Shown here: positions 1 to 50,648 of the stretch, piece by piece
Position numbering within the stretch: position 1 is the stretch's first letter
Layout of the letters: each line of letters starts with the position of its first letter
Source of the DNA: Veillonellaceae bacterium
Lineage (GTDB): Bacteria > Bacillota > Negativicutes > JAAYSF01
NCBI GenBank assembly: GCA_012523975.1
Contig: JAAYSF010000004.1
Location: 1-50,648 of the forward strand
DNA: 50,648 bases
Direction: 5' to 3'
Program-made: the position numbers and the translations under genes
Notes under the pieces: model-generated
What the model saw: the letters and a program-made list of their open reading frames with translations, nothing else
What the model was told of the DNA's origin: nothing
The model's database searches: none

Positions 1-489
1 GCCATTGATATTATCAGCAAGGCTATTGGTGAAGAAGAACGCGGTGCCGCTTTACATACTTCTTTGGCCCGCCAGCTTAACGAAGTACAGCGCCTCATTA
101 CTCAGGCACCTCCCAAACGCATGTTTTTGGAAGTATGGGATAAACCGCTTTTAACGGTTGGCAGGGACTCCTTTATCAACGATATTATCATTCGCGCCGG
201 CGGCATTAATGTGGCAGCCGGCAAAAACGTTGATTACCTGTCCTGTGACATAGAAACACTATATTTTTATAATCCCGAAATTTATGTCGTCCTTAGTCAC
301 TATCGAAATGATACTCGCTCTTTGATAATAAGACCTGAGCTGTCAGATATTATGGCCGTTAAAAACGGCGAGGTTTACCAGATTGCCGACGATTTACTGG
401 CCAGGCCGGGGCCCCGCAGTTTTATCGGCTTGGTAGAGCTGGCAAAAATTCTTCATCCTGCAGCAATGAAAGATTGGGAGAATAAATGA
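1..489 (+). CDS. btuF: BtuF-like ABC transporter substrate-binding protein, 3' part
   Basis: The reading frame is open from the first base, so this is the C-terminal 162 residues of a larger protein whose start lies outside the window. The visible part matches the C-terminal lobe of class III periplasmic binding proteins for cobalamin or siderophores, with GGINVAAG near the middle and a closing stretch on ARPGPR. Such proteins deliver ligand to a BtuC2D2 importer. Its TGA stop overlaps the next gene's ATG (ATGA), so the two are translationally coupled. Corrinoid specificity is inferred from cbiZ in the same operon; haem or siderophore binding cannot be excluded from this fragment. Confidence 0.85.
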   Translation, partial: AIDIISKAIGEEERGAALHTSLARQLNEVQRLITQAPPKRMFLEVWDKPLLTVGRDSFINDIIIRAGGINVAAGKNVDYLSCDIETLYFYNPEIYVVLSHYRNDTRSLIIRPELSDIMAVKNGEVYQIADDLLARPGPRSFIGLVELAKILHPAAMKDWENK

Positions 490-1502
490 GACAACTAACA
501 CACAAAAAATTAATCCTTGTCAGTATCTCTGCACTTTTTCTGGCAGTTATCGCCCTTGGAATGCTCACCATCGGCACTGCCAATGTTCCCTTTAACACAG
601 TAGCTCATGTTATGGCTAAACAACTGTTAGGTCTGGATAATATTGATATTTCCTCTACCCAACAAACAATTGTCTGGAATATCCGCTGGCAGCGCATCGC
701 TCTGGCAATGATTGTCGGCAGCGGCTTGGCAGTATCGGGGGCCTGCTTTCAGACTATGTTTAAAAATCCATTGGCCGACCCCTTTGTTTTGGGTGTTTCA
801 TCCGGTGCGGCCCTGGGGGCAGCAGTAGCTATTATTACCCACTCACCTAATATGACGATTGTTTTTGCCTTCAGCGGTGCTATGCTCAGTCTGTCGCTGG
901 TATACCTTTTAGGTCTGAAAGGCATGCATATTCAATCTGATCAGCAGCTGCTGCTGGCTGGGATTGCCTGCGGCGCCATGCTGAATGCCATGTTAAGCTG
1001 CCTGATGGCTTTAAACTCTCAGCAAATGCAGACAATTATGTTCTGGCTGATGGGCAGTCTTTCAAATTATAGTTCAAGCCTCAAACCGGTACTCGCAATT
1101 GTCGTCTGCGGCCTGATAATTGCTATGATTTATGCGCGTGATTTAGATGTAATGGCCCTTGGCGATGAAGATGCCCAGTTTCTCGGGGTTGATGTCAAAA
1201 AAGTAAAGTTCACTTTGCTTATATCAACCACCTTAGTGACAGGGGCCTGTGTCTCGGTGAGCGGTATTATCGGCTTTATCGGTCTGATAGTACCGCATCT
1301 CGTCCGCAAATTGGCCGGACCGGAGCATTTGCTCCTCCTCCCGCTTAGCGCAATTTTCGGCGCAGCCTTTCTTCTTTTAGCCGATGGCTTAACCCGCCTC
1401 CTCCCATTAATGTCAGGCATTCCGGTCGGAGTAGTCACCGCGCTGTTTGGCAGCCCATTTTTCTTGTATGTGCTGTGTACCTTGCGAAGGGGGTCACATT
1501 GA
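486..1502 (+). CDS. btuC: FecCD/BtuC-family ABC importer permease
   Basis: A 338-residue, very hydrophobic protein of the usual length for this family. It forms the inner-membrane channel of a type II ABC importer. Family hallmarks are visible: a central GACFQTMFKNPLADP segment followed by GVSSGAALGA, and a C-terminal GFIGLIVPHLVR segment that contacts the ATPase. The start overlaps the binding-protein stop by 4 bases. The stop overlaps the start of the ATPase gene by 1 base (TGATG). Substrate is inferred to be a corrinoid from the operon. Confidence 0.92.
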   Translation: MRQLTHKKLILVSISALFLAVIALGMLTIGTANVPFNTVAHVMAKQLLGLDNIDISSTQQTIVWNIRWQRIALAMIVGSGLAVSGACFQTMFKNPLADPFVLGVSSGAALGAAVAIITHSPNMTIVFAFSGAMLSLSLVYLLGLKGMHIQSDQQLLLAGIACGAMLNAMLSCLMALNSQQMQTIMFWLMGSLSNYSSSLKPVLAIVVCGLIIAMIYARDLDVMALGDEDAQFLGVDVKKVKFTLLISTTLVTGACVSVSGIIGFIGLIVPHLVRKLAGPEHLLLLPLSAIFGAAFLLLADGLTRLLPLMSGIPVGVVTALFGSPFFLYVLCTLRRGSH

Positions 1503-2272
1503 TGGACATTCTGCAAATACAAGCCCTAGATGTGGGCTATAGTTCCAATACGGTACTGCGAAATATCAACCTAACCGTCAAGGCAGGAGAATTTGTCAGC
1601 GTAGCCGCCCCAAACGGCACCGGCAAATCCACCCTGTTAAAAACAATTGCCGGATTATTGCCGCCGCTTAACGGATCAATTTTGCTCAACGGCCAAACGG
1701 TGGCAGATTACAGCCGCCGCGAGCTGGCTAAACAAATCGCTGTCGTAAGCTCGGATGTTGCCGCACCGGATTACACAGCCTACCAGATGGTCTTGATGGG
1801 GCGGTTTCCTCATGTCTCACGCTTCGCCGGCTTAACAGACCAAGACCATTTTGTTGTCCGGACTTCAATGAAAGATGTGGATATTTGGAAAAAACAAGCA
1901 TGCCGGTGCAGTGAGTTAAGTCAAGGTGAACGGCAAAAAGTCATTATTGCCCGCGCCCTGGCCCAACAACCTAAACTATTATTACTTGACGAACCTACCG
2001 CTCATCTTGACATCTGCAACCAGTACAGCATTCTCCACCTCATAAAAAAATTGGCTCTGCAAAAAGACATCGCGGTTATCGCCGTTATTCACGATATTAA
2101 TTTGGCAATTCAATTCAGCACTCATCTTTTATTATTAAAAAACGGCCGGTTGTTGTCATATGGCCGACCGGCGGAAGTCATAACTGCTGAAACATTAAAC
2201 CAGCTCTACGATATGGATTTCGCCTTATATCATGAGGCAGCAGCCACATATGTAAGACCAAACCTATTTTGA
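1502..2272 (+). CDS. btuD: BtuD/FecE-type ABC importer ATP-binding protein
   Basis: A 256-residue nucleotide-binding subunit that powers the BtuC-type permease. Walker A is APNGTGKST (the usual first Gly is Ala), the signature is LSQGE, and Walker B is LLLLDEPTAHLD, followed by the switch His in AVIHD. An in-frame start 27 bases upstream (1475) exists, but the ATG at 1502 is preceded at good distance by AAGGGGG and overlaps the permease stop, so it is preferred. Fe(III)-siderophore import is the main alternative to corrinoid. Confidence 0.92.
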   Translation: MDILQIQALDVGYSSNTVLRNINLTVKAGEFVSVAAPNGTGKSTLLKTIAGLLPPLNGSILLNGQTVADYSRRELAKQIAVVSSDVAAPDYTAYQMVLMGRFPHVSRFAGLTDQDHFVVRTSMKDVDIWKKQACRCSELSQGERQKVIIARALAQQPKLLLLDEPTAHLDICNQYSILHLIKKLALQKDIAVIAVIHDINLAIQFSTHLLLLKNGRLLSYGRPAEVITAETLNQLYDMDFALYHEAAATYVRPNLF

Positions 2273-2303
2273 TAAAAAAGGTTTAAATATAGGGGGGTAA
2301 ATT

Positions 2304-4130
2304 TTGAGAAACAGAAACTTAACCAAAAAAATTGCCGCAGCCTTGGCAGCCGGTACTTTATTGTGTACAACCCAAGCCTGGGCCAGTGAAGACTCAATTT
2401 TTCAACTTGATCAAATAACCGTTACGGCCGACCGTATCGTCCAAACGGTAGGTACTACTCCGGCCAACACCACGGTAATAAGCGGCGCCGATTTACAGAA
2501 CAAAGGCGCCCATACACTGGCTGATGCCTTACAGGGTGTCACCGGGGTCACCATTCGCAATTATGGCGGTACCGGTCAAAAAGCCATTCCCTATATGTTA
2601 GGAACTGACCGGGTTGTCGTGCTAATCGACGGTAAACGGATGAATCTGCCGCAAGGTATCGGGACCGGCAGCGGTGGTGTAGACTTAAATACTTTCATAC
2701 TTGGTGATAACATTGACCGCATCGAGGTTGTTCACGGCGGTGCGTCTGTCCTATATGGCGCCGACGCAGTCGGCGGAGTAATCAATATCATTACCAAAAA
2801 AGGTGATACCTCGACCAAAACGACGACAAGCATAGCCGGCGGCAATGACGGTGCCCGATACTATGCTTTGACAACCGGCGGCCAAGAAAAAAATACGCGT
2901 TGGTATTTTTCCGGTATACAGGACTCAAATGACGGGCAACGTGCCAATAGCAATTACAAAGGGAAAAATGCCTCGTTTAGGATTGACCATGACTTAACTG
3001 CACAAGAAAACCTCACTTTTACATATGACTATTATGACAGTCATGCCGGAATTCCCGGCTCCCTAACATACCCGTCTCTAACCGATTTTCAGGACATTCT
3101 GCGGCGCAATTGGAGTGCTGGCTATACCAAACAGCATCAAGACGGCACTCGTACTTTCCGCTATTATAATAACGATCAAGTGTATTCCGGCGAGAACTAT
3201 GGCTACTTCCGACATCACAATACTGTGAAAGCGCTTGAGTATCAGGATAGTACCAGCCTCGACCAAGACAACCTGATTACCTGGGGCGGCGAATGGCGCA
3301 AGGATGAAGTAACAAGCACTGCCGAAGGCAACATTTTGCGCAAAGGCATTACCAAAGCACTGTTTATCCAAGACAAGTACAGCCTAAATCCTGCGGCAAC
3401 GTTAACAGTGGGACTGCGGCGGGATGATAACAGTATTTATGGCGCACACTGGCTGCCCAAAGCTGCTTATCTATATCAAGCAAGTCCTACCACCAGCTAT
3501 TTTGCTAATTGGGGCAAAGTCTTCAAAGCTCCTAAATTTGACGATTTATACGGTGATGACGGCTGGGGCAATACCGGTAATCCTGATCTAAAACCGGAGA
3601 CCGGCTGGACGGCTGAGGTTGGAGTAAAAACAAAATTAACACCTAATCACGAAGCTATCTTGTCACTATTTAAGCGCAATCTTAATAATGCGATTGACTG
3701 GGAGTATATTGGCAGCGGCAAGTATAGACCGAACAATATTGATAACTATCGGGCAACCGGTGTAAACGTCAGCCTGACAAGCAAGCTGAATGCTATTACA
3801 ACTACCGAAATCGGCTATACCTATCTCGACAGTCATGACCAAAACAATAAAGACCTTGGCGATCCCCGCCATAGCTTTAACATTGGCATCAACATCCATG
3901 ACGGCAAACTATCACAAACTGTTAACGGCATATATCAAGCTAAAAGCGGTTCGTCCGGCGCGAAAGTCGACGGCCGGTTTATCGTAAACACCAATACAAA
4001 TTATTCGATTGATAAGGATACTTCTTTATTCTTAACGATTAACAACTTGTTTGATAAGAACTATCAAAGCGTATACGATTACCCGGCAAACGGCCGGACT
4101 ATTCTGCTGGGTGTTAAGCAGTCATTGTAA
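2304..4130 (+). CDS. btuB: TonB-dependent outer-membrane receptor, BtuB-like
   Basis: A 608-residue receptor that moves ligand across the outer membrane using TonB energy. It starts at TTG behind AGGGGGG. Residues 1-27 are a signal peptide ending in QAWA. A TonB-box-like QITVTADR follows near residues 34-41, then the plug domain (about 45-170) with DALQGVTGV and RIEVVHGGASVLYGADAVGG. The remainder is a 22-strand-type barrel of alternating aromatic strands. The C-terminus is Leu rather than the Phe typical of Gram-negative barrels. The gene sits between the ABC importer and cbiZ, so the ligand is probably a corrinoid. A gene of this class requires an outer membrane, which is informative for the host lineage. 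Confidence 0.9.
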   Translation: MRNRNLTKKIAAALAAGTLLCTTQAWASEDSIFQLDQITVTADRIVQTVGTTPANTTVISGADLQNKGAHTLADALQGVTGVTIRNYGGTGQKAIPYMLGTDRVVVLIDGKRMNLPQGIGTGSGGVDLNTFILGDNIDRIEVVHGGASVLYGADAVGGVINIITKKGDTSTKTTTSIAGGNDGARYYALTTGGQEKNTRWYFSGIQDSNDGQRANSNYKGKNASFRIDHDLTAQENLTFTYDYYDSHAGIPGSLTYPSLTDFQDILRRNWSAGYTKQHQDGTRTFRYYNNDQVYSGENYGYFRHHNTVKALEYQDSTSLDQDNLITWGGEWRKDEVTSTAEGNILRKGITKALFIQDKYSLNPAATLTVGLRRDDNSIYGAHWLPKAAYLYQASPTTSYFANWGKVFKAPKFDDLYGDDGWGNTGNPDLKPETGWTAEVGVKTKLTPNHEAILSLFKRNLNNAIDWEYIGSGKYRPNNIDNYRATGVNVSLTSKLNAITTTEIGYTYLDSHDQNNKDLGDPRHSFNIGINIHDGKLSQTVNGIYQAKSGSSGAKVDGRFIVNTNTNYSIDKDTSLFLTINNLFDKNYQSVYDYPANGRTILLGVKQSL

Positions 4131-4145
4131 AGAAAGAGGTCTGCC

Positions 4146-5129
4146 ATGGAAAACCAGTTTCTCAAGAGCGGCGGGGCGTTAAAGGTTGATGACCAGTTTA
4201 TTATCTGTACCTTCCCGTCTCCCCGTTTGGTTTTAAGCACTTCCTTGTACAACGGCGGTTATCTAATGGCCGATGCCGTATTCAATCATCGCTTAAGTAT
4301 GTTTGTAAACAGTGAACATGACCTGCCTGGCGGCAGTATGGAAAATTACCTGGAAATCATGGCCAAGGAGCGCGGCTTAAACGGTGAGCGCTCCACCGGC
4401 CTATTGACAAGCGCCCGGATGAATTGCCGCGCTTATAGCATTTCAACCTTCAATGACCTGATTGTCGAGGTTGTGGCCACAGCTGGAGTAGATAAAAATG
4501 CCGCGCGGGCCGGTGATGCGGGCTGTTATTTTGAAAACAACGGCAACTATCAGCCAATTGGCGGCACAATCAACATTCTGGCTTTTACAAATATTAAAAT
4601 GCCATATGGTTCAATGGCCAAAGCCCTTCTCAGCATTACCGAAGCTAAAACTGCTGCCTTGCAGGAGTTGGCTATTGCCAGCCCTTTAACCCAAAAGCCG
4701 GCTACCGGCACCGGTACTGACGGCGTCATCCTTGTCTGCAATCAGGACTCGCCGTTAATTTGCCGGGATACGGGAACACAATCAAAGTTAGGCGAGCTCT
4801 TTTGTACTGCTGTTAAAACGGCCGTTAAGCAGTCATTGGCTTTAGAATGTGATATTTCTTCAGCTAGCCAAGGTGCATTGCCCCAACGCCTATGCCGGTC
4901 GGATCTGTTTACATCCCTAACCCCGGAACAAATAGCAGCATCGAAAAACAGCAAAATATTACTGGCAGCCAGCCAATCGATTTGGCAGGAATACTGTTGG
5001 GGCCTGTTGGACGCAAGCGATGTATGCCACTTTATCCAAATGATGAAGGCTGAATCCAATCAGCCCTGCGGAACAATGATAGCAGCTGAACTACAAAGAA
5101 AAATAAGTAATACTGCAAGGAGTAGGTAA
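4146..5129 (+). CDS. cbiZ: CbiZ-like adenosylcobinamide amidohydrolase
   Basis: A 327-residue protein resembling the CbiZ family. CbiZ hydrolyses the aminopropanol amide of adenosylcobinamide to give adenosylcobyric acid, so imported incomplete corrinoids or corrinoids with a foreign lower ligand can be rebuilt. Diagnostic features are TEAKTAALQEL (about residues 165-175) and ATGTGTDGVILVC (about 187-199). The family core is roughly residues 20-230; the C-terminal 90 residues are less familiar. No signal peptide is evident, so it is probably cytoplasmic. AAAGAGG precedes the ATG. Its place between receptor and ExbB supports the corrinoid reading of the whole operon. Confidence 0.83.
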   Translation: MENQFLKSGGALKVDDQFIICTFPSPRLVLSTSLYNGGYLMADAVFNHRLSMFVNSEHDLPGGSMENYLEIMAKERGLNGERSTGLLTSARMNCRAYSISTFNDLIVEVVATAGVDKNAARAGDAGCYFENNGNYQPIGGTINILAFTNIKMPYGSMAKALLSITEAKTAALQELAIASPLTQKPATGTGTDGVILVCNQDSPLICRDTGTQSKLGELFCTAVKTAVKQSLALECDISSASQGALPQRLCRSDLFTSLTPEQIAASKNSKILLAASQSIWQEYCWGLLDASDVCHFIQMMKAESNQPCGTMIAAELQRKISNTARSR

Positions 5130-5130
5130 T

Positions 5131-5754
5131 ATGAGTTTTGAGCAAAGTGTTTTTTTATTTAGTAAAGGCGGGGCTATGATGTACCCCATCTTTATCGCCT
5201 CGGTCATCACCTTAGCGATTGGCGTTGAGCGGCTCGTTGTTTACCGGCGGGCCAGCAAAGATATTATGCTGCTGTGGCAGCAAGTTAAACAGTATTTGGT
5301 AAATAATCAACCTCAGCAGGCATTAGCACTATGTGAGGCCAGCACAAACGCAGCAGCTCCTATTTTGTATAAGGCAGCAAGCTGTATTTCCAAGCAACGC
5401 AGCGAAGGTATCCGTGATGCTATGGAGGGTGAAGCGGCAGCGCAAATCTCCAAGCTCCGCTTGCGCCTGTCATATTTATCTACCATTATTACCTTAGCCC
5501 CCTTGCTGGGACTGCTGGGAACGGTACTGGGAATGATCAAAACCTTTAATGTTCTGTCCTTGTCTTCAGGCCAACCTAGCATAATAACGGGCGGTGTCGG
5601 TGAAGCCCTTATTGCAACAGCCGCCGGATTATGCGTAGCTATTATCGCCGCATTATTTCACAGCTACTTTTCTGAACGTCTGGAAGATATTATTACCAGC
5701 CTTGAGATTATAACCAATAACTTTCTTGAAGTTCTGGAGTTGATAAATCGATGA
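5131..5754 (+). CDS. exbB: ExbB-like proton channel of the TonB motor
   Basis: A 207-residue MotA/TolQ/ExbB-family protein. Transmembrane segments are near residues 14-30, about 115-140 and about 155-180. The conserved APLLGLLGTVLGMIKTF motif lies between the first two of the C-terminal pair. With ExbD it converts proton flow into TonB motion. AAGGAG lies 8 bases before the ATG. The gene begins 1 base after the cbiZ stop and overlaps exbD by 4 bases. Confidence 0.93.
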   Translation: MSFEQSVFLFSKGGAMMYPIFIASVITLAIGVERLVVYRRASKDIMLLWQQVKQYLVNNQPQQALALCEASTNAAAPILYKAASCISKQRSEGIRDAMEGEAAAQISKLRLRLSYLSTIITLAPLLGLLGTVLGMIKTFNVLSLSSGQPSIITGGVGEALIATAAGLCVAIIAALFHSYFSERLEDIITSLEIITNNFLEVLELINR

Positions 5755-6161
5755 AACTATCAGCTTACCGGCAAAAACCGCAGCCCCAAATTATGATCAT
5801 ACCGATGATCGATATAATTTTTTTCTTATTGGTCTTTTATATGATGAGCACGCTATATATGTCTGAACAACGAAATCTCCATGTCCAGCTGCCGCAAGCC
5901 CAGCATGCAGCAGTGCAAAAGGTTGAGAATACTGTCATAACCATATCAGAAAACGATGAAATTTATATAAACGAGGAAAAGATAGGTCTGGATAACTTAG
6001 TAAATCGCCTTAGACAGTATCCTGATATTAAGCAAATAAAAATTACCGTAAATGCTGATAAGAATGCCCGCCATGGTACTGTTATTCAAGTTCTTGATAA
6101 ATTGCAGGAAGCCGGGGCCGGCAAAGTCAGTTTTGGTACGTCAGCTGCCGGGAGACAGTAA
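5751..6161 (+). CDS. exbD: ExbD/TolR-family protein
   Basis: A 136-residue protein with one N-terminal membrane segment (about residues 17-36) that carries the essential Asp in MIPMIDIIFFLLVFYM. A periplasmic domain with the ExbD pattern ITVNADKNARHGTVIQVLD follows. It partners ExbB. It starts inside exbB (ATGA overlap), and tonB follows 2 bases after the stop. Confidence 0.93.
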   Translation: MKLSAYRQKPQPQIMIIPMIDIIFFLLVFYMMSTLYMSEQRNLHVQLPQAQHAAVQKVENTVITISENDEIYINEEKIGLDNLVNRLRQYPDIKQIKITVNADKNARHGTVIQVLDKLQEAGAGKVSFGTSAAGRQ

Positions 6162-6163
6162 CC

Positions 6164-6832
6164 ATGAAGCTAACTTTGTGGCATAAAGCGATGATTTTCT
6201 CGTTAGTTCTAAATATAAGTGTCTTTGGAATAACAGGCGTCTGGTCGCAATTTGCTGCACAACAGCAACAGCCGCTTACTGAAATTATTGTTGACTTATC
6301 AATACCGATGGATGAAACTGCTCAGCAAAGCAACGGACTCTTTTCACCTGACAATATTGAGCCCTCTGAATTTGAACCGGCTGAAACGAACCCGTTATCA
6401 GCAGCTGAAAGTCTCACTTCTGCTTCTTCGGCTGTTATTCAGTCACAGCAAGAATTTCCCAGTACTTCTGGCAATGCCAATATGACCGAGGCGCCAACTT
6501 CAGCAGCAGCTCCAACCAAATCAAGTGCTCCGCAGGCTGGCAGTATGGGAATTACTCCGCCTAAATTACTCAAACGGATACAGCCGGTGTATCCTGAAAT
6601 TGCCCGCAGAAATGGTGCATCGGGTACTGTTAAGGTCAAGGCGCTTATCTTGAAAGACGGGTCAGTAGGTGACTGCTCTGTTATCGCGTCCTCGGGATAT
6701 CCGGAACTTGATGAAGCTGCTCTAAACGCAGTGCAAGCAGGGCAGTTTTCACCGGCGATTGACCGGGCAACTAGGCAGCCGATTAAATCCTATGTGGCAT
6801 TATCTGTTTCCTTTTCATTAAACAAGCGATAA
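6164..6832 (+). CDS. tonB: TonB-family energy transducer
   Basis: A 222-residue protein with an N-terminal membrane anchor (about residues 9-28). A Ser/Ala/Thr/Glu-rich linker (about 45-130) replaces the classic Pro/Lys-rich one. The C-terminal TonB domain (about 133-222) has PPKLLKRIQPVYPEIARR, GTVKVK and YPELDEAALNAV. It carries energy from ExbBD to the outer-membrane receptor. It is the last gene of the operon and is followed by a strong terminator. Having its own motor suggests a dedicated system. Confidence 0.93.
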   Translation: MKLTLWHKAMIFSLVLNISVFGITGVWSQFAAQQQQPLTEIIVDLSIPMDETAQQSNGLFSPDNIEPSEFEPAETNPLSAAESLTSASSAVIQSQQEFPSTSGNANMTEAPTSAAAPTKSSAPQAGSMGITPPKLLKRIQPVYPEIARRNGASGTVKVKALILKDGSVGDCSVIASSGYPELDEAALNAVQAGQFSPAIDRATRQPIKSYVALSVSFSLNKR

Positions 6833-6871
6833 AGTGGGCCTTGCTTAGGAGTATTTTTATAATATATATGC

Positions 6872-6899
6872 AAAAGACTTGGCAGCCGCCAAGTCTTTT
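6872..6899. terminator. Bidirectional intrinsic terminator
   Basis: A perfect 12-bp stem (6872-6883 with 6888-6899) with a 4-base loop and A/T tracts on both sides. It lies between the convergent tonB and glyoxalase genes and can end both transcripts. Confidence 0.85.
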
Positions 6900-6902
6900 A
6901 TT

Positions 6903-7271
6903 CTACCGTTTTTCGGGCACAATCTCCAGCCAATACCCGTCTGGGTCAGAAATGAAGTAGATGCCCATCTCTTTATTTTCGTAACAGATACAGCCCATTT
7001 TTTTATGGTATTCATAGGCTTTGTCAAAATCGCTGGTAGTAAAGGCTAAGTGAATCTCGTTTTCGCCAAGGTTATATGGTTCTTTCCGGTCCTTTAGCCA
7101 GGTAAGTTCAAGCTTATGCGGCGTTGTGCCGTCACCTAGATAGACTAAGGTAAAGCCCGGTTTTTCAACCCGGCGCGTTTCTACAAGATTGAGGGCTTCT
7201 TTATAAAAAGCCATACTTTTTTCTAAATCCAGTACATTTAAATTATTATGCGCAAACTTAAAATCCATCAT
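6903..7271 (-). CDS. gloA: Glyoxalase I / lactoylglutathione lyase-like
   Basis: A 122-residue vicinal-oxygen-chelate protein, the usual size for GloA. The four expected metal ligands are present: His in FAHNNLNV, Glu in HKLELTW, His in EIHLAF and Glu in YWLEIV. Glyoxalase I turns methylglyoxal-thiol adducts into lactoyl-thiol. Two adjacent ATGs follow AGGAGG; the second (7268) has the better spacing of 7 bases, so the protein may be one residue shorter. The thiol used in this host is unknown. Confidence 0.85.
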   Translation of the reverse strand: MMDFKFAHNNLNVLDLEKSMAFYKEALNLVETRRVEKPGFTLVYLGDGTTPHKLELTWLKDRKEPYNLGENEIHLAFTTSDFDKAYEYHKKMGCICYENKEMGIYFISDPDGYWLEIVPEKR

Positions 7272-7320
7272 AATGCCTCCTTATTTTATATGTAAGGCAA
7301 TACACTTGCCAAAAGCCATT

Positions 7321-7818
7321 CTATATCCGGTAATACCTGGGCACAAAGCATTTTTTCTCGCGGTTTTTATTGGCCTCATAACGTTTTTGACCTTCTTCAA
7401 ACTCGATGTGCTCTTCCTCATTATCTAAATGCAATGGAGGTACCCGCATGGGATGGCCGCCGGCATTAAGGGCAACCATTGTGAAATAGGCTGTCAGTGC
7501 ACAAATTCTTGAAGATTCTTTATACAAGTCTTCAACTTCCACAACTACGGCAACTTCCATCGAAGAATTGCCTACAAAAGTCAAATAGGCGTGGCAAATA
7601 ACAAGATTGCCCACCATAATCGGGTGATGAAAAGTCAGTTCATCCACTCGCGCTGTTACAACATTAGCTCTGGCATGACGATGAGCAACAACATAAGCAG
7701 CGTTATCCATAAGCTTCATAATTTCGCCACCATGAACATTACCCGCGACATTGGCTTGGTGCGGCAGCATAACCATTGACATTACTACGGCTGATTCCTG
7801 AACATGTTTTCCTTCCAC
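7321..7818 (-). CDS. Hot-dog acyl-CoA thioesterase (YkhA/YciA type)
   Basis: A 165-residue single hot-dog-fold protein. The conserved NVHGGEIMKLMDNAAYVVA helix lies at about residues 27-45. It hydrolyses acyl-CoA thioesters in the cytoplasm. The start is GTG behind GGGAGGGG. The C-terminal 45 residues are charged and extend beyond the minimal fold. It is divergent from the secreted-protein gene at 7978; the roughly 160 bases between them should hold both promoters. Confidence 0.88.
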   Translation of the reverse strand: MEGKHVQESAVVMSMVMLPHQANVAGNVHGGEIMKLMDNAAYVVAHRHARANVVTARVDELTFHHPIMVGNLVICHAYLTFVGNSSMEVAVVVEVEDLYKESSRICALTAYFTMVALNAGGHPMRVPPLHLDNEEEHIEFEEGQKRYEANKNREKKCFVPRYYRI

Positions 7819-7977
7819 TCAAACGCCCCTCCCAAATATAAAAATTCTCTCCTTATCTTACCATATTTCTTGAAACCTATTCCATTCTTTTATCCACTCA
7901 AACAGCCAAATAATACTTGGAATTGTAATTACTTTATCGGAAATACTAACAAAAACTGCAACAAGGGAGAGATGGGG

Positions 7978-9078
7978 ATGAAATATAATAATCACCGCAA
8001 GCCTTTTAGGAAAAACTATAAACGCGTTGTTGCCGCAATGGCGGGTGCCGCGGTGATTTCCTCAGCCATGCTTCCCGGACTACCGGCAGCTCAAGCCAAA
8101 ACTCAGGAAGTACAGAGCGCCGCGCCTCAAACAGTCGATAAAACTACTGAAGGACGTTCAAGCGCTCACTCCCCGCTGTATGCGGCCCGCCAGTATGCCA
8201 AAACCCATGGCTATGATATCAGCCGCCAGAATTTGTCACTGCAATGGAGCAGTAATTATGATGCCTCGGTACTGCTCCGTCAGGACAACGGCAGTACTTA
8301 TCGTATAAAGCTAGTAAAAAACAAAGACAACACTTGGCGAGTTGTCAGCATGAATAAGGTTGACCAACAAGTTAATAATATGCGCGATCCAGTTGATGTC
8401 GTAAAAGATAATGCAGCGGTGTTTGGCTTTGATGCCCGCCATGACCGCTTTACCCTATTATCACTGGTCGGTTCCAAAGCAATCGTCCAAGTCCGCTCGA
8501 ACGGTCAAACATTCAAGGTTGACTTAGTTAAAAAAGGAGCAGGCTGGGATATAACTACCATTCGTGGCATCGGCGATATGAATCACCCGGCCACCTATAT
8601 TCCAGCATCTTCTTTCCTTTATAAAACAGCAGGGACTATCTCACCAGCCCAAAATATCCTCTACCGGACAAACATCTATGAAAACTGGAAATGGAATGAA
8701 ACAGTGTATCCCAAGGATATGACGTTCGGCATTGTTCTGGAAAATCCAGAGCTGGCTAAAGCAACCATTCCTGAAGATATTCGCAAGCAAATAGCTAATG
8801 TACATTATAATACTAGATTTGTTGTGTTTGCCCATCTTGGGAGTATTGCACCCCGCGGCTATGGCATCGGCATTGAAAAAATTACCCAAACCGGCAATGT
8901 CATCACTGTCAATGTTCATACTAAGAGTCCTAACAACGCCGCCGACCTGCCGCCAACCAAGTATAGCGATTATATCGCCGTCGACCGTGCGGTTCTGCAG
9001 AATACTAACCGAATCCATATTGCCTTTATTGACCAAAATGGGACCATCCTAAACAACTATACCATTGCCGTAAAATGA
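7978..9078 (+). CDS. Secreted protein with two similar repeats and a PrcB-like C-terminal domain
   Basis: A 366-residue exported protein. The frame is open upstream to 7804, but the ATG at 7978 has AAGGGAG 8 bases before it and begins a clear signal peptide ending near PAAQA (about residue 40). Two similar segments follow, about residues 64-121 and 130-188. They share a GYD or GFD start, alternating hydrophobic strands, and YRIKLVK...WRVV against FKVDLVK...WDIT. The C-terminal 100 residues resemble the PrcB C-terminal domain: RFVVFAHLGSIAPRGYGIGI, then strands ending in HIAFIDQNG. PrcB is the small partner of the PrtP protease in treponemes. No protease gene is adjacent, so function is unknown. 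Confidence 0.72.
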   Translation: MKYNNHRKPFRKNYKRVVAAMAGAAVISSAMLPGLPAAQAKTQEVQSAAPQTVDKTTEGRSSAHSPLYAARQYAKTHGYDISRQNLSLQWSSNYDASVLLRQDNGSTYRIKLVKNKDNTWRVVSMNKVDQQVNNMRDPVDVVKDNAAVFGFDARHDRFTLLSLVGSKAIVQVRSNGQTFKVDLVKKGAGWDITTIRGIGDMNHPATYIPASSFLYKTAGTISPAQNILYRTNIYENWKWNETVYPKDMTFGIVLENPELAKATIPEDIRKQIANVHYNTRFVVFAHLGSIAPRGYGIGIEKITQTGNVITVNVHTKSPNNAADLPPTKYSDYIAVDRAVLQNTNRIHIAFIDQNGTILNNYTIAVK

Positions 9079-9092
9079 CATCCTGATTTTAA

Positions 9093-9135
9093 AATTAACA
9101 AAGCCGCTCTTGAGCCAAGAGCGGCTTTGTTAATT
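9093..9135. terminator. Bidirectional intrinsic terminator
   Basis: A 19-bp perfect stem (9093-9111 with 9117-9135) with a 5-base loop, flanked by A/T-rich ends. It serves the convergent secreted-protein and hydrogenase genes. Its right arm includes the hydrogenase small-subunit stop codon. Confidence 0.9.
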
Positions 9136-9856
9136 ACAGTCTGTCAACAGCCAATAGCAGTCCATGAATAAGGGCCTGCGGCCTTGGCGGACAGCCCGGT
9201 ATATAGACATCAACGGGTACCAGGGCATCTGCACCACCGCGGATGGCATAGCTTTTACCGAACGTCTGGCCGCCAGCTGCGCAGCTGCCGACAGCTACTA
9301 CCAGTTTGGGATTAGGGGTAGCTTTATAGGTTTCCAACAGAGCCTTAGTAAGATTGCGCGTTACCATGCCGGTGACCATCAGCAGGTCGGCATGGCGAGG
9401 CGAAGCCACGAAATTAATCCCGTATTGCGATAAATCGTACAATGGATTGCCTAGCGCAACCATCTCCCAATCACAGGCATTGCAAGATCCAACATCGACA
9501 TGGCGAATGGCCAGCGACCGCCCGAGAATTCGGGTTATTTTTTTGCTCAAGGCAGTGCCCAATTGCTCAACCTCAGCTTTATGAGCTAATTTATAGTCGG
9601 CTGTATGATAGATTGCACCGGTCTCGCAAAACTGCTGACAGCGCCCGCAAAAAATACACTTATCAGAATCAACGAACGGTAATCCATCCGCTTCGTCAAT
9701 AGCACCGGCCGGACAAACTTTGGCGCATATGCCGCACTTCCGGCAACTTTCGGCCTTGACAGTTACCCCGCCTCTAAACCTGGCCGGAGTATTACCTTTA
9801 TCCCACTTCTCGGTAACAATTCCTGTCTGCACTATCTTACGCAATGTTTCAAGCAT
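9134..9856 (-). CDS. hyfI: Group 4 [NiFe]-hydrogenase small subunit fused to a two-cluster ferredoxin (HycF+HycG/HyfI)
   Basis: A 240-residue fusion. The N-terminal half (about 30-85) is a 2[4Fe-4S] ferredoxin with CRKCGICAKVCP and CIFCGRCQQFC. The C-terminal half (about 110-240) is the NuoB/HycG-type small subunit, with CNAC, GSCAAGG and PGCPPRP supplying ligands for the proximal cluster. The protein would pass electrons from a soluble donor to the NiFe site. In E. coli Hyc/Hyf these are separate proteins. It is the last gene of the operon, and its Shine-Dalgarno GGGAGG overlaps the preceding stop. Confidence 0.9.
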   Translation of the reverse strand: MLETLRKIVQTGIVTEKWDKGNTPARFRGGVTVKAESCRKCGICAKVCPAGAIDEADGLPFVDSDKCIFCGRCQQFCETGAIYHTADYKLAHKAEVEQLGTALSKKITRILGRSLAIRHVDVGSCNACDWEMVALGNPLYDLSQYGINFVASPRHADLLMVTGMVTRNLTKALLETYKATPNPKLVVAVGSCAAGGQTFGKSYAIRGGADALVPVDVYIPGCPPRPQALIHGLLLAVDRL

Positions 9857-9868
9857 AATATTTCCTCC

Positions 9869-11380
9869 CTATCGGTCTGTGCACGCATAGCAAAGTTCAA
9901 AACTTTTATTTATCAAGGGGAAATCTGGAATGATATTGCCCGGTACAGCAACCGTCAAAGACGGCCAATTTGCGTATGATGCCGACCGCACAAACAGGCG
10001 GTAAACGGTATTATCCTTTCCAGTCATTAACCAGTGAATATTACTACCCCGCGCCGACTCGCTCCAACCAAGCGCAGTCTTATGCGGCGGCAGTTCAGGG
10101 ATGACTGTTGTTAGGGGGCCGCCTTTTGGCGGCCTGCTGCTTAATACTTGACGGATAATACTAATCGTCTGCGTAACTTCATCGACCCGTACCCATAACC
10201 GGGCGGCAACATCGCCGCTAGCCTGGATCGGCACTTTAAAATCAAGTTCGCTATATAGACTATAGGGAAAATCCCGCCGCACATCGGCATCCACTCCCGA
10301 AGCGCGGGCGGCTACGCCGACAACGGCCAGGTCAACGGCTGCCTGCCGCGGTAAAATTCCAGTAGTGTTAATCCGGTCCAGAAACGCACCACTTTGTTTT
10401 AAGATACTGACTAATTCTTTGAAGTCAGCCTCTACTAACCGCAGGGTGCTTTGGATTTTGGCGGCCATATCATCGGTAATATCCATATTTACCCCGCCCA
10501 ATGTTACCATACCGCGTAAGAATCTGTTGCCTGTAAGGATTTCGTTCAGCCGCACAAGCATTTCTTTTATCCGGCTGCCATGACTTATACCCACCGCAAA
10601 TCCTACGCCAGCGCATAAATTACCGATATCGCCGATATGGTTATATAACCGTTCCAATTCAGCCATCAGAACGCGTATATGCTCAGCCCGCTCGGGAATA
10701 GTCACCTTGGCGATGCTCTCCACCGCTTGAGCAAAGGCTAGAGCGTGCGAAACCGTACAGACACCGCAAATACGCTCTGCCTGATAAAAGGCAGTCTCAA
10801 TGGGCAGTCCTTCGACAGCTTTCTCGATACCCCGGTGAGTGTAGAATAACTTGGCCTCGAGGTTGATAATATTTTCCCCCGCCTGACTAAACCGAAAATG
10901 CCCCGGTTCAATAATCCCGGCATGAATGGGACCAACAGGAACTTCAAATACACCTTCACCCTTTACTTCAGGAATGGCATATTCCTTGTGCGCTTCGTCC
11001 ACAACAAGACTTTGGTCAAAGTCCTTACGCAGTGGATATAGCTCTGCTGGCCAGTTTTCGTGCAGCACCAGCGGCCTCAAATCAGGGTGACCGATCGGTA
11101 TCAGACCGAACAGATCGTGTATCTCCCGTTCGAACCAAGCCGCGGCTGGAGTTACGGGCACCAGCGAAGGAAATTCAAACGGTTCGGCGTTGAGTAATGT
11201 CTTTAGGCATAAATGCTTCCCCGAACTTTTATCAGCAAAAATGCAGTATATGGCCATGCCTCCGTTTAAAGTCCGCTCATCATTAGCAAACATGGCTGTC
11301 AATCTGCTTTGTCCGGTCTTTAACAAATTCTCGGCCATCCCCCGCAGTTTAGCACTCTCTATTTCGATATAGCTGATCAT
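9869..11380 (-). CDS. hyfG: Group 4 [NiFe]-hydrogenase large subunit (HycE/HyfG type, NuoC+NuoD fusion)
   Basis: A 503-residue catalytic subunit. Residues 1 to about 125 are a NuoC-like 30-kDa domain (WFEREIHDLFG, YPLRKDF). The rest is NuoD/HycE-like. Ni ligands are present in ERICGVCTVSH (Cys205, Cys208) and FELCYACTDR (Cys497, Cys500), so this is a real hydrogenase and not a complex I subunit. The protein ends three residues after the last Cys, with no C-terminal extension to be removed by a maturation protease. A TTG 12 bases upstream (11392) is in frame but forms part of the Shine-Dalgarno GGAGG of the ATG at 11380, which is therefore chosen. Confidence 0.92.
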   Translation of the reverse strand: MISYIEIESAKLRGMAENLLKTGQSRLTAMFANDERTLNGGMAIYCIFADKSSGKHLCLKTLLNAEPFEFPSLVPVTPAAAWFEREIHDLFGLIPIGHPDLRPLVLHENWPAELYPLRKDFDQSLVVDEAHKEYAIPEVKGEGVFEVPVGPIHAGIIEPGHFRFSQAGENIINLEAKLFYTHRGIEKAVEGLPIETAFYQAERICGVCTVSHALAFAQAVESIAKVTIPERAEHIRVLMAELERLYNHIGDIGNLCAGVGFAVGISHGSRIKEMLVRLNEILTGNRFLRGMVTLGGVNMDITDDMAAKIQSTLRLVEADFKELVSILKQSGAFLDRINTTGILPRQAAVDLAVVGVAARASGVDADVRRDFPYSLYSELDFKVPIQASGDVAARLWVRVDEVTQTISIIRQVLSSRPPKGGPLTTVIPELPPHKTALGWSESARGSNIHWLMTGKDNTVYRLFVRSASYANWPSLTVAVPGNIIPDFPLINKSFELCYACTDR

Positions 11381-11381
11381 A

Positions 11382-12845
11382 CTAACCTCCAATTACAATG
11401 GCCGCCGCCAACCGCAGCGCATTATTAAAAAAGTCAGGAACATATAAGCCTGTTACAGCGACTATCGCGACAGATAATACCATTGCGGCCATGGCCGGTT
11501 TGCCTATGCTCACCTGCTGGACTGAACCCGCAGGCTGACCAAACAGCATCTGGCAGCAATAGTAAAGCATCCCGGCAAACACAGCCGCCACCAAGATCAG
11601 GAATACTCCGCCCGCTAGCTTAAACCCGGCGGCAAACGCCGCCCAAGTTATGATAAACTTGCTGAAAAACACCCCAAACGGCGGCGAACCGGTTATGATA
11701 AGCACTAGTACCAACAATATGGCGCCCAGTGCCGGCTTGGCTTTAACCAAACCTTTAATGCGCAGAATTTGTTTAGTCCGGTACTCCCGCGTTAAAACGC
11801 CGGCCATATAAAACAAAGCTGATTTTGCTATTGCATGGTTAAAAATATGCAGCAGCGCCCCGTAGACCGACAGCGGTGTGCCAATTCCTAAGGCGAAGGT
11901 TATTATCCCCATATGCTCAACACTTGAATAGGCCAACAGCCGTTTGACGTCATGCTGGACAAGTAAGAACGGAATAGCAATCAAGATGGAGAATAGCCCC
12001 AGCGCCATTAATAACTGCTGCACAAATTCAAATCCTGCTGACGCTTTGACAATGGCAATATTCCGCATGATGACATATATTGCGCAGCTGAGCAGCGCTC
12101 CTGACAAGAGCCCGCTGACCGGCGACGGAGCTTGGCTGTGGGCATCAGGCAGCCATGTATGCATAGGAGCCAAACCTACCTTAGTGCCATAACCGATAAT
12201 AATAAAGACAAAGGCCAGTTTTATCATCCGCTCATCCAAAAGCGCTCCATTCTCTTTAAGCACCAGCCAGCTTAGCGCGTCGCCGCCGAGGCCGGCGCTG
12301 AGCTGAGCATAGTAGAGCAATATAGTACCAAGCAGCGCCAGACAAATGCCAACAGTGCATACCATTACATACTTCCAGGCCGCTTCGATAGCTGCCCGGT
12401 TAAAATAAAAAGCAACCAATAGTGCTGAGGCCAGCGTCGTCGCCTCAACAGCCACCCACATCAGACCTAAGTTTTCAACGATCAAGACACTAATCATAGT
12501 TAAGCAGAAAATATTAAACAGGAAATAGTAACGTTTTAGAGCTTTTAAATCTTGTTTCTCGGTAATAAGCTCTTTTTCCATATACGAGGCCGAAAATAAT
12601 GACGCCGTAAAACTAAGCACGGCAATGACTGTTAGGAACAAGCTGCTTAAATGATCAGCGTATAAAGCTCCCAACCTCAGATAACCCGAGGTGTTTATCA
12701 GATATATGATAAACCCGAGCAGCAAACTGCTAACAGCACTGCCAATAATATTAACTACTTTGACGCCGCGGCTTGATGCCGGCATTAACACTGCACCAGC
12801 AGTAATGAGCGGCACCAATAACACCCCATATAACACTGAGGACAT
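11382..12845 (-). CDS. hyfF: Hydrogenase membrane subunit HyfF-like (NuoN/NuoM family)
   Basis: A 487-residue antiporter-like polytopic protein. It shows the family pattern: a Glu in MWVAVEATTLASALLVAF, a Lys in GYGTKVGLAPMHTWLPDAHSQAPSPVSGLLSG, and KRLLAYSSVEHMGI. It probably moves protons or Na+ as the hydrogenase turns over. A good Shine-Dalgarno, AAAGGATG, precedes the ATG. The gene ends 1 base before the large-subunit start. Confidence 0.9.
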   Translation of the reverse strand: MSSVLYGVLLVPLITAGAVLMPASSRGVKVVNIIGSAVSSLLLGFIIYLINTSGYLRLGALYADHLSSLFLTVIAVLSFTASLFSASYMEKELITEKQDLKALKRYYFLFNIFCLTMISVLIVENLGLMWVAVEATTLASALLVAFYFNRAAIEAAWKYVMVCTVGICLALLGTILLYYAQLSAGLGGDALSWLVLKENGALLDERMIKLAFVFIIIGYGTKVGLAPMHTWLPDAHSQAPSPVSGLLSGALLSCAIYVIMRNIAIVKASAGFEFVQQLLMALGLFSILIAIPFLLVQHDVKRLLAYSSVEHMGIITFALGIGTPLSVYGALLHIFNHAIAKSALFYMAGVLTREYRTKQILRIKGLVKAKPALGAILLVLVLIITGSPPFGVFFSKFIITWAAFAAGFKLAGGVFLILVAAVFAGMLYYCCQMLFGQPAGSVQQVSIGKPAMAAMVLSVAIVAVTGLYVPDFFNNALRLAAAIVIGG

Positions 12846-12849
12846 AATA

Positions 12850-13476
12850 TCATCCTTTCAGCTTGCGCAATAAAGTTGTATCCGTCGAAGAATACGAGAT
12901 TTTAATCCGGTAAGTCAGGATGCCCAATACAGCAACGGCTACCAGCATATCAAAGACTATCCCCAATTCAATAATTAGCGGCAGGCCATTAGTAACTGAC
13001 AGACTAAGCAGATACAGGCCATTTTCCATAGTATTAAGCCCTACGATTTGCAAAACTGCCTGTCGTCTGATAATAATGATTTGCAGACCAATGAGCACCA
13101 ACGAAACAGCCGCTGCCAAAGCATCCCGGCTGATAACTCCCGGCAATGCCTGATCGATAAAACCGTATGCTAAAACGGTAGCGCCTGCTGCGGCCAGCGA
13201 GGAAACGTTCGGACTTAACACGGAGTTTGTTTCCCGCTCCTTGCTTAGACGTTTGACTATTGCAAACAGCATATAGGGAATGATGGCTGTTTTTATAACA
13301 ACTGTTAACAGCCCGGCGATATAATAGTGAATCTCGCCTGTCTCGATTCCGATCACGATTGAGGCCAGGGCAATCATGGCTGACTGAACCAGAAAAATAC
13401 CGACCGCCGTACGAAGGTTAGTAACTCGCGTTAAGAAGAAGGCGGTGAGCATTAGGAGAATTATCAGCAAGTTCAT
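12850..13476 (-). CDS. hyfE: Hydrogenase membrane subunit HyfE-like
   Basis: A 208-residue hydrophobic protein with about 6-7 membrane segments. It includes a KTAIIPYMLFAIVKRL segment and NTMENGLYLLSL near residue 150, typical of HyfE and NuoK-like subunits. It links the antiporter modules to the hydrogenase core. GAGGAGG precedes the ATG. Its stop lies 4 bases before the start of hyfF. Confidence 0.85.
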   Translation of the reverse strand: MNLLIILLMLTAFFLTRVTNLRTAVGIFLVQSAMIALASIVIGIETGEIHYYIAGLLTVVIKTAIIPYMLFAIVKRLSKERETNSVLSPNVSSLAAAGATVLAYGFIDQALPGVISRDALAAAVSLVLIGLQIIIIRRQAVLQIVGLNTMENGLYLLSLSVTNGLPLIIELGIVFDMLVAVAVLGILTYRIKISYSSTDTTLLRKLKG

Positions 13477-13488
13477 TGGCTTCCTCCT

Positions 13489-14385
13489 CTATTGCGCCAC
13501 AAGCGCCAACAGTGATAATAAACAGGATACTGCTAAAAAACCGGGCAGCTTAAACAGTCGCATTTTGTTGGTGCTTGTCTCAATAATAGCCAACAAAACA
13601 GCGGCCAGCACCAGCTTAACAAGGACCCAAACCCAGTCCAGCCCGATAGCCGTTAAACCAGGCAGCTGCCAAGGAACAAAAAAGGCTACAAACAGCATTA
13701 GGGTAAGCGTTTGCTTGACCATTGAGGCCAAATGAATGAGACCAAGGCTGCGTCCTGAGTATTCCAGTATCATTCCCTCATGAATCATAGTAAGTTCAAG
13801 ATGAGTATCAGGGTTATCAACCGGAATCCGCCCAGTCTCAGCTACCAATACTATAAAAAAAGCAATAGCCGATAAAATATATGGCATTGAAAACGGCAGA
13901 GTACTGGCTGTTGCTGCCATACCGCTCAATACCATTGAGTCAGCCTTAAAAGCAACACTGACAAGAGCCAGCAGCAGAGCCGGTTCTACAAGTATGGCAA
14001 CAAACATCTCGCGCGAGCCGCCCATACCGCCAAAGGCACTCCCGGCATCCAGTGATGCTAAAGCGAGGAAGAACCGCCCTAATCCTAATAGATAAACAAG
14101 TATCAGCATATCAGCCAACCGGGAAACTGGTCCGCCAAAAGTCACTACACCGGCTGCTGCAAAAGCAGTTGCAAAATAAATATACGGCGCCAGTCGAAAC
14201 ATCACTGATACCGTCGGCGAAACAACGCTATCCTTAGAAAAGAACTTGGCTAAGTCATAATACGGCTGCAAAATAGATGGACCGCGCCTATTTTGAAGAC
14301 GAGCCTTTGCTGTCTTTATAATCCCTTCAATCAACGGAGCAATCGCCAAAAGAATAAAAGCGCTTATTAATGTATTTATCATCAC
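13489..14385 (-). CDS. hyfC: Hydrogenase membrane subunit HyfC/HycD-like (NuoH family)
   Basis: A 298-residue, 8-helix NuoH-type protein that anchors the hydrogenase arm to the membrane. Family motifs are KARLQNRRGPSILQPYYDLAK (near residues 26-46), GSREMFVAILVEPALL, and the acidic loop IPVDNPDTHLELTMIHEGM. It begins 3 bases after the hyfB stop. Confidence 0.92.
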   Translation of the reverse strand: MMINTLISAFILLAIAPLIEGIIKTAKARLQNRRGPSILQPYYDLAKFFSKDSVVSPTVSVMFRLAPYIYFATAFAAAGVVTFGGPVSRLADMLILVYLLGLGRFFLALASLDAGSAFGGMGGSREMFVAILVEPALLLALVSVAFKADSMVLSGMAATASTLPFSMPYILSAIAFFIVLVAETGRIPVDNPDTHLELTMIHEGMILEYSGRSLGLIHLASMVKQTLTLMLFVAFFVPWQLPGLTAIGLDWVWVLVKLVLAAVLLAIIETSTNKMRLFKLPGFLAVSCLLSLLALVAQ

Positions 14386-14388
14386 TAT

Positions 14389-16407
14389 CTACCTCGAGCT
14401 CCAAATTAGTGCTACTACGGTAACAGCCAGCACATAGCCGATATATAATTGCAGGTGGCCGCTCTGCAATCGTCTTAAAAACTTTGCTGCTCTGAGTATC
14501 CCGTTATTTACTGGATAATACAGCTTATCATGCAACACATAATTAATGTTTAAGCGGTATTCTAGGCTGCGGCCGTAATATGAGTTAGCATTGGTGCTTA
14601 TTACCTTGTGCCGTTGCGGTCGCAATATTGCACTGAAAGCAGTCCGGACGGGCTTAGAAAAACCGGTAGCAGTGTATTCCATTCTGGCTGTCGGGGTAAT
14701 ACCGCAGGTCCAGGTCTCAACTACCTGCTCGCGGGGTTTTGCGCCTAATTTAGCTAACAGAACCGCTGCAATTAATCCCGCCAGAACCATTCCTGTAACT
14801 GTAGAAATTCCCATCACACTGTCAGTCATCCCGGTATTCAAAACAAGGCCGAGCTGCTGATAATCAAAAATAACGGCTGTTGCTGTACCCCAGTATTGCG
14901 ATAACGTCGCATTCAGCATATTTAATACCACCTGGGGCCAAAGTCCGATTGCAACGCATAATGCAGAAAGCATCAGCATTGGAACAATCATTAGCGGTGA
15001 AACTTCACCTGCATTTTCAGCCTGCTCGCTGCGCGGCTTGGCCAAAAACGTTATTCCGAACGCCTTGACAAAACAAGCTGCCGCCAACGCACCGGTCAAC
15101 CCCAGTAAAGCAATAAACACTGCTCCGGTTACTTTGCCGCCGATGCCGGCAATACCGTGCGAAAGCTGGAACAGTGTTTGAAAGGTCAACCATTCACTGA
15201 CAAAACCGTTGATTGGAGGAAATGCCGATATTGCAAGCGAGCCTATAATAAAAGCAAGCGCCGTCCGAGGCATTTTCTTTATTAAACCGCCCAATTTCTC
15301 CATATCGTTAGTATGGTTTTTCTGTACAATTGCCCCGGCACCCAAAAATAATAGCGACTTAAATACGGCGTGATTGAGAGTATGAAACCAAGCTGCCGCC
15401 CACGCCAGTCCAGCCGGCAGCGGCATACCTTTAGCCATAAAAACAAGGCCGGCCCCGATGCCTAAAAAAATGATGCCGACGTTTTCAACACTGGAATAAG
15501 CCAAGAGTTTTTTTATGTCATTTTCCATCAAGGCGTAGAGAACCCCCAGAACACAGGATATAATAGCCAACACCATAATTAGTCCGCCCCACCAAGCTGG
15601 CCCTGTTCCCAAGAACTCAAGCAAAAACCGGCTAAGACCGTACACAGCTGACTTAATCATAACACCTGACATCAAGGCTGAAACATGACTAGGGGCTGCG
15701 GGATGAGCCAGCGGCAGCCATACATGAACAGGAATCATGCCGGCTTTGGTTCCAAAACCAATGAGGGCCAGCAGAAAAACGATACTAGCAGTTGGACCTG
15801 CCAAATTAGCGTGCCGCAAATCCTCAAAAGCAAGACTACCGGCAGAAGTTGCTAAAATAAGAAAAGCCGCAACAATGAAGGCTGTTCCGACATGGGTCAT
15901 AACCATATAAATATAGGCCGCCCGGCGTACGGCCACCTTCTCCCATTTATGAATGACCAAGCCGAAGGAAAAAATTGTCATGACTTCCCAAGCGACCAGG
16001 AAGGCGGCGACGTGGCTGACAGTGAACACTAAAATCATGGCCAGTAAAAAGCCGTTGAAACATGTAGCCATTAACCATAGGCGGTGTCTGTAAAACTCGC
16101 GGCAATAGCCGATAGCATAGACACTGGCCAGACTGCCTATTACGCCAACAATAAGCAGAAAGAATGCTGCTAAGAAATCAAGCCGAGCCGTTACTACGCC
16201 AACCTGTCCCCACTCAAACAATGGCAAGCTGATACCACCTTGGGTGAAAACAAAAATTGCACATAGTACGGCCATTATACTTCCTCCAAGTGCCATACCA
16301 TGTGCAACATAGTTTACCAAGCTGTCATTTTTCCTTAATATCACTGCTAGCACTGCTCCTACACACATTGCTACCAACGCACCTAAATACATGTTTGCTG
16401 CATTCAT
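14389..16407 (-). CDS. hyfB: Hydrogenase membrane subunit HyfB/HycC-like (NuoL family)
   Basis: A 672-residue antiporter-like subunit and the first gene of the hydrogenase operon. Visible hallmarks are FLVAWEVMTIFSFGLVIHKWE, GFGTKAGMIPVHVWLPLAHP, KKLLAYSSVENVGIIFLGIG and FHTLNHAVFKSLLFLGAGA. The C-terminal region (VVETWTCGITPTARMEYTAT) is typical of HyfB/HycC. AAGGAG lies before the ATG. No formate dehydrogenase, CO dehydrogenase or maturation (hyp) gene lies in the window, so the electron donor is unknown. Confidence 0.92.
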   Translation of the reverse strand: MNAANMYLGALVAMCVGAVLAVILRKNDSLVNYVAHGMALGGSIMAVLCAIFVFTQGGISLPLFEWGQVGVVTARLDFLAAFFLLIVGVIGSLASVYAIGYCREFYRHRLWLMATCFNGFLLAMILVFTVSHVAAFLVAWEVMTIFSFGLVIHKWEKVAVRRAAYIYMVMTHVGTAFIVAAFLILATSAGSLAFEDLRHANLAGPTASIVFLLALIGFGTKAGMIPVHVWLPLAHPAAPSHVSALMSGVMIKSAVYGLSRFLLEFLGTGPAWWGGLIMVLAIISCVLGVLYALMENDIKKLLAYSSVENVGIIFLGIGAGLVFMAKGMPLPAGLAWAAAWFHTLNHAVFKSLLFLGAGAIVQKNHTNDMEKLGGLIKKMPRTALAFIIGSLAISAFPPINGFVSEWLTFQTLFQLSHGIAGIGGKVTGAVFIALLGLTGALAAACFVKAFGITFLAKPRSEQAENAGEVSPLMIVPMLMLSALCVAIGLWPQVVLNMLNATLSQYWGTATAVIFDYQQLGLVLNTGMTDSVMGISTVTGMVLAGLIAAVLLAKLGAKPREQVVETWTCGITPTARMEYTATGFSKPVRTAFSAILRPQRHKVISTNANSYYGRSLEYRLNINYVLHDKLYYPVNNGILRAAKFLRRLQSGHLQLYIGYVLAVTVVALIWSSR

Positions 16408-16512
16408 TATGTTAGCACTCCTTAAAAAGCAAAAATCACCCTCAGTTTATCACATTTGCCATTTCACTGTAAAAGAAGTAAATTGCTGTCAGCTAGCTAT
16501 TCACCACTTAAA

Positions 16513-16541
16513 AAGGGCATGGCTTCAAATTAGCCATGCCC
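16513..16541 (-). terminator. Intrinsic terminator after the kinase genes
   Basis: A 10-bp G/C-rich stem (16515-16524 with 16532-16541). It is followed, on the minus strand, by a run of T (A at 16511-16514). It separates the kinase genes from the downstream hydrogenase operon. Confidence 0.8.
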
Positions 16542-16549
16542 CTCGCTTC

Positions 16550-18172
16550 TTACGTCCGTTTTCCTTCGTAAAGCTTGTCCAGCTTCGATTCGCAGGGAAA
16601 CCTGACGCTAAATGTTGTACCATTGCCGCTTGTATCGATATCCATTATGGCATCATGACGGGCGGCGATACTATAACAGATGGGTAATCCCAGACCCGTG
16701 CCACAGTCTTTAGTTGTAAAAAACGGAACGCAAATTTTATCGAGCAGCTCCTCATCAATACCATAACCACTATCTTTAACCGCCAGAATAACATAACCAT
16801 CTTCCGCTATTGTTGAGATTTCGAGTACCCCACCCTTGTCCATTGCCTCTAGTCCGTTCACCGCTAAATTCAAGATAAGCTGACGGATTTCTTTGTCATC
16901 TAACTCAAGTAGCGGACATTCGCTCAACGCTAATTTAATTGTTTTGCTTTTCATAAAGGCTTCGGCTTGAATCAGCGGATACAATGCATCTATTATTTCG
17001 TTGATACACACACTCCGGCGCTCGACCCGCTTGTCTTTAGCTAAGGTAAGGAATTCAGTTATTATTCTGTTAGCCCTGTCAAGCTCATCAAGCATAAGAT
17101 CGATGTGTTCCGGTGATAGCCGGCCTTTTTCCTTGGACAACTGCAAAAAACCACGAATTGAAGTCATGGGATTACGGATTTCATGAGCAATGCCGGCCGC
17201 CATTTCGCCAATCAGATGGAAGCGTTCGAGCCTGGTTACTTCACGTTCCAACTTTATCTGCTGACTTATATCAGTTATAACTAATAATAAATAGCGCCGA
17301 CGATCAAGTTCAGCCAGTTCGGTAGAGAGGATCCCATCACGTTTTTCACCGGTCTTAGTTGTGTAGTTAACCCGGATATTACTGCACCGCCTGCTCAGCG
17401 TCGCAAATTCCGGATATACTCGCTCATTCTCATAACTAAAAGTAATATTAATAACATCATCAGTCTGTCCGATAACTTCCTGATATTCAAAGCCGGTATA
17501 ATTAAGCCAGCTTTGATTAACTTCTATAAAGCGTCCATCGTCCAGCGAACGAATTGCCATTAGGCAGGGACTGACATCAAATAGTGCATGAAATGATTCA
17601 GCTAGCTTTTGCAGTTCTGCTATTTCATCACGCAGCTTTTGGTTTATTGACTTCAACTGGGCGGTACGGGCCTCTACCAAGTGTCTTACATACTGATGGT
17701 TGACTGACATTTTTACCAGGGCTTCCACCTTTAAACGCAGGGTGTCCGGAGAAAAGGGTTTAAATATGTAATCTACTGCTCCAACTTCAAATCCCTTCTG
17801 AACATGTTCAGAAGCTTGACTGGCAGCTGTTATAAAGACAATCGGAATATGCTTGCTTTTTTGTCTGGCCTTTATAAGCCGGGCTGTTTCAAACCCATCA
17901 AGATCAGGCATCTGCACATCAAGAAGGATAACTGCAAAATCCTCTCTTAATAGATACCTTAGCGCCTCTTCCCCCGACGAAGCCGTAACCAGCGTATAAT
18001 TGGCTGAAGCCAAGACAGCCGTCAACGCGATTAGATTCTGAGGCCGATCATCTACTATCAGAATCTTTAATTGTTCCGGCATAGTAACATTATCATCCGA
18101 TATTTCACTTAAACTGTTGTTTTTTCCGGTATAGCTTGGCGGGTGTTTTAAATTTCTGGTTGCGCTGTGCAT
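16550..18172 (-). CDS. Response regulator-PAS-histidine kinase hybrid
   Basis: A 540-residue cytoplasmic signalling protein. An N-terminal receiver (about 35-155) has DD at 41-42, phospho-acceptor Asp85 in LLDVQMPDLDG, and the Lys of KPFSP. A short coiled coil and a PAS domain follow (about 190-310). Then come HisKA with GIAHEIRNP, and HATPase with NLAVNGLEAMD, GYGID and GTGLGLP. There are no membrane segments. It lies 40 bases after the larger kinase, and the two are probably co-transcribed. GGAAGGAG sits a somewhat long 12 bases before the ATG. No DNA-binding or enzymatic output domain is present; input is likely phosphotransfer from the neighbour. Confidence 0.87.
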   Translation of the reverse strand: MHSATRNLKHPPSYTGKNNSLSEISDDNVTMPEQLKILIVDDRPQNLIALTAVLASANYTLVTASSGEEALRYLLREDFAVILLDVQMPDLDGFETARLIKARQKSKHIPIVFITAASQASEHVQKGFEVGAVDYIFKPFSPDTLRLKVEALVKMSVNHQYVRHLVEARTAQLKSINQKLRDEIAELQKLAESFHALFDVSPCLMAIRSLDDGRFIEVNQSWLNYTGFEYQEVIGQTDDVINITFSYENERVYPEFATLSRRCSNIRVNYTTKTGEKRDGILSTELAELDRRRYLLLVITDISQQIKLEREVTRLERFHLIGEMAAGIAHEIRNPMTSIRGFLQLSKEKGRLSPEHIDLMLDELDRANRIITEFLTLAKDKRVERRSVCINEIIDALYPLIQAEAFMKSKTIKLALSECPLLELDDKEIRQLILNLAVNGLEAMDKGGVLEISTIAEDGYVILAVKDSGYGIDEELLDKICVPFFTTKDCGTGLGLPICYSIAARHDAIMDIDTSGNGTTFSVRFPCESKLDKLYEGKRT

Positions 18173-18212
18173 TGCTGGCTATCACTCCTTCCTTACTGCC
18201 TAATCACCCATT

Positions 18213-20939
18213 CTATCCGCCATTAGCTAGCCATAGTTTAATCAAAGAATAGAGCTGTTCTAAATTAACCGGCTTGCTTATATAATCCGAGGCACCCGCT
18301 TCAAGGCACTTTTCCCGGTCAGTCTTCATAGCATTAGCAGTAAGCGCTATTATTGGCAGATGCTGATACTTTGAATTGCTACGGATTGTGCGGATAGCTT
18401 CATAACCATCCATTTCCGGCATCATAATATCCATAAGAACAAGATCAATACAATCATCAGCTGTCAATCTTTCGATTGCTTCCCGGCCGTTCTCGGCAAA
18501 AATAACCTCCATATTTAAATCTTCAAGCGCAGTAGTTAAGGCATAAATATTGCGTATGTCGTCATCAACAAGCAAAATTTTTCGATTCGTCAGTTTAGCC
18601 GGTTCCTCGAACGGCTGCTCGGCCCTTTCTATTGCCCCACTGTCAGCAGCCGGGACAGCCGCTTTCAGATCAACGGCTGCTGCCGTCTCTGCCAACAGCC
18701 GAATAGTGTCTGCGGCTTGTTCAATGTCTACCTTGCCTTGTGGCAGATATAGCGTAAACTTGCTGCCTTGTCCCACACTGCTTTCAAGTTCTATATGGCC
18801 TTCCAAAAGTTCGGCCAGCTTGCGGCTGATGGCTAAACCAAGGCCTGTCCCGCCATACTTCCGGGTATTTGTGCTGTCAGCTTGCTTAAACTCTTCAAAA
18901 ATAACCTTTTGTTGATGGGGGGCTATTCCGATTCCGGTGTCGGTAACAGAAAATTTCAGAACAACTTCGCCGCTCGGTTTTGTCTGGGTGCTAAGCTTTA
19001 GAAATACACCACCCTGTTCAGTAAACTTAAAGGCATTTGATAGAAGATTGACAATAATTTGTTCCAGCCGGATTTCATCGGTATAAATAGCTGGCGGAAA
19101 ATCTTCTTCGATCTGGAGATTAAAAAACAAGTTTTTATGTTGGGCTATAGGCATAAACTTTTTGCGCAAATCTTCAATAAAACTGCAAACAGCAACTTCG
19201 GCCTTGGTCAGAATTATCTTGCCTGATTCGATTTTGGAAATATCCAGAATGTCATTAATGAGGTCTAACAAGTCGCTGCCCGAGGAAAAAATCGTTTTGG
19301 CATACTCAACCTGCTTATCATTAAGATTGCCCGTACTATTGTCGGCCAGAATTTGCGCCAAAATAAGCATACTGTTAAGCGGAGTACGCAGTTCATGCGA
19401 CATATTAGCCAGAAACTCAGATTTATACTTAGAGCTTATCTCAACCTGCTGGGCCTTTTCTTCCAATTGAGTCTTAACAATTTCTAGTTCTTTGGCCTTT
19501 TCCTCTGAAGTCCGACATTGCAATTCGAGCTGTTCATTAATACTATGCAGTTCCTCTTGCCGCATCTGTAGTTCTTCCGATTGCGCTCGCAGCTCCTCGT
19601 TCAGTGCCTGTGCTTCCTGCAGCAGCATATCAATGTGCTGTTTAGCTTCAATACGGCTCAATGCAACAGCTATATTATCAGCTGCCTGTTCCAAGAATTC
19701 GCGCTGCAATTGGGTGAAAGGAGTAAATGATGCCAGCTCAATTACAGCCAGGGTTTGGCCGCTTAAAATAACGGGTATGGCTATTAGATTTCGTGGGGGA
19801 GCCTCACCGAGGCCGGATGATATTTTTATATAATTCTCCGGAATGTCTGTGAGCAAAATAGCTTGCTGCTCTAACGCGCATTGCCCAGCAATGCCTTCGC
19901 CAAGCATCATCTCCTGACGGCTTTCCCCCTGATTTTGACCGGCATAGGCCGCCAATCTTACCAGTTTGCTTATTTTACTGCCTCTCGCAATTAGGTACAA
20001 GGCACCGTAATGAGCATTGGCCGCCTTGGCTAGCCGCGTTATTACTTGAGTGCCGAGTTCTTCATAACTGCTTACACCTTGATTGTGCATAGCTATTTCG
20101 GCTAGCTCAGCTTTAATCCATGTCTGATTTTCCAGAACAGTTCGCATTTCTTTTTCATGCCTTACCTGCTCTTCAAGAGCGTCTGCCAGTTTATTATAGG
20201 ATCGGGCGATATCGCCAATTTCATCATTAGTAATATGTTCAACCCGCGGCAATTTTCCGCCAGTGCCGAAATTAGCATTTGCGATAACCTTAGTCATACT
20301 TTCAACACTATTTGTTATACTCTTGGTCATTAAGAACGTTAATACTAGGCCAGTAGCAATGATAACGCTAAGAGCTAACAACAGCAGCTTCATGGAGAAG
20401 CGGTAAGTCTCATCAAGCTCATATAGTGCATCTTCAAGCCCTTGCTTTTCTGCAAGGACTAGTTGATCAACCTCGATTCTTAACTGATCTCGAATACGCT
20501 CGCCTTCTCTTAGCAAAATTGCTGCTTCCTCATAATCTCCTTGCCTGATTAAACTTCTTACACGGCTTTCGACTTGCAGGTATTCTTGCTGAAATCTTTT
20601 TATGTCTTGAATATAATGTTCAGTATCAGAGCCATGCTCAATAGCCTCTAAGGCCAGCATTGCCTCATTTTTTTCCGTGCGGGCTAAATTAATGGCGTCA
20701 AACCCTTCCTCTGTTGCTAAGGTGTCATTCTCAAGAATTATATCGCGGCTGGCAATAGCAATACGGCTTGTTTGGTTCCTTATAATATTTGCCAGATCGA
20801 CATTATGATACCGCTTATCAACTGTATCACCGACAGCATCTATCTGGCGGGTCAGCATGATTGCTACCAAACCTATGGCAAGGCCCATTACTGTTACGAT
20901 TAAGCCAAATCCGGAAGATAGCTTTGACTTCATTCGCAT
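18213..20939 (-). CDS. Membrane-bound hybrid histidine kinase (4HB sensor, HAMP, GAF, HisKA, HATPase, receiver)
   Basis: A 908-residue hybrid kinase. Two membrane segments (about 10-30 and 183-205) flank a helical extracytoplasmic sensor of the four-helix-bundle type. HAMP (about 205-260), GAF (about 285-430) and a Gln/Glu-rich coiled coil (about 430-500) follow. HisKA has its His near residue 515 in NMSHELRTP. HATPase has NLLSNAFKFTEQG and GTGLGLAIS. A C-terminal receiver (about 785-905) has DDD and the acceptor Asp in LVLMDIMMPEMDG. The ligand is unknown. A 246-base upstream region contains a structured element that may control it. Confidence 0.9.
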   Translation of the reverse strand: MRMKSKLSSGFGLIVTVMGLAIGLVAIMLTRQIDAVGDTVDKRYHNVDLANIIRNQTSRIAIASRDIILENDTLATEEGFDAINLARTEKNEAMLALEAIEHGSDTEHYIQDIKRFQQEYLQVESRVRSLIRQGDYEEAAILLREGERIRDQLRIEVDQLVLAEKQGLEDALYELDETYRFSMKLLLLALSVIIATGLVLTFLMTKSITNSVESMTKVIANANFGTGGKLPRVEHITNDEIGDIARSYNKLADALEEQVRHEKEMRTVLENQTWIKAELAEIAMHNQGVSSYEELGTQVITRLAKAANAHYGALYLIARGSKISKLVRLAAYAGQNQGESRQEMMLGEGIAGQCALEQQAILLTDIPENYIKISSGLGEAPPRNLIAIPVILSGQTLAVIELASFTPFTQLQREFLEQAADNIAVALSRIEAKQHIDMLLQEAQALNEELRAQSEELQMRQEELHSINEQLELQCRTSEEKAKELEIVKTQLEEKAQQVEISSKYKSEFLANMSHELRTPLNSMLILAQILADNSTGNLNDKQVEYAKTIFSSGSDLLDLINDILDISKIESGKIILTKAEVAVCSFIEDLRKKFMPIAQHKNLFFNLQIEEDFPPAIYTDEIRLEQIIVNLLSNAFKFTEQGGVFLKLSTQTKPSGEVVLKFSVTDTGIGIAPHQQKVIFEEFKQADSTNTRKYGGTGLGLAISRKLAELLEGHIELESSVGQGSKFTLYLPQGKVDIEQAADTIRLLAETAAAVDLKAAVPAADSGAIERAEQPFEEPAKLTNRKILLVDDDIRNIYALTTALEDLNMEVIFAENGREAIERLTADDCIDLVLMDIMMPEMDGYEAIRTIRSNSKYQHLPIIALTANAMKTDREKCLEAGASDYISKPVNLEQLYSLIKLWLANGG

Positions 20940-21054
20940 ACTTTATCTCATTCCTTTAGTTTATTAACAAATTAATAATACAGTATCTCCTCGCAGAATT
21001 TTGTCGAAATTTACTAAATAGTCATTATAAAGTTATTCAAAGACGACAAAAAAA

Positions 21055-21156
21055 CCGAGACTGCCCGCTCTTAATCTCCTTAATCAATGACCAGGTGGCA
21101 ATATTGCCAATCCCTACTGTCATTACAGGCAGACTAAAAAACTAGGCTCATCTCGG
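21055..21156 (-). ncRNA. Candidate structured RNA or attenuator between spore-protein gene and kinase gene
   Basis: Read on the minus strand, 102 bases fold as nested helices. An outer CCGAGA/TCTCGG pair (21151-21156 with 21055-21060) comes first, then CTGCC/GGCAG (21128-21132 with 21061-21065), then AATGAC/GTCATT (21119-21124 with 21086-21091). An apical GGCAATATTGCC palindrome (21097-21108) closes the fold. An 18-base bulge and a 20-base internal loop separate the helices. A run of seven or more T follows directly. At minimum it is a terminator for the spore-protein gene, but it is far larger than needed. It matches no riboswitch class I could recall. Confidence 0.5.
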
Positions 21157-21183
21157 TTAAATCCTGTCTACTTTTTATGTTTT

Positions 21184-21408
21184 CTAATCAATCTTGCCGG
21201 TCTCTTCACTTACCAGGTTTTCCTCAGCCAATTCAATGAGTTTTTTTACTTTGGCGCCCCCGATCCTGCCGCCGATTTTCCCGACTTGGCTGGTTGTAAG
21301 ATCTTCGTTATGCCCTTGGTCAAGAGGAATGCCAAGCTCTTTAGCAACCTCATGCTTATCCGGCAATGAGGCGTCAAGCTCTGCCATTGAACGGTATTTT
21401 TGCGTCAT
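21184..21408 (-). CDS. Small acid-soluble spore protein, alpha/beta type
   Basis: A 74-residue protein that would coat and protect spore DNA. The family core is visible: HEVAKELGIPL, then LTTSQVGKIGGRIGGAKVKKLIELAEENL. The Gly-Gly turn and the AE..L ending are diagnostic. The first ATG (21414) directly abuts the GGGGGG Shine-Dalgarno; the second, at 21408, is spaced 6 bases and is chosen. Expression in the forespore is expected from the family, but I could not assign its promoter. Confidence 0.8.
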   Translation of the reverse strand: MTQKYRSMAELDASLPDKHEVAKELGIPLDQGHNEDLTTSQVGKIGGRIGGAKVKKLIELAEENLVSEETGKID

Positions 21409-21460
21409 TATCATCCCCCCTTTAAATATAGGTTGATAAAAATCCGCAAAAATATAAGCC

Positions 21461-23233
21461 TTAACTCTTAACAGTATATTCCTTAATTACTGCTAGAAAT
21501 TCACGACCATACCGTTCAAGCTTGACCTCGCCTACTCCCTTGATTTTGCGAAGTGCCTCCTCAGTGACCGGGCAATACTGACTCATTTCCTTGAGCGTAC
21601 TGTCGGCAAAAACAACATATGGCGGAACTTGGTCGCGAAGCGCAAGTTCTTTTCGCAGTTGGCGCAGCAGCTCGAACAGCGAATCATCAGGCTTAGCCTG
21701 GCGCTCTTTAAATACCTTTTGATAAACCTTTGCCTGATTACGCAAAACAGCTAAAGCCGCCGGCGTAAGCCTGACTACCGGGTAGTTGCTGTCGGTAAGC
21801 TGAAGATAGCCGGTGGCAGCCAGTTGCTGGATAAGTGTCTTGATATCAACAAGCGGGCGCTCTGCCATTAATCCATAAGTACTTAAATCCCCAAAGCCAA
21901 ACTGGCGAACCTTTTTATTATTGGCGCCCTTTAGGACATCGGCCACCATTGTTAAACCAAACCGCTCTTTCATGCGGTAGATGCAGGAAAATACCTTCTG
22001 CGCGTCTATCGTTATATCCATCATTTCACTATCGTCATTGCAATTACCGCAATGGCCGCAGTCGTTCATAGCATCTGACTCGCCGAAATAGCGCAGAATA
22101 TAGGTGCGCAGACACTCGGGAGTATGACAGTAATCAACCATCTCTTGCAGCTTGTGCAATTCATGCTGTTTGCGGAGCGGATGCTCAACCGATTTATCAA
22201 TTAAAAACTTTTGCAGCAAAGTATCCTGCGAACTAAAGAGCAGGATACACTCAGCTGGTTCTCCATCTCGCCCGCCGCGGCCGGCTTCTTGGTAGTAGGC
22301 CTCCATATTCTTGGGCATATTGTAGTGTAGGACATACCGTACATTTGACTTGTCAATTCCCATCCCAAAAGCGTTAGTTGCTACCATTACACGAATATCA
22401 TCATAGATAAAAGACTCTTGCTGGGCTGCCCGTTCGGAATCGCTGAGACCGGCGTGATACCGGCCTGCCGCATAGCCTTTCCGGCTCAGCAGTTCATACA
22501 GGCTGTCAACTTCTTTACGGGTTGCCGCATAGATTATACCCGAATCAGCGGCATTTGCTTTTAAATAATTCATAACAAATTTCTGTTTGTTCTCGCCCCG
22601 CAGCACTTGAAAGAACAAATTGGGGCGGTCAAATCCCGTTACATGAACATCAGGCCGCTTTAGGCCTAATAAATTAACAACATCATTTTTAACTTCAGGC
22701 GTCGCCGTTGCTGTAAAAGCCCCTACGATAGGACGGGTTTTAAGATTGGCAATAAACGGCCCCACCGCTTGATAGCTGGGCCTGAAATCATGGCCCCATT
22801 GCGAAATGCAATGAGCCTCGTCGATAGCCAACATACTGATATCAAGCTGCCGCAAGACACTCTGAAAGATATCTGTTGTTAAACGCTCCGGCGCTATGTA
22901 TATAAGCTTATAGCGTCCAGCCGCAATATAGCTTAGCCGTTGACGCAGTTCAGCGCTTGACAGTGAACTATTAATATAGGTAGCTGGCAGACCTTGATTA
23001 TTCAAAGCGTCTACCTGATCTTTCATTAGTGAAATAAGGGGCGATACAACAAGCGTAACCCCAGGCAATAGCATCGCCGGAACTTGAAAACACAGCGATT
23101 TTCCGGCGCCGGTCGGCATTATGGCGATAGTATCACGCCCCGCCAGCAAACTGGCGATAACACTCTCCTGCCCCGGCCGGAATCGGTCATAACCGTAAAC
23201 CTTTTTTAACAGCTTTTCAGCTTGCTGAATCAT
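21461..23233 (-). CDS. recQ: RecQ ATP-dependent DNA helicase
   Basis: A 590-residue superfamily 2 helicase. Motifs in order: QESVIASLLAGRD, Walker A MPTGAGKSLCF, IDEAHCISQWGHDFRPSY, TATATPEV, and motif VI QEAGRGGRDG. The RecQ zinc site follows (YCHTPEC...CGHCGNC), then winged-helix, then a C-terminal HRDC domain (about 510-588). It unwinds recombination and replication intermediates. An in-frame ATG at 23284 would overlap the rhodanese gene; the ATG at 23233 has AGGGA upstream and fits the family start. Confidence 0.95.
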   Translation of the reverse strand: MIQQAEKLLKKVYGYDRFRPGQESVIASLLAGRDTIAIMPTGAGKSLCFQVPAMLLPGVTLVVSPLISLMKDQVDALNNQGLPATYINSSLSSAELRQRLSYIAAGRYKLIYIAPERLTTDIFQSVLRQLDISMLAIDEAHCISQWGHDFRPSYQAVGPFIANLKTRPIVGAFTATATPEVKNDVVNLLGLKRPDVHVTGFDRPNLFFQVLRGENKQKFVMNYLKANAADSGIIYAATRKEVDSLYELLSRKGYAAGRYHAGLSDSERAAQQESFIYDDIRVMVATNAFGMGIDKSNVRYVLHYNMPKNMEAYYQEAGRGGRDGEPAECILLFSSQDTLLQKFLIDKSVEHPLRKQHELHKLQEMVDYCHTPECLRTYILRYFGESDAMNDCGHCGNCNDDSEMMDITIDAQKVFSCIYRMKERFGLTMVADVLKGANNKKVRQFGFGDLSTYGLMAERPLVDIKTLIQQLAATGYLQLTDSNYPVVRLTPAALAVLRNQAKVYQKVFKERQAKPDDSLFELLRQLRKELALRDQVPPYVVFADSTLKEMSQYCPVTEEALRKIKGVGEVKLERYGREFLAVIKEYTVKS

Positions 23234-23259
23234 TGCAATCCCTGCTCTCTCAAGGCGCT

Positions 23260-23655
23260 TTATCTTTCGACGGGGCCGCGCCAAGCCAGCATTCCGCCCG
23301 TTACATTGTACACATTGTCAAAACCCTTGCTCCGCAGCAGCTTTGTTCCTTGACTGCTTCGGTTGCCACTGCGGCAGATAAGAAGCACCTTCTGGTCTTT
23401 TGGTACTTCCCCCGCTCTCTTTTCGAGCTGATCTAGCGGAATAAGCGGAACGCCGGGAATATGTCCGGCTTGGTATTCTTCGGGCGTGCGGATATCAATA
23501 ATTAAGGCTTCCTTTAGCTTCCACAATTTAAACGCCTCATCAACCGATACATCAATGCTGATATTGCCGGTGTTACCGCTGCGGCTGCAGCCGAATATGA
23601 AAAATACCGCGATAACAAGCACACCTAACAATAAACCCTTTTCTAACAGGGTCAT
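23260..23655 (-). CDS. Rhodanese-like lipoprotein
   Basis: A 131-residue protein. An N-terminal hydrophobic segment ends in a lipobox-like FIFGC (Cys about residue 23), so it is probably a lipoprotein. A single rhodanese domain follows, with the active-site loop LLICRSGNRS (Cys near 92) and the family DIRTPEEYQAGHIPGV. It may transfer sulfur or handle persulfides at the membrane surface; the substrate is unknown. AAGGAGGG precedes the ATG. It lies between the ABC-F and recQ genes on the same strand. Confidence 0.85.
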   Translation of the reverse strand: MTLLEKGLLLGVLVIAVFFIFGCSRSGNTGNISIDVSVDEAFKLWKLKEALIIDIRTPEEYQAGHIPGVPLIPLDQLEKRAGEVPKDQKVLLICRSGNRSSQGTKLLRSKGFDNVYNVTGGMLAWRGPVER

Positions 23656-23685
23656 TGGTCACCCTCCTTATCACTGAGTTACTTC

Positions 23686-25587
23686 TCAGCGGCTTAGTTC
23701 TTCAGCCAGCTCATTTAGATAAGTCCAGCGCTCTAAAAGCTCGTCCAACTTTTTCTCAAGCTGCTGGTGAGTTGCTGTAAGCTGCTGCAGCAGTTCAAAA
23801 TTGCTTCCGGCATTATTAATTTCCGCTGCCAACTGACTTAATTCTTGTTCAACTCCGGCGATAACATCATCGATTTGTTCGAACTCTCGCTGCTCTTTAT
23901 AGGTCATCTTACGGGGCCGGTCTTTGCTATTATTGGCCGCACTTGGTTTTTTCTCCTCGGTTTTCTTAGTTTTCGCCGCACTAGATTCCAGATTCTGGCG
24001 ACTGTCATAGTAATCACTGTAACCGCCATTATACTGCTTAATAATGCCGTTCCCTTCGAAGGCAAAAATTTTCTCGGCGAGCCGGTCAAGAAAATACCGA
24101 TCGTGGGAAACTGCTATAACAGCGCCCGGGAAATCATCGAGATAATCTTCCAGAACGGTAAGTGTCTGGACATCTAGGTCATTAGTGGGTTCGTCCAACA
24201 ACAGTACGTTAGGTGCCCCCATCAGCACCCTTAGCAGATACAAACGGCGTTTTTCGCCACCAGATAATTTGGCAATAGGCGTCCACTGAAGCTGCGGCGG
24301 GAACAGAAACTTTTCCAACATCTGTGAAGCACTGATTGTCCCGCCATCGGCTGTGGGCAGAAAATTAGCTTCTTCCTTAATATAATCTATTACTCTCATA
24401 TTATCGTCAAGCTCAGTATTTTCCTGAGTAAAATAGCCAATTTTCACCGTCTGACCGATATCAACAGTGCCTTTGTCAGGCGGTATCAGGCCGGCAATTG
24501 TATTAAGCAGTGTAGACTTGCCACTGCCGTTAGGCCCAACAACCCCCACCCGGTCGTGTTTAAGAACAATATAGCTAAAATCACAAATTATTTCGGTCCC
24601 GTCAAAAGATTGACTGACATGCTCAAGTTCAATTATTTTTTTACCAAGCCGGCTAGCGCCTACTGAAATTTCCATTTTGGCATCTGCTGCAACCGTCTGT
24701 TCAGCGCTTAATTTCTCAAACCGCTCAATCCGCGCCTTTTGCTTTGTGCTTCGCGCTCTTGCTCCCCGTTTGATCCAGGCAAGTTCGTTACGCAGCAAAT
24801 TTTGGCGCTTGCGTTCATTAGCCTCTTGCATTTCTTCGCGCTCCGCTTTTAGTTCTAGAAAACTGCTATAATTGCCGGAGTAAGTATAAAGCTTGCCTTT
24901 ATCCAACTCAATTATGCGGGTTGATACTCTGTCCAGAAAATAACGATCATGCGTAATCATCAGCAAAGCGCCTTTGCGTTTGGCCAGATATTCTTCCAGC
25001 CACGCTACAGTGTCATTATCTATATGGTTGGTAGGTTCGTCCAATATCAACAAGTCAGCAGGATTGATTAGCGCCGCCGCCAAGGCCACCCGTTTCCGCT
25101 GCCCCCCTGACAAATTCCCAACCACAGCTGAAAAATCAGCAATCCCCAGTTTTGTCAGAATACTCTTGGCTTCGCTTTCTAGCTGCCAAGCCCCCAATGT
25201 ATCAATTTGCTGGCTAGATGAAATCAGCCTCTGTTCCCAAACTTTATCGCCCGGATTTTTTTCTAGCTGATCCAAAGCAGTTTCGTAATTACACAGCGCT
25301 TGCATAACCGGCGAGTTGCCCCGAAATACCTGCGCCAAAACTGTCGCCCCAGCATCAAACTCCGGGTTTTGAGCTAAATATTCAACTTTCACACTATTGC
25401 CTTTGATAACCTCGCCGGCATCGGCCGCCTCAAGCCCGGCAATAACTTTTAAAAAGGTGGACTTGCCAGTGCCGTTAACGCCAATCAGGCCGATTTTATC
25501 GCCCTCGTCGATACCAAAAGCTACATCGGAAAATAAAACCCGTTCGCCATAACTCTTCGCTAAGTTTTCTATCGATAATAAATTCAT
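23686..25587 (-). CDS. uup: ABC-F ATPase, Uup-like
   Basis: A 633-residue protein with two ABC domains and no membrane segments. The first has GVNGTGKST, LSGGQRKR and LLILDEPTNHID. The second has GPNGSGKST, LSGGEKRR and LLLDEPTNDLD. Between them is a helical linker with a KRQNLLRNELAWIKRG segment. The C-terminal 90 residues are Lys/Glu-rich and coiled coil, as in Uup. ABC-F proteins act on ribosomes, and Uup is linked to ribosome assembly and transposon excision. The ORF is open to 25671, but MNLLSIENL at 25587 has AAAGGA upstream and matches the family start. Confidence 0.92.
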   Translation of the reverse strand: MNLLSIENLAKSYGERVLFSDVAFGIDEGDKIGLIGVNGTGKSTFLKVIAGLEAADAGEVIKGNSVKVEYLAQNPEFDAGATVLAQVFRGNSPVMQALCNYETALDQLEKNPGDKVWEQRLISSSQQIDTLGAWQLESEAKSILTKLGIADFSAVVGNLSGGQRKRVALAAALINPADLLILDEPTNHIDNDTVAWLEEYLAKRKGALLMITHDRYFLDRVSTRIIELDKGKLYTYSGNYSSFLELKAEREEMQEANERKRQNLLRNELAWIKRGARARSTKQKARIERFEKLSAEQTVAADAKMEISVGASRLGKKIIELEHVSQSFDGTEIICDFSYIVLKHDRVGVVGPNGSGKSTLLNTIAGLIPPDKGTVDIGQTVKIGYFTQENTELDDNMRVIDYIKEEANFLPTADGGTISASQMLEKFLFPPQLQWTPIAKLSGGEKRRLYLLRVLMGAPNVLLLDEPTNDLDVQTLTVLEDYLDDFPGAVIAVSHDRYFLDRLAEKIFAFEGNGIIKQYNGGYSDYYDSRQNLESSAAKTKKTEEKKPSAANNSKDRPRKMTYKEQREFEQIDDVIAGVEQELSQLAAEINNAGSNFELLQQLTATHQQLEKKLDELLERWTYLNELAEELSR

Positions 25588-25650
25588 ATATTTTGCAATC
25601 CTTTTCTTAAGGTTTTTAAAGCATTTTAGTCTAACTTCTATTTTATCACA

Positions 25651-25685
25651 AAAAAAGCCCTCTTGTATCACTGCTGTACAAGAGG
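25651..25685 (-). terminator. Intrinsic terminator between the 49-codon ORF and the ABC-F gene
   Basis: A 9-bp stem (25659-25667 with 25677-25685) with a 9-base loop, followed on the minus strand by seven T (A at 25651-25657). It ends the small upstream ORF and lies about 65 bases before the ABC-F start. It could therefore act as an attenuator of that gene. Confidence 0.75.
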
Positions 25686-25702
25686 ACTTAAAACAACTAT
25701 TC

Positions 25703-25852
25703 CTAGCTGTAGCTTATACTGTCGATTTTACTACGCCGAAGCGCCTGCTCCGAGCTTATTTGCGGATCTGTCAGCTCAGGCGCAAAATCGGACTGATATG
25801 TTGGGGTAGAGTTCATTATCGGGGTATCATAGACACTTACTTCTTTGGTCAA
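25703..25852 (-). CDS. Small unidentified protein (49 residues)
   Basis: I do not recognise this protein. An ATG at 25888 has no ribosome site. A TTG at 25852 follows GAGGAGG at 8 bases and is the more likely start. The product is polar and acidic with Tyr, Ser and Pro, no membrane segment and no Cys. It ends in RRSKIDSISYS. A terminator follows within 20 bases. It could be a small spore or cytosolic protein, or a leader peptide for the ABC-F gene. Confidence 0.45.
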   Translation of the reverse strand: MTKEVSVYDTPIMNSTPTYQSDFAPELTDPQISSEQALRRSKIDSISYS

Positions 25853-26079
25853 CCTGCTCACCTCCTCGTCCGAATAATCTCTATGCATATAAGTTGGCTT
25901 AAAATTGTAAAACTATGCACTCGTTAAAGTATATCTTAGCGTTTTCGCGGTAAAACTAGGCCACAGCACCACCAAAAAGGATAACCATGTATACATATTT
26001 CTGGGAGGATATTGTAGCTTTATGTCTAAATGTATGATTTCATAGATTTTTTAAGCAGTAATTAAAAGGAGTTATAATT

Positions 26080-27057
26080 ATGAAACAGAAAATCCGCATA
26101 GGCATTGTAGGCTATGGAAACCTTGGTAAAGGCGCTGAACTGGCTATCGGCAACCAGCCCGACATGGAACTTGTTGCTATATTCTCGCGCCGCAAACTTG
26201 ACAGGACATTAAGCGGCGTTCCCGCAGTATCAGTTGATGACGCTGCTCAATATAAAGATAAAATCGACGTTATGCTGCTATGCGGCGGCTCGGCAACCGA
26301 CCTTGTAGAGCAAGGGCCGCACTTCGCAGCTTTGTTCAATACAGTCGACAGTTTCGATACCCATGCTAAAATTCCCGAATACTTTGCCGCTATCGATTCG
26401 GCCGCCAAAGCCGCCGGTAAAGCTGCTACAATCTCAGTTGGATGGGACCCTGGGCTTTTTTCGCTTAACCGACTGCTGGCCGGCGCTATTCTGCCGCAAG
26501 GCACCGATTATACTTTCTGGGGCAAAGGCGTCAGCCAAGGCCATTCGGACGCAATTCGCCGTATCCCCGGGGTTAAAGACGCTAAACAGTACACGATCCC
26601 GAAAGACGAAATCATTAATGCGGTACGGGCAGGTCAGTCTCCAACTGTTACAGCTAAGGAGTCACATCTTCGGGACTGCTACGTCGTTGCCGAGGAGGGT
26701 GCCGACCTTAAAACGATTGAAACCGCCATCAAAACAATGCCCAACTACTTCGCCGGCTATGAAACTCATGTGCATTTTCTCTCAGCGGAAGAGTTTCGGC
26801 AGAACCATTCCGCAATCCCGCACGGTGGTTTCGTATTCCGTATCGGCCAAACCAGTCAAGGCACTAACCATATCTATGAATTTGCGCTTAAACTTGGCAG
26901 CAACCCCGAATTCACTTCCTGCGTCTTAACGGCTTATGCTCGGGCAACCTTCCGTTTGGCCGCTCATGGTTTTGCCGGGGCAGCAACGGTATTTGATATC
27001 CCATACGCATGGCTTTCACCAAAATCCGGTGAAGAATTACGCCGCCAGCTTCTTTAG
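26080..27057 (+). CDS. ddh: meso-Diaminopimelate D-dehydrogenase
   Basis: A 325-residue NADPH-dependent enzyme that makes meso-diaminopimelate directly from tetrahydrodipicolinate and ammonia, for lysine and cell-wall synthesis. The N-terminal Rossmann motif is GIVGYGNLGKGAE, followed by AIFSRR in the NADP-binding region. The substrate part has the DSFDTHAKIPEY and VGWDPGLFSLNR segments conserved in Ddh. AAAGGAG precedes the ATG. It appears to be monocistronic, with a promoter and T-box leader for the next operon after it. Confidence 0.93.
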   Translation: MKQKIRIGIVGYGNLGKGAELAIGNQPDMELVAIFSRRKLDRTLSGVPAVSVDDAAQYKDKIDVMLLCGGSATDLVEQGPHFAALFNTVDSFDTHAKIPEYFAAIDSAAKAAGKAATISVGWDPGLFSLNRLLAGAILPQGTDYTFWGKGVSQGHSDAIRRIPGVKDAKQYTIPKDEIINAVRAGQSPTVTAKESHLRDCYVVAEEGADLKTIETAIKTMPNYFAGYETHVHFLSAEEFRQNHSAIPHGGFVFRIGQTSQGTNHIYEFALKLGSNPEFTSCVLTAYARATFRLAAHGFAGAATVFDIPYAWLSPKSGEELRRQLL

Positions 27058-27070
27058 AAATAAATAACTA

Positions 27071-27100
27071 TTGACAGCCGCCTGTCTTTATAGTTATACT
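27071..27100 (+). promoter_or_regulatory. Sigma-A-type promoter of the T-box operon
   Basis: TTGACA (27071-27076), an 18-base spacer, and TATACT (27095-27100). Transcription would start near 27107, just before the T-box stem I. Confidence 0.65.
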
Positions 27101-27106
27101 TGGTGT

Positions 27107-27402
27107 TAAATAAACACATGAATCATCGATGACCAGGAAGAGTAAACATTACTCAGAGGGTTTCAGCGAGCCAACGGCGGTGAGAGGTTGGCACTACTCG
27201 ATATGTTGAATGGGCCTGGGAGATACAGTCCGATCCACTTTGTGGGGTAGGCGCTGTCGGAATCTTCTACCGTTAACAAGAAGCGGGTATCGGACCAATG
27301 GTCCCGTACTTAGTAAGCCGGGCTGTACATACAGCCAATTAGGGTGGCACCGCGGGTTAACCCCTCGTCCCTATCTATTAAGATAGGGATGAGGGGTTTT
27401 TT
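27107..27402 (+). promoter_or_regulatory. T-box leader, tryptophan specifier (UGG)
   Basis: The leader carries the T-box core AGGGTGGCACCGCGG (27341-27355) and then a 16-bp terminator (27361-27376 with 27381-27396) and six T. In stem I the lower helix is CCAGG (27133-27137) with CCTGG (27215-27219), and the upper helix is AACAT (27145-27149) with ATGTT (27203-27207). Between them AAGAGTA faces GAATGGG, so the specifier is UGG at 27211-27213, the Trp codon. The bulge base in UGGC pairs with a G discriminator, as expected for tRNA-Trp. Uncharged tRNA-Trp would therefore switch on the transporter genes downstream. Confidence 0.9.
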
Positions 27403-27432
27403 GGTATTCAAATAAAGGAGGAATGATGTGTA

Positions 27433-28020
27433 ATGGAACTCAAAAACCAAAATCAAGAAATGACTGCTTTCGAAACTAATAAAGGTGGCAACTATCGTTG
27501 GGTTACAATCACCACTTTACTCCTGGCGATCGGCGCTATACTGCATCTAATCAGCCCCAGCATCGGCGGGGTAACACCAAACTGGACTATTGCTATGTAC
27601 TGCATTGCTATTAATCTGACCAGACCGACACTCGGCCAATCTCTCGGTATTGGCCTTGTAGCAGCGGCCATTAACATACCGACCTCAAAATCAGCTTTTC
27701 CTTATGGCAACCTTTTAAGCGAACCAATTGGAGCTTTAGTCTGCGCTATCATTGTCAGTCTTTCGGTAAGCATGACAATCGGGAACTTCAACTTAAAACC
27801 TGGTGTGAGCGGCTTTTTAAGCACAGTGGCCAGCGGCATGGCCTTTGTAACGCTTTTAAAAGTTGTCCTGTCACTCCCCATGGAAGTTTATCTTTACGCC
27901 ATGATTCCAGTTGTCTTTACAGTTGCAGCGCTAAACGGCGCTATTACCCAAATCCTCTTCTTCCCAGCCCAAAAACTTTTCAACCTAAAAGGAGACAGCA
28001 ATGGCAGCAATAACCTTTAA
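27433..28020 (+). CDS. trpP: TrpP-like tryptophan transporter S component
   Basis: A 195-residue membrane protein with about 6 helices. AIGAILHLISPSIG, KSAFPYGNLLSEPIGA and the C-terminal AALNGAITQILFFP match the layout of TrpP and ECF substrate-binding components. Followed directly by two ATPases and a T subunit, it is the likely specificity subunit of an ECF importer. The Trp T-box upstream makes tryptophan, or a close precursor, the best candidate substrate. AAAGGAGG lies 11 bases before the ATG. The stop overlaps the next gene. Confidence 0.8.
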   Translation: MELKNQNQEMTAFETNKGGNYRWVTITTLLLAIGAILHLISPSIGGVTPNWTIAMYCIAINLTRPTLGQSLGIGLVAAAINIPTSKSAFPYGNLLSEPIGALVCAIIVSLSVSMTIGNFNLKPGVSGFLSTVASGMAFVTLLKVVLSLPMEVYLYAMIPVVFTVAALNGAITQILFFPAQKLFNLKGDSNGSNNL

Positions 28021-28864
28021 CAATTTCAGTTACGCCTACAAACATACGCAAAAAGCGCTTGATAATATCAGTATCACTGTTGAGCAAGGCTCCTTTACAG
28101 CCGTAATCGGCCGAAGCGGTGCCGGCAAGACAACGCTTTGCCTAGCTGTCGCCGGTGCCGTACCCCACTATTTTGGTGGCAGTCTTGCGGGAAGTGTTAC
28201 CGTTGATAACATGTCGACCCAGACTACCGCCATGCATGATTTAGCCCAATCAGTCGGCACGGTGCTCCAAGATTATGAGACCCAACTAGTCACCATGACT
28301 GTTGAAGAAGAGGTTGCCTTTAGTTTAGAAAACCGCGGCCTTGGCAGGAATGAAATCGCGGCTTGTGTATCGGAAACCCTGGCCAAAGTCGGCCTTACCG
28401 GCTTTGAAAAAAAGGAAGTTTCTGCATTGTCCGGCGGCCAAAAACAACGTTTGGTCATTGCCAGTGTCCTGGCTTCCAACCCTAAAATCTTAGTACTTGA
28501 CGAGCCGACTTCGGCCCTTGACCCTGAAGGTACCGAATCAATATATAAATTGCTTGCTGAACTAAATAAAGAGTACGGCATCACCATTATCGTTGTCGAA
28601 CACGAAACAGCCAGGGTTTTACCATATGCCGACCAGTTTATCCTCATGGAAAATGGTCAGTGTATCCAAAGCGCCGACCCAGACCAAGTTCTTACCTATA
28701 TGTGGAAACATCAAATATATACCGAAGCTATTCCACCGCTGTGGGAGCTTAAGCTAACCCTGCAGGACCAAACCGGAGTCCGGTTTAGTGCTTGGCGCAA
28801 TGAACAGGACGCCGTAGATGAACTGCGCAAGGCCTTGAAAAAGGAGGCCTGTATAAGTGCTTGA
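28001..28864 (+). CDS. ecfA1: ECF transporter ATPase (EcfA, first copy)
   Basis: A 287-residue ABC ATPase. Walker A is GRSGAGKTTL, the Q-loop is VLQDYETQL, the signature is LSGGQKQRL, and Walker B is ILVLDEPTSALD, followed by the switch His in VEHE. It pairs with the next ATPase to energise the ECF module. The gene overlaps the S-component gene by 20 bases. AAAGGAG sits before the ATG. Confidence 0.92.
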   Translation: MAAITFNNFSYAYKHTQKALDNISITVEQGSFTAVIGRSGAGKTTLCLAVAGAVPHYFGGSLAGSVTVDNMSTQTTAMHDLAQSVGTVLQDYETQLVTMTVEEEVAFSLENRGLGRNEIAACVSETLAKVGLTGFEKKEVSALSGGQKQRLVIASVLASNPKILVLDEPTSALDPEGTESIYKLLAELNKEYGITIIVVEHETARVLPYADQFILMENGQCIQSADPDQVLTYMWKHQIYTEAIPPLWELKLTLQDQTGVRFSAWRNEQDAVDELRKALKKEACISA

Positions 28865-29699
28865 ATTGAAAAATGTCTGCTTCGCCTATAAAAAACAGGC
28901 TCCAGTAATTAATGATGTTTCTCTGACCATAAAACCCGGCGAATTTTTAGCAATCGCCGGACGCAACGGCAGTGGCAAAACTACCCTAACCCGCCTGATT
29001 ATGGCGCTCAGAAAGCCGTCTTCAGGTGAAATTACCTTAGATGGCTGTTCTACTAAAAAGTTTGGTCCGGCCGAAATGGCGCGGAGTATCGGATATGTTT
29101 TTCAAAATCCTGACCGCCAGATTTTTCGGGATACAGTAGCTAGCGAAGTTTCTTACGGGCCAGAGCAGTTAGGATATGCTCCGACTCTAACCGCGGAGCT
29201 TGTCAGCCAGGCTCTAGCAGCTACCGATTTAACCGAGCTGGCGTCCGCTTATCCGCCTTCACTGTCGCGCGGGCAAAAGCAGCGTCTGGCAATAGCCTCC
29301 GCCTTGGCGATGAAGCCTAGAATGCTCATCCTAGATGAGCCTACCAGCGGTCAGGATGGCCGCGAACGGGACCAGTTGATGAAGCTATTAACTAAATTAA
29401 ATCAGCAGGGGCTTGCCATATTATTGATAACGCATGATATGGACCTGTTAGCGGCCTATGCCAAACGGGTTGTTGTCATGGATAACGGCTCTAAAGCGTT
29501 TGACGGAAGCATAGCAGAGCTTTTCGCTGATGCCTGCCGGCTTAAAAAGTGGGGTCTAACCGAACCTACCGTTATAAACATATCACAAGCTTTAGCCAAT
29601 TACGGCATTACAACGACAACCTCGATCAGTGAATTAAGCAATAAATTAATTGATATTCTGGGGAGGAACACCCATGCAAAAGACAGCTCCGCTTACTAA
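28857..29699 (+). CDS. ecfA2: ECF transporter ATPase (EcfA, second copy)
   Basis: A 280-residue ABC ATPase starting with GTG behind AAAGGAGG. Walker A is GRNGSGKTTL, the Q-loop region is YVFQNPDRQIF, the signature is LSRGQKQRL (Arg in place of the first Gly), and Walker B is MLILDEPTSGQD, followed by ITHD. It overlaps the first ATPase gene by 8 bases. It is probably a heterodimer partner. Confidence 0.92.
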   Translation: MLELKNVCFAYKKQAPVINDVSLTIKPGEFLAIAGRNGSGKTTLTRLIMALRKPSSGEITLDGCSTKKFGPAEMARSIGYVFQNPDRQIFRDTVASEVSYGPEQLGYAPTLTAELVSQALAATDLTELASAYPPSLSRGQKQRLAIASALAMKPRMLILDEPTSGQDGRERDQLMKLLTKLNQQGLAILLITHDMDLLAAYAKRVVVMDNGSKAFDGSIAELFADACRLKKWGLTEPTVINISQALANYGITTTTSISELSNKLIDILGRNTHAKDSSAY

Positions 29700-30342
29700 A
29701 TTGATTCTCACCGTCTTTGTTACCATATGGGCAATTATGCTCGAATCAATTCCCGCCCTCGCAATCTTAATCGGAGCACAATTGCTTATTCTCATACTGT
29801 CCAGAGTCAACGCTAGCATCTACAAAGGCGTAGCTAGTTTACTCCTTTTTGCAGTTATGCTCGGCATCCTGCAGTATGTATTTAATAGTGATATCACGCT
29901 TGCAGCTTTAACTGCTCTTAAAATGACGGCCATGACGCTAATTTTCGTAATCTTACTGACTACAACCAGAATGCAGGATTTGTCAGCAGCCTTAGTTACC
30001 CAGTGCCGTGTCCCTTATGAATATGCCTTTATGCTGACAGCCGCACTGCGGTTTATCCCGGACTTTTTGGCAGAAAGCAAATCAATCCAAGAGGCTCAGG
30101 CCTGCCGCGGTTTTTCAGCCGGCGGTAATCCCATAACCCGCCTGACCTCCTATATGGCAATAATTAAACCACTTGTTTTAAAAGCTGTCGGCCGCTCCGA
30201 AACAATGGCTTTAAGCCTTGAACTGCGCGGTTTCGGCAGCAAACGAACCCGTAGTTTTAGCACCAATGTTGCGCTAGCTACAATCGATTATGCTATGCTG
30301 GCTGCAATGGTAGCAGTTACAGTCGGCCTTGTAATAATATAA
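29674..30342 (+). CDS. ecfT: ECF transporter T component (EcfT)
   Basis: A 222-residue membrane protein with about 5-6 helices. It carries the two coupling motifs of EcfT, ACRGFSAGG (about 142-150) and ELRGFGSK (about 181-188), which contact the ATPases. The start at 29674 has GGGGAGGAAC upstream and lies inside the preceding gene, a normal translational coupling. An in-frame start at 29650 lacks a ribosome site. Confidence 0.9.
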   Translation: MQKTAPLTKLILTVFVTIWAIMLESIPALAILIGAQLLILILSRVNASIYKGVASLLLFAVMLGILQYVFNSDITLAALTALKMTAMTLIFVILLTTTRMQDLSAALVTQCRVPYEYAFMLTAALRFIPDFLAESKSIQEAQACRGFSAGGNPITRLTSYMAIIKPLVLKAVGRSETMALSLELRGFGSKRTRSFSTNVALATIDYAMLAAMVAVTVGLVII

Positions 30343-30364
30343 GCAGTTGTGAAAAAAAACCGTC

Positions 30365-30408
30365 AAAAAAAAGCAAGCGGCACTGACAGGTGCCGGCTTG
30401 CTTTTTTA
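30365..30408 (+). terminator. Terminator of the ECF operon
   Basis: A 13-bp stem (30371-30383 with 30390-30403, one bulged G) with a 6-base loop and a six-T tail. Confidence 0.85.
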
Positions 30409-30544
30409 GTGACTTAAAAAGCCAAGCGGATAGATAATGAATCTAGCGTAACAATTTATCCGCATCAATTGATGGTAGCTATTTTAGGATACCACATGAG
30501 TAAATATCTCATTCTAACACTAGATAAGTGCCACAGCTTAGTAA

Positions 30545-30583
30545 AAACAAAGCCGCTCAGTCTCACATAGTAGGACAAGCGGC
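30545..30583 (-). terminator. Terminator of the His-rich protein gene
   Basis: GCCGCT (30552-30557) pairs with AGCGGC (30578-30583) around a partly paired loop. On the minus strand it is followed by TTTGTTTTTA. Confidence 0.65.
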
Positions 30584-30595
30584 AAAACATTGCTA

Positions 30596-30946
30596 TTAAT
30601 TATTATCTAATACAAGAGCCAGGATTGCTAATGCTCCCAGACTACGCATAACTTCCTCGTGATGCTCTTTCTCGCGCTTCATTCGCTCATGATATTGCCA
30701 ATCACTTTCATGGGAATGCCGTTTCATCTCACGCGCATGCCGTTCTCTTTCTGCTTTTATACGGCGTTCGCGATCATCATCATGATCCCTGTGTCGATCA
30801 TAGCGCTGTTCATAGTGTTTTCCATGATGTTTGCCTTTGTGCTTATTATCATGTTTAGACGATGCCTCAGTTATCGATGCCCCTATCCCAACCTGCATAA
30901 CTCCGATTAATGAAAAAACCACTAATTTTTTAACAAAGCTATTCAT
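30596..30946 (-). CDS. Secreted histidine-rich protein
   Basis: A 116-residue protein of no family I recognise. The frame is open to 31000, but the ATG at 30946 has AAAGGGGG upstream and begins a signal peptide (about 1-28) ending near SITEA. The mature part is very basic with many His and Lys, then His/Arg/Asp/Glu runs such as RHRDHDDDRERR, then a hydrophobic C-terminal LGALAILALVL. The charged middle may form a helix and could bind metal, but no defined site is visible. It has its own terminator and stands alone. Confidence 0.55.
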   Translation of the reverse strand: MNSFVKKLVVFSLIGVMQVGIGASITEASSKHDNKHKGKHHGKHYEQRYDRHRDHDDDRERRIKAERERHAREMKRHSHESDWQYHERMKREKEHHEEVMRSLGALAILALVLDNN

Positions 30947-31096
30947 TTCTAATTTGCCCCCTTTTGCTATTACGGTGGGTCTGGTAACCTTACAATGCAA
31001 TTATAGGTGGCAAATTTTAGATTTATTTTAGAATAATTTACATAATATATGAATTTAGTTTACATAATTTAATAATGGGCCATTGGCCCACTTTAT

Positions 31097-31143
31097 GACA
31101 CCGGGGACGTTGACACCGGGGATTGACACCGGGGACGTTCCTT
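31097..31143 (+). repeat. Three direct copies of TGACACCGGGGA
   Basis: The copies begin near 31097, 31111 and 31124. The first and last continue into ACGTT. They sit at the 3' side of the transposase gene and belong to the same family as the repeats at 33526-33600. Confidence 0.7.
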
Positions 31144-31148
31144 ATTTG

Positions 31149-31889
31149 TCAACTTTTTGCTACAACTCCTCGGGATATCCCCGTTACTCGCTCAATTTGA
31201 CGAATAGATAATCCTTCTTCTTTCAGTTTCCGCAACAATTGATCCCGTTCAGATTTTACCCAAGAACCGATTTCGTGAGGTTCGCGCCCCTGAGTATACT
31301 TCATGATTCTACGGCGTATTTCTTCATTGGTTAAACTGATTTTATCTGAGATTTCAAAAACCTCGTCCGTAATTACCTGATGCAAACGCACCCATTCCTC
31401 TCGCCCTAACATGCCTAACGAAAACATGGTATCGACTAATTCGCCACCAAAAAGATATTCCCGATAACTGCAGAAGGGATAGTCTTCCAGCTTTGCTACC
31501 AGTCCGGCTTTGAGCGGATTTTGATGAATATATCGTTGCAACGGAATAAAGTACTCGTCTATTTCAACTGGGACGCTCTTATACCGGCTGGCTATCAACG
31601 CTCCGCTCCGCTGATATTTTCGGTTAAAATACATGGCATATTTAGTCAGCAATCGCTTCATGATTAGCGATATATCCCCCGATTGCTGTTCTCGCAATAG
31701 GAGGTGGACATGGTTACTCAGTAAACAGTAGGCATGGAGTTCAAAGGCAAGCTCTGCTTTTAAGTGACGCAAGGCTTGCAGCAAATACCTATAGTCGTCT
31801 TCTTCTTCGAAAATATGCTGATGATTAATACCCCGGAACACTACATGATAGAAACCTGTGCTGCTTATTTGCCGTGCTTGCCTACCCAT
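31149..31889 (-). CDS. REP-associated Y1 (IS200-like) transposase
   Basis: A 246-residue protein with the Y1_Tnp fold of the HUH nucleases. The metal-binding motif is CLLSNHVHLLL (about residues 55-65). The catalytic Tyr is in RYIHQNPLKAGL (about 117-128). The N-terminal GFYHVVFRGINHQHIF is typical of RAYT proteins. The C-terminal 60 residues include an HTH-like GLSIRQIERVTGISRGVVAK. Such enzymes are single-copy and recognise REP hairpins. No TnpB partner is present. It is framed by its own repeat family. Confidence 0.88.
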   Translation of the reverse strand: MGRQARQISSTGFYHVVFRGINHQHIFEEEDDYRYLLQALRHLKAELAFELHAYCLLSNHVHLLLREQQSGDISLIMKRLLTKYAMYFNRKYQRSGALIASRYKSVPVEIDEYFIPLQRYIHQNPLKAGLVAKLEDYPFCSYREYLFGGELVDTMFSLGMLGREEWVRLHQVITDEVFEISDKISLTNEEIRRRIMKYTQGREPHEIGSWVKSERDQLLRKLKEEGLSIRQIERVTGISRGVVAKS

Positions 31890-31982
31890 TATATCTCACC
31901 TCTGCCATTAGTATACCAAATGTTGTGATGATAAAGTAATTCCCTTTTTTCCAGTGACAAAAAAGTAACGCCCCTCTGTCAA

Positions 31983-32879
31983 TTAACAATAGTTTACGTC
32001 ACATTCTCCAAAATCCGTTTCTTTTTTAAAAAGTTCTTCAAAGAATTCTACTACACTAGGATGAAAGCTAATGCCCTTATCAAGCAATATTCGTTCAATA
32101 GCTTCATCAGGCGAAAGCGGATTCCTTTGAAAAATAGCACATGTCAATCTGTCAAATACGTTTGCTACACTAACAATACATGAATTAATGTGAATTTCGT
32201 TCTCCTTAATCCCGTTAGGATACCCGCCACCGACATACCTTTCATGGTGTTGTTGAGCTATTAAATATATCCCTGGGGGCAGTTTGTCCGAAACTAATAC
32301 GTCTGCGCCAATTCTAGTATGCTGCTGATAAATAATATCCTGACTGTCGTTAATTGTGGAAGTAGCTGCTAATACAGATGGCGGAAATAGCATCTTTCCT
32401 ACATCGTGAAGCAACGCGCCTATAGCAATCTCTTGTAATGCTTTATTGCTAAATTGCATTTTCTCTGCTATTGCAACAGATATTATGGCAACATTTATGG
32501 AATGAGCATATGTTGCTCTTTGTCCTTGTGAAAATGCTTTTATAATATTACTTAGAGAGAAATCGTTTTGCATCTCACGTAAAACATAGTTCAAATACTT
32601 AGACGCACTTTCTACACTTTCTATATCAAGTCTCTCCAATTTTTCATCTAACTTTTTCGGGAGCTCAAACGGAGAATCATTTAAATTCTCTTCCGAAGAT
32701 TGTGCAGTACCTAGAGGATCTGCTGCCATACGGAAACAAATATTTCTATTCCTAAGTTTCAAAATAAGATTCGTTGTTAAAGGTGTACCTTCCGCCAATA
32801 ATAATCTTCCAAATTTATCCGTTATATCATGGGTAACATACCCGAGAATATCTCCCTGACTTTTTTTATTTATAAACAT
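31983..32879 (-). CDS. HD-GYP domain protein
   Basis: A 298-residue protein whose C-terminal half (about 115-290) is an HD-GYP domain, the class that degrades cyclic di-GMP. LLHDVGKM (HD at 157-158), HTRIGADVL and the HHERYVGGGYPNG segment are present. The canonical DG before GYP is VG here, so activity is uncertain. The N-terminal 60 residues contain VTHDITDKFGRLLLAEGTPLT, a pattern seen in front of other HD-GYP domains. AGGAGGAAG precedes the ATG. A GGDEF protein elsewhere in the window (38807-39961) could make the substrate. Confidence 0.87.
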   Translation of the reverse strand: MFINKKSQGDILGYVTHDITDKFGRLLLAEGTPLTTNLILKLRNRNICFRMAADPLGTAQSSEENLNDSPFELPKKLDEKLERLDIESVESASKYLNYVLREMQNDFSLSNIIKAFSQGQRATYAHSINVAIISVAIAEKMQFSNKALQEIAIGALLHDVGKMLFPPSVLAATSTINDSQDIIYQQHTRIGADVLVSDKLPPGIYLIAQQHHERYVGGGYPNGIKENEIHINSCIVSVANVFDRLTCAIFQRNPLSPDEAIERILLDKGISFHPSVVEFFEELFKKETDFGECDVNYC

Positions 32880-32991
32880 AATCTTCCTCCTATAAGTTAG
32901 GCAATAACCTCAAAATTGTTTTAGGCCCTGCTTGCCTTGTTTTTTTAGGTGTTTTTCGAAGCCTATTGTCCCGACCTGCCTATCCACCATC

Positions 32992-33035
32992 CGAGCAATC
33001 AGTTCTACTAACTCTAGATAAAAACTGATTGCTCG
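32992..33035. repeat. 13-bp perfect inverted repeat
   Basis: CGAGCAATCAGTT (32992-33004) is matched by AACTGATTGCTCG (33023-33035) around an 18-base centre. No T tract follows on either strand, so it is not an ordinary terminator. It may be the trace of an inserted element. Confidence 0.75.
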
Positions 33036-33163
33036 CACATTCACAAATTTCAGTAATTGCTACACTTGCCACAATGGTCATCTCTATGCCTTGAATAATT
33101 TCAGTTGCAATGTTAGCCAGTCGGTTTTAATGATATTGTAGAAATGAGCCGTATGGGCTCAAA

Positions 33164-33422
33164 ATGACATGCCAAATAAGCCACCCCGACCCCATCAAAT
33201 CCTGTTATGCTTTGTTTACGAGACAAAAGCAACATGATGCTTCAGAGGTGATCGAGGTAGGTAAATATCAGTTTATTGGGGCATGCTTACGCAATAGATG
33301 GGCTTTCACAGTTTGTTACTCTACCGTATGGCTATATGTACGCCAATTAAAAAGTCGAAAGATTTAGCCCTCCCGATTTTGATCCAGATGAAGCGACTCA
33401 AGTAGAATGGTACTGCACTTAA
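33164..33422 (+). pseudogene. Remnant of an IS21-family IstA transposase
   Basis: Two pieces in different frames resemble adjacent parts of IstA. The first reads YSTVWLYVRQLK just before a stop at 33365, like the YSTVRRYVRQLK type of segment. The second reads FSPPDFDPDEATQVEW (about 33363-33410), like the FDPGEAMQVDW segment before the IstA catalytic core. A frameshift and stop separate them, and nothing of the rest or of istB is present. The match is from memory of family patterns. Confidence 0.5.
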
Positions 33423-33450
33423 ATTATGGCTAGCGTAGTACTGTGATTCA

Positions 33451-33494
33451 GCTTTTAATATACGCTTATGCCATAGTGGGACCATATTAAAAGC
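33451..33494. repeat. 11-bp perfect inverted repeat
   Basis: GCTTTTAATAT (33451-33461) pairs with ATATTAAAAGC (33484-33494), 22 bases apart. It lies between the istA remnant and the 25-bp repeats and could be an element end. Confidence 0.65.
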
Positions 33495-33525
33495 CATAAA
33501 GGAATACCCTTTTATGCTAGTGACA

Positions 33526-33600
33526 AAAAAGGAACGTCCCCATTGTCACCAAAAAGGAACGTCCCCATTGTCACCAAAAAGGAACGTCCCCATTGTCACC
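33526..33600 (+). repeat. Three perfect tandem 25-bp repeats, REP-like family
   Basis: The unit runs AAAAAGGAACGTCCCCATTG then TCACC, repeated exactly at 33526, 33551 and 33576. A partial ATTGTCAC follows at 33601, and TGACA precedes at 33521. TGACA...TGTCA makes each a potential hairpin. The sequence is the same family as the ends of the transposase element 1.5 kb upstream, but here without a transposase gene. Confidence 0.9.
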
Positions 33601-33620
33601 ATTGTCACTATTGTCGCCCA

Positions 33621-33656
33621 TCACATGGCCCCAAATTTATCCTTTTTAGTAAACAT
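33621..33656 (-). pseudogene. Decapitated gene start (11 codons)
   Basis: On the minus strand GGAAGGTGAG is followed after 4 bases by ATG and an 11-codon frame, MFTKKDKFGAM, which stops just before the repeat array. The good ribosome site and the operator-like palindrome upstream suggest the 5' end of a regulator gene cut off by the repeats. The identity of the lost gene is unknown; TetR type is only a guess from the palindrome. Confidence 0.35.
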
Positions 33657-33692
33657 ATCTCTCACCTTCCTCGCTGTTTCTCATGCTATATT

Positions 33693-33710
33693 TTACCAAA
33701 CGTTTAGTAA
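33693..33710. promoter_or_regulatory. Operator-like palindrome
   Basis: TTACCAAACGTTTAGTAA is an 18-base palindrome with one mismatched pair. It lies 37 bases upstream of the orphan minus-strand start codon. Palindromes of this form are common binding sites of TetR-family repressors. Confidence 0.45.
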
Positions 33711-33874
33711 TGAAACTGTGACATTAATTACCAAACTTGCTGTTTTAGATAGTTAAATCTTGATTGCTATTCGTGGCTTAGAACAAATTTTGAGTCGGTC
33801 CGTTTCGAGCAGCATAAGCTATTATTATAACATTGTCACTGTCATAGCGTCAAATTTGGTAAGCAAATGAAATA

Positions 33875-33892
33875 GCCCCGCTTTCGCGGGGC
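33875..33892 (-). terminator. Probable terminator after the PII-like gene
   Basis: A 7-bp G/C stem (33875-33881 with 33886-33892) and a 4-base loop, with a T-rich tail (TATTTCATTT) on the minus strand. It lies about 90 bases past the PII-like stop. Confidence 0.6.
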
Positions 33893-33978
33893 CTTATAAA
33901 CAAGCTGTGGATTGGCGATTGATAAAAGATATTGATTAGCAAGCTTTGTCACAAACGTCATCTAAAAACAGATCAGAC

Positions 33979-34647
33979 CTACTTATATATGCCGTAAGTT
34001 TTATTTACGTCCTGAATATAAATGATACCATTACCTGGCTCTTCAATTCTCAATTCTTTTCTTATTGAAGATACAATTGCCTCAGTCCTATCTACTTCTG
34101 AGAGAATAATGACAATTTCTTTCTCTGGTTCAATTTCCATTGAGAACACTTTGCTGGTTTCATGAATCCCCGAACCTCTGCCATTAATGATAGTGCCGCC
34201 TTTTGAACCTGCTTTGGTCGCAGCATCAATCACGTCTTCAGCTTTACCTTTATCGACAATTGTTGTTATAACATGATACATGTTGTTACCTACTCCTCTT
34301 TCATTTTTAATACTATCAGACTTATAGCTCCTCGTTCCAATTACAGAACAAATAGAAGTAGTAAATGCTATACCATGATTGGGTTTATTAAATTCAAACT
34401 GATCGTTTAGTTTTTCAAGTGCTTGATATGCTGTTTCTTTTGCTGCAACCATAAAGACAATCTCTTTTTTTACATCGGATAGGCCTAAGAAATCCAAAAT
34501 CCGGTTGTTAACAGTACCCTTTCCTAAGGATACTGTTCCACCGGAAATACCGCATCGCTTAGCCGCTTTTATTAACTTGCTGCCCAAACCAAAGTTTACA
34601 ATTGTACAAATCAACTCTATATCTGACGTTTGAGACTTATCCAGCAT
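33979..34647 (-). CDS. Tandem PII-like regulatory protein
   Basis: A 222-residue protein made of two PII-like domains. The first (about 8-105) has the LICTIVNFGLGSKLIKAAKRCGISGGTV pattern, and the second (about 122-215) has HVITTIVDKGKAEDVIDAATKAGSKGGTI and ends in GNGIIYIQDV. PII proteins usually act as trimers that sense nucleotides and control a partner. The partner is very likely the overlapping DUF1538 membrane protein. The canonical uridylylated Tyr of GlnB is not evident. GGAGG lies 11 bases before the ATG. Confidence 0.82.
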   Translation of the reverse strand: MLDKSQTSDIELICTIVNFGLGSKLIKAAKRCGISGGTVSLGKGTVNNRILDFLGLSDVKKEIVFMVAAKETAYQALEKLNDQFEFNKPNHGIAFTTSICSVIGTRSYKSDSIKNERGVGNNMYHVITTIVDKGKAEDVIDAATKAGSKGGTIINGRGSGIHETSKVFSMEIEPEKEIVIILSEVDRTEAIVSSIRKELRIEEPGNGIIYIQDVNKTYGIYK

Positions 34648-36127
34648 TGCTTTCTATACCTCCTTTTTTAGATTTTAGTTTAAAAATAAAACCTAAGACT
34701 TGTATAGCAATTATCGGTGTCATTGCAACCATTGCGATCATTCCAAATCCGTCAGCTAAAACGTTTGCGCCTTCTATTGCCTCAGCAACTCCTTGAGCGT
34801 ACGCTAATATAAAAGTAGCCGTCATCGGTCCCGACGCGACCCCTCCTGAGTCAAATCCAACGCCAACAAATAGCTTCGGCACAAAAAAAGACATTGCTAT
34901 AGAAATAAAGTAGCCCGGAAGCAGAAGTTGCCATAATTGAAGTTCTGGAATAAGGATTCTAATCATGGATAATGCGACAGCAGCTCCTACTCCTATACAG
35001 AGGGTAATCAAAACAGCTTTTCTTCTTACGTAACCGCTAGTAACGTCCTCTATCTGATGTGTTAATACATTAACGGCAGGTTCAGCAAGGATCGTAACTA
35101 AGCCTAGTATAAAACCTAAAAGGATAACATACATCTTGTTATCTAACGAAGCTATATTATATCCAACAGCACTTCCTACCTCCATAAAACCTGCATTGAC
35201 ACCTACTAAAAACATCACAAGTCCTACAAAGGTGAATAGTATACCGATTAAAATCTTTCGGACTGTTCTTTTCGACAATTTAAAAGTAATCTTCTGAAAC
35301 ACCAGAAATATAATTACAATAGGCAGCAGTGCCATAAACACTTCACCTGATATTATTGGAAGTTTATTAATAAATGGTCCCAATAATGAGGTTGATTTTA
35401 TTTCTTGAGGAAGACTTCCTGTAATTTTATCAGTTTTAGAAATTATACTCATAAGCATAACCGAAATAATTGGTCCTGTAGAAGCAATAGCAACTAATCC
35501 AAAGCTATCTTTTTCGGAAGATTTACTATCCTTTTTTAACTTAGAAACGCCCGTTGCAAGAGCAAGAATAAACGGAACAGTCAACGCCCCGGTAGTCGCT
35601 CCTGAGGCATCAAAAGATATTGCCAAGAACTCTGGAGATGCTAATAGCGCAATTAAAAAAATTATAATATATAGAATCGCTAGTAATTTGTATAGCGGGA
35701 AATTATAAACGATCCTAATAAGACCTATAGCAAGCATTATCGCAATACCAATTGATACTATAACAACAATGCTCCCCTTTGTAATCATGCCCGATGTAAC
35801 AGCGTCTACCTGCCCGGCCAAAATATGAAGGTCCGGTTCAGCAACTGATATGAAAAAACCGAGAAATAGCCCAGCGACAGCAACTATCCACAATTTATTG
35901 GTTCTTGCAATTGCCGAACCCAGGGTATTGCCAATCGGTGTAATTCCAATGTCTACACCAATTAAAAAAGTTGTTAATCCAATAATAATCAGCACTGCCC
36001 CAATAAGAAATCTAATAATTAATGGAGTTTCAATTGTCATTAGTGTAAAATTTAGTATCAATACTATTACCGTAATCGGGAGAACCGAATATAAAACCTC
36101 TTTAAATTTTAATATAGCTTCACTCAA
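34637..36127 (-). CDS. DUF1538 membrane protein
   Basis: A 496-residue protein with about 12-14 membrane segments and a clear internal duplication. GVDIGITPIGNTLGSAIA...AEPDLHILAGQVDAVTSG near residue 60 recurs as GVNAGFMEVGSAVGYNIAS...AEPAVNVLTHQIEDVTSG near 310. Both halves also carry a GxxxSGG/ATTGxxTVPFILA type segment. This matches DUF1538, an uncharacterised family I expect to be a transporter or channel. The start is TTG behind AAAGGATG. It overlaps the PII-like gene by 11 bases. Confidence 0.82.
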   Translation of the reverse strand: MSEAILKFKEVLYSVLPITVIVLILNFTLMTIETPLIIRFLIGAVLIIIGLTTFLIGVDIGITPIGNTLGSAIARTNKLWIVAVAGLFLGFFISVAEPDLHILAGQVDAVTSGMITKGSIVVIVSIGIAIMLAIGLIRIVYNFPLYKLLAILYIIIFLIALLASPEFLAISFDASGATTGALTVPFILALATGVSKLKKDSKSSEKDSFGLVAIASTGPIISVMLMSIISKTDKITGSLPQEIKSTSLLGPFINKLPIISGEVFMALLPIVIIFLVFQKITFKLSKRTVRKILIGILFTFVGLVMFLVGVNAGFMEVGSAVGYNIASLDNKMYVILLGFILGLVTILAEPAVNVLTHQIEDVTSGYVRRKAVLITLCIGVGAAVALSMIRILIPELQLWQLLLPGYFISIAMSFFVPKLFVGVGFDSGGVASGPMTATFILAYAQGVAEAIEGANVLADGFGMIAMVAMTPIIAIQVLGFIFKLKSKKGGIESNAG

Positions 36128-36355
36128 ATATTACCATCCTTTCATAACCAAGCTACTGTTTGATTTTTATAGCTTCTTTCAGTAAATCACTTATATCCAC
36201 ATTTATTCACTCCTCACATTTACTGCGTTATAAAGCATGTTGCTACTTAATTGTAAACGTATATTATTTCCTGAGTCAATAAAAACAAATCGAGCAAGAG
36301 TACTCCTAGTCCTTATACTCCCTCTTATATTTCGGGCAACTCCTTGTGATATAAC

Positions 36356-36387
36356 AAAAAGGCTTCCGATTTCTCGGAAGCCTTTTT
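36356..36387 (-). terminator. Terminator of the tRNA pair
   Basis: GGCTTCCGA (36361-36369) pairs with TCGGAAGCC (36374-36382). The T tail on the minus strand comes from A at 36356-36360. It lies just after tRNA-Lys. Confidence 0.8.
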
Positions 36388-36392
36388 TCTTC

Positions 36393-36468
<76 letters not shown>

Positions 36469-36473
36469 ATATA

Positions 36474-36549
36474 TGGCTGGGGCGCTAGGACTCGAACCTA
36501 GGAATGCGGGAGTCAGAGTCCCGTGCCTTACCAACTTGGCGACGCCCCA
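36474..36549 (-). tRNA. tRNA-Gln (anticodon CUG)
   Basis: 76 bases including the encoded CCA. The acceptor TGGGGCG pairs with CGCCCCA, the anticodon arm CGGGA-CTCTGAC-TCCCG gives CUG, T-arm CTAGG-TTCGAGT-CCTAG, discriminator G. It is 5 bases upstream of tRNA-Lys and shares its terminator. Confidence 0.95.
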
Positions 36550-36638
36550 ATAATTTACATATCATCTTGCACTTTCATAGATGACTTTTATATTATAACT
36601 CTATCTTTCTAAACATGCAAGTACATGACCAATAATTT

Positions 36639-36668
36639 GCACCTTTGTTATGACCTGCGGCATATTAT
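36639..36668 (+). promoter_or_regulatory. Possible sporulation sigma (E/K-type) promoter
   Basis: CATATTAT (36661-36668) fits the CATANNNT -10 element, with GCACC 17 bases upstream as a -35. It sits 28 bases before the SPOCS gene. The call rests on pattern only. Confidence 0.35.
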
Positions 36669-36695
36669 GGAGCAAACCGCATAGGAGGGAGTAAC

Positions 36696-37295
36696 ATGGA
36701 TCAAGATCAAACCCGCCCTTGGGTATACAAAGGGAATTGCCACCCTCCCGGCCCGACCCCCATGATTGTTCATCAGATCATCGGTCACGGGGAGGAACAG
36801 GAATCATGCAACCACCGAATGTGCGTGCCGCGGAGAAAGCCATCGATAGAACAAATCGTTGATGTTTTTGTTAAGAAGGTCAAAATACATTCAGTTCATG
36901 TTGTTACTGATAAAGTAATCGTTCGTGGCAGCTATGAAATTAAAGCCCTTTATGTTGCCTGTGTTCCCACTCAGCCCGTCCACGCCGTTGAAATGCGACG
37001 CGTGCCATTTTCAGCAAGCATTTGTATTCCTGGCGCTCGCTGCGGCATGGACGCTGATGCTACTGTCAACGTAGAGTTTGTAGACTATGATTGCGACAAA
37101 CGGACTCGCGCTTACTGGCATAAGCATTATGACGACTGCGACTATGACGAAACGGTGAAATACAAAAAACCCAAAAGATGCACTCGCTGTTTTAATGTTT
37201 CAATAGTTCTTTGCGTCCGCGCCAAAGTTATGACTTGCCGGGAGATTCTCGTCGGTTCTTATGCTCCAAAACTCCCCTATAAACCGAAAGGATAG
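36696..37295 (+). CDS. SPOCS-domain (DUF3794) protein
   Basis: A 199-residue protein whose middle (about 45-130) matches the SPOCS/DUF3794 domain found in spore-coat-related proteins such as SipL: VHVVTDKVIVRGSYEIKALY, VEMRRVPFSASICIPGA, VNVEFVDYD. It has no signal peptide. Cys-rich pieces flank it (CNHRMC, RCTRCF, CVRAKVMTC), which may crosslink or bind metal. AGGAGGG precedes the ATG. A role in the spore coat or exosporium is inferred. Confidence 0.75.
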   Translation: MDQDQTRPWVYKGNCHPPGPTPMIVHQIIGHGEEQESCNHRMCVPRRKPSIEQIVDVFVKKVKIHSVHVVTDKVIVRGSYEIKALYVACVPTQPVHAVEMRRVPFSASICIPGARCGMDADATVNVEFVDYDCDKRTRAYWHKHYDDCDYDETVKYKKPKRCTRCFNVSIVLCVRAKVMTCREILVGSYAPKLPYKPKG

Positions 37296-37417
37296 TAATT
37301 ACTTTTTTCATTTCTCACTCATTAATAAGCACCATGCAGTAGCAACATTCCCACTTATAGCATAGTCTATACTATCCAATAACTCAAAAGATCATCTGCT
37401 GGAAGGAGGTAATTTAT

Positions 37418-37525
37418 ATGGGTTTTGGTGGTTGCGGTCACGGAAATAATGGCTGGATTTGGATTATCATCATTATTATTCTGCTGTTCTGTTTCTGTGG
37501 AAACGATTGTTCCGAAAGCTGCTAG
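37418..37525 (+). CDS. Small Gly/Cys-rich membrane peptide (35 residues)
   Basis: It is preceded by the very strong GGAAGGAGGT 8 bases before the ATG. The product begins MGFGGCGHGNNGWIW, then a six-Ile hydrophobic stretch, then LLFCFC and a Cys-rich tail, ending in SESC. Its Gly-rich start and single hydrophobic segment recall the YjcZ-type sporulation peptides. A CATAGTCTA element at 37361 could be a sporulation -10 site. It follows the SPOCS gene on the same strand. Confidence 0.6.
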   Translation: MGFGGCGHGNNGWIWIIIIIILLFCFCGNDCSESC

Positions 37526-37564
37526 TACTTAAGCTGCGTACATGACTGCCTGGCGGATTTTACT

Positions 37565-37633
37565 CCGGTTTAAGGCTGCCCGCCCTTTAACCGGGGCTGT
37601 GGTTAAACTCAGATTCATAGTTACCACAGCCCC
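37565..37633 (+). other. Two overlapping hairpins downstream of the small peptide
   Basis: CCGGTTTAAGG pairs with CCTTTAACCGG with one mismatch (37565-37594). GGGGCTGTGGT (37593-37603) pairs with ACCACAGCCCC (37623-37633). They share bases near 37593 and cannot both form fully. Neither has a T tail. Confidence 0.5.
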
Positions 37634-37686
37634 GCTTAGGCATGCTTATATATAACTTCACCAGGATTTATTAATCCTGGCAAAAA

Positions 37687-37732
37687 AAATATAGTCCGTA
37701 CCACCTGTGTGATACGGACTATATTTTTTATT
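37687..37732. terminator. Bidirectional intrinsic terminator
   Basis: A 14-bp stem (37687-37700 with 37713-37726) with a 12-base loop, a T-rich tail on the plus strand and an A tract on the other side. It separates the small peptide gene from the convergent rarD gene. A shorter CCAGGATT hairpin lies just before it. Confidence 0.85.
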
Positions 37733-37742
37733 TAGTAATAAT

Positions 37743-38699
37743 TCAGATTTCATTTTTTGCAGCAATCGCTCCCTTTTTAAGCAGCTTTCTGATATAAGTC
37801 TCGGCCGCAATAAAGGGACAAGTTCGCGATAGTGAAAATATCGTCAGCGCTACCCATATTAAACCAAACGACACCATATGCACTTTAGTAAAGGGCTCAT
37901 GATAAGCGAATACGCCAATTAGGAGCACAATAGTAGGCGATAGATACTGGGTAAAGCCAAGGATGGTCAACGAGAGCCTCCTTGCACCGCTGGCAAAGAG
38001 GATAAGCGGTACTGCTGTGACAACGCCGGCACCTGCTAATAGTCCGGCAGTCGTCCAGTCGGCAGTGAAGGAACCATGTCCCTGCTGCTCTAGGAAACAG
38101 ATATAGATAATCGCGATGGGAGTAACCAAGAGCGTTTCTATCGTGATGCTGGTTATTGCGCCAATATTCACTACCTTTTTGCATAAGCCATATAGACCAA
38201 AAGTAATAGCAAGGACTAATGCTACCCACGGGACAGAGCCGAAGTTAAGTCCCATATTGAGCACACCGGCGCCGGCAATGATGCACGATAATGCTTGCCA
38301 GAAGGATAGCTTTTCTTTTAGAAATATGATGCCCAACAAAACACTTATTAAGGGATTAATATAATAGCCAAAGCTTGTTTCGACTATTCGGTTATCGTTA
38401 ACTGCCCAAATATAGGTCAGCCAGTTGATGCTTATTATGAGTGAGGCTGCTATCATTCCAGCCCGTCTTTTGGGGTTAGCCATCAAAATCCGCCAGTCAT
38501 CGCGCAATAAATTAAACTTCTTTGTCAATCCTACGATAGCCGCCATTAAGATAAATGACCATAGTATCCGATGCGCCAAAATTTCATGGGCGGGTACATC
38601 TAGCAACTTCCAATAAAGCGGTAAAATACCCCAAAGGATATATGCTAAAGCAGCTGCCGCAACACCTTTTAAATGGTCACTAGCTTGCGAGTTGTGCAC
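37743..38699 (-). CDS. rarD: RarD-like EamA-family permease
   Basis: A 318-residue, ten-helix drug/metabolite transporter. It starts KGVAAAALAYILWGILPLYWKLL, then has HRILWSF, INWLTYIWAVN and the family ETSFGYYINPLISVLLG segment. All are RarD hallmarks. The substrate is unknown. It appears monocistronic. Confidence 0.88.
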   Translation of the reverse strand: MHNSQASDHLKGVAAAALAYILWGILPLYWKLLDVPAHEILAHRILWSFILMAAIVGLTKKFNLLRDDWRILMANPKRRAGMIAASLIISINWLTYIWAVNDNRIVETSFGYYINPLISVLLGIIFLKEKLSFWQALSCIIAGAGVLNMGLNFGSVPWVALVLAITFGLYGLCKKVVNIGAITSITIETLLVTPIAIIYICFLEQQGHGSFTADWTTAGLLAGAGVVTAVPLILFASGARRLSLTILGFTQYLSPTIVLLIGVFAYHEPFTKVHMVSFGLIWVALTIFSLSRTCPFIAAETYIRKLLKKGAIAAKNEI

Positions 38700-38773
38700 A
38701 AGATCACCTCAGTAAGTAAATAACCTCATTATAAGTGCTTTTACAAATATGCGCAATAACCAAATCTATCCAA

Positions 38774-38800
38774 AAAATCAAGCGCTGCCGATAGCAGCGC
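38774..38800 (-). terminator. Terminator after the GGDEF gene
   Basis: GCGCTGC (38782-38788) pairs with GCAGCGC (38794-38800), loop CGATA. TTGATTTTTT follows on the minus strand. Confidence 0.75.
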
Positions 38801-38806
38801 CGATAT

Positions 38807-39961
38807 CTATCCATATTGAATTACTTTGTTTCTGCCGGTTCTTTTCGCCTGGAACAAGGCTTCATCAGCCATTCTCATTAATTTTGCCATATCAGTTATA
38901 TCAGCGGGAATGATAGTAGCTGCACCAATACTGACAGTATAATGCGGCAGCGTTTGTTTATTCGTAAACTCCGGCACCAAACCTCCCTTAATCCTTTTAG
39001 CAACCGTTGCAGCCTCTTGATCATTTGTATTGGGACAAAAAACAATAAACTCCTCGCCGCCATACCTCCCGAAAACAGCCTCGCTACGCAGCAGCGCAGC
39101 AGTTTTTTGGCTGAAGTTTACCAATACTTCATCACCTACGAAATGACCATATTTATCATTGACAGCTTTAAAATGATCTAAATCAATCATTAGTACTGAA
39201 ATCGGCTTGCGTTGACGAATCATCAACGAAAACAGCTTTTTAGCCAGATGCATAGCATGTCCACGGTTATATATGCCAGTTAAAAAATCACGTGTCGCTG
39301 CCTGTTGGAGTTTTAATTCAAGTGCCTCCCGGCTCATTAACAAAAAGGCCATTGTACTCACTAACATATATCCATATGCCATGAGATAAGTCAAAGTCTC
39401 CCCCGGATTTTCGTTAAAAATCGGGTAACCCGCTTTATTAGCTAACGCATCCATAGCACTTAAGCCGCACATTATTGAAAAGGCGATAAAGAAACCACCG
39501 GTTATCCGCCGCAGTTTGGTCTCATTATTGTAGAATATCAGGCCAACGGCAACAGCCAACATTACAAGAGCGGCTATCATGGATATGACGGCACTTCTGA
39601 CAGCTATATCAGCCCCGGCAAAATAAATCAGGGTAAAACCGGCAACTAAAGCCAGTGAAATTCTTATCCAACCCCTGGCGGCACTGTAACGCGGGCGTAT
39701 TCCTACATATATAAGACAGAAGGTCTCTAGCATGATACCTACAATTATAAACCCGTTTCCAGCAATAACCGAGATAATCTCAGGCATAACTCCCTGCATT
39801 AGGACTAAGGAAATACCCAAGCCTTGCAGGAGCTTACCGTAGGAATATCGCTTAAATATACCGTCACTTTGGGTAACCCTGCCGAAGACCATAAGCATCA
39901 CAAACATTATGAAATTGCCTAAGCATAACATCATGTACATTGTATGCGCATCTGACAGCAC
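38807..39961 (-). CDS. Membrane-bound GGDEF diguanylate cyclase
   Basis: About 384 residues. The N-terminal 210 residues hold about 7 membrane segments. The GGDEF domain follows (about 215-380), with TRDFLTGIYNRGHAMH, DLDHFKAVNDKYGH and the active site RYGGEEFIVF. No RxxD inhibitory site precedes the GGEEF. The frame is open to a TTG at 40030 with no ribosome site. A GTG at 39961 behind GGGGTGA is chosen; the true start is not certain. It makes cyclic di-GMP if active. Confidence 0.87.
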   Translation of the reverse strand: MLSDAHTMYMMLCLGNFIMFVMLMVFGRVTQSDGIFKRYSYGKLLQGLGISLVLMQGVMPEIISVIAGNGFIIVGIMLETFCLIYVGIRPRYSAARGWIRISLALVAGFTLIYFAGADIAVRSAVISMIAALVMLAVAVGLIFYNNETKLRRITGGFFIAFSIMCGLSAMDALANKAGYPIFNENPGETLTYLMAYGYMLVSTMAFLLMSREALELKLQQAATRDFLTGIYNRGHAMHLAKKLFSLMIRQRKPISVLMIDLDHFKAVNDKYGHFVGDEVLVNFSQKTAALLRSEAVFGRYGGEEFIVFCPNTNDQEAATVAKRIKGGLVPEFTNKQTLPHYTVSIGAATIIPADITDMAKLMRMADEALFQAKRTGRNKVIQYG

Positions 39962-40085
39962 TATGTCACCCCATATAACTGATAACTTGTAAATGGTATA
40001 TACTATATATACTACCAAAATGTTCCACAAAAAAGAAGTATAAAATAAAAAATATTTTGCAAGACAGCAAAATATTTTCGAAATT

Positions 40086-41339
40086 TTACTTACTTATAAC
40101 CCATTCATCAATCAGAACACCACTTTGCTTAAATACCTTAGCCTGTAAGGTGCTGCCGTTGACCTCAACCGTAATATAATTAGGCTCATCTACTGGATTA
40201 TGAAAAACCTTATTATACTCTTTCGCGATGGCACTCTTATACGTTTTAGTCCCGCTGCGGCCGCTTGCGATATAAATTGTTCCCATACTTGGATCTCCGA
40301 ACATTACCCCGCCCCGGAGCGGATAACTACGGGCATAGACATGATCATGACCGGAAAACACGATATCGACTTTATACTTATCAATTAGCGGGATAAAGGC
40401 TTCCCTTAAATCCGTATCACTGTCCTGCGGCCGGTTATGATATAAAGGCCGGTGAATAAGTAGAATTTTCCACAACTTGTCGGAAGCTTTTAAATCATTA
40501 TCAAGCCAATTCTTTTGCTTTTCTAACATATCCGGCGCAAATTCCCGTTCTTCGCCAATTTGACTGTCAAGCACGCTAAAGTGAATATTCCCGTACTCAA
40601 ATGAATATACCTGACCCTCAAGACCCTCCGGACCATTTGCCGGTACTTTCAACTGAGCCGTAAAGAACGTCGGCATTGAAAAAATTCTCTCCGGCGTATA
40701 AGTTTCGTGATTACCTACGACCGGTACGACTGGGATAGTATCGATTACACCCCGACTGGCGTTTAACCATGCATTCCATTCACTATATTTCTGCCCAACA
40801 TCAACTAAATCACCTACATTAATAAAAAATGCCGCATCGCGGTTGGCCTGATATGCACTGTGAAGTGTGCTGCGCCACTTTGAATAGCTGATACTTTGGG
40901 AATCACCGAAGACAAGAAACTTAAAGGATTGAGCCTTATTAGCAGCAGTAGTAAAATAATATTGCCTACTCCAGTATTGACCGTCGCCGACGCGATATAC
41001 ATAGCGAGTTCCCGCCTTAAGGCCTTTCAATGTAGCCGAGTGAATGCTCATTTTTCCCGCATCAGTTGCTAAACCTTGGACATGTGCGGTAACTACTAGC
41101 GCTCCTTGCGGAAAAACCCTATCATTAATGGCTTCATCATATTGAACTAATCCCGGTGTTGGTGAGCACTCGGTTCGCCAAGTAATAGTCTGGGTATTCT
41201 GCGGATTATCTGTCCAAGTTAAGGTAACATGATCAGGCTCAGCGCTCACTTCTAACGGGGTCAGAAAAACTGCAGCCAGTACGACAATAAATACGAAAAC
41301 CGTCAAAATTAACTTAGAGGATTTTGGAAAAGCAATCAA
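40086..41339 (-). CDS. Purple acid phosphatase-like metallophosphoesterase
   Basis: A 417-residue exported enzyme. The start is TTG behind TGAGGTG. Residues 1-32 are a signal peptide or anchor ending in EVSA. A fibronectin-like PAP N-domain (about 34-125) follows, then the metallophosphatase domain. Its metal ligands are VFGDSQS, NVGDLVD, VVGNHE, LLIHRPLYH and VFSGHDHVYAR. It would hydrolyse phosphate esters outside the cytoplasmic membrane. The substrate is unknown. Confidence 0.87.
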   Translation of the reverse strand: MIAFPKSSKLILTVFVFIVVLAAVFLTPLEVSAEPDHVTLTWTDNPQNTQTITWRTECSPTPGLVQYDEAINDRVFPQGALVVTAHVQGLATDAGKMSIHSATLKGLKAGTRYVYRVGDGQYWSRQYYFTTAANKAQSFKFLVFGDSQSISYSKWRSTLHSAYQANRDAAFFINVGDLVDVGQKYSEWNAWLNASRGVIDTIPVVPVVGNHETYTPERIFSMPTFFTAQLKVPANGPEGLEGQVYSFEYGNIHFSVLDSQIGEEREFAPDMLEKQKNWLDNDLKASDKLWKILLIHRPLYHNRPQDSDTDLREAFIPLIDKYKVDIVFSGHDHVYARSYPLRGGVMFGDPSMGTIYIASGRSGTKTYKSAIAKEYNKVFHNPVDEPNYITVEVNGSTLQAKVFKQSGVLIDEWVISK

Positions 41340-41502
41340 CTTTACACCTCATTTATAAGCTTTTTCAGCAATTCGGAAATATTTTTATAAGACTGATATT
41401 GGCTATATAGTTAGTATTTTACCATGAATAACTTTACTTGCCCATTTTTGACTTTACACATTACTTGAGTAGATGTAAAATTAGGATAGAATAATAATAT
41501 TG

Positions 41503-41583
41503 GGATAGCTAGGGGTGCCAATGGCTGAGAGGAGATTACTCCAACCCTCGAACCTGAAGTGGTTAGAACCACCGTAGGAAAGC
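41503..41583 (+). promoter_or_regulatory. TPP riboswitch
   Basis: The thi-box landmarks are in order: AGGGGTGCC (41511-41519), GGCTGAGAG (41523-41531), ACCCT, GAACCTGAAGTGGTTAGAA and CCGTAGGAA (41572-41580). It lies directly before thiC. Bound thiamine pyrophosphate should favour the terminator that follows. Confidence 0.93.
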
Positions 41584-41595
41584 TTCGCTTAACTT

Positions 41596-41622
41596 AAGCT
41601 TACTTACGGGTAGGCTTTTTTG
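41596..41622 (+). terminator. Riboswitch-controlled terminator
   Basis: AAGCTTAC (41596-41603) pairs with GTAGGCTT (41610-41617), one G-T pair, followed by a T run. It is 50 bases before the thiC start and is the expression platform of the TPP switch. Confidence 0.8.
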
Positions 41623-41671
41623 TTTTGGAACTTTCTGCTGCTGCCTAGTTATCGAAAGTGAGGATGGACCT

Positions 41672-42970
41672 ATGTACACAACTCAAATGGATGCTGCAAA
41701 GAAGGGCATAATCACAAATCAAATGCGCGTCGTAGCCGAAAAGGAAAAAATCGAACCTGAAACTTTGCGTAACCTAGTCGCTGAAGGTAAAGTTGCCATA
41801 CCGGCAAATATAAATCACACCAACCTTAGCCCTGAAGGCATCGGGCAAGGACTTCGCACCAAAATCAATGTTAATCTCGGTGTTTCAAAAGACTGCAATG
41901 ATGTCGAATTAGAGATGAAAAAGGCTGCAAAGGCAATCGAACTAAAAGCTGAGGCCATTATGGATCTTAGCTGCTTCGGTAAGACTGAGGATTTCCGGCG
42001 CAAGCTGGTTGCTTTTTCCCCTGCTATGATTGGAACTGTTCCGATGTATGACGCTGTAGGAATGCTTGATAAGGATTTGAAAGACATTACCGTGGATGAG
42101 TTCTTCTCGGTTGTTGAAAAACATGCTCAAGACGGCGTAGACTTTATGACAATTCACTGCGGCATGAATCGTGCAACTGCCGAACGGGTTAAACGAAATA
42201 AGCGCCTTACTAACATTGTTTCACGGGGCGGTTCATTGCTTTTTGCCTGGATGGAACTTAATAATCAGGAGAATCCGTTCTACGAACACTTCGACAGACT
42301 GCTTGATATTTGCGAGAAATACGATGTAACTTTAAGTCTGGGCGACGCCTGCCGTCCCGGCTCGATTAATGACTCTACTGATGCCGCCCAAATCGAAGAA
42401 CTGATTACCCTTGGCGAGCTGACCAAAAGAGCTTGGGCCCGAAATGTCCAAGTTATGATCGAGGGTCCCGGCCACATGGCATTAAATGAAATAGCCGCAA
42501 ACATGCTCTTAGAGAAAAAACTCTGCCACGGCGCACCATTTTATGTTTTAGGGCCAATTGTTACCGATGTCGCGCCAGGCTACGATCATATAACCAGTGC
42601 AATCGGCGGGGCGATAGCCGCAGCAAGCGGAGCTGACTTCCTTTGCTATGTAACACCGGCTGAACACCTCCGGCTGCCGGACTTGGATGATATGAAGGAA
42701 GGTATAATCGCAGCGCGAATCGCCGCCCATGCCGCCGATATTGCCAAAGGCATCCCGGGAGCACGGGAATGGGATAATCAAATGAGCCAAGCCCGGGCTG
42801 ACGTCAATTTCCCGCGGATGATCGAATTAGCAATCGACCCAGAGAAGGCCAGAAGATATCGGGAATCCTCCCGTCCGGAATGCGATGACACCTGTACCAT
42901 GTGTGGTAAAATGTGCCCGATGAAAAATATGAAGAAAATCTTAAACGGTGAGGATTTAAGTATAATCTAA
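41672..42970 (+). CDS. thiC: Phosphomethylpyrimidine synthase
   Basis: A 432-residue radical-SAM enzyme that makes the thiamine pyrimidine from aminoimidazole ribotide. It has [11 protein letters not shown], the FMTIHCGMN segment, [25 protein letters not shown] and [14 protein letters not shown]. The C-terminal cluster motif is [10 protein letters not shown]. The length fits the short bacterial form. The upstream TPP riboswitch gives feedback control. GAGGATGG precedes the ATG. Confidence 0.97.
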
Positions 42971-43034
42971 ATTCAAGCCTTGCACCTCTCCCGACTACTC
43001 AACATATTATGAAAATACGTTAAGTGGAAGGGAG

Positions 43035-43469
43035 ATGGTAAAATTTAATCCGGCGAAGCTTACGATAACCTATAAAGGAGTCACTGACGACGGGCCAATT
43101 TGCCCCAGACATTACACTCTGACCCGCTCTGAGACTCAAGATGATTTATTTCTGACGATAGATTCAAACCCACTGCTGGCGGAAGTTTCAGCTGCGTGGG
43201 ATGACAGCGGGGGAACCTACTCACTTATTGTTCGCGCCCGCGTAGACAGTATCCATGACCGAAAGACAGAAGTGCAGCAGCGTTATGATGATTTAAACCG
43301 ACAGCTTCCCTTGGTACTCGAGGCAATTCGTTATGGCGACAGCAAGTTTTTTAATAACCATGCTGAATTAGATTACGCACCCATCTTTGTCCACTTTATT
43401 TCTGTCTACCCCGAGTTTGGAGCAGTGAAGTATTTCGGCCAGCCGCTAGACTATTTATTTATACATTAA
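43035..43469 (+). CDS. Staygreen (SGR)-family protein
   Basis: A 144-residue cytoplasmic protein resembling the staygreen family. It shows FNPAKLTITY, GPICPRHYTLTRSETQDDLFLTI and LEAIRYGDSKFFNNHAELDYAPIFVHF, the last being highly characteristic. Plant staygreen removes Mg from chlorophyll a, and some bacterial homologues have been reported to do the same in vitro. This host shows no sign of making chlorophyll here, so the physiological substrate is unknown. It starts 64 bases after thiC with no terminator between, so it may be under TPP control. GGAAGGGAG lies close before the ATG. Confidence 0.8.
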   Translation: MVKFNPAKLTITYKGVTDDGPICPRHYTLTRSETQDDLFLTIDSNPLLAEVSAAWDDSGGTYSLIVRARVDSIHDRKTEVQQRYDDLNRQLPLVLEAIRYGDSKFFNNHAELDYAPIFVHFISVYPEFGAVKYFGQPLDYLFIH

Positions 43470-43474
43470 ATTCA

Positions 43475-43510
43475 AAAGAGCCATTACCGTTAAATAGGTA
43501 ATGGCTCTTT
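43475..43510. terminator. Bidirectional intrinsic terminator
   Basis: A 14-bp perfect stem (43475-43488 with 43497-43510) with an 8-base loop, between the convergent staygreen-family gene and brnQ. Confidence 0.88.
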
Positions 43511-43521
43511 ATTGTACTTCA

Positions 43522-44877
43522 TTAGACAGATTCAGGCTCTTCTGCCGGGCTCGATCCAGTGGTGACTAGCGATATAATATAACCAAGCACAGCGCCAACG
43601 ATGGCCGGAACAACCCAACCCATGCTAGCATCAAAGAACGGCAGATACTTGCTTAGCAGCGAGTTAACGGCGCTTATTGAAATACCCGCCGCGTTCAGAC
43701 CGTCAACAACGCTCAAGATAACGGTAAAGAACATACTGCCGCGATATACCGCCGAACGTCCGCCAAACAAAGGCTCAAGGAAGGACAGCAAGATCAGGAC
43801 AATTACCATCGGATAGATGGTTACTAAGACTGGTACCGAGAAAGAAATTAGCTGGGTTAAGCCAACATTTGAAACTACAAAACTGAAGAAGGAGAAAATA
43901 AAGACTAGCTTCTTATATGACAAACGCGGAAAGTACTGACTGAAGAAGGCTGCACAAGAAGAAACTAAACCGATACTGGTAGTAAGGCAGGCAAATACAA
44001 TCGACAGGCCTAACACCACATTGCCAAGCGAACCGTAATAAACATTGGCTACTTTAGATAATATCACGCCGCCGTTAGAAGCTTGACCGATTGCCGCTAC
44101 GCCGGTAGCGCCAAGATACGCCAGCGAAACATATATTAAAGCCAGACAGCTGACTGCAATCAGACCAGCGACAGTGCAAACTTTAGTAATCCGCTTAGGG
44201 TCGGTTACACCCTTGTCCTTTATTGAGTTAATAACGATAATGCCAAAAACCATTGAGGCCAGAGTATCCATTGTAAGATATCCCTCACGGAAGCCCTTTA
44301 ACAGCGCACTGTTAGCATATTCACCAGTCGGCGCCTGCAGCATGCCGAGCGGGTTAGTGAAGGCTTTTATTACCAACAGAAACAGTACTATCAGCAGAGC
44401 CGGAGTAAGAATCTTACCAACCCTGTCAACGATTTTGCTTGGATTGAGCGCTAACCAGCAAGTTGCCACAAAAAAGAGTGCTGTGTAGATAAACAAACCC
44501 AGACCGCCAGTAGCGACATCACCGCTAAGAAACGGTCTGATACCTACCTCGTAAGAAACTGCACCTGTACGGGGAATCGCAAACAACGGGCCGATTGTCA
44601 GGTAAGTGCTGATGGTCAGAATGGCTGCAAATAACGGATGCACCTTTTTCGCCAATACCTGAGAATCATTGCTGCCCGAAAAACCGATTGCCAATACACC
44701 CAGTAACGGCAAGCCGACTCCGGTCAGCAAAAAGCCGGTTATTGCCGGCCATAAATTTGTACCAGCATCTTGACCTAATGCCGGCGGAAATATCAAGTTG
44801 CCGGCTCCAAAGAACAATGAGAACAACATTAAGCCTATTGCTAAAGTATCTCTAAAAGATATTTGCTTTGAGCTCAT
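43522..44877 (-). CDS. brnQ: Branched-chain amino acid carrier BrnQ
   Basis: A 451-residue, 12-helix ion-coupled transporter for Leu, Ile and Val. It starts with DTLAIGLMLFSLFFGAGNLIFPPALGQ, the BrnQ signature, and has LDTLASMVFGIIVINSI-type and FACLTTSIGL segments. It stands alone; no regulatory leader is obvious in the 130 bases upstream. Confidence 0.93.
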   Translation of the reverse strand: MSSKQISFRDTLAIGLMLFSLFFGAGNLIFPPALGQDAGTNLWPAITGFLLTGVGLPLLGVLAIGFSGSNDSQVLAKKVHPLFAAILTISTYLTIGPLFAIPRTGAVSYEVGIRPFLSGDVATGGLGLFIYTALFFVATCWLALNPSKIVDRVGKILTPALLIVLFLLVIKAFTNPLGMLQAPTGEYANSALLKGFREGYLTMDTLASMVFGIIVINSIKDKGVTDPKRITKVCTVAGLIAVSCLALIYVSLAYLGATGVAAIGQASNGGVILSKVANVYYGSLGNVVLGLSIVFACLTTSIGLVSSCAAFFSQYFPRLSYKKLVFIFSFFSFVVSNVGLTQLISFSVPVLVTIYPMVIVLILLSFLEPLFGGRSAVYRGSMFFTVILSVVDGLNAAGISISAVNSLLSKYLPFFDASMGWVVPAIVGAVLGYIISLVTTGSSPAEEPESV

Positions 44878-45009
44878 TAGATAACCCTCCTAGTAGTGCA
44901 AAATTTACATATTTACATTCATATAAATATCTTGTCCTTTTATTTTAGATGGTTGTCCACCAAAATGCAATAGGCATTTACAGCTTTACACAAGGTTATT
45001 TATTCCGGA

Positions 45010-46224
45010 TTATTCATACCGCAAGGCGTCAATCGGGTTTAAAAGCGCAGCTTTCCGCGCCGGATAGAGCCCGAAGAATAGGCCGATACCGACTGAAAAT
45101 CCAAACGCTACAATAATTGGCATCGCAGTAATCACCGTATTTAGGCCGGCGAAGGATGAAATTGCGAATGAAATGCCCACGCCTAGAGCAATGCCCATAA
45201 CGCCGCCGATGACCCCAATTACAACAGCCTCGATGAGAAATTGCAGTAAAATATCAGCATAGCGCGCCCCTAATGCTTTACGGATACCAATCTCACGCGT
45301 TCGCTCGGTTACAGACACAAGCATAATATTCATTATGCCAATACCGCCAACAAGCAACGAAATGCCTGCGATAGCGCCTAGCAGCATGGTAATACTGGCT
45401 GTTGCTTCCTGCGCAGTCTCCATTACGCTGGCAAGATTTCTAACGGTAAAATCATCCTCCTTGTCAGCAGTAATGCGATGCCGGGAACGCAGCAAGTTGG
45501 TTATATCATTTTGGACTTGATTGATGACCTCGGAATCTGCAGCTTGTATGCTGATTGTTTGCACATGGGTAATACCCATCATTCGCTCTTGAGCCGTGGT
45601 GAGCGGAACTATTATAATATCATCCTGATCCTGCCCTCCGGCCGATTGGCCCTTACTCTCGAGCACACCAATAATCGTAAAGGGGGCATTATTAATTCGC
45701 ACACTTCTCCCTATCGGATTCTCATCAGTAAATAAATTGGCGGCAACGGTTGCGCCAATTACGGCTACTCTGTTTCTGCTGTCCACATCTTCATTACTGA
45801 TAAAACCGCCGCTTTGAACGCTTAGATTGCGGACCTCCATATATTCAGGCGTCGTACCTTGAACACTTGAGGTCCAGTTCATATTCCCGGCCACAATTTG
45901 ATACTGTTTACCAACACTGGGCGCTACAGCACTGACGCCGGAAACTTCCCGAGCAATGGCTTGCGCATCCTTGAGCGTCAAGGTAGTGTTGGTACCAGCT
46001 GCCTGTCGTACTCCAGACGAAGACGCTGCTCCCGGCGTTACGATAATCAAGTTGCTGCCCAGACTGGCAATTGAAGTCTGGACCTTGTCCCGAACCCCCA
46101 TACCAATTGAAACCATAGCTATAACAGCGGCAACGCCGATAATGATCCCCAGCATGGTAAGAATTGACCGCAGTTTGTTGGAGACTAAGGCATTCAAGGC
46201 TATTTTTACACTTTCCCAGAACAC
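45010..46224 (-). CDS. MacB-type ABC efflux permease
   Basis: A 404-residue protein with an N-terminal membrane helix (about 20-42), a large periplasmic MacB_PCD domain (about 45-250), and three C-terminal helices with the FtsX pattern GIGIMNIMLVSVTERTREIG and ALGARYADILLQFLIEA. The start is GTG immediately after the ATPase stop. It is the last gene of the four-gene efflux operon. Unlike E. coli MacB, the ATPase is a separate protein. Confidence 0.92.
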   Translation of the reverse strand: MFWESVKIALNALVSNKLRSILTMLGIIIGVAAVIAMVSIGMGVRDKVQTSIASLGSNLIIVTPGAASSSGVRQAAGTNTTLTLKDAQAIAREVSGVSAVAPSVGKQYQIVAGNMNWTSSVQGTTPEYMEVRNLSVQSGGFISNEDVDSRNRVAVIGATVAANLFTDENPIGRSVRINNAPFTIIGVLESKGQSAGGQDQDDIIIVPLTTAQERMMGITHVQTISIQAADSEVINQVQNDITNLLRSRHRITADKEDDFTVRNLASVMETAQEATASITMLLGAIAGISLLVGGIGIMNIMLVSVTERTREIGIRKALGARYADILLQFLIEAVVIGVIGGVMGIALGVGISFAISSFAGLNTVITAMPIIVAFGFSVGIGLFFGLYPARKAALLNPIDALRYE

Positions 46225-46908
46225 TTAATCATCCCCTTCTGTATCCCGAACAATAAGTCCGTCCCGGACATGAATAACTCTTTTTGCATGGGCGGCAATA
46301 TCAGGTTCGTGGGTAACCAGAATGATTGTCCGGCCATAGGAGTTTAGAGTACCGAATATCTCCATAACCTCATCACCCGACTTGGTATCAAGCGCACCGG
46401 TAGGTTCGTCAGCCATCAAAATAGTCGGCTCATTGACTAGTGCCCTGGCAATGGCTACTCTTTGGCGCTGACCGCCAGACAATTCATTAGGTAAATGTTC
46501 CATCCGTTTAGCCAGGCCAACAGCCGTTAATGCCTCGGCTGCCCGTATTTTCCGTTCCTTTGCATCAACCCCGGCATAAACAAGCGGCAGCGCTACATTG
46601 TCAAGGGCGCTAAGCCGCGGCAGTAAATTAAAATTCTGAAAAACAAAGCCAATCTGCTTATTGCGGGTAATAGCCAATTCGTCATCAGTAAGCGCCGACA
46701 CTTCACGACCATTAAGCTTATAGGAACCGCTTGTCGGGCGGTCCAGGCAGCCTAGGATATTCATTAAGGTTGATTTGCCCGAACCGGAAGGACCCATAAT
46801 CGCAGTAAATTCACCGGCGCGAATATCAAGACTGACGCCGGCCAAAGCAGCAACCGACGTATCTCCCATTTGATAGATTTTTTTTATGTCAGATAATGCG
46901 ATTGTCAT
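46225..46908 (-). CDS. MacB/LolD-type ABC ATPase
   Basis: A 227-residue ATPase. Walker [13 protein letters not shown]-loop [12 protein letters not shown], signature LSGGQRQRV, Walker [13 protein letters not shown], then VTHE. All are typical of the LolD/MacB group. It drives the permease encoded next to it. Confidence 0.94.
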
Positions 46909-46940
46909 TTAATAACCTCCTTTCAACCATGACTGTCGGT

Positions 46941-48035
46941 TTAGAACATTCCGCGCGTTCTCATACCGCCGCCTCTCTGATTACTTGTTGGGGTCTGGGT
47001 CTTTACTTGGGCTATAACTACCTTATCACCGTCATTTAGGCCGCTAGTGATTTCGACCCGTTGTTCTCCGGTGATGCCGGTAGTAATCGGAACATTTCTA
47101 GTCTGGCCGTTCTGACCCTCCACAACGACATACTTACCGGTCTTATCGGTTCGTACTGCCGCAAGCGGCACTGTTAAAGCACCTTTACGCTCACTGATAG
47201 TAATAGATACCCGGGCAACCATGCCGGGATTAAGCTTATTCTCAGCGTTGTCAACATCTATTGTTACCTCATAATAAGTAACATTCTGTTCAACAACCGG
47301 TTTCCGTGAAATAATTGTTACCTTACCGGTAAATTCCTTACCAGGGTATGCATCGACAGTAAATTTCACTTGTTGTCCGAGTGCAATTTTACCAATATCA
47401 GTTTGGTCAACTTTGGCACTAATCTGCATTTTGGACATGTCGGCCACTGTCAAAATGACTGTAGGATTATTTACGCCCTGGGCAACCATCTCACCCGCTG
47501 AGAGCGGTTTGCCAATTACAGTGCCATCAATCGGTGAAATAATAACTGTCTCATTCAATTTAGACATCACTTCATCGTAGTTTGCCTGAGCGATGTTATA
47601 GTCCATGCGGGCATTATCGAGTTCCTCATCAGATGCCCCGCCAATTCTATTCAGTCTAACAGTCCGTTCTTTTTTTACAGCCGCGTTTTGCAGGCGTTCT
47701 TTCGCTTGGGTAACTTGAGCCTGTAAACCACTGTCTTCTAAAATAACCAATACCTGGCCAGCTGCGACCTGCTCATTCTCCTTAACCTTAACCTCTTTAA
47801 TCTGTGCCGTTATCTTAGAGCTTATATCAACATTATTTACCGGCTCAATGGTACCGGTCGCTGAAACTACTGCTGAAATATCGCGACGTTCTGCCGCAAT
47901 CACCTGCCGCGGCGCTTCTGACGAGGTTTTGCCAGTACTCTGATAGTAGAAAAAGCCACCAACAACCACTACCAAGCCAACTAACCCAAACAGCAATTTT
48001 TTATTGCTATTTAGTTTAAGCAATAAACTTTTCAT
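46941..48035 (-). CDS. MacA-like efflux periplasmic adaptor
   Basis: A 364-residue membrane-fusion protein. One N-terminal helix (about 14-31) anchors it. A biotinyl-lipoyl half (VVSATGTIEPVNNVDISSK), a helical hairpin (about 105-150), ISPIDGTVIGKPLSAGEMV and a beta-barrel domain follow. It bridges the inner permease and the outer-membrane channel. The C-terminus is short and Gly/Arg-rich. Confidence 0.92.
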   Translation of the reverse strand: MKSLLLKLNSNKKLLFGLVGLVVVVGGFFYYQSTGKTSSEAPRQVIAAERRDISAVVSATGTIEPVNNVDISSKITAQIKEVKVKENEQVAAGQVLVILEDSGLQAQVTQAKERLQNAAVKKERTVRLNRIGGASDEELDNARMDYNIAQANYDEVMSKLNETVIISPIDGTVIGKPLSAGEMVAQGVNNPTVILTVADMSKMQISAKVDQTDIGKIALGQQVKFTVDAYPGKEFTGKVTIISRKPVVEQNVTYYEVTIDVDNAENKLNPGMVARVSITISERKGALTVPLAAVRTDKTGKYVVVEGQNGQTRNVPITTGITGEQRVEITSGLNDGDKVVIAQVKTQTPTSNQRGGGMRTRGMF

Positions 48036-48057
48036 TGAAATAACCTCCCGCCGTTCA

Positions 48058-49302
48058 CTATTTTACCCCGGTCGCTTTATCAAGCTTAGCTTTATTTACG
48101 TTGTAGTCATATAGGGCCTGAATATGATTGGTTTTGGCTTGCGTTAAGGCAAGCTGCGCGTCAATCAAGTCTAAATTGGTACCGACACCGGCTTTATATC
48201 TTTCTTGGGCAATATAGAGATCTTCGTTGGCCTTATTGACTGTAACTTCTGTTGTCTCCAGGCGTTTTTCAGCTTCCTTCATACCGAGATAACTTTCCCG
48301 GACTTCCTGCTCAACAACGTCTTGAGTCTGTTCCGCCTGAAGTTTAACTTTATCCAGCGAAGCCTTCGCTTGATTAGTCTGCGCCTTTGTCACCCCAGCA
48401 TCAAACACATTCCAGCTGGCCGATAATCCAACTGACCAGTCATTGCTGCTATCGGGCAGCAAGCTGTCGTTCCATCCGGTCGAGGCCGACATCGAAATTG
48501 ACGGGAGTTTGCCGCTTTTGGCAGCTTTGATTCCTTGTTCAGCGCTTTCGATACTAATTTTAGCCTTGGCAATTTCCGGCCGGTTTTGCTTGGCTTGATC
48601 AATTGCGTCGGCCAACGTTCTCTGATCGGCCTGATATGCCAGTTCTCCATCCAGATTAAGTTCTGTATCAGCATCAATATTTATGGTATTAAGCAGCTCA
48701 GTTACTGCTAGTTCATATTGGTTCTGGGCTTTTATTAGATTCTGCTTGGCGTTAGCCAATTCTACTTCCGAACGTAAGAGGTCAACCTTGGCAACAACCC
48801 CGGCATCATATTTTGCTTGAACAATGTTCAAATGAGCCGTTAGATTGTTAACCGTCTGTTCATTAACCTCCACCATATTCTTAGCCTCTAGAACGTTATA
48901 GTAATCAGTTGTTGTATCAAGGATGACCTGCTGTTTAGTTTTTTCAAGATCGAGATCAGCCCCGACTACCCCCAGTTCAGCCTGGTTAATCTTAGCGTCC
49001 GTTCGGCCCCCACTATAAACCTGCCAGTTCATGCGCAGGCTATTGCTGTTCTGGCCGCCATTTTGGAAATTGTAGTTGCTGCCCAGCGATACTGTCGGCA
49101 TTCGGCCGGCCTTAGCCTCACTAACACCCCACTCTGACTGTTCTTTATCTTTGCCTACTATTTGAATTGACGGATTGTTTTGTAAAGCCAGGTTAATGCT
49201 TTCCTGCAAAGATAAACTCATCGGCGCTGCAAAGGAGAGTGTATTTTGTAACAGAATTAGCCCGGCGCTGATTGCAGCCGCTGTAACCCGTAACTTTTTC
49301 AT
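48058..49302 (-). CDS. TolC-family outer-membrane channel
   Basis: A 414-residue exported protein. The signal peptide (about 1-25) ends in SFAAP. The TolC-type duplicated helical pattern is visible: SLQESINLALQNNPSIQIVG, AKYDAGVVAKVDLLRSEVELANAKQNLI, and its second copy ERYKAGVGTNLDLIDAQLALTQAKTN. It is the first gene of the efflux operon and needs an outer membrane. Confidence 0.92.
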   Translation of the reverse strand: MKKLRVTAAAISAGLILLQNTLSFAAPMSLSLQESINLALQNNPSIQIVGKDKEQSEWGVSEAKAGRMPTVSLGSNYNFQNGGQNSNSLRMNWQVYSGGRTDAKINQAELGVVGADLDLEKTKQQVILDTTTDYYNVLEAKNMVEVNEQTVNNLTAHLNIVQAKYDAGVVAKVDLLRSEVELANAKQNLIKAQNQYELAVTELLNTINIDADTELNLDGELAYQADQRTLADAIDQAKQNRPEIAKAKISIESAEQGIKAAKSGKLPSISMSASTGWNDSLLPDSSNDWSVGLSASWNVFDAGVTKAQTNQAKASLDKVKLQAEQTQDVVEQEVRESYLGMKEAEKRLETTEVTVNKANEDLYIAQERYKAGVGTNLDLIDAQLALTQAKTNHIQALYDYNVNKAKLDKATGVK

Positions 49303-49377
49303 TATTTAGCCGCCTCCCTAGTTTCTTTTGATAGCTTAATTATGAGAGAAAAGTTTTAGATTCTTTTTAGAACAATT

Positions 49378-49403
49378 AAAACTGAGCAATTTTCGCCCAG
49401 TTT
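49378..49403 (-). terminator. Probable terminator after the TauE-like gene
   Basis: AAACTG and CAGTTT pair, with GC steps inside, around an A/T-rich loop. TTTT follows on the minus strand. Modest strength. Confidence 0.5.
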
Positions 49404-49429
49404 CTATCAAAGCACTATGTTTTTACAGT

Positions 49430-50185
49430 TCAATTACGCAATAACATGTGCAGCGCCGTATATATAAGAATTCCGTTTGTCAGTAGCACAAACCGCTGCT
49501 GATTTATCCAAAAAAACAGCCGATGCCCCAAGGCAACTCCGGCTGCTGCGCATGGCAGCAATAGCAGCGAGTTTAGCACAACCTTACTCTCAATCCCCAC
49601 TGTCGCCAGTTGAGCCAGAATGCTGGCGATATATACAAAGATAAAAAAAGTCAGCGTTGTACTCCTGACTACCGCTTTAGCCGTATTAGCTACGCTAAAA
49701 TACACAGCTAACGGCACTCCGGGCATTCCGATGCCCGCTGTAAGCGCACCAGCCCCTAATCCTACCAACAATTCAGTTAACTTGCGGGGAGGCCTATTGG
49801 CGTCTTCAACTGATGAACCTGTAGAATGGCGGTTTTGATATAAACATAGACATGAAAATAGCGCCAGCCCCAGAATCACAATACTTACTGTAGTCTTAAG
49901 AAGTGTCATGCTTATCATCGAGAAAAAGACCAGCCCCGCCGGCACACCTAGCAAGCTCCCTGCTGCAAACCTGCGAAGCATGTCATAGTCACAATGCTTA
50001 ATTATTTTAGGCACCAACAAGGCGGCAATAAAAAGTGAAACTAGAATGCTGATTTGGATACAATCCCGAGAGTTGTAAACCATCAACAATAAAGGCGTTG
50101 CCACAATTGCAAAGCCAAAACCTGTCATCGCCTGCAGCATCGAGGCAAAAAATACGATAATACCGGCCAGCATTCCTTCCTGCAT
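49430..50185 (-). CDS. TauE/SafE-family permease
   Basis: A 251-residue membrane protein with about 8 helices. It has the duplicated family pattern MLQAMTGFGFAIVATPLLL near the start and GLGAGALTAGIGMPGVPLAVYF in the second half. These proteins export or import small organic sulfonates and related anions; the substrate here is unknown. AGGAGTG precedes the ATG. Confidence 0.88.
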   Translation of the reverse strand: MQEGMLAGIIVFFASMLQAMTGFGFAIVATPLLLMVYNSRDCIQISILVSLFIAALLVPKIIKHCDYDMLRRFAAGSLLGVPAGLVFFSMISMTLLKTTVSIVILGLALFSCLCLYQNRHSTGSSVEDANRPPRKLTELLVGLGAGALTAGIGMPGVPLAVYFSVANTAKAVVRSTTLTFFIFVYIASILAQLATVGIESKVVLNSLLLLPCAAAGVALGHRLFFWINQQRFVLLTNGILIYTALHMLLRN

Positions 50186-50256
50186 GAATACACTCCTATA
50201 AACGCAAATTATTTCACTAATATATTTACGAAACTCGCTTCAAAACCTTCTTTGCT

Positions 50257-50280
50257 AAAAAAAATAGCCCTCTAAGGGCT
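50257..50280 (-). terminator. Terminator after the 25-codon ORF
   Basis: AGCCCT (50266-50271) pairs with AGGGCT (50275-50280). The minus-strand tail is ATTTTTTTT. Confidence 0.7.
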
Positions 50281-50301
50281 TAGTTAATATGTAATAACAT
50301 T

Positions 50302-50379
50302 TTAAAAATAACAAACTACGCGATTGCCAACTTTTGATACTATGACAGCTGCAACTAAGATTCCCATTAGAGCTCTCAC
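50302..50379 (-). CDS. Possible small membrane peptide (25 residues)
   Basis: A GTG start follows GAGGTG at 6 bases. The product is a 25-residue hydrophobic peptide, GILVAAVIVSKVG in the middle and ending VVCYF. A terminator lies about 20 bases after the stop. Ribosome site, compact frame and terminator together suggest a real transcript. I do not know the family. Confidence 0.4.
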   Translation of the reverse strand: MRALMGILVAAVIVSKVGNRVVCYF

Positions 50380-50547
50380 ATTTTTCACCTCAAGTACAGT
50401 TTATCATTTATTCAAGGTGTAAATATACAGTTAAATATTTCCTATTTGGCATGCAAAATTATGTGAAAAGTGGTTAAAATATCAAGATATTCTAATTAAA
50501 TTCAAAAACATATAAATTATAATTTAGAAAACAAGGAGGCGATAGCA

Positions 50548-50648
50548 ATGACAGAGATCCTTGATATCGGTCTTAAGGCAATTTGTTTATTACTTGCCGC
50601 AGGATACGTGTTTTTCTTATACCGGGTAAATAAACTTTTGGATCTTAA
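50548..50648 (+). CDS. Start of an unidentified membrane protein
   Basis: An ATG behind AAGGAGG opens a frame that runs off the window end; 33 codons are visible. The product begins MTEILDIGLKAI and then has one hydrophobic segment, CLLLAAGYVFFLY, followed by basic residues. Too little is seen to assign a family. Confidence 0.6.
   Translation, partial: MTEILDIGLKAICLLLAAGYVFFLYRVNKLLDL

Follow-up and report, generated by a model that had tools for sequence, protein, structure and literature searches.

Group I ECF transport mainly concerns vitamins and metals. In representatives such as BioMNY and CbiMNQO, the S component and a dedicated ATPase/T module are encoded in one operon, the arrangement also seen at the locus analysed here (PMC3246461, PMC10368641). 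For tryptophan, deletion of trpP in Bacillus subtilis leads to 5-fluorotryptophan resistance (PMC13170310). Control by T-boxes is described for tryptophan systems elsewhere: the putative tryptophan transport protein CD1988 of Clostridioides difficile lies behind a T-box (PMC11477304), and tryptophan uptake by the TrpX system of Streptococcus suis is under a Trp T-box (PMC9382623), as it would be here.

In the window, a stretch of 50,648 nucleotides from a Veillonellaceae bacterium, a T-box sensing tRNA-Trp very probably governs a tryptophan importer of the dedicated (group I) ECF type. What the sequence shows directly is the leader with its codon and bulge, the terminator, four genes that are all intact, and conservation.

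The T-box leader and its specifier

The regulatory features preceding the first gene are as follows.

27071..27100, + strand: promoter-like site of the sigma-70 type, TTGACA-18-TATACT (consensus scan, 11/12 matches)
27120..27375, + strand: T-box leader RNA (Rfam RF00230, 112.1 bits, cut-off 93, E 4.7e-24)
27211..27213, + strand: specifier codon UGG (Trp), immediately 3′ of GAA
27345..27348, + strand: T-box bulge UGGC, matching G73 of tRNA-Trp
27359..27398, + strand: intrinsic terminator, exclusive with the antiterminator, with which it has the strand CCCCUCGUCCCU in common (fold −33.2 kcal/mol, 0/200 shuffles as low)

The RF00230 match spans model positions 1-219 of 219. Folded alone, stem I is no better than shuffles (z 0.42); what supports it is its match to the covariance model together with conservation, rather than folding energy. 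The terminator is an 18-bp hairpin with a T run that uses the antiterminator strand. Promoter-like sites overall are no commoner in the consensus scan than in shuffled sequence, so the site upstream of the leader is weak evidence.

Around the specifier, the leader reads GAA-UGG-G-CC. The genome has two genes for tRNA-Trp, each with anticodon CCA and a 3′ end reading ...CCCCT-G-CCA; the discriminator is therefore G73, which pairs with the C of UGGC. A T-box is judged by a specifier suiting the regulated pathway and a bulge suiting the discriminator, and both are found here. The first-pass annotation had proposed a UGG specifier and a bulge base fitting tRNA-Trp; both hold, and the covariance-model scan with specifier extraction that it suggested returned UGG, with no other codon at the specifier position.

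Other leaders of the genome likewise carry codons that fit their genes (leuS CUC, tyrS UAC, valS GUA, pheS UUC, ileS AUC, cysE UGC), and UGG leaders are confined to the window, trpDFCBAEG and ubiD-trpB2. The sequence of the cysE leader (L010) also reads UGGA, not UGGC. In the Phe, Leu and Val leaders, the codon lies at a greater distance from GAA, by one base or more, which could suggest that the true specifier of the window is a neighbouring triplet, AUG (Met) or GGG (Gly), but this is hardly credible: GAAUGG stands in identical form in front of the genome's trp operon, UGG is invariant in 36/36 leaders of relatives, and the bulge fits tRNA-Trp. The AUG and GGG frames disagree with both UGGC and the trp operon leader, tRNA-Met having A73 and tRNA-Gly U73.

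The ECF operon

Downstream of the UGG-specified leader lie four genes and a second hairpin.

27433..28020, + strand: S component of the TrpP family, six predicted membrane helices (Pfam PF17099, 41 bits, cut-off 27.2)
28001..28864, + strand: first ECF ATPase, A1 (Pfam ABC_tran; intact motifs)
28857..29699, + strand: second ECF ATPase, A2, with a GTG start (Pfam ABC_tran; intact motifs)
29674..30342, + strand: T component of the CbiQ/EcfT family, carrying a CRG and an LRG motif (Pfam PF02361, CbiQ, 72.3 bits, cut-off 25)
30366..30407, + strand: hairpin and T run 3′ of the operon, a likely terminator (fold −26 kcal/mol, 0/200 shuffles; also in the terminator scan)

The four reading frames (27433-30342) each overlap the next, and the Pfam assignments bear out the earlier reading of a TrpP-like S component, two ATPases and a T component in one overlapping operon. 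A1 and A2 each retain unbroken Walker A, signature and Walker B motifs, and for both the ECF ATPase models of NCBIfam rank best, yet under cut-off. The two Arg-Gly motifs of the T component, CRG and LRG, are kept across an alignment of 41 T proteins and correspond to the two motifs with a central Arg defined in PMC3246461. For the downstream ORF at 30596-31000 (− strand), all Pfam matches are below the family cut-offs.

As a TrpP, the S protein is divergent: it scores 41 bits against PF17099, vs 120-187 for most classical members, a point against the reading. NCBIfam holds no model for it, and its only match there, a fluoride channel model (E 0.025), was dismissed as noise. A sequence search of solved structures found no relative (best E 1.3). 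The structure model has six helices (pLDDT 82), and S components fill the first 20 rows of its VIA-align comparison with the PDB (Z from 15.9 down to 10.4), counting two that we take to be such although their titles say no more than 'transporter' or 'transition metal transporter'; Foldseek gave an E of only 0.1 at a probability of 1.00. At the site of the AXXXA motif of helix 1, as defined in PMC11109136, the S protein of the window has T28-xxx-A32, position 28 being A, T or S in 25, 19 and 3 of 47 proteins and position 32 being A in 45/47.

The following scheme, covering antitermination, docking, transport and the substrate, is predicted from what is known of the families involved. As uncharged tRNA-Trp builds up, its anticodon would pair with the stem I specifier UGG, and its NCCA end with the antiterminator bulge UGGC, so that the terminator would not form and trpP-ecfA-ecfA′-ecfT would be transcribed. 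TrpP would bind tryptophan outside, dock on the T component and the two ATPases encoded beside it, and carry tryptophan inward using ATP. It is UGG control together with family membership that points to tryptophan as the substrate.

Conservation in the Negativicutes

TrpP occurs in 45/60 genomes of the class survey (48 match rows), and 46 loci were fetched, leaving out the row of the window itself and a weak second match in G020. A1, A2 and T stand beside S in 41 of the 46, counting one locus with T cut by the contig end (L071) and one with A1 split across two frames (L076); three hold an orphan S without an adjoining module (L059, L060, L061) and two are cut by contig ends (L068, L083). An S component encoded with its own A and T genes, the mark of group I, is thus found in the window and in 41/46 class loci. 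A T-box motif lies within 900 nt of S at 36/46 loci, and these leaders, picked by the motif alone, read UGG right after GAA in 36/36. The motif stands in front of A2 instead at L082, L094 and L095, and the motif search found none at L057, L058, L075, L083, L084, L086 and L090.

A survey of 125 named relatives, with 80 loci kept, gave 70 loci with the module, seven without and three cut. S is fused to an ATPase at 36 of these 80 loci, as in Veillonella and Megasphaera. A UGG T-box lies within 900 nt of S in 45/80 and 5′ of a rearranged A2 in 11 further loci, leaving uncounted L159 and L160, where it lies ~1.6 kb before A2. Where the gene order has changed, the UGG leader stays at the operon head, and in three rearranged loci (L153, L163, L169) the ATPase/T module and S each have their own UGG T-box. 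An Rfam scan of 14 named loci lacking the motif near S placed a T-box before A2 in four (L125, L135, L139, L157) and found none at cut-off in ten, among them L149, which has the motif and GAAUGG before A2. It tells against the reading that, of these ten from Veillonella and relatives without the motif, nine gave no T-box at cut-off either or were covered only in part.

The module of the window operon is an additional one, since the genome also encodes a cobalt system and, within the ribosomal operon, a shared ECF module. TrpP might nevertheless use the shared module, the adjoining one being general, as suggested by the presence of such a module, by orphan UGG-controlled S copies in Sporomusa and others, and by B. 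subtilis TrpP, which shares its module (PMC11487621). This is quite improbable, and judged less likely than a dedicated module, given the S-A-A-T synteny in 41/46 class loci, the S-ATPase fusions in 36/80 named loci (kept of 125) and the separate UGG leaders on the module; moreover, 40/41 T proteins of the Negativicutes group in a single clade that excludes the shared T, the exception, L058, being odd in the S tree too. Only this clade of the T tree was used, as bootstraps are unsettled, one branch is very long, and the tree does not set dedicated T proteins from beyond the class apart from the shared T. Synteny, fusions and separate leaders thus support the dedicated energy module claimed by the first-pass annotation. 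The fusions argue for a module exclusive to its S, and the orphan copies argue against strictness: since a few Negativicutes have an extra or sole S without an adjoining module, several TrpP copies may draw on the one module.

Two forms of TrpP

Across the phylum, TrpP was found in 62/199 genomes (66 rows, 63 outside the class), and 40 of the 63 were fetched: 16 of 17 divergent rows at 29.9-65.6 bits (a 111-base fragment was dropped) and 24 of 43 classical rows at 90 bits or more. All 16 divergent TrpP have their own module and 23/24 classical TrpP are solitary, the sole classical locus adjoining a module (L227) having one that resembles the shared type; the S tree leaves out L203, in which S is broken over two frames. 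UGG T-boxes occur at 4/24 of the classical loci. Among the dedicated systems outside the class, scanning gave no T-box in 12 of the 16, which tells against the reading. Behind the operon at these 16 dedicated loci lie iorA/iorB-type genes (indolepyruvate oxidoreductase) in three, an iorB-type gene in L203 and PaaK-like genes in two, neighbours in keeping with a tryptophan importer.

Such neighbours, the divergence of the window S and the UGG leader before ubiD-trpB2 in the same genome, a hint that an indole source is used, could also mean that the importer takes a Trp precursor or relative, or several aromatics (indole, indolepyruvate, kynurenine, anthranilate, Tyr/Phe), and is under T-box control since it feeds the Trp pool. 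Indolepyruvate oxidoreductase and PaaK-like enzymes act on aryl pyruvates and arylacetates generally. We consider this reading unlikely, because 5-fluorotryptophan resistance ties the characterised relative, B. subtilis TrpP, to Trp (PMC13170310) and UGG T-boxes also occur at 4/24 of the classical loci fetched from outside the class; tryptophan remains the more probable substrate.

We lean slightly towards the view that a solitary TrpP sharing a general motor and a dedicated TrpP with its own motor are two ancient forms, and that in Veillonella, Megasphaera and relatives the single S-ATPase chain, with a linker of about 28-30 residues, cannot release S. As such a chain could not release S into the membrane, import would have to run by toppling in place. 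If true, the fused protein would be an exception, found in nature, to the release step that has been put forward for ECF transporters with a shared module, and the shared/dedicated split of TrpP, together with the natural fusions, would offer a route to ask whether S must leave the motor during transport.

Comparison with known systems

No description of a group I ECF importer built on TrpP was found in the literature, the parts themselves being known. The present reading assigns a predicted substrate, a regulator and a motor to one operon and would extend group I ECF transport to an amino acid. Annotations that would readily call the ATPases and the T gene 'cobalt transporter' should list them instead as components of a probable tryptophan importer.

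B. subtilis TrpP (YhaG) is a TrpP S component too, and B. subtilis matches appear in the PF17099 search; in contrast to the window protein, it is described, in PMC11487621 and PMC13170310, among the S proteins sharing EcfA1A2T and as controlled by TRAP, with no T-box. The S. suis system differs in having a substrate-binding protein, TrpX, in the style of a conventional ABC importer and not of an ECF transporter (PMC9382623). Compared with BioMNY and CbiMNQO, which serve a vitamin or a metal, the window operon is set apart by a predicted amino acid substrate, T-box control and the S-ATPase fusions of its relatives.

The predicted tRNA-Trp-responsive leader

The first-pass annotation had placed a tryptophan-specific T-box ahead of a complete ECF transporter operon, and the covariance-model scan bears this reading out. 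The leader matches the entire Rfam T-box model with 112.1 bits, the specifier, read from the sequence, is UGG within the loop GAA-UGG-G-CC, and the T-box bulge pairs with the G73-CCA end of tRNA-Trp, an end present in both of the tRNA-Trp genes recovered from the genome by pattern search.

27120-27375, + strand, T-box leader
27211-27213, + strand, specifier UGG
27345-27348, + strand, T-box bulge UGGC
27433-28020, + strand, S component (TrpP)
to 30342, + strand, ATPases A1 and A2, then the T component

The terminator is an 18-bp hairpin followed by a T run, with a folding energy of -33.2 kcal/mol that none of 200 shuffles reached. Of 36 leaders from relatives, 28 have the bulge UGGC and 8 have UGGU; in the genome studied here, UGGC is found in the window leader and the ubiD leader, and the trp operon leader has UGGU, whose match to G73 would have to be a G-U pair. 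A diaminopimelate dehydrogenase gene (26080-27057; NCBIfam TIGR01921, 430 bits) lies immediately 5' of the candidate promoter, with no evident link.

The transporter genes

The overlapping four-gene set holds up, with neighbouring genes sharing 20, 8 and 26 bases and products assigned by Pfam to TrpP, two ABC ATPases and CbiQ. The ATPase motifs are intact in both ATPases, and the T component likewise retains its two Arg-Gly motifs. The S component, modelled from 41 sequences, is predicted to fold into six helices (mean pLDDT 82), and its alignment contains 15 invariant residues, including N50, Y56, S85, K86, P90, T131, S134 and G135. S components rank first in VIA-align, led by PanT (Z 15.9, 172 residues aligned at 3.1 A) and followed by ThiT, RibU, FolT and BioY; MreD, reported to have the same fold as S components, appears at rank 21. 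Foldseek gives a probability of 1.00 but weak E-values, the best being 0.098.

A probable tryptophan regulon in the same genome

Across the 99 contigs (2.47 Mb) of the assembly, 20 T-boxes are found at E-values up to 0.001. Where a leader has both a telling gene and a placed codon, which excludes the serA and glyQ leaders among others, the codon agrees with the amino acid of the gene: leuS CUC, tyrS UAC, valS GUA, pheS UUC, ileS AUC and cysE UGC, all named by reading the translated proteins. GAA followed by UGG occurs in three leaders, namely that of the window and those before trpD-F-C-B-A-E-G (NCBIfam confirms trpD, trpE and trpB; the remainder are named by eye) and ubiD-trpB2.

Scarcity of charged tRNA-Trp would favour antitermination and synthesis of the importer, which would then drive tryptophan entry at the expense of ATP; the trp operon and ubiD-trpB2 would respond to the same signal. 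Sequence and conservation show the regulatory part; transport and substrate are probable by analogy with Bacillus subtilis TrpP, whose deletion confers 5-fluorotryptophan resistance (PMC13170310).

The ubiD-trpB2 pair (contig C42, locus L102, 5273-8178) encodes a decarboxylase of the UbiD family together with a second TrpB, behind the UGG T-box. Its proteins are 84-85% identical to a pair in genome G001, where the T-box is also present, and 59-61% identical to those of genome G027, arranged trpB-ubiD-ubiX. The pair may provide a path to tryptophan that starts from an indole carboxylic acid and passes through indole; a UbiD-type indole-3-carboxylate decarboxylase is already in print (PMC8988006). 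Elsewhere, a T-box with UUC (Phe) in the specifier position precedes a phenylacetate-CoA-ligase-like gene on contig C15, and a TPP riboswitch precedes a ThiC-like gene in the window (41501-42970), both genes being named by eye.

A probable dedicated energy module

CbiQ-family T genes occur at three sites in this genome: the window, the ribosomal operon, where a shared EcfA1-A2-T follows rplQ, and a cobalt CbiMNQO set, the latter two named from translations. TrpP therefore owns a module despite the presence of a shared one. The proposal that the S component has its own energy genes is supported across the class, A1, A2 and T adjoining S in 41 of 46 TrpP loci. From a named survey of 125 relatives, 80 were retained; almost all of these are Negativicutes (Pelosinus, Sporomusa, Veillonella, Megasphaera, Phascolarctobacterium), a few being metagenome bins under other names. 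The module is present in 70 of the 80.

Rearranged loci provide the strongest evidence. In Megasphaera and its kin, the order is A2-T-(S-A1), with the UGG T-box 5' of A2. In three Selenomonadales bins (L153, L163, L169), the A1-A2-T module and S form separate units, each preceded by its own Rfam T-box that reads GAAUGG. The energy genes themselves thus appear to be placed under tRNA-Trp control.

S and A1 share a single open frame in 36 of the 80 loci, and the linker is 28-30 residues in 26 of 35 fusion proteins picked by motif, the other 9 being unmeasured by motif. This single-chain S-ATPase is seen in Veillonella, Megasphaera, Anaeroglobus and relatives (L124-L160; for example L126 4965-6590 and L139 4968-6443). 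Additional S copies that have a UGG T-box but lack a module also occur (L059, L061, L127 and others); G034, G058 and Sporomusa malonica carry the full operon as well, and in G048 the sole S copy shown is of this orphan type.

TrpP beyond the Negativicutes

TrpP was found in 62 of 199 genomes of a phylum sample, from which 40 loci were fetched, 16 divergent (29.9-65.6 bits) and 24 classical (90 bits or more). All 16 divergent loci, whose scores resemble the 41 bits of the window's TrpP, keep the order S-A1-A2-T; 23 of the 24 classical loci have no adjoining module. In a tree of 86 S proteins, the split between the 24 classical sequences and the other 62 is fully supported. In the T tree, 40 of 41 Negativicutes proteins form one clade, the exception, L058, being exceptional in the S tree too, a pattern that joint inheritance of S and T would produce. 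Outside the class, 12 dedicated loci were scanned, and none carries a T-box at the Rfam cut-off. GAAUGG lies inside an Rfam T-box at 4 of 24 classical loci, so the link between TrpP and tryptophan control spans both forms.

Outside the class, dedicated operons at L193, L194, L195, L190 and L191 run on into indolepyruvate oxidoreductase or PaaK-like genes: iorA and iorB-type genes come next at three loci and a PaaK-like gene at two, and L203 has an iorB-type gene 3' of the module. Only the three iorA genes, not the iorB-type or PaaK-like ones, pass the NCBIfam cut-off. These neighbours would fit aromatic amino acid catabolism, and the exact substrate may differ there.

Comparison with known systems

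In the open-licence literature, covered mostly as titles and abstract starts, no account of TrpP with its own module or of an S-ATPase fusion was found. The arrangement may already be in print; the work of Rodionov (2009) on ECF transporters and that of Vitreschak (2008) on T-boxes are the likeliest places for it. Group I ECF transporters have a dedicated module, and the S component of group II is believed to detach (PMC10368641). In C. difficile, a putative tryptophan transport protein is preceded by a T-box (PMC11477304). B. subtilis TrpP differs from the importer described here in being one of six S proteins on a common module (PMC11487621).

Follow-up and report, generated by a model that had tools for sequence, protein, structure and literature searches.

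A staygreen-family protein with replaced catalytic residues encoded behind thiC in a Veillonellaceae bacterium

The gene directly behind thiC in the DNA analysed here (the window, a stretch of 50,648 nucleotides) encodes a protein of the staygreen (SGR) family in which all three catalytic positions are replaced. It is probable, though not strongly so, that this SGR has impaired dechelatase function and stands behind thiC by accident of position. Computation established the family, the fold, the substitutions, the gene orders that include or lack the gene, and a predicted hairpin; from these we infer loss of activity, co-transcription with thiC, poor translation and the absence of a thiamin role. 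The features of the locus are as follows.

41501..41597, + strand: TPP riboswitch aptamer (RF00059) in the thiC leader (cmscan 61.1 bits, gathering score 54.3)
41596-41617, + strand: terminator-like hairpin behind the TPP riboswitch (terminator scan)
41672..42970, + strand: thiC, hydroxymethylpyrimidine phosphate synthase, 432 aa (ORF; relatives)
42984..43037, + strand: predicted RNA hairpin (folding) with the weak Shine-Dalgarno sequence and the staygreen start codon in its 3' arm; loop near AUUAUGAAAAU
43035..43469, + strand: staygreen-family protein (PF12638), 144 aa (Pfam profile and AlphaFold2 fold)
43475..43510, + strand: intrinsic terminator 3' of the staygreen ORF (perfect 14-pair stem)
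43522..44877, - strand: branched-chain amino acid transporter of the BrnQ family, convergent neighbour (PF05525, E 1.4e-160)

Family membership, fold and active site

The ORF at 43035-43469 starts with ATG and runs through 144 intact codons with no stop or frameshift. Its product matched the Staygreen profile PF12638 at 110.5 bits (cut-off 27; E 8.5e-32) over residues 3-140, and the match spans the whole profile (1-147 of 147), confirming the original prediction of a staygreen homologue. PF12638 was the sole Pfam family matched, and no NCBIfam model matched up to E 1. The nearest solved structure by sequence is 7y5y (E 2.1e-16), that of AbSGR-h, the Mg-dechelatase homologue from Anaerolineae bacterium SM23_63 (PMC8531759, PMC11006732), which is 37% identical over 139 residues and alike in fold. 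Structure prediction, which had been proposed as a check, gave a confident AlphaFold2 model (53 homologues; mean pLDDT 91.4, pTM 0.85). It superposed on this bacterial SGR with Z 21.6 and an rmsd of 1.6 Å over 139 aligned residues, and the second-best chain in the structure search reached Z 5. Given the profile match, the sequence match to 7y5y and the superposition, the ORF product is securely a true member of the staygreen family.

The active site of AbSGR-h has been proposed to consist of H32, D34 and D62 (PMC11006732). Mutants D34N and D62N are soluble and inactive, H32A has weak activity, and R26, Y28, T29 and D114 are required for solubility (PMC8531759). All four solubility residues are kept in the ORF product, as R25, Y27, T28 and D102, whereas H32, D34 and D62 are replaced by R31, E33 and A49, respectively. 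The assignment of A49 to D62 is anchored by the E-V next to A49 and by the invariant W55. Two further residues differ from AbSGR-h (R61 to L48 and T36 to Q35), and the segment from strand 3 to 'DEV' is shorter than in AbSGR-h by about 12 residues; the loop after residue 45 of the ORF product is about seven residues shorter than in other Bacillota. YTLTRSE had been taken for a family motif. The family sequence is in fact YTLTHSD, and the changes from H to R and from D to E affect two members of the published catalytic triad. Plant STAY-GREEN proteins (SGR/SGRL) likewise belong to PF12638. In AtSGRL the counterparts of D34 and D62 are Asp107 and Asp132 (PMC8531759); by this published correspondence, E33 and A49 stand in place of the two aspartates in the ORF product.

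The three catalytic positions are otherwise highly conserved. They are H, D and D in 99, 100 and 98%, respectively, of 111 canonical homologues, a set biased by having been fetched partly with a THSD-containing pattern. Among 38 sequences found by Pfam profile only, 33 have H at the first position, 35 have D at the second and 34 have D (with E in another four) at the third, and four further Clostridia-type sequences all carry HSD and RDE. Exceptions are a clade of three loci, L143-L145 (RSL, RES), as well as L146 (YSD, YDC) and L149, which also has Y. In the ORF product, columns conserved at 90% or more are changed at 5 of 10 pocket positions against 3 of 28 elsewhere (Fisher P = 0.019, for 38 columns and a pocket list predicted on a model that predates the crystal structure), so that 25 of the 28 conserved non-pocket columns are kept. 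In the light of the published AbSGR-h mutants, none of which is exactly D34E or D62A, Mg-dechelatase activity of the ORF product appears to be lost or impaired. A residual or different activity is possible, since E33 retains a carboxylate and D34E is absent from the mutants of PMC8531759 and PMC11006732.

The thiC locus and the start of the staygreen gene

The arrangement behind thiC is as originally described: 64 bases separate the end of thiC (42970) from the start of the ORF (43035), no terminator-like site lies between the two genes and a good terminator follows at 43475-43510. With a TPP riboswitch upstream, it is plausible that the staygreen gene is co-transcribed with thiC under riboswitch control. 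The terminator/promoter scan also revealed a promoter-like site at 42885-42912.

Conservation of this adjacency in relatives, which had been put forward as a test, was surveyed and is not seen. A ThiC homologue is present in 23 of 25 relatives, the best outside the bacterium's own genome being 90% identical. In the sister genus (G001, with ThiC 90% identical), a phosphoesterase gene, the riboswitch, thiC, the terminator and brnQ occur in identical order without a staygreen gene. There the TPP riboswitch of the thiC leader is conserved, thiC runs directly into the aligned counterpart of the 43475-43510 terminator (L099) and the BrnQ-family gene, 80% identical in L099, also adjoins thiC. Conversely, thiC was near staygreen in 0 of 80 named loci (flanks up to 6 kb) and 0 of 49 further loci (flanks about 1.5 kb), and no staygreen gene adjoins thiC at the loci of the remaining relatives. 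With one outgroup, either a gain here or a loss in the sister genus would account for the difference. An imperfect 23-base direct repeat (78%) flanks the staygreen block at 42954-42976 and 43453-43475; it could reflect an insertion or deletion event, or be due to chance.

No recurrent neighbour family of staygreen emerged from clustering of 905 neighbour ORFs or from a Pfam scan of the 107 nearest neighbours. Matches to 'Thi4' among these neighbours were rejected as thiamin genes: FAD oxidoreductases account for them, through weak cross-matching of the Rossmann fold.

The start region of the gene is unusual. A 54-base hairpin at 42984-43037 has a predicted stability of -23.3 kcal/mol (z -4.2), which none of 200 shuffled sequences equalled. 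It still forms in longer folds, and both the AUG and GGGAG are paired in it. Of 37 start regions compared in the window, it ranks in the top three for start pairing and ties for second in stability, the comparably strong regions being those of uncertain TTG starts. Only one of 79 homologues has an equally stable start hairpin. The sole bases resembling a Shine-Dalgarno sequence, AAGGGAG, directly abut the start codon, and no Shine-Dalgarno match of at least four bases occurs at a spacing of 4 to 11 nt, whereas 66 of the 79 homologues have one of at least four bases at normal spacing (in a rough scan that scored the most favourable start among those nearby). With the ribosome site and start codon both inside a stable predicted hairpin and the Shine-Dalgarno sequence misplaced, translation is probably weak, or opens conditionally; hairpins that cover a start codon can also serve regulation. 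The possibility that the hairpin is a repeated element was rejected, as it has a single copy in the genome. Its 5' arm is partly common to the 3' end of thiC in the sister genus.

Relatives of the protein and the tetrapyrrole context

In a phylogenetic tree the ORF product nests within Bacillota sequences, its exact place being unsure where long branches meet. Its own branch, 1.51 long where the median end branch is 0.14, is among the longest in the tree. Canonical Bacillota SGRs, among which it is nested (Sporomusa, Clostridium, Bacillaceae and Heliobacterium; 'staygreen family protein' in RefSeq), are 38-49% identical to it over the full length. Unlike the ORF product, they keep THSD and RDE and a loop about seven residues longer, have no thiC neighbour that could be found and mostly have a normal Shine-Dalgarno sequence. 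Both other genomes of the same family are without a staygreen gene. Across about 1,200 genomes sampled from the class, the phylum and three more classes, none of the HMM-found members has the R/E/A pattern. A scan of contigs by pattern used THSD or LALxA..GD, which close relatives with RSE and LVLEA could escape. In viral contigs, patterns able to detect only close relatives found no relative of the ORF product, and plasmids yielded only four homologues, all distant, in Peribacillus, Cytobacillus and Priestia. The SGR of the ORF is most likely patchily distributed and fast-evolving. A single sequence gives no dN/dS, and codon usage of its frame is no better than that of alternative frames, a weak test at 144 codons.

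In the clade of L143, L144 and L145 (G985, G964 and G920; three species), CIRSL together with ARES or VRES replaces LTHSD and MRDE. Judged by these residues, the dechelatase triad was lost here a second time, separately. It resembles the ORF product in the change of H32 to R, the loss of D34 (here to Leu) and a changed 61-63 segment (RES). It differs in being a distant, separate lineage with an AbSGR-h-like long loop and other replacements. Staygreen copies that appear to be decaying also occur in the family: an in-frame stop lies within the matched stretch in Clostridium drakei (L041, 6001-6447), and likewise in L002 (G003).

Heliobacteria are phototrophs with bacteriochlorophyll g. Staygreen homologues were found in Heliobacterium mobile (L076), Heliobacterium chlorum (L092) and also at L123-L124, and the copies at L076, L123 and L124 have the full catalytic triad. 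Heliobacterial staygreen is a possible dechelatase in phototrophic Bacillota.

A search of the Veillonellaceae bacterium's genome for a CobN/BchH-type (Mg-chelatase H) homologue found none. There is thus no hint that (bacterio)chlorophyll is made through the CobN/BchH route, in support of the view that nothing here suggests chlorophyll. A CbiK-type cobalt chelatase is present. The corrinoid salvage genes noted in the window are indeed there, as an uptake and salvage cluster at 486-5129 (FecCD, an ABC ATPase, a TonB receptor and CbiZ), unlinked to the staygreen ORF and about 38 kb from it. In a second set of transport genes, at 27120-30342, a T-box leader (RF00230) precedes a TrpP-like transporter gene, behind which come two ABC ATPases and a CbiQ-like permease. 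The set resembles an ECF-type transporter under T-box control that would carry tryptophan or a compound related to it.

Competing explanations and significance

In the reading we favour, the protein has retained the SGR fold while its published Mg-dechelatase site is lost or altered, through the five replacements (H32 to R, D34 to E, D62 to A, R61 to L and T36 to Q) and the short pocket loop. The gene, which occurs between thiC and the thiC terminator in its own genus only, would have been inserted there or lost in the sister genus. It is probably the second gene of a TPP-riboswitch unit by position and not by thiamin function, with translation probably weak or conditional through the start-codon hairpin. 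The product is most likely a fast-evolving, dechelatase-impaired pseudoenzyme copy, either decaying or recruited non-catalytically, for example for tetrapyrrole binding. A more elaborate version, in which a triad-less SGR lineage forms a tetrapyrrole- or metal-binding pseudoenzyme controlled by the TPP riboswitch and gated in translation by the hairpin, is a distant prospect.

The original prediction envisaged a working metal-tetrapyrrole dechelatase tied to thiamin or corrinoids. The genomic context was as described; the functional part is weakened by the replaced catalytic residues, by the absence of the thiC adjacency from the other loci surveyed and from the sister genus, and by the distance to the corrinoid genes. 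An active enzyme with a rebuilt site, in which E33 serves as metal ligand in place of D34 and R31 alters specificity, possibly in favour of a tetrapyrrole with Co, Ni or Zn that belongs to the anaerobe's own metabolism, would fit the kept fold, the preservation of most surrounding pocket residues and the conservative nature of the D to E change, and the CbiK-type chelatase and corrinoid salvage genes imply that non-chlorophyll metal-tetrapyrroles exist in this organism. However, D62, essential in AbSGR-h, is Ala, three relay residues have changed together, the loop is short and the homologue neighbourhoods examined show no linkage to tetrapyrrole genes, which leaves such an enzyme unlikely. 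Membership of the thiamin regulon, with the protein working alongside ThiC or in thiamin-linked metal or radical-SAM repair and co-regulated by the TPP riboswitch, is the least supported of the readings and very improbable. It would explain the short same-strand gap, the single terminator behind both genes and the riboswitch ahead of them, but the adjacency is unique to this genome among the loci surveyed, the sister genus does without the gene despite a ThiC that is 90% identical, the start codon is hidden by the hairpin and the promoter-like site permits separate transcription.

Alternatively, the gene might be an SGR gained by horizontal transfer that is now functionless and in the early stages of becoming a pseudogene, with its catalytic residues and ribosome site already eroded. 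The long branch and loss of the triad, the misplaced Shine-Dalgarno sequence and the start codon in a hairpin, the absence of the gene from the other genomes of the family and the undistinguished codon usage (weak evidence in so short an ORF) all agree with this. Against it stand the uninterrupted reading frame, the retention of conserved columns outside the pocket and the confident fold, and we regard it as quite unlikely. A gene long dead is argued against by an ORF that is intact, full length and has nearly all structural residues kept. Impaired dechelatase function in a protein placed behind thiC by accident is the reading to which we return.

Staygreen in non-photosynthetic bacteria, including Bacillota, is already published and named in RefSeq, and the physiological role of bacterial SGR homologues has been described as unknown (PMC8531759). 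Relative to PMC8531759 and PMC11006732, what is new is an SGR in which each of the three catalytic positions has changed and the fold residues remain, and also a second independent clade with a like loss (L143-L145). Having arisen in nature, the R/E/A variant of the H/D/D site can serve directly to test which residues are essential. A staygreen annotation by itself does not imply a dechelatase, and a position behind thiC under a riboswitch is not to be taken as function, since the sister genus carries the same block without the staygreen gene.
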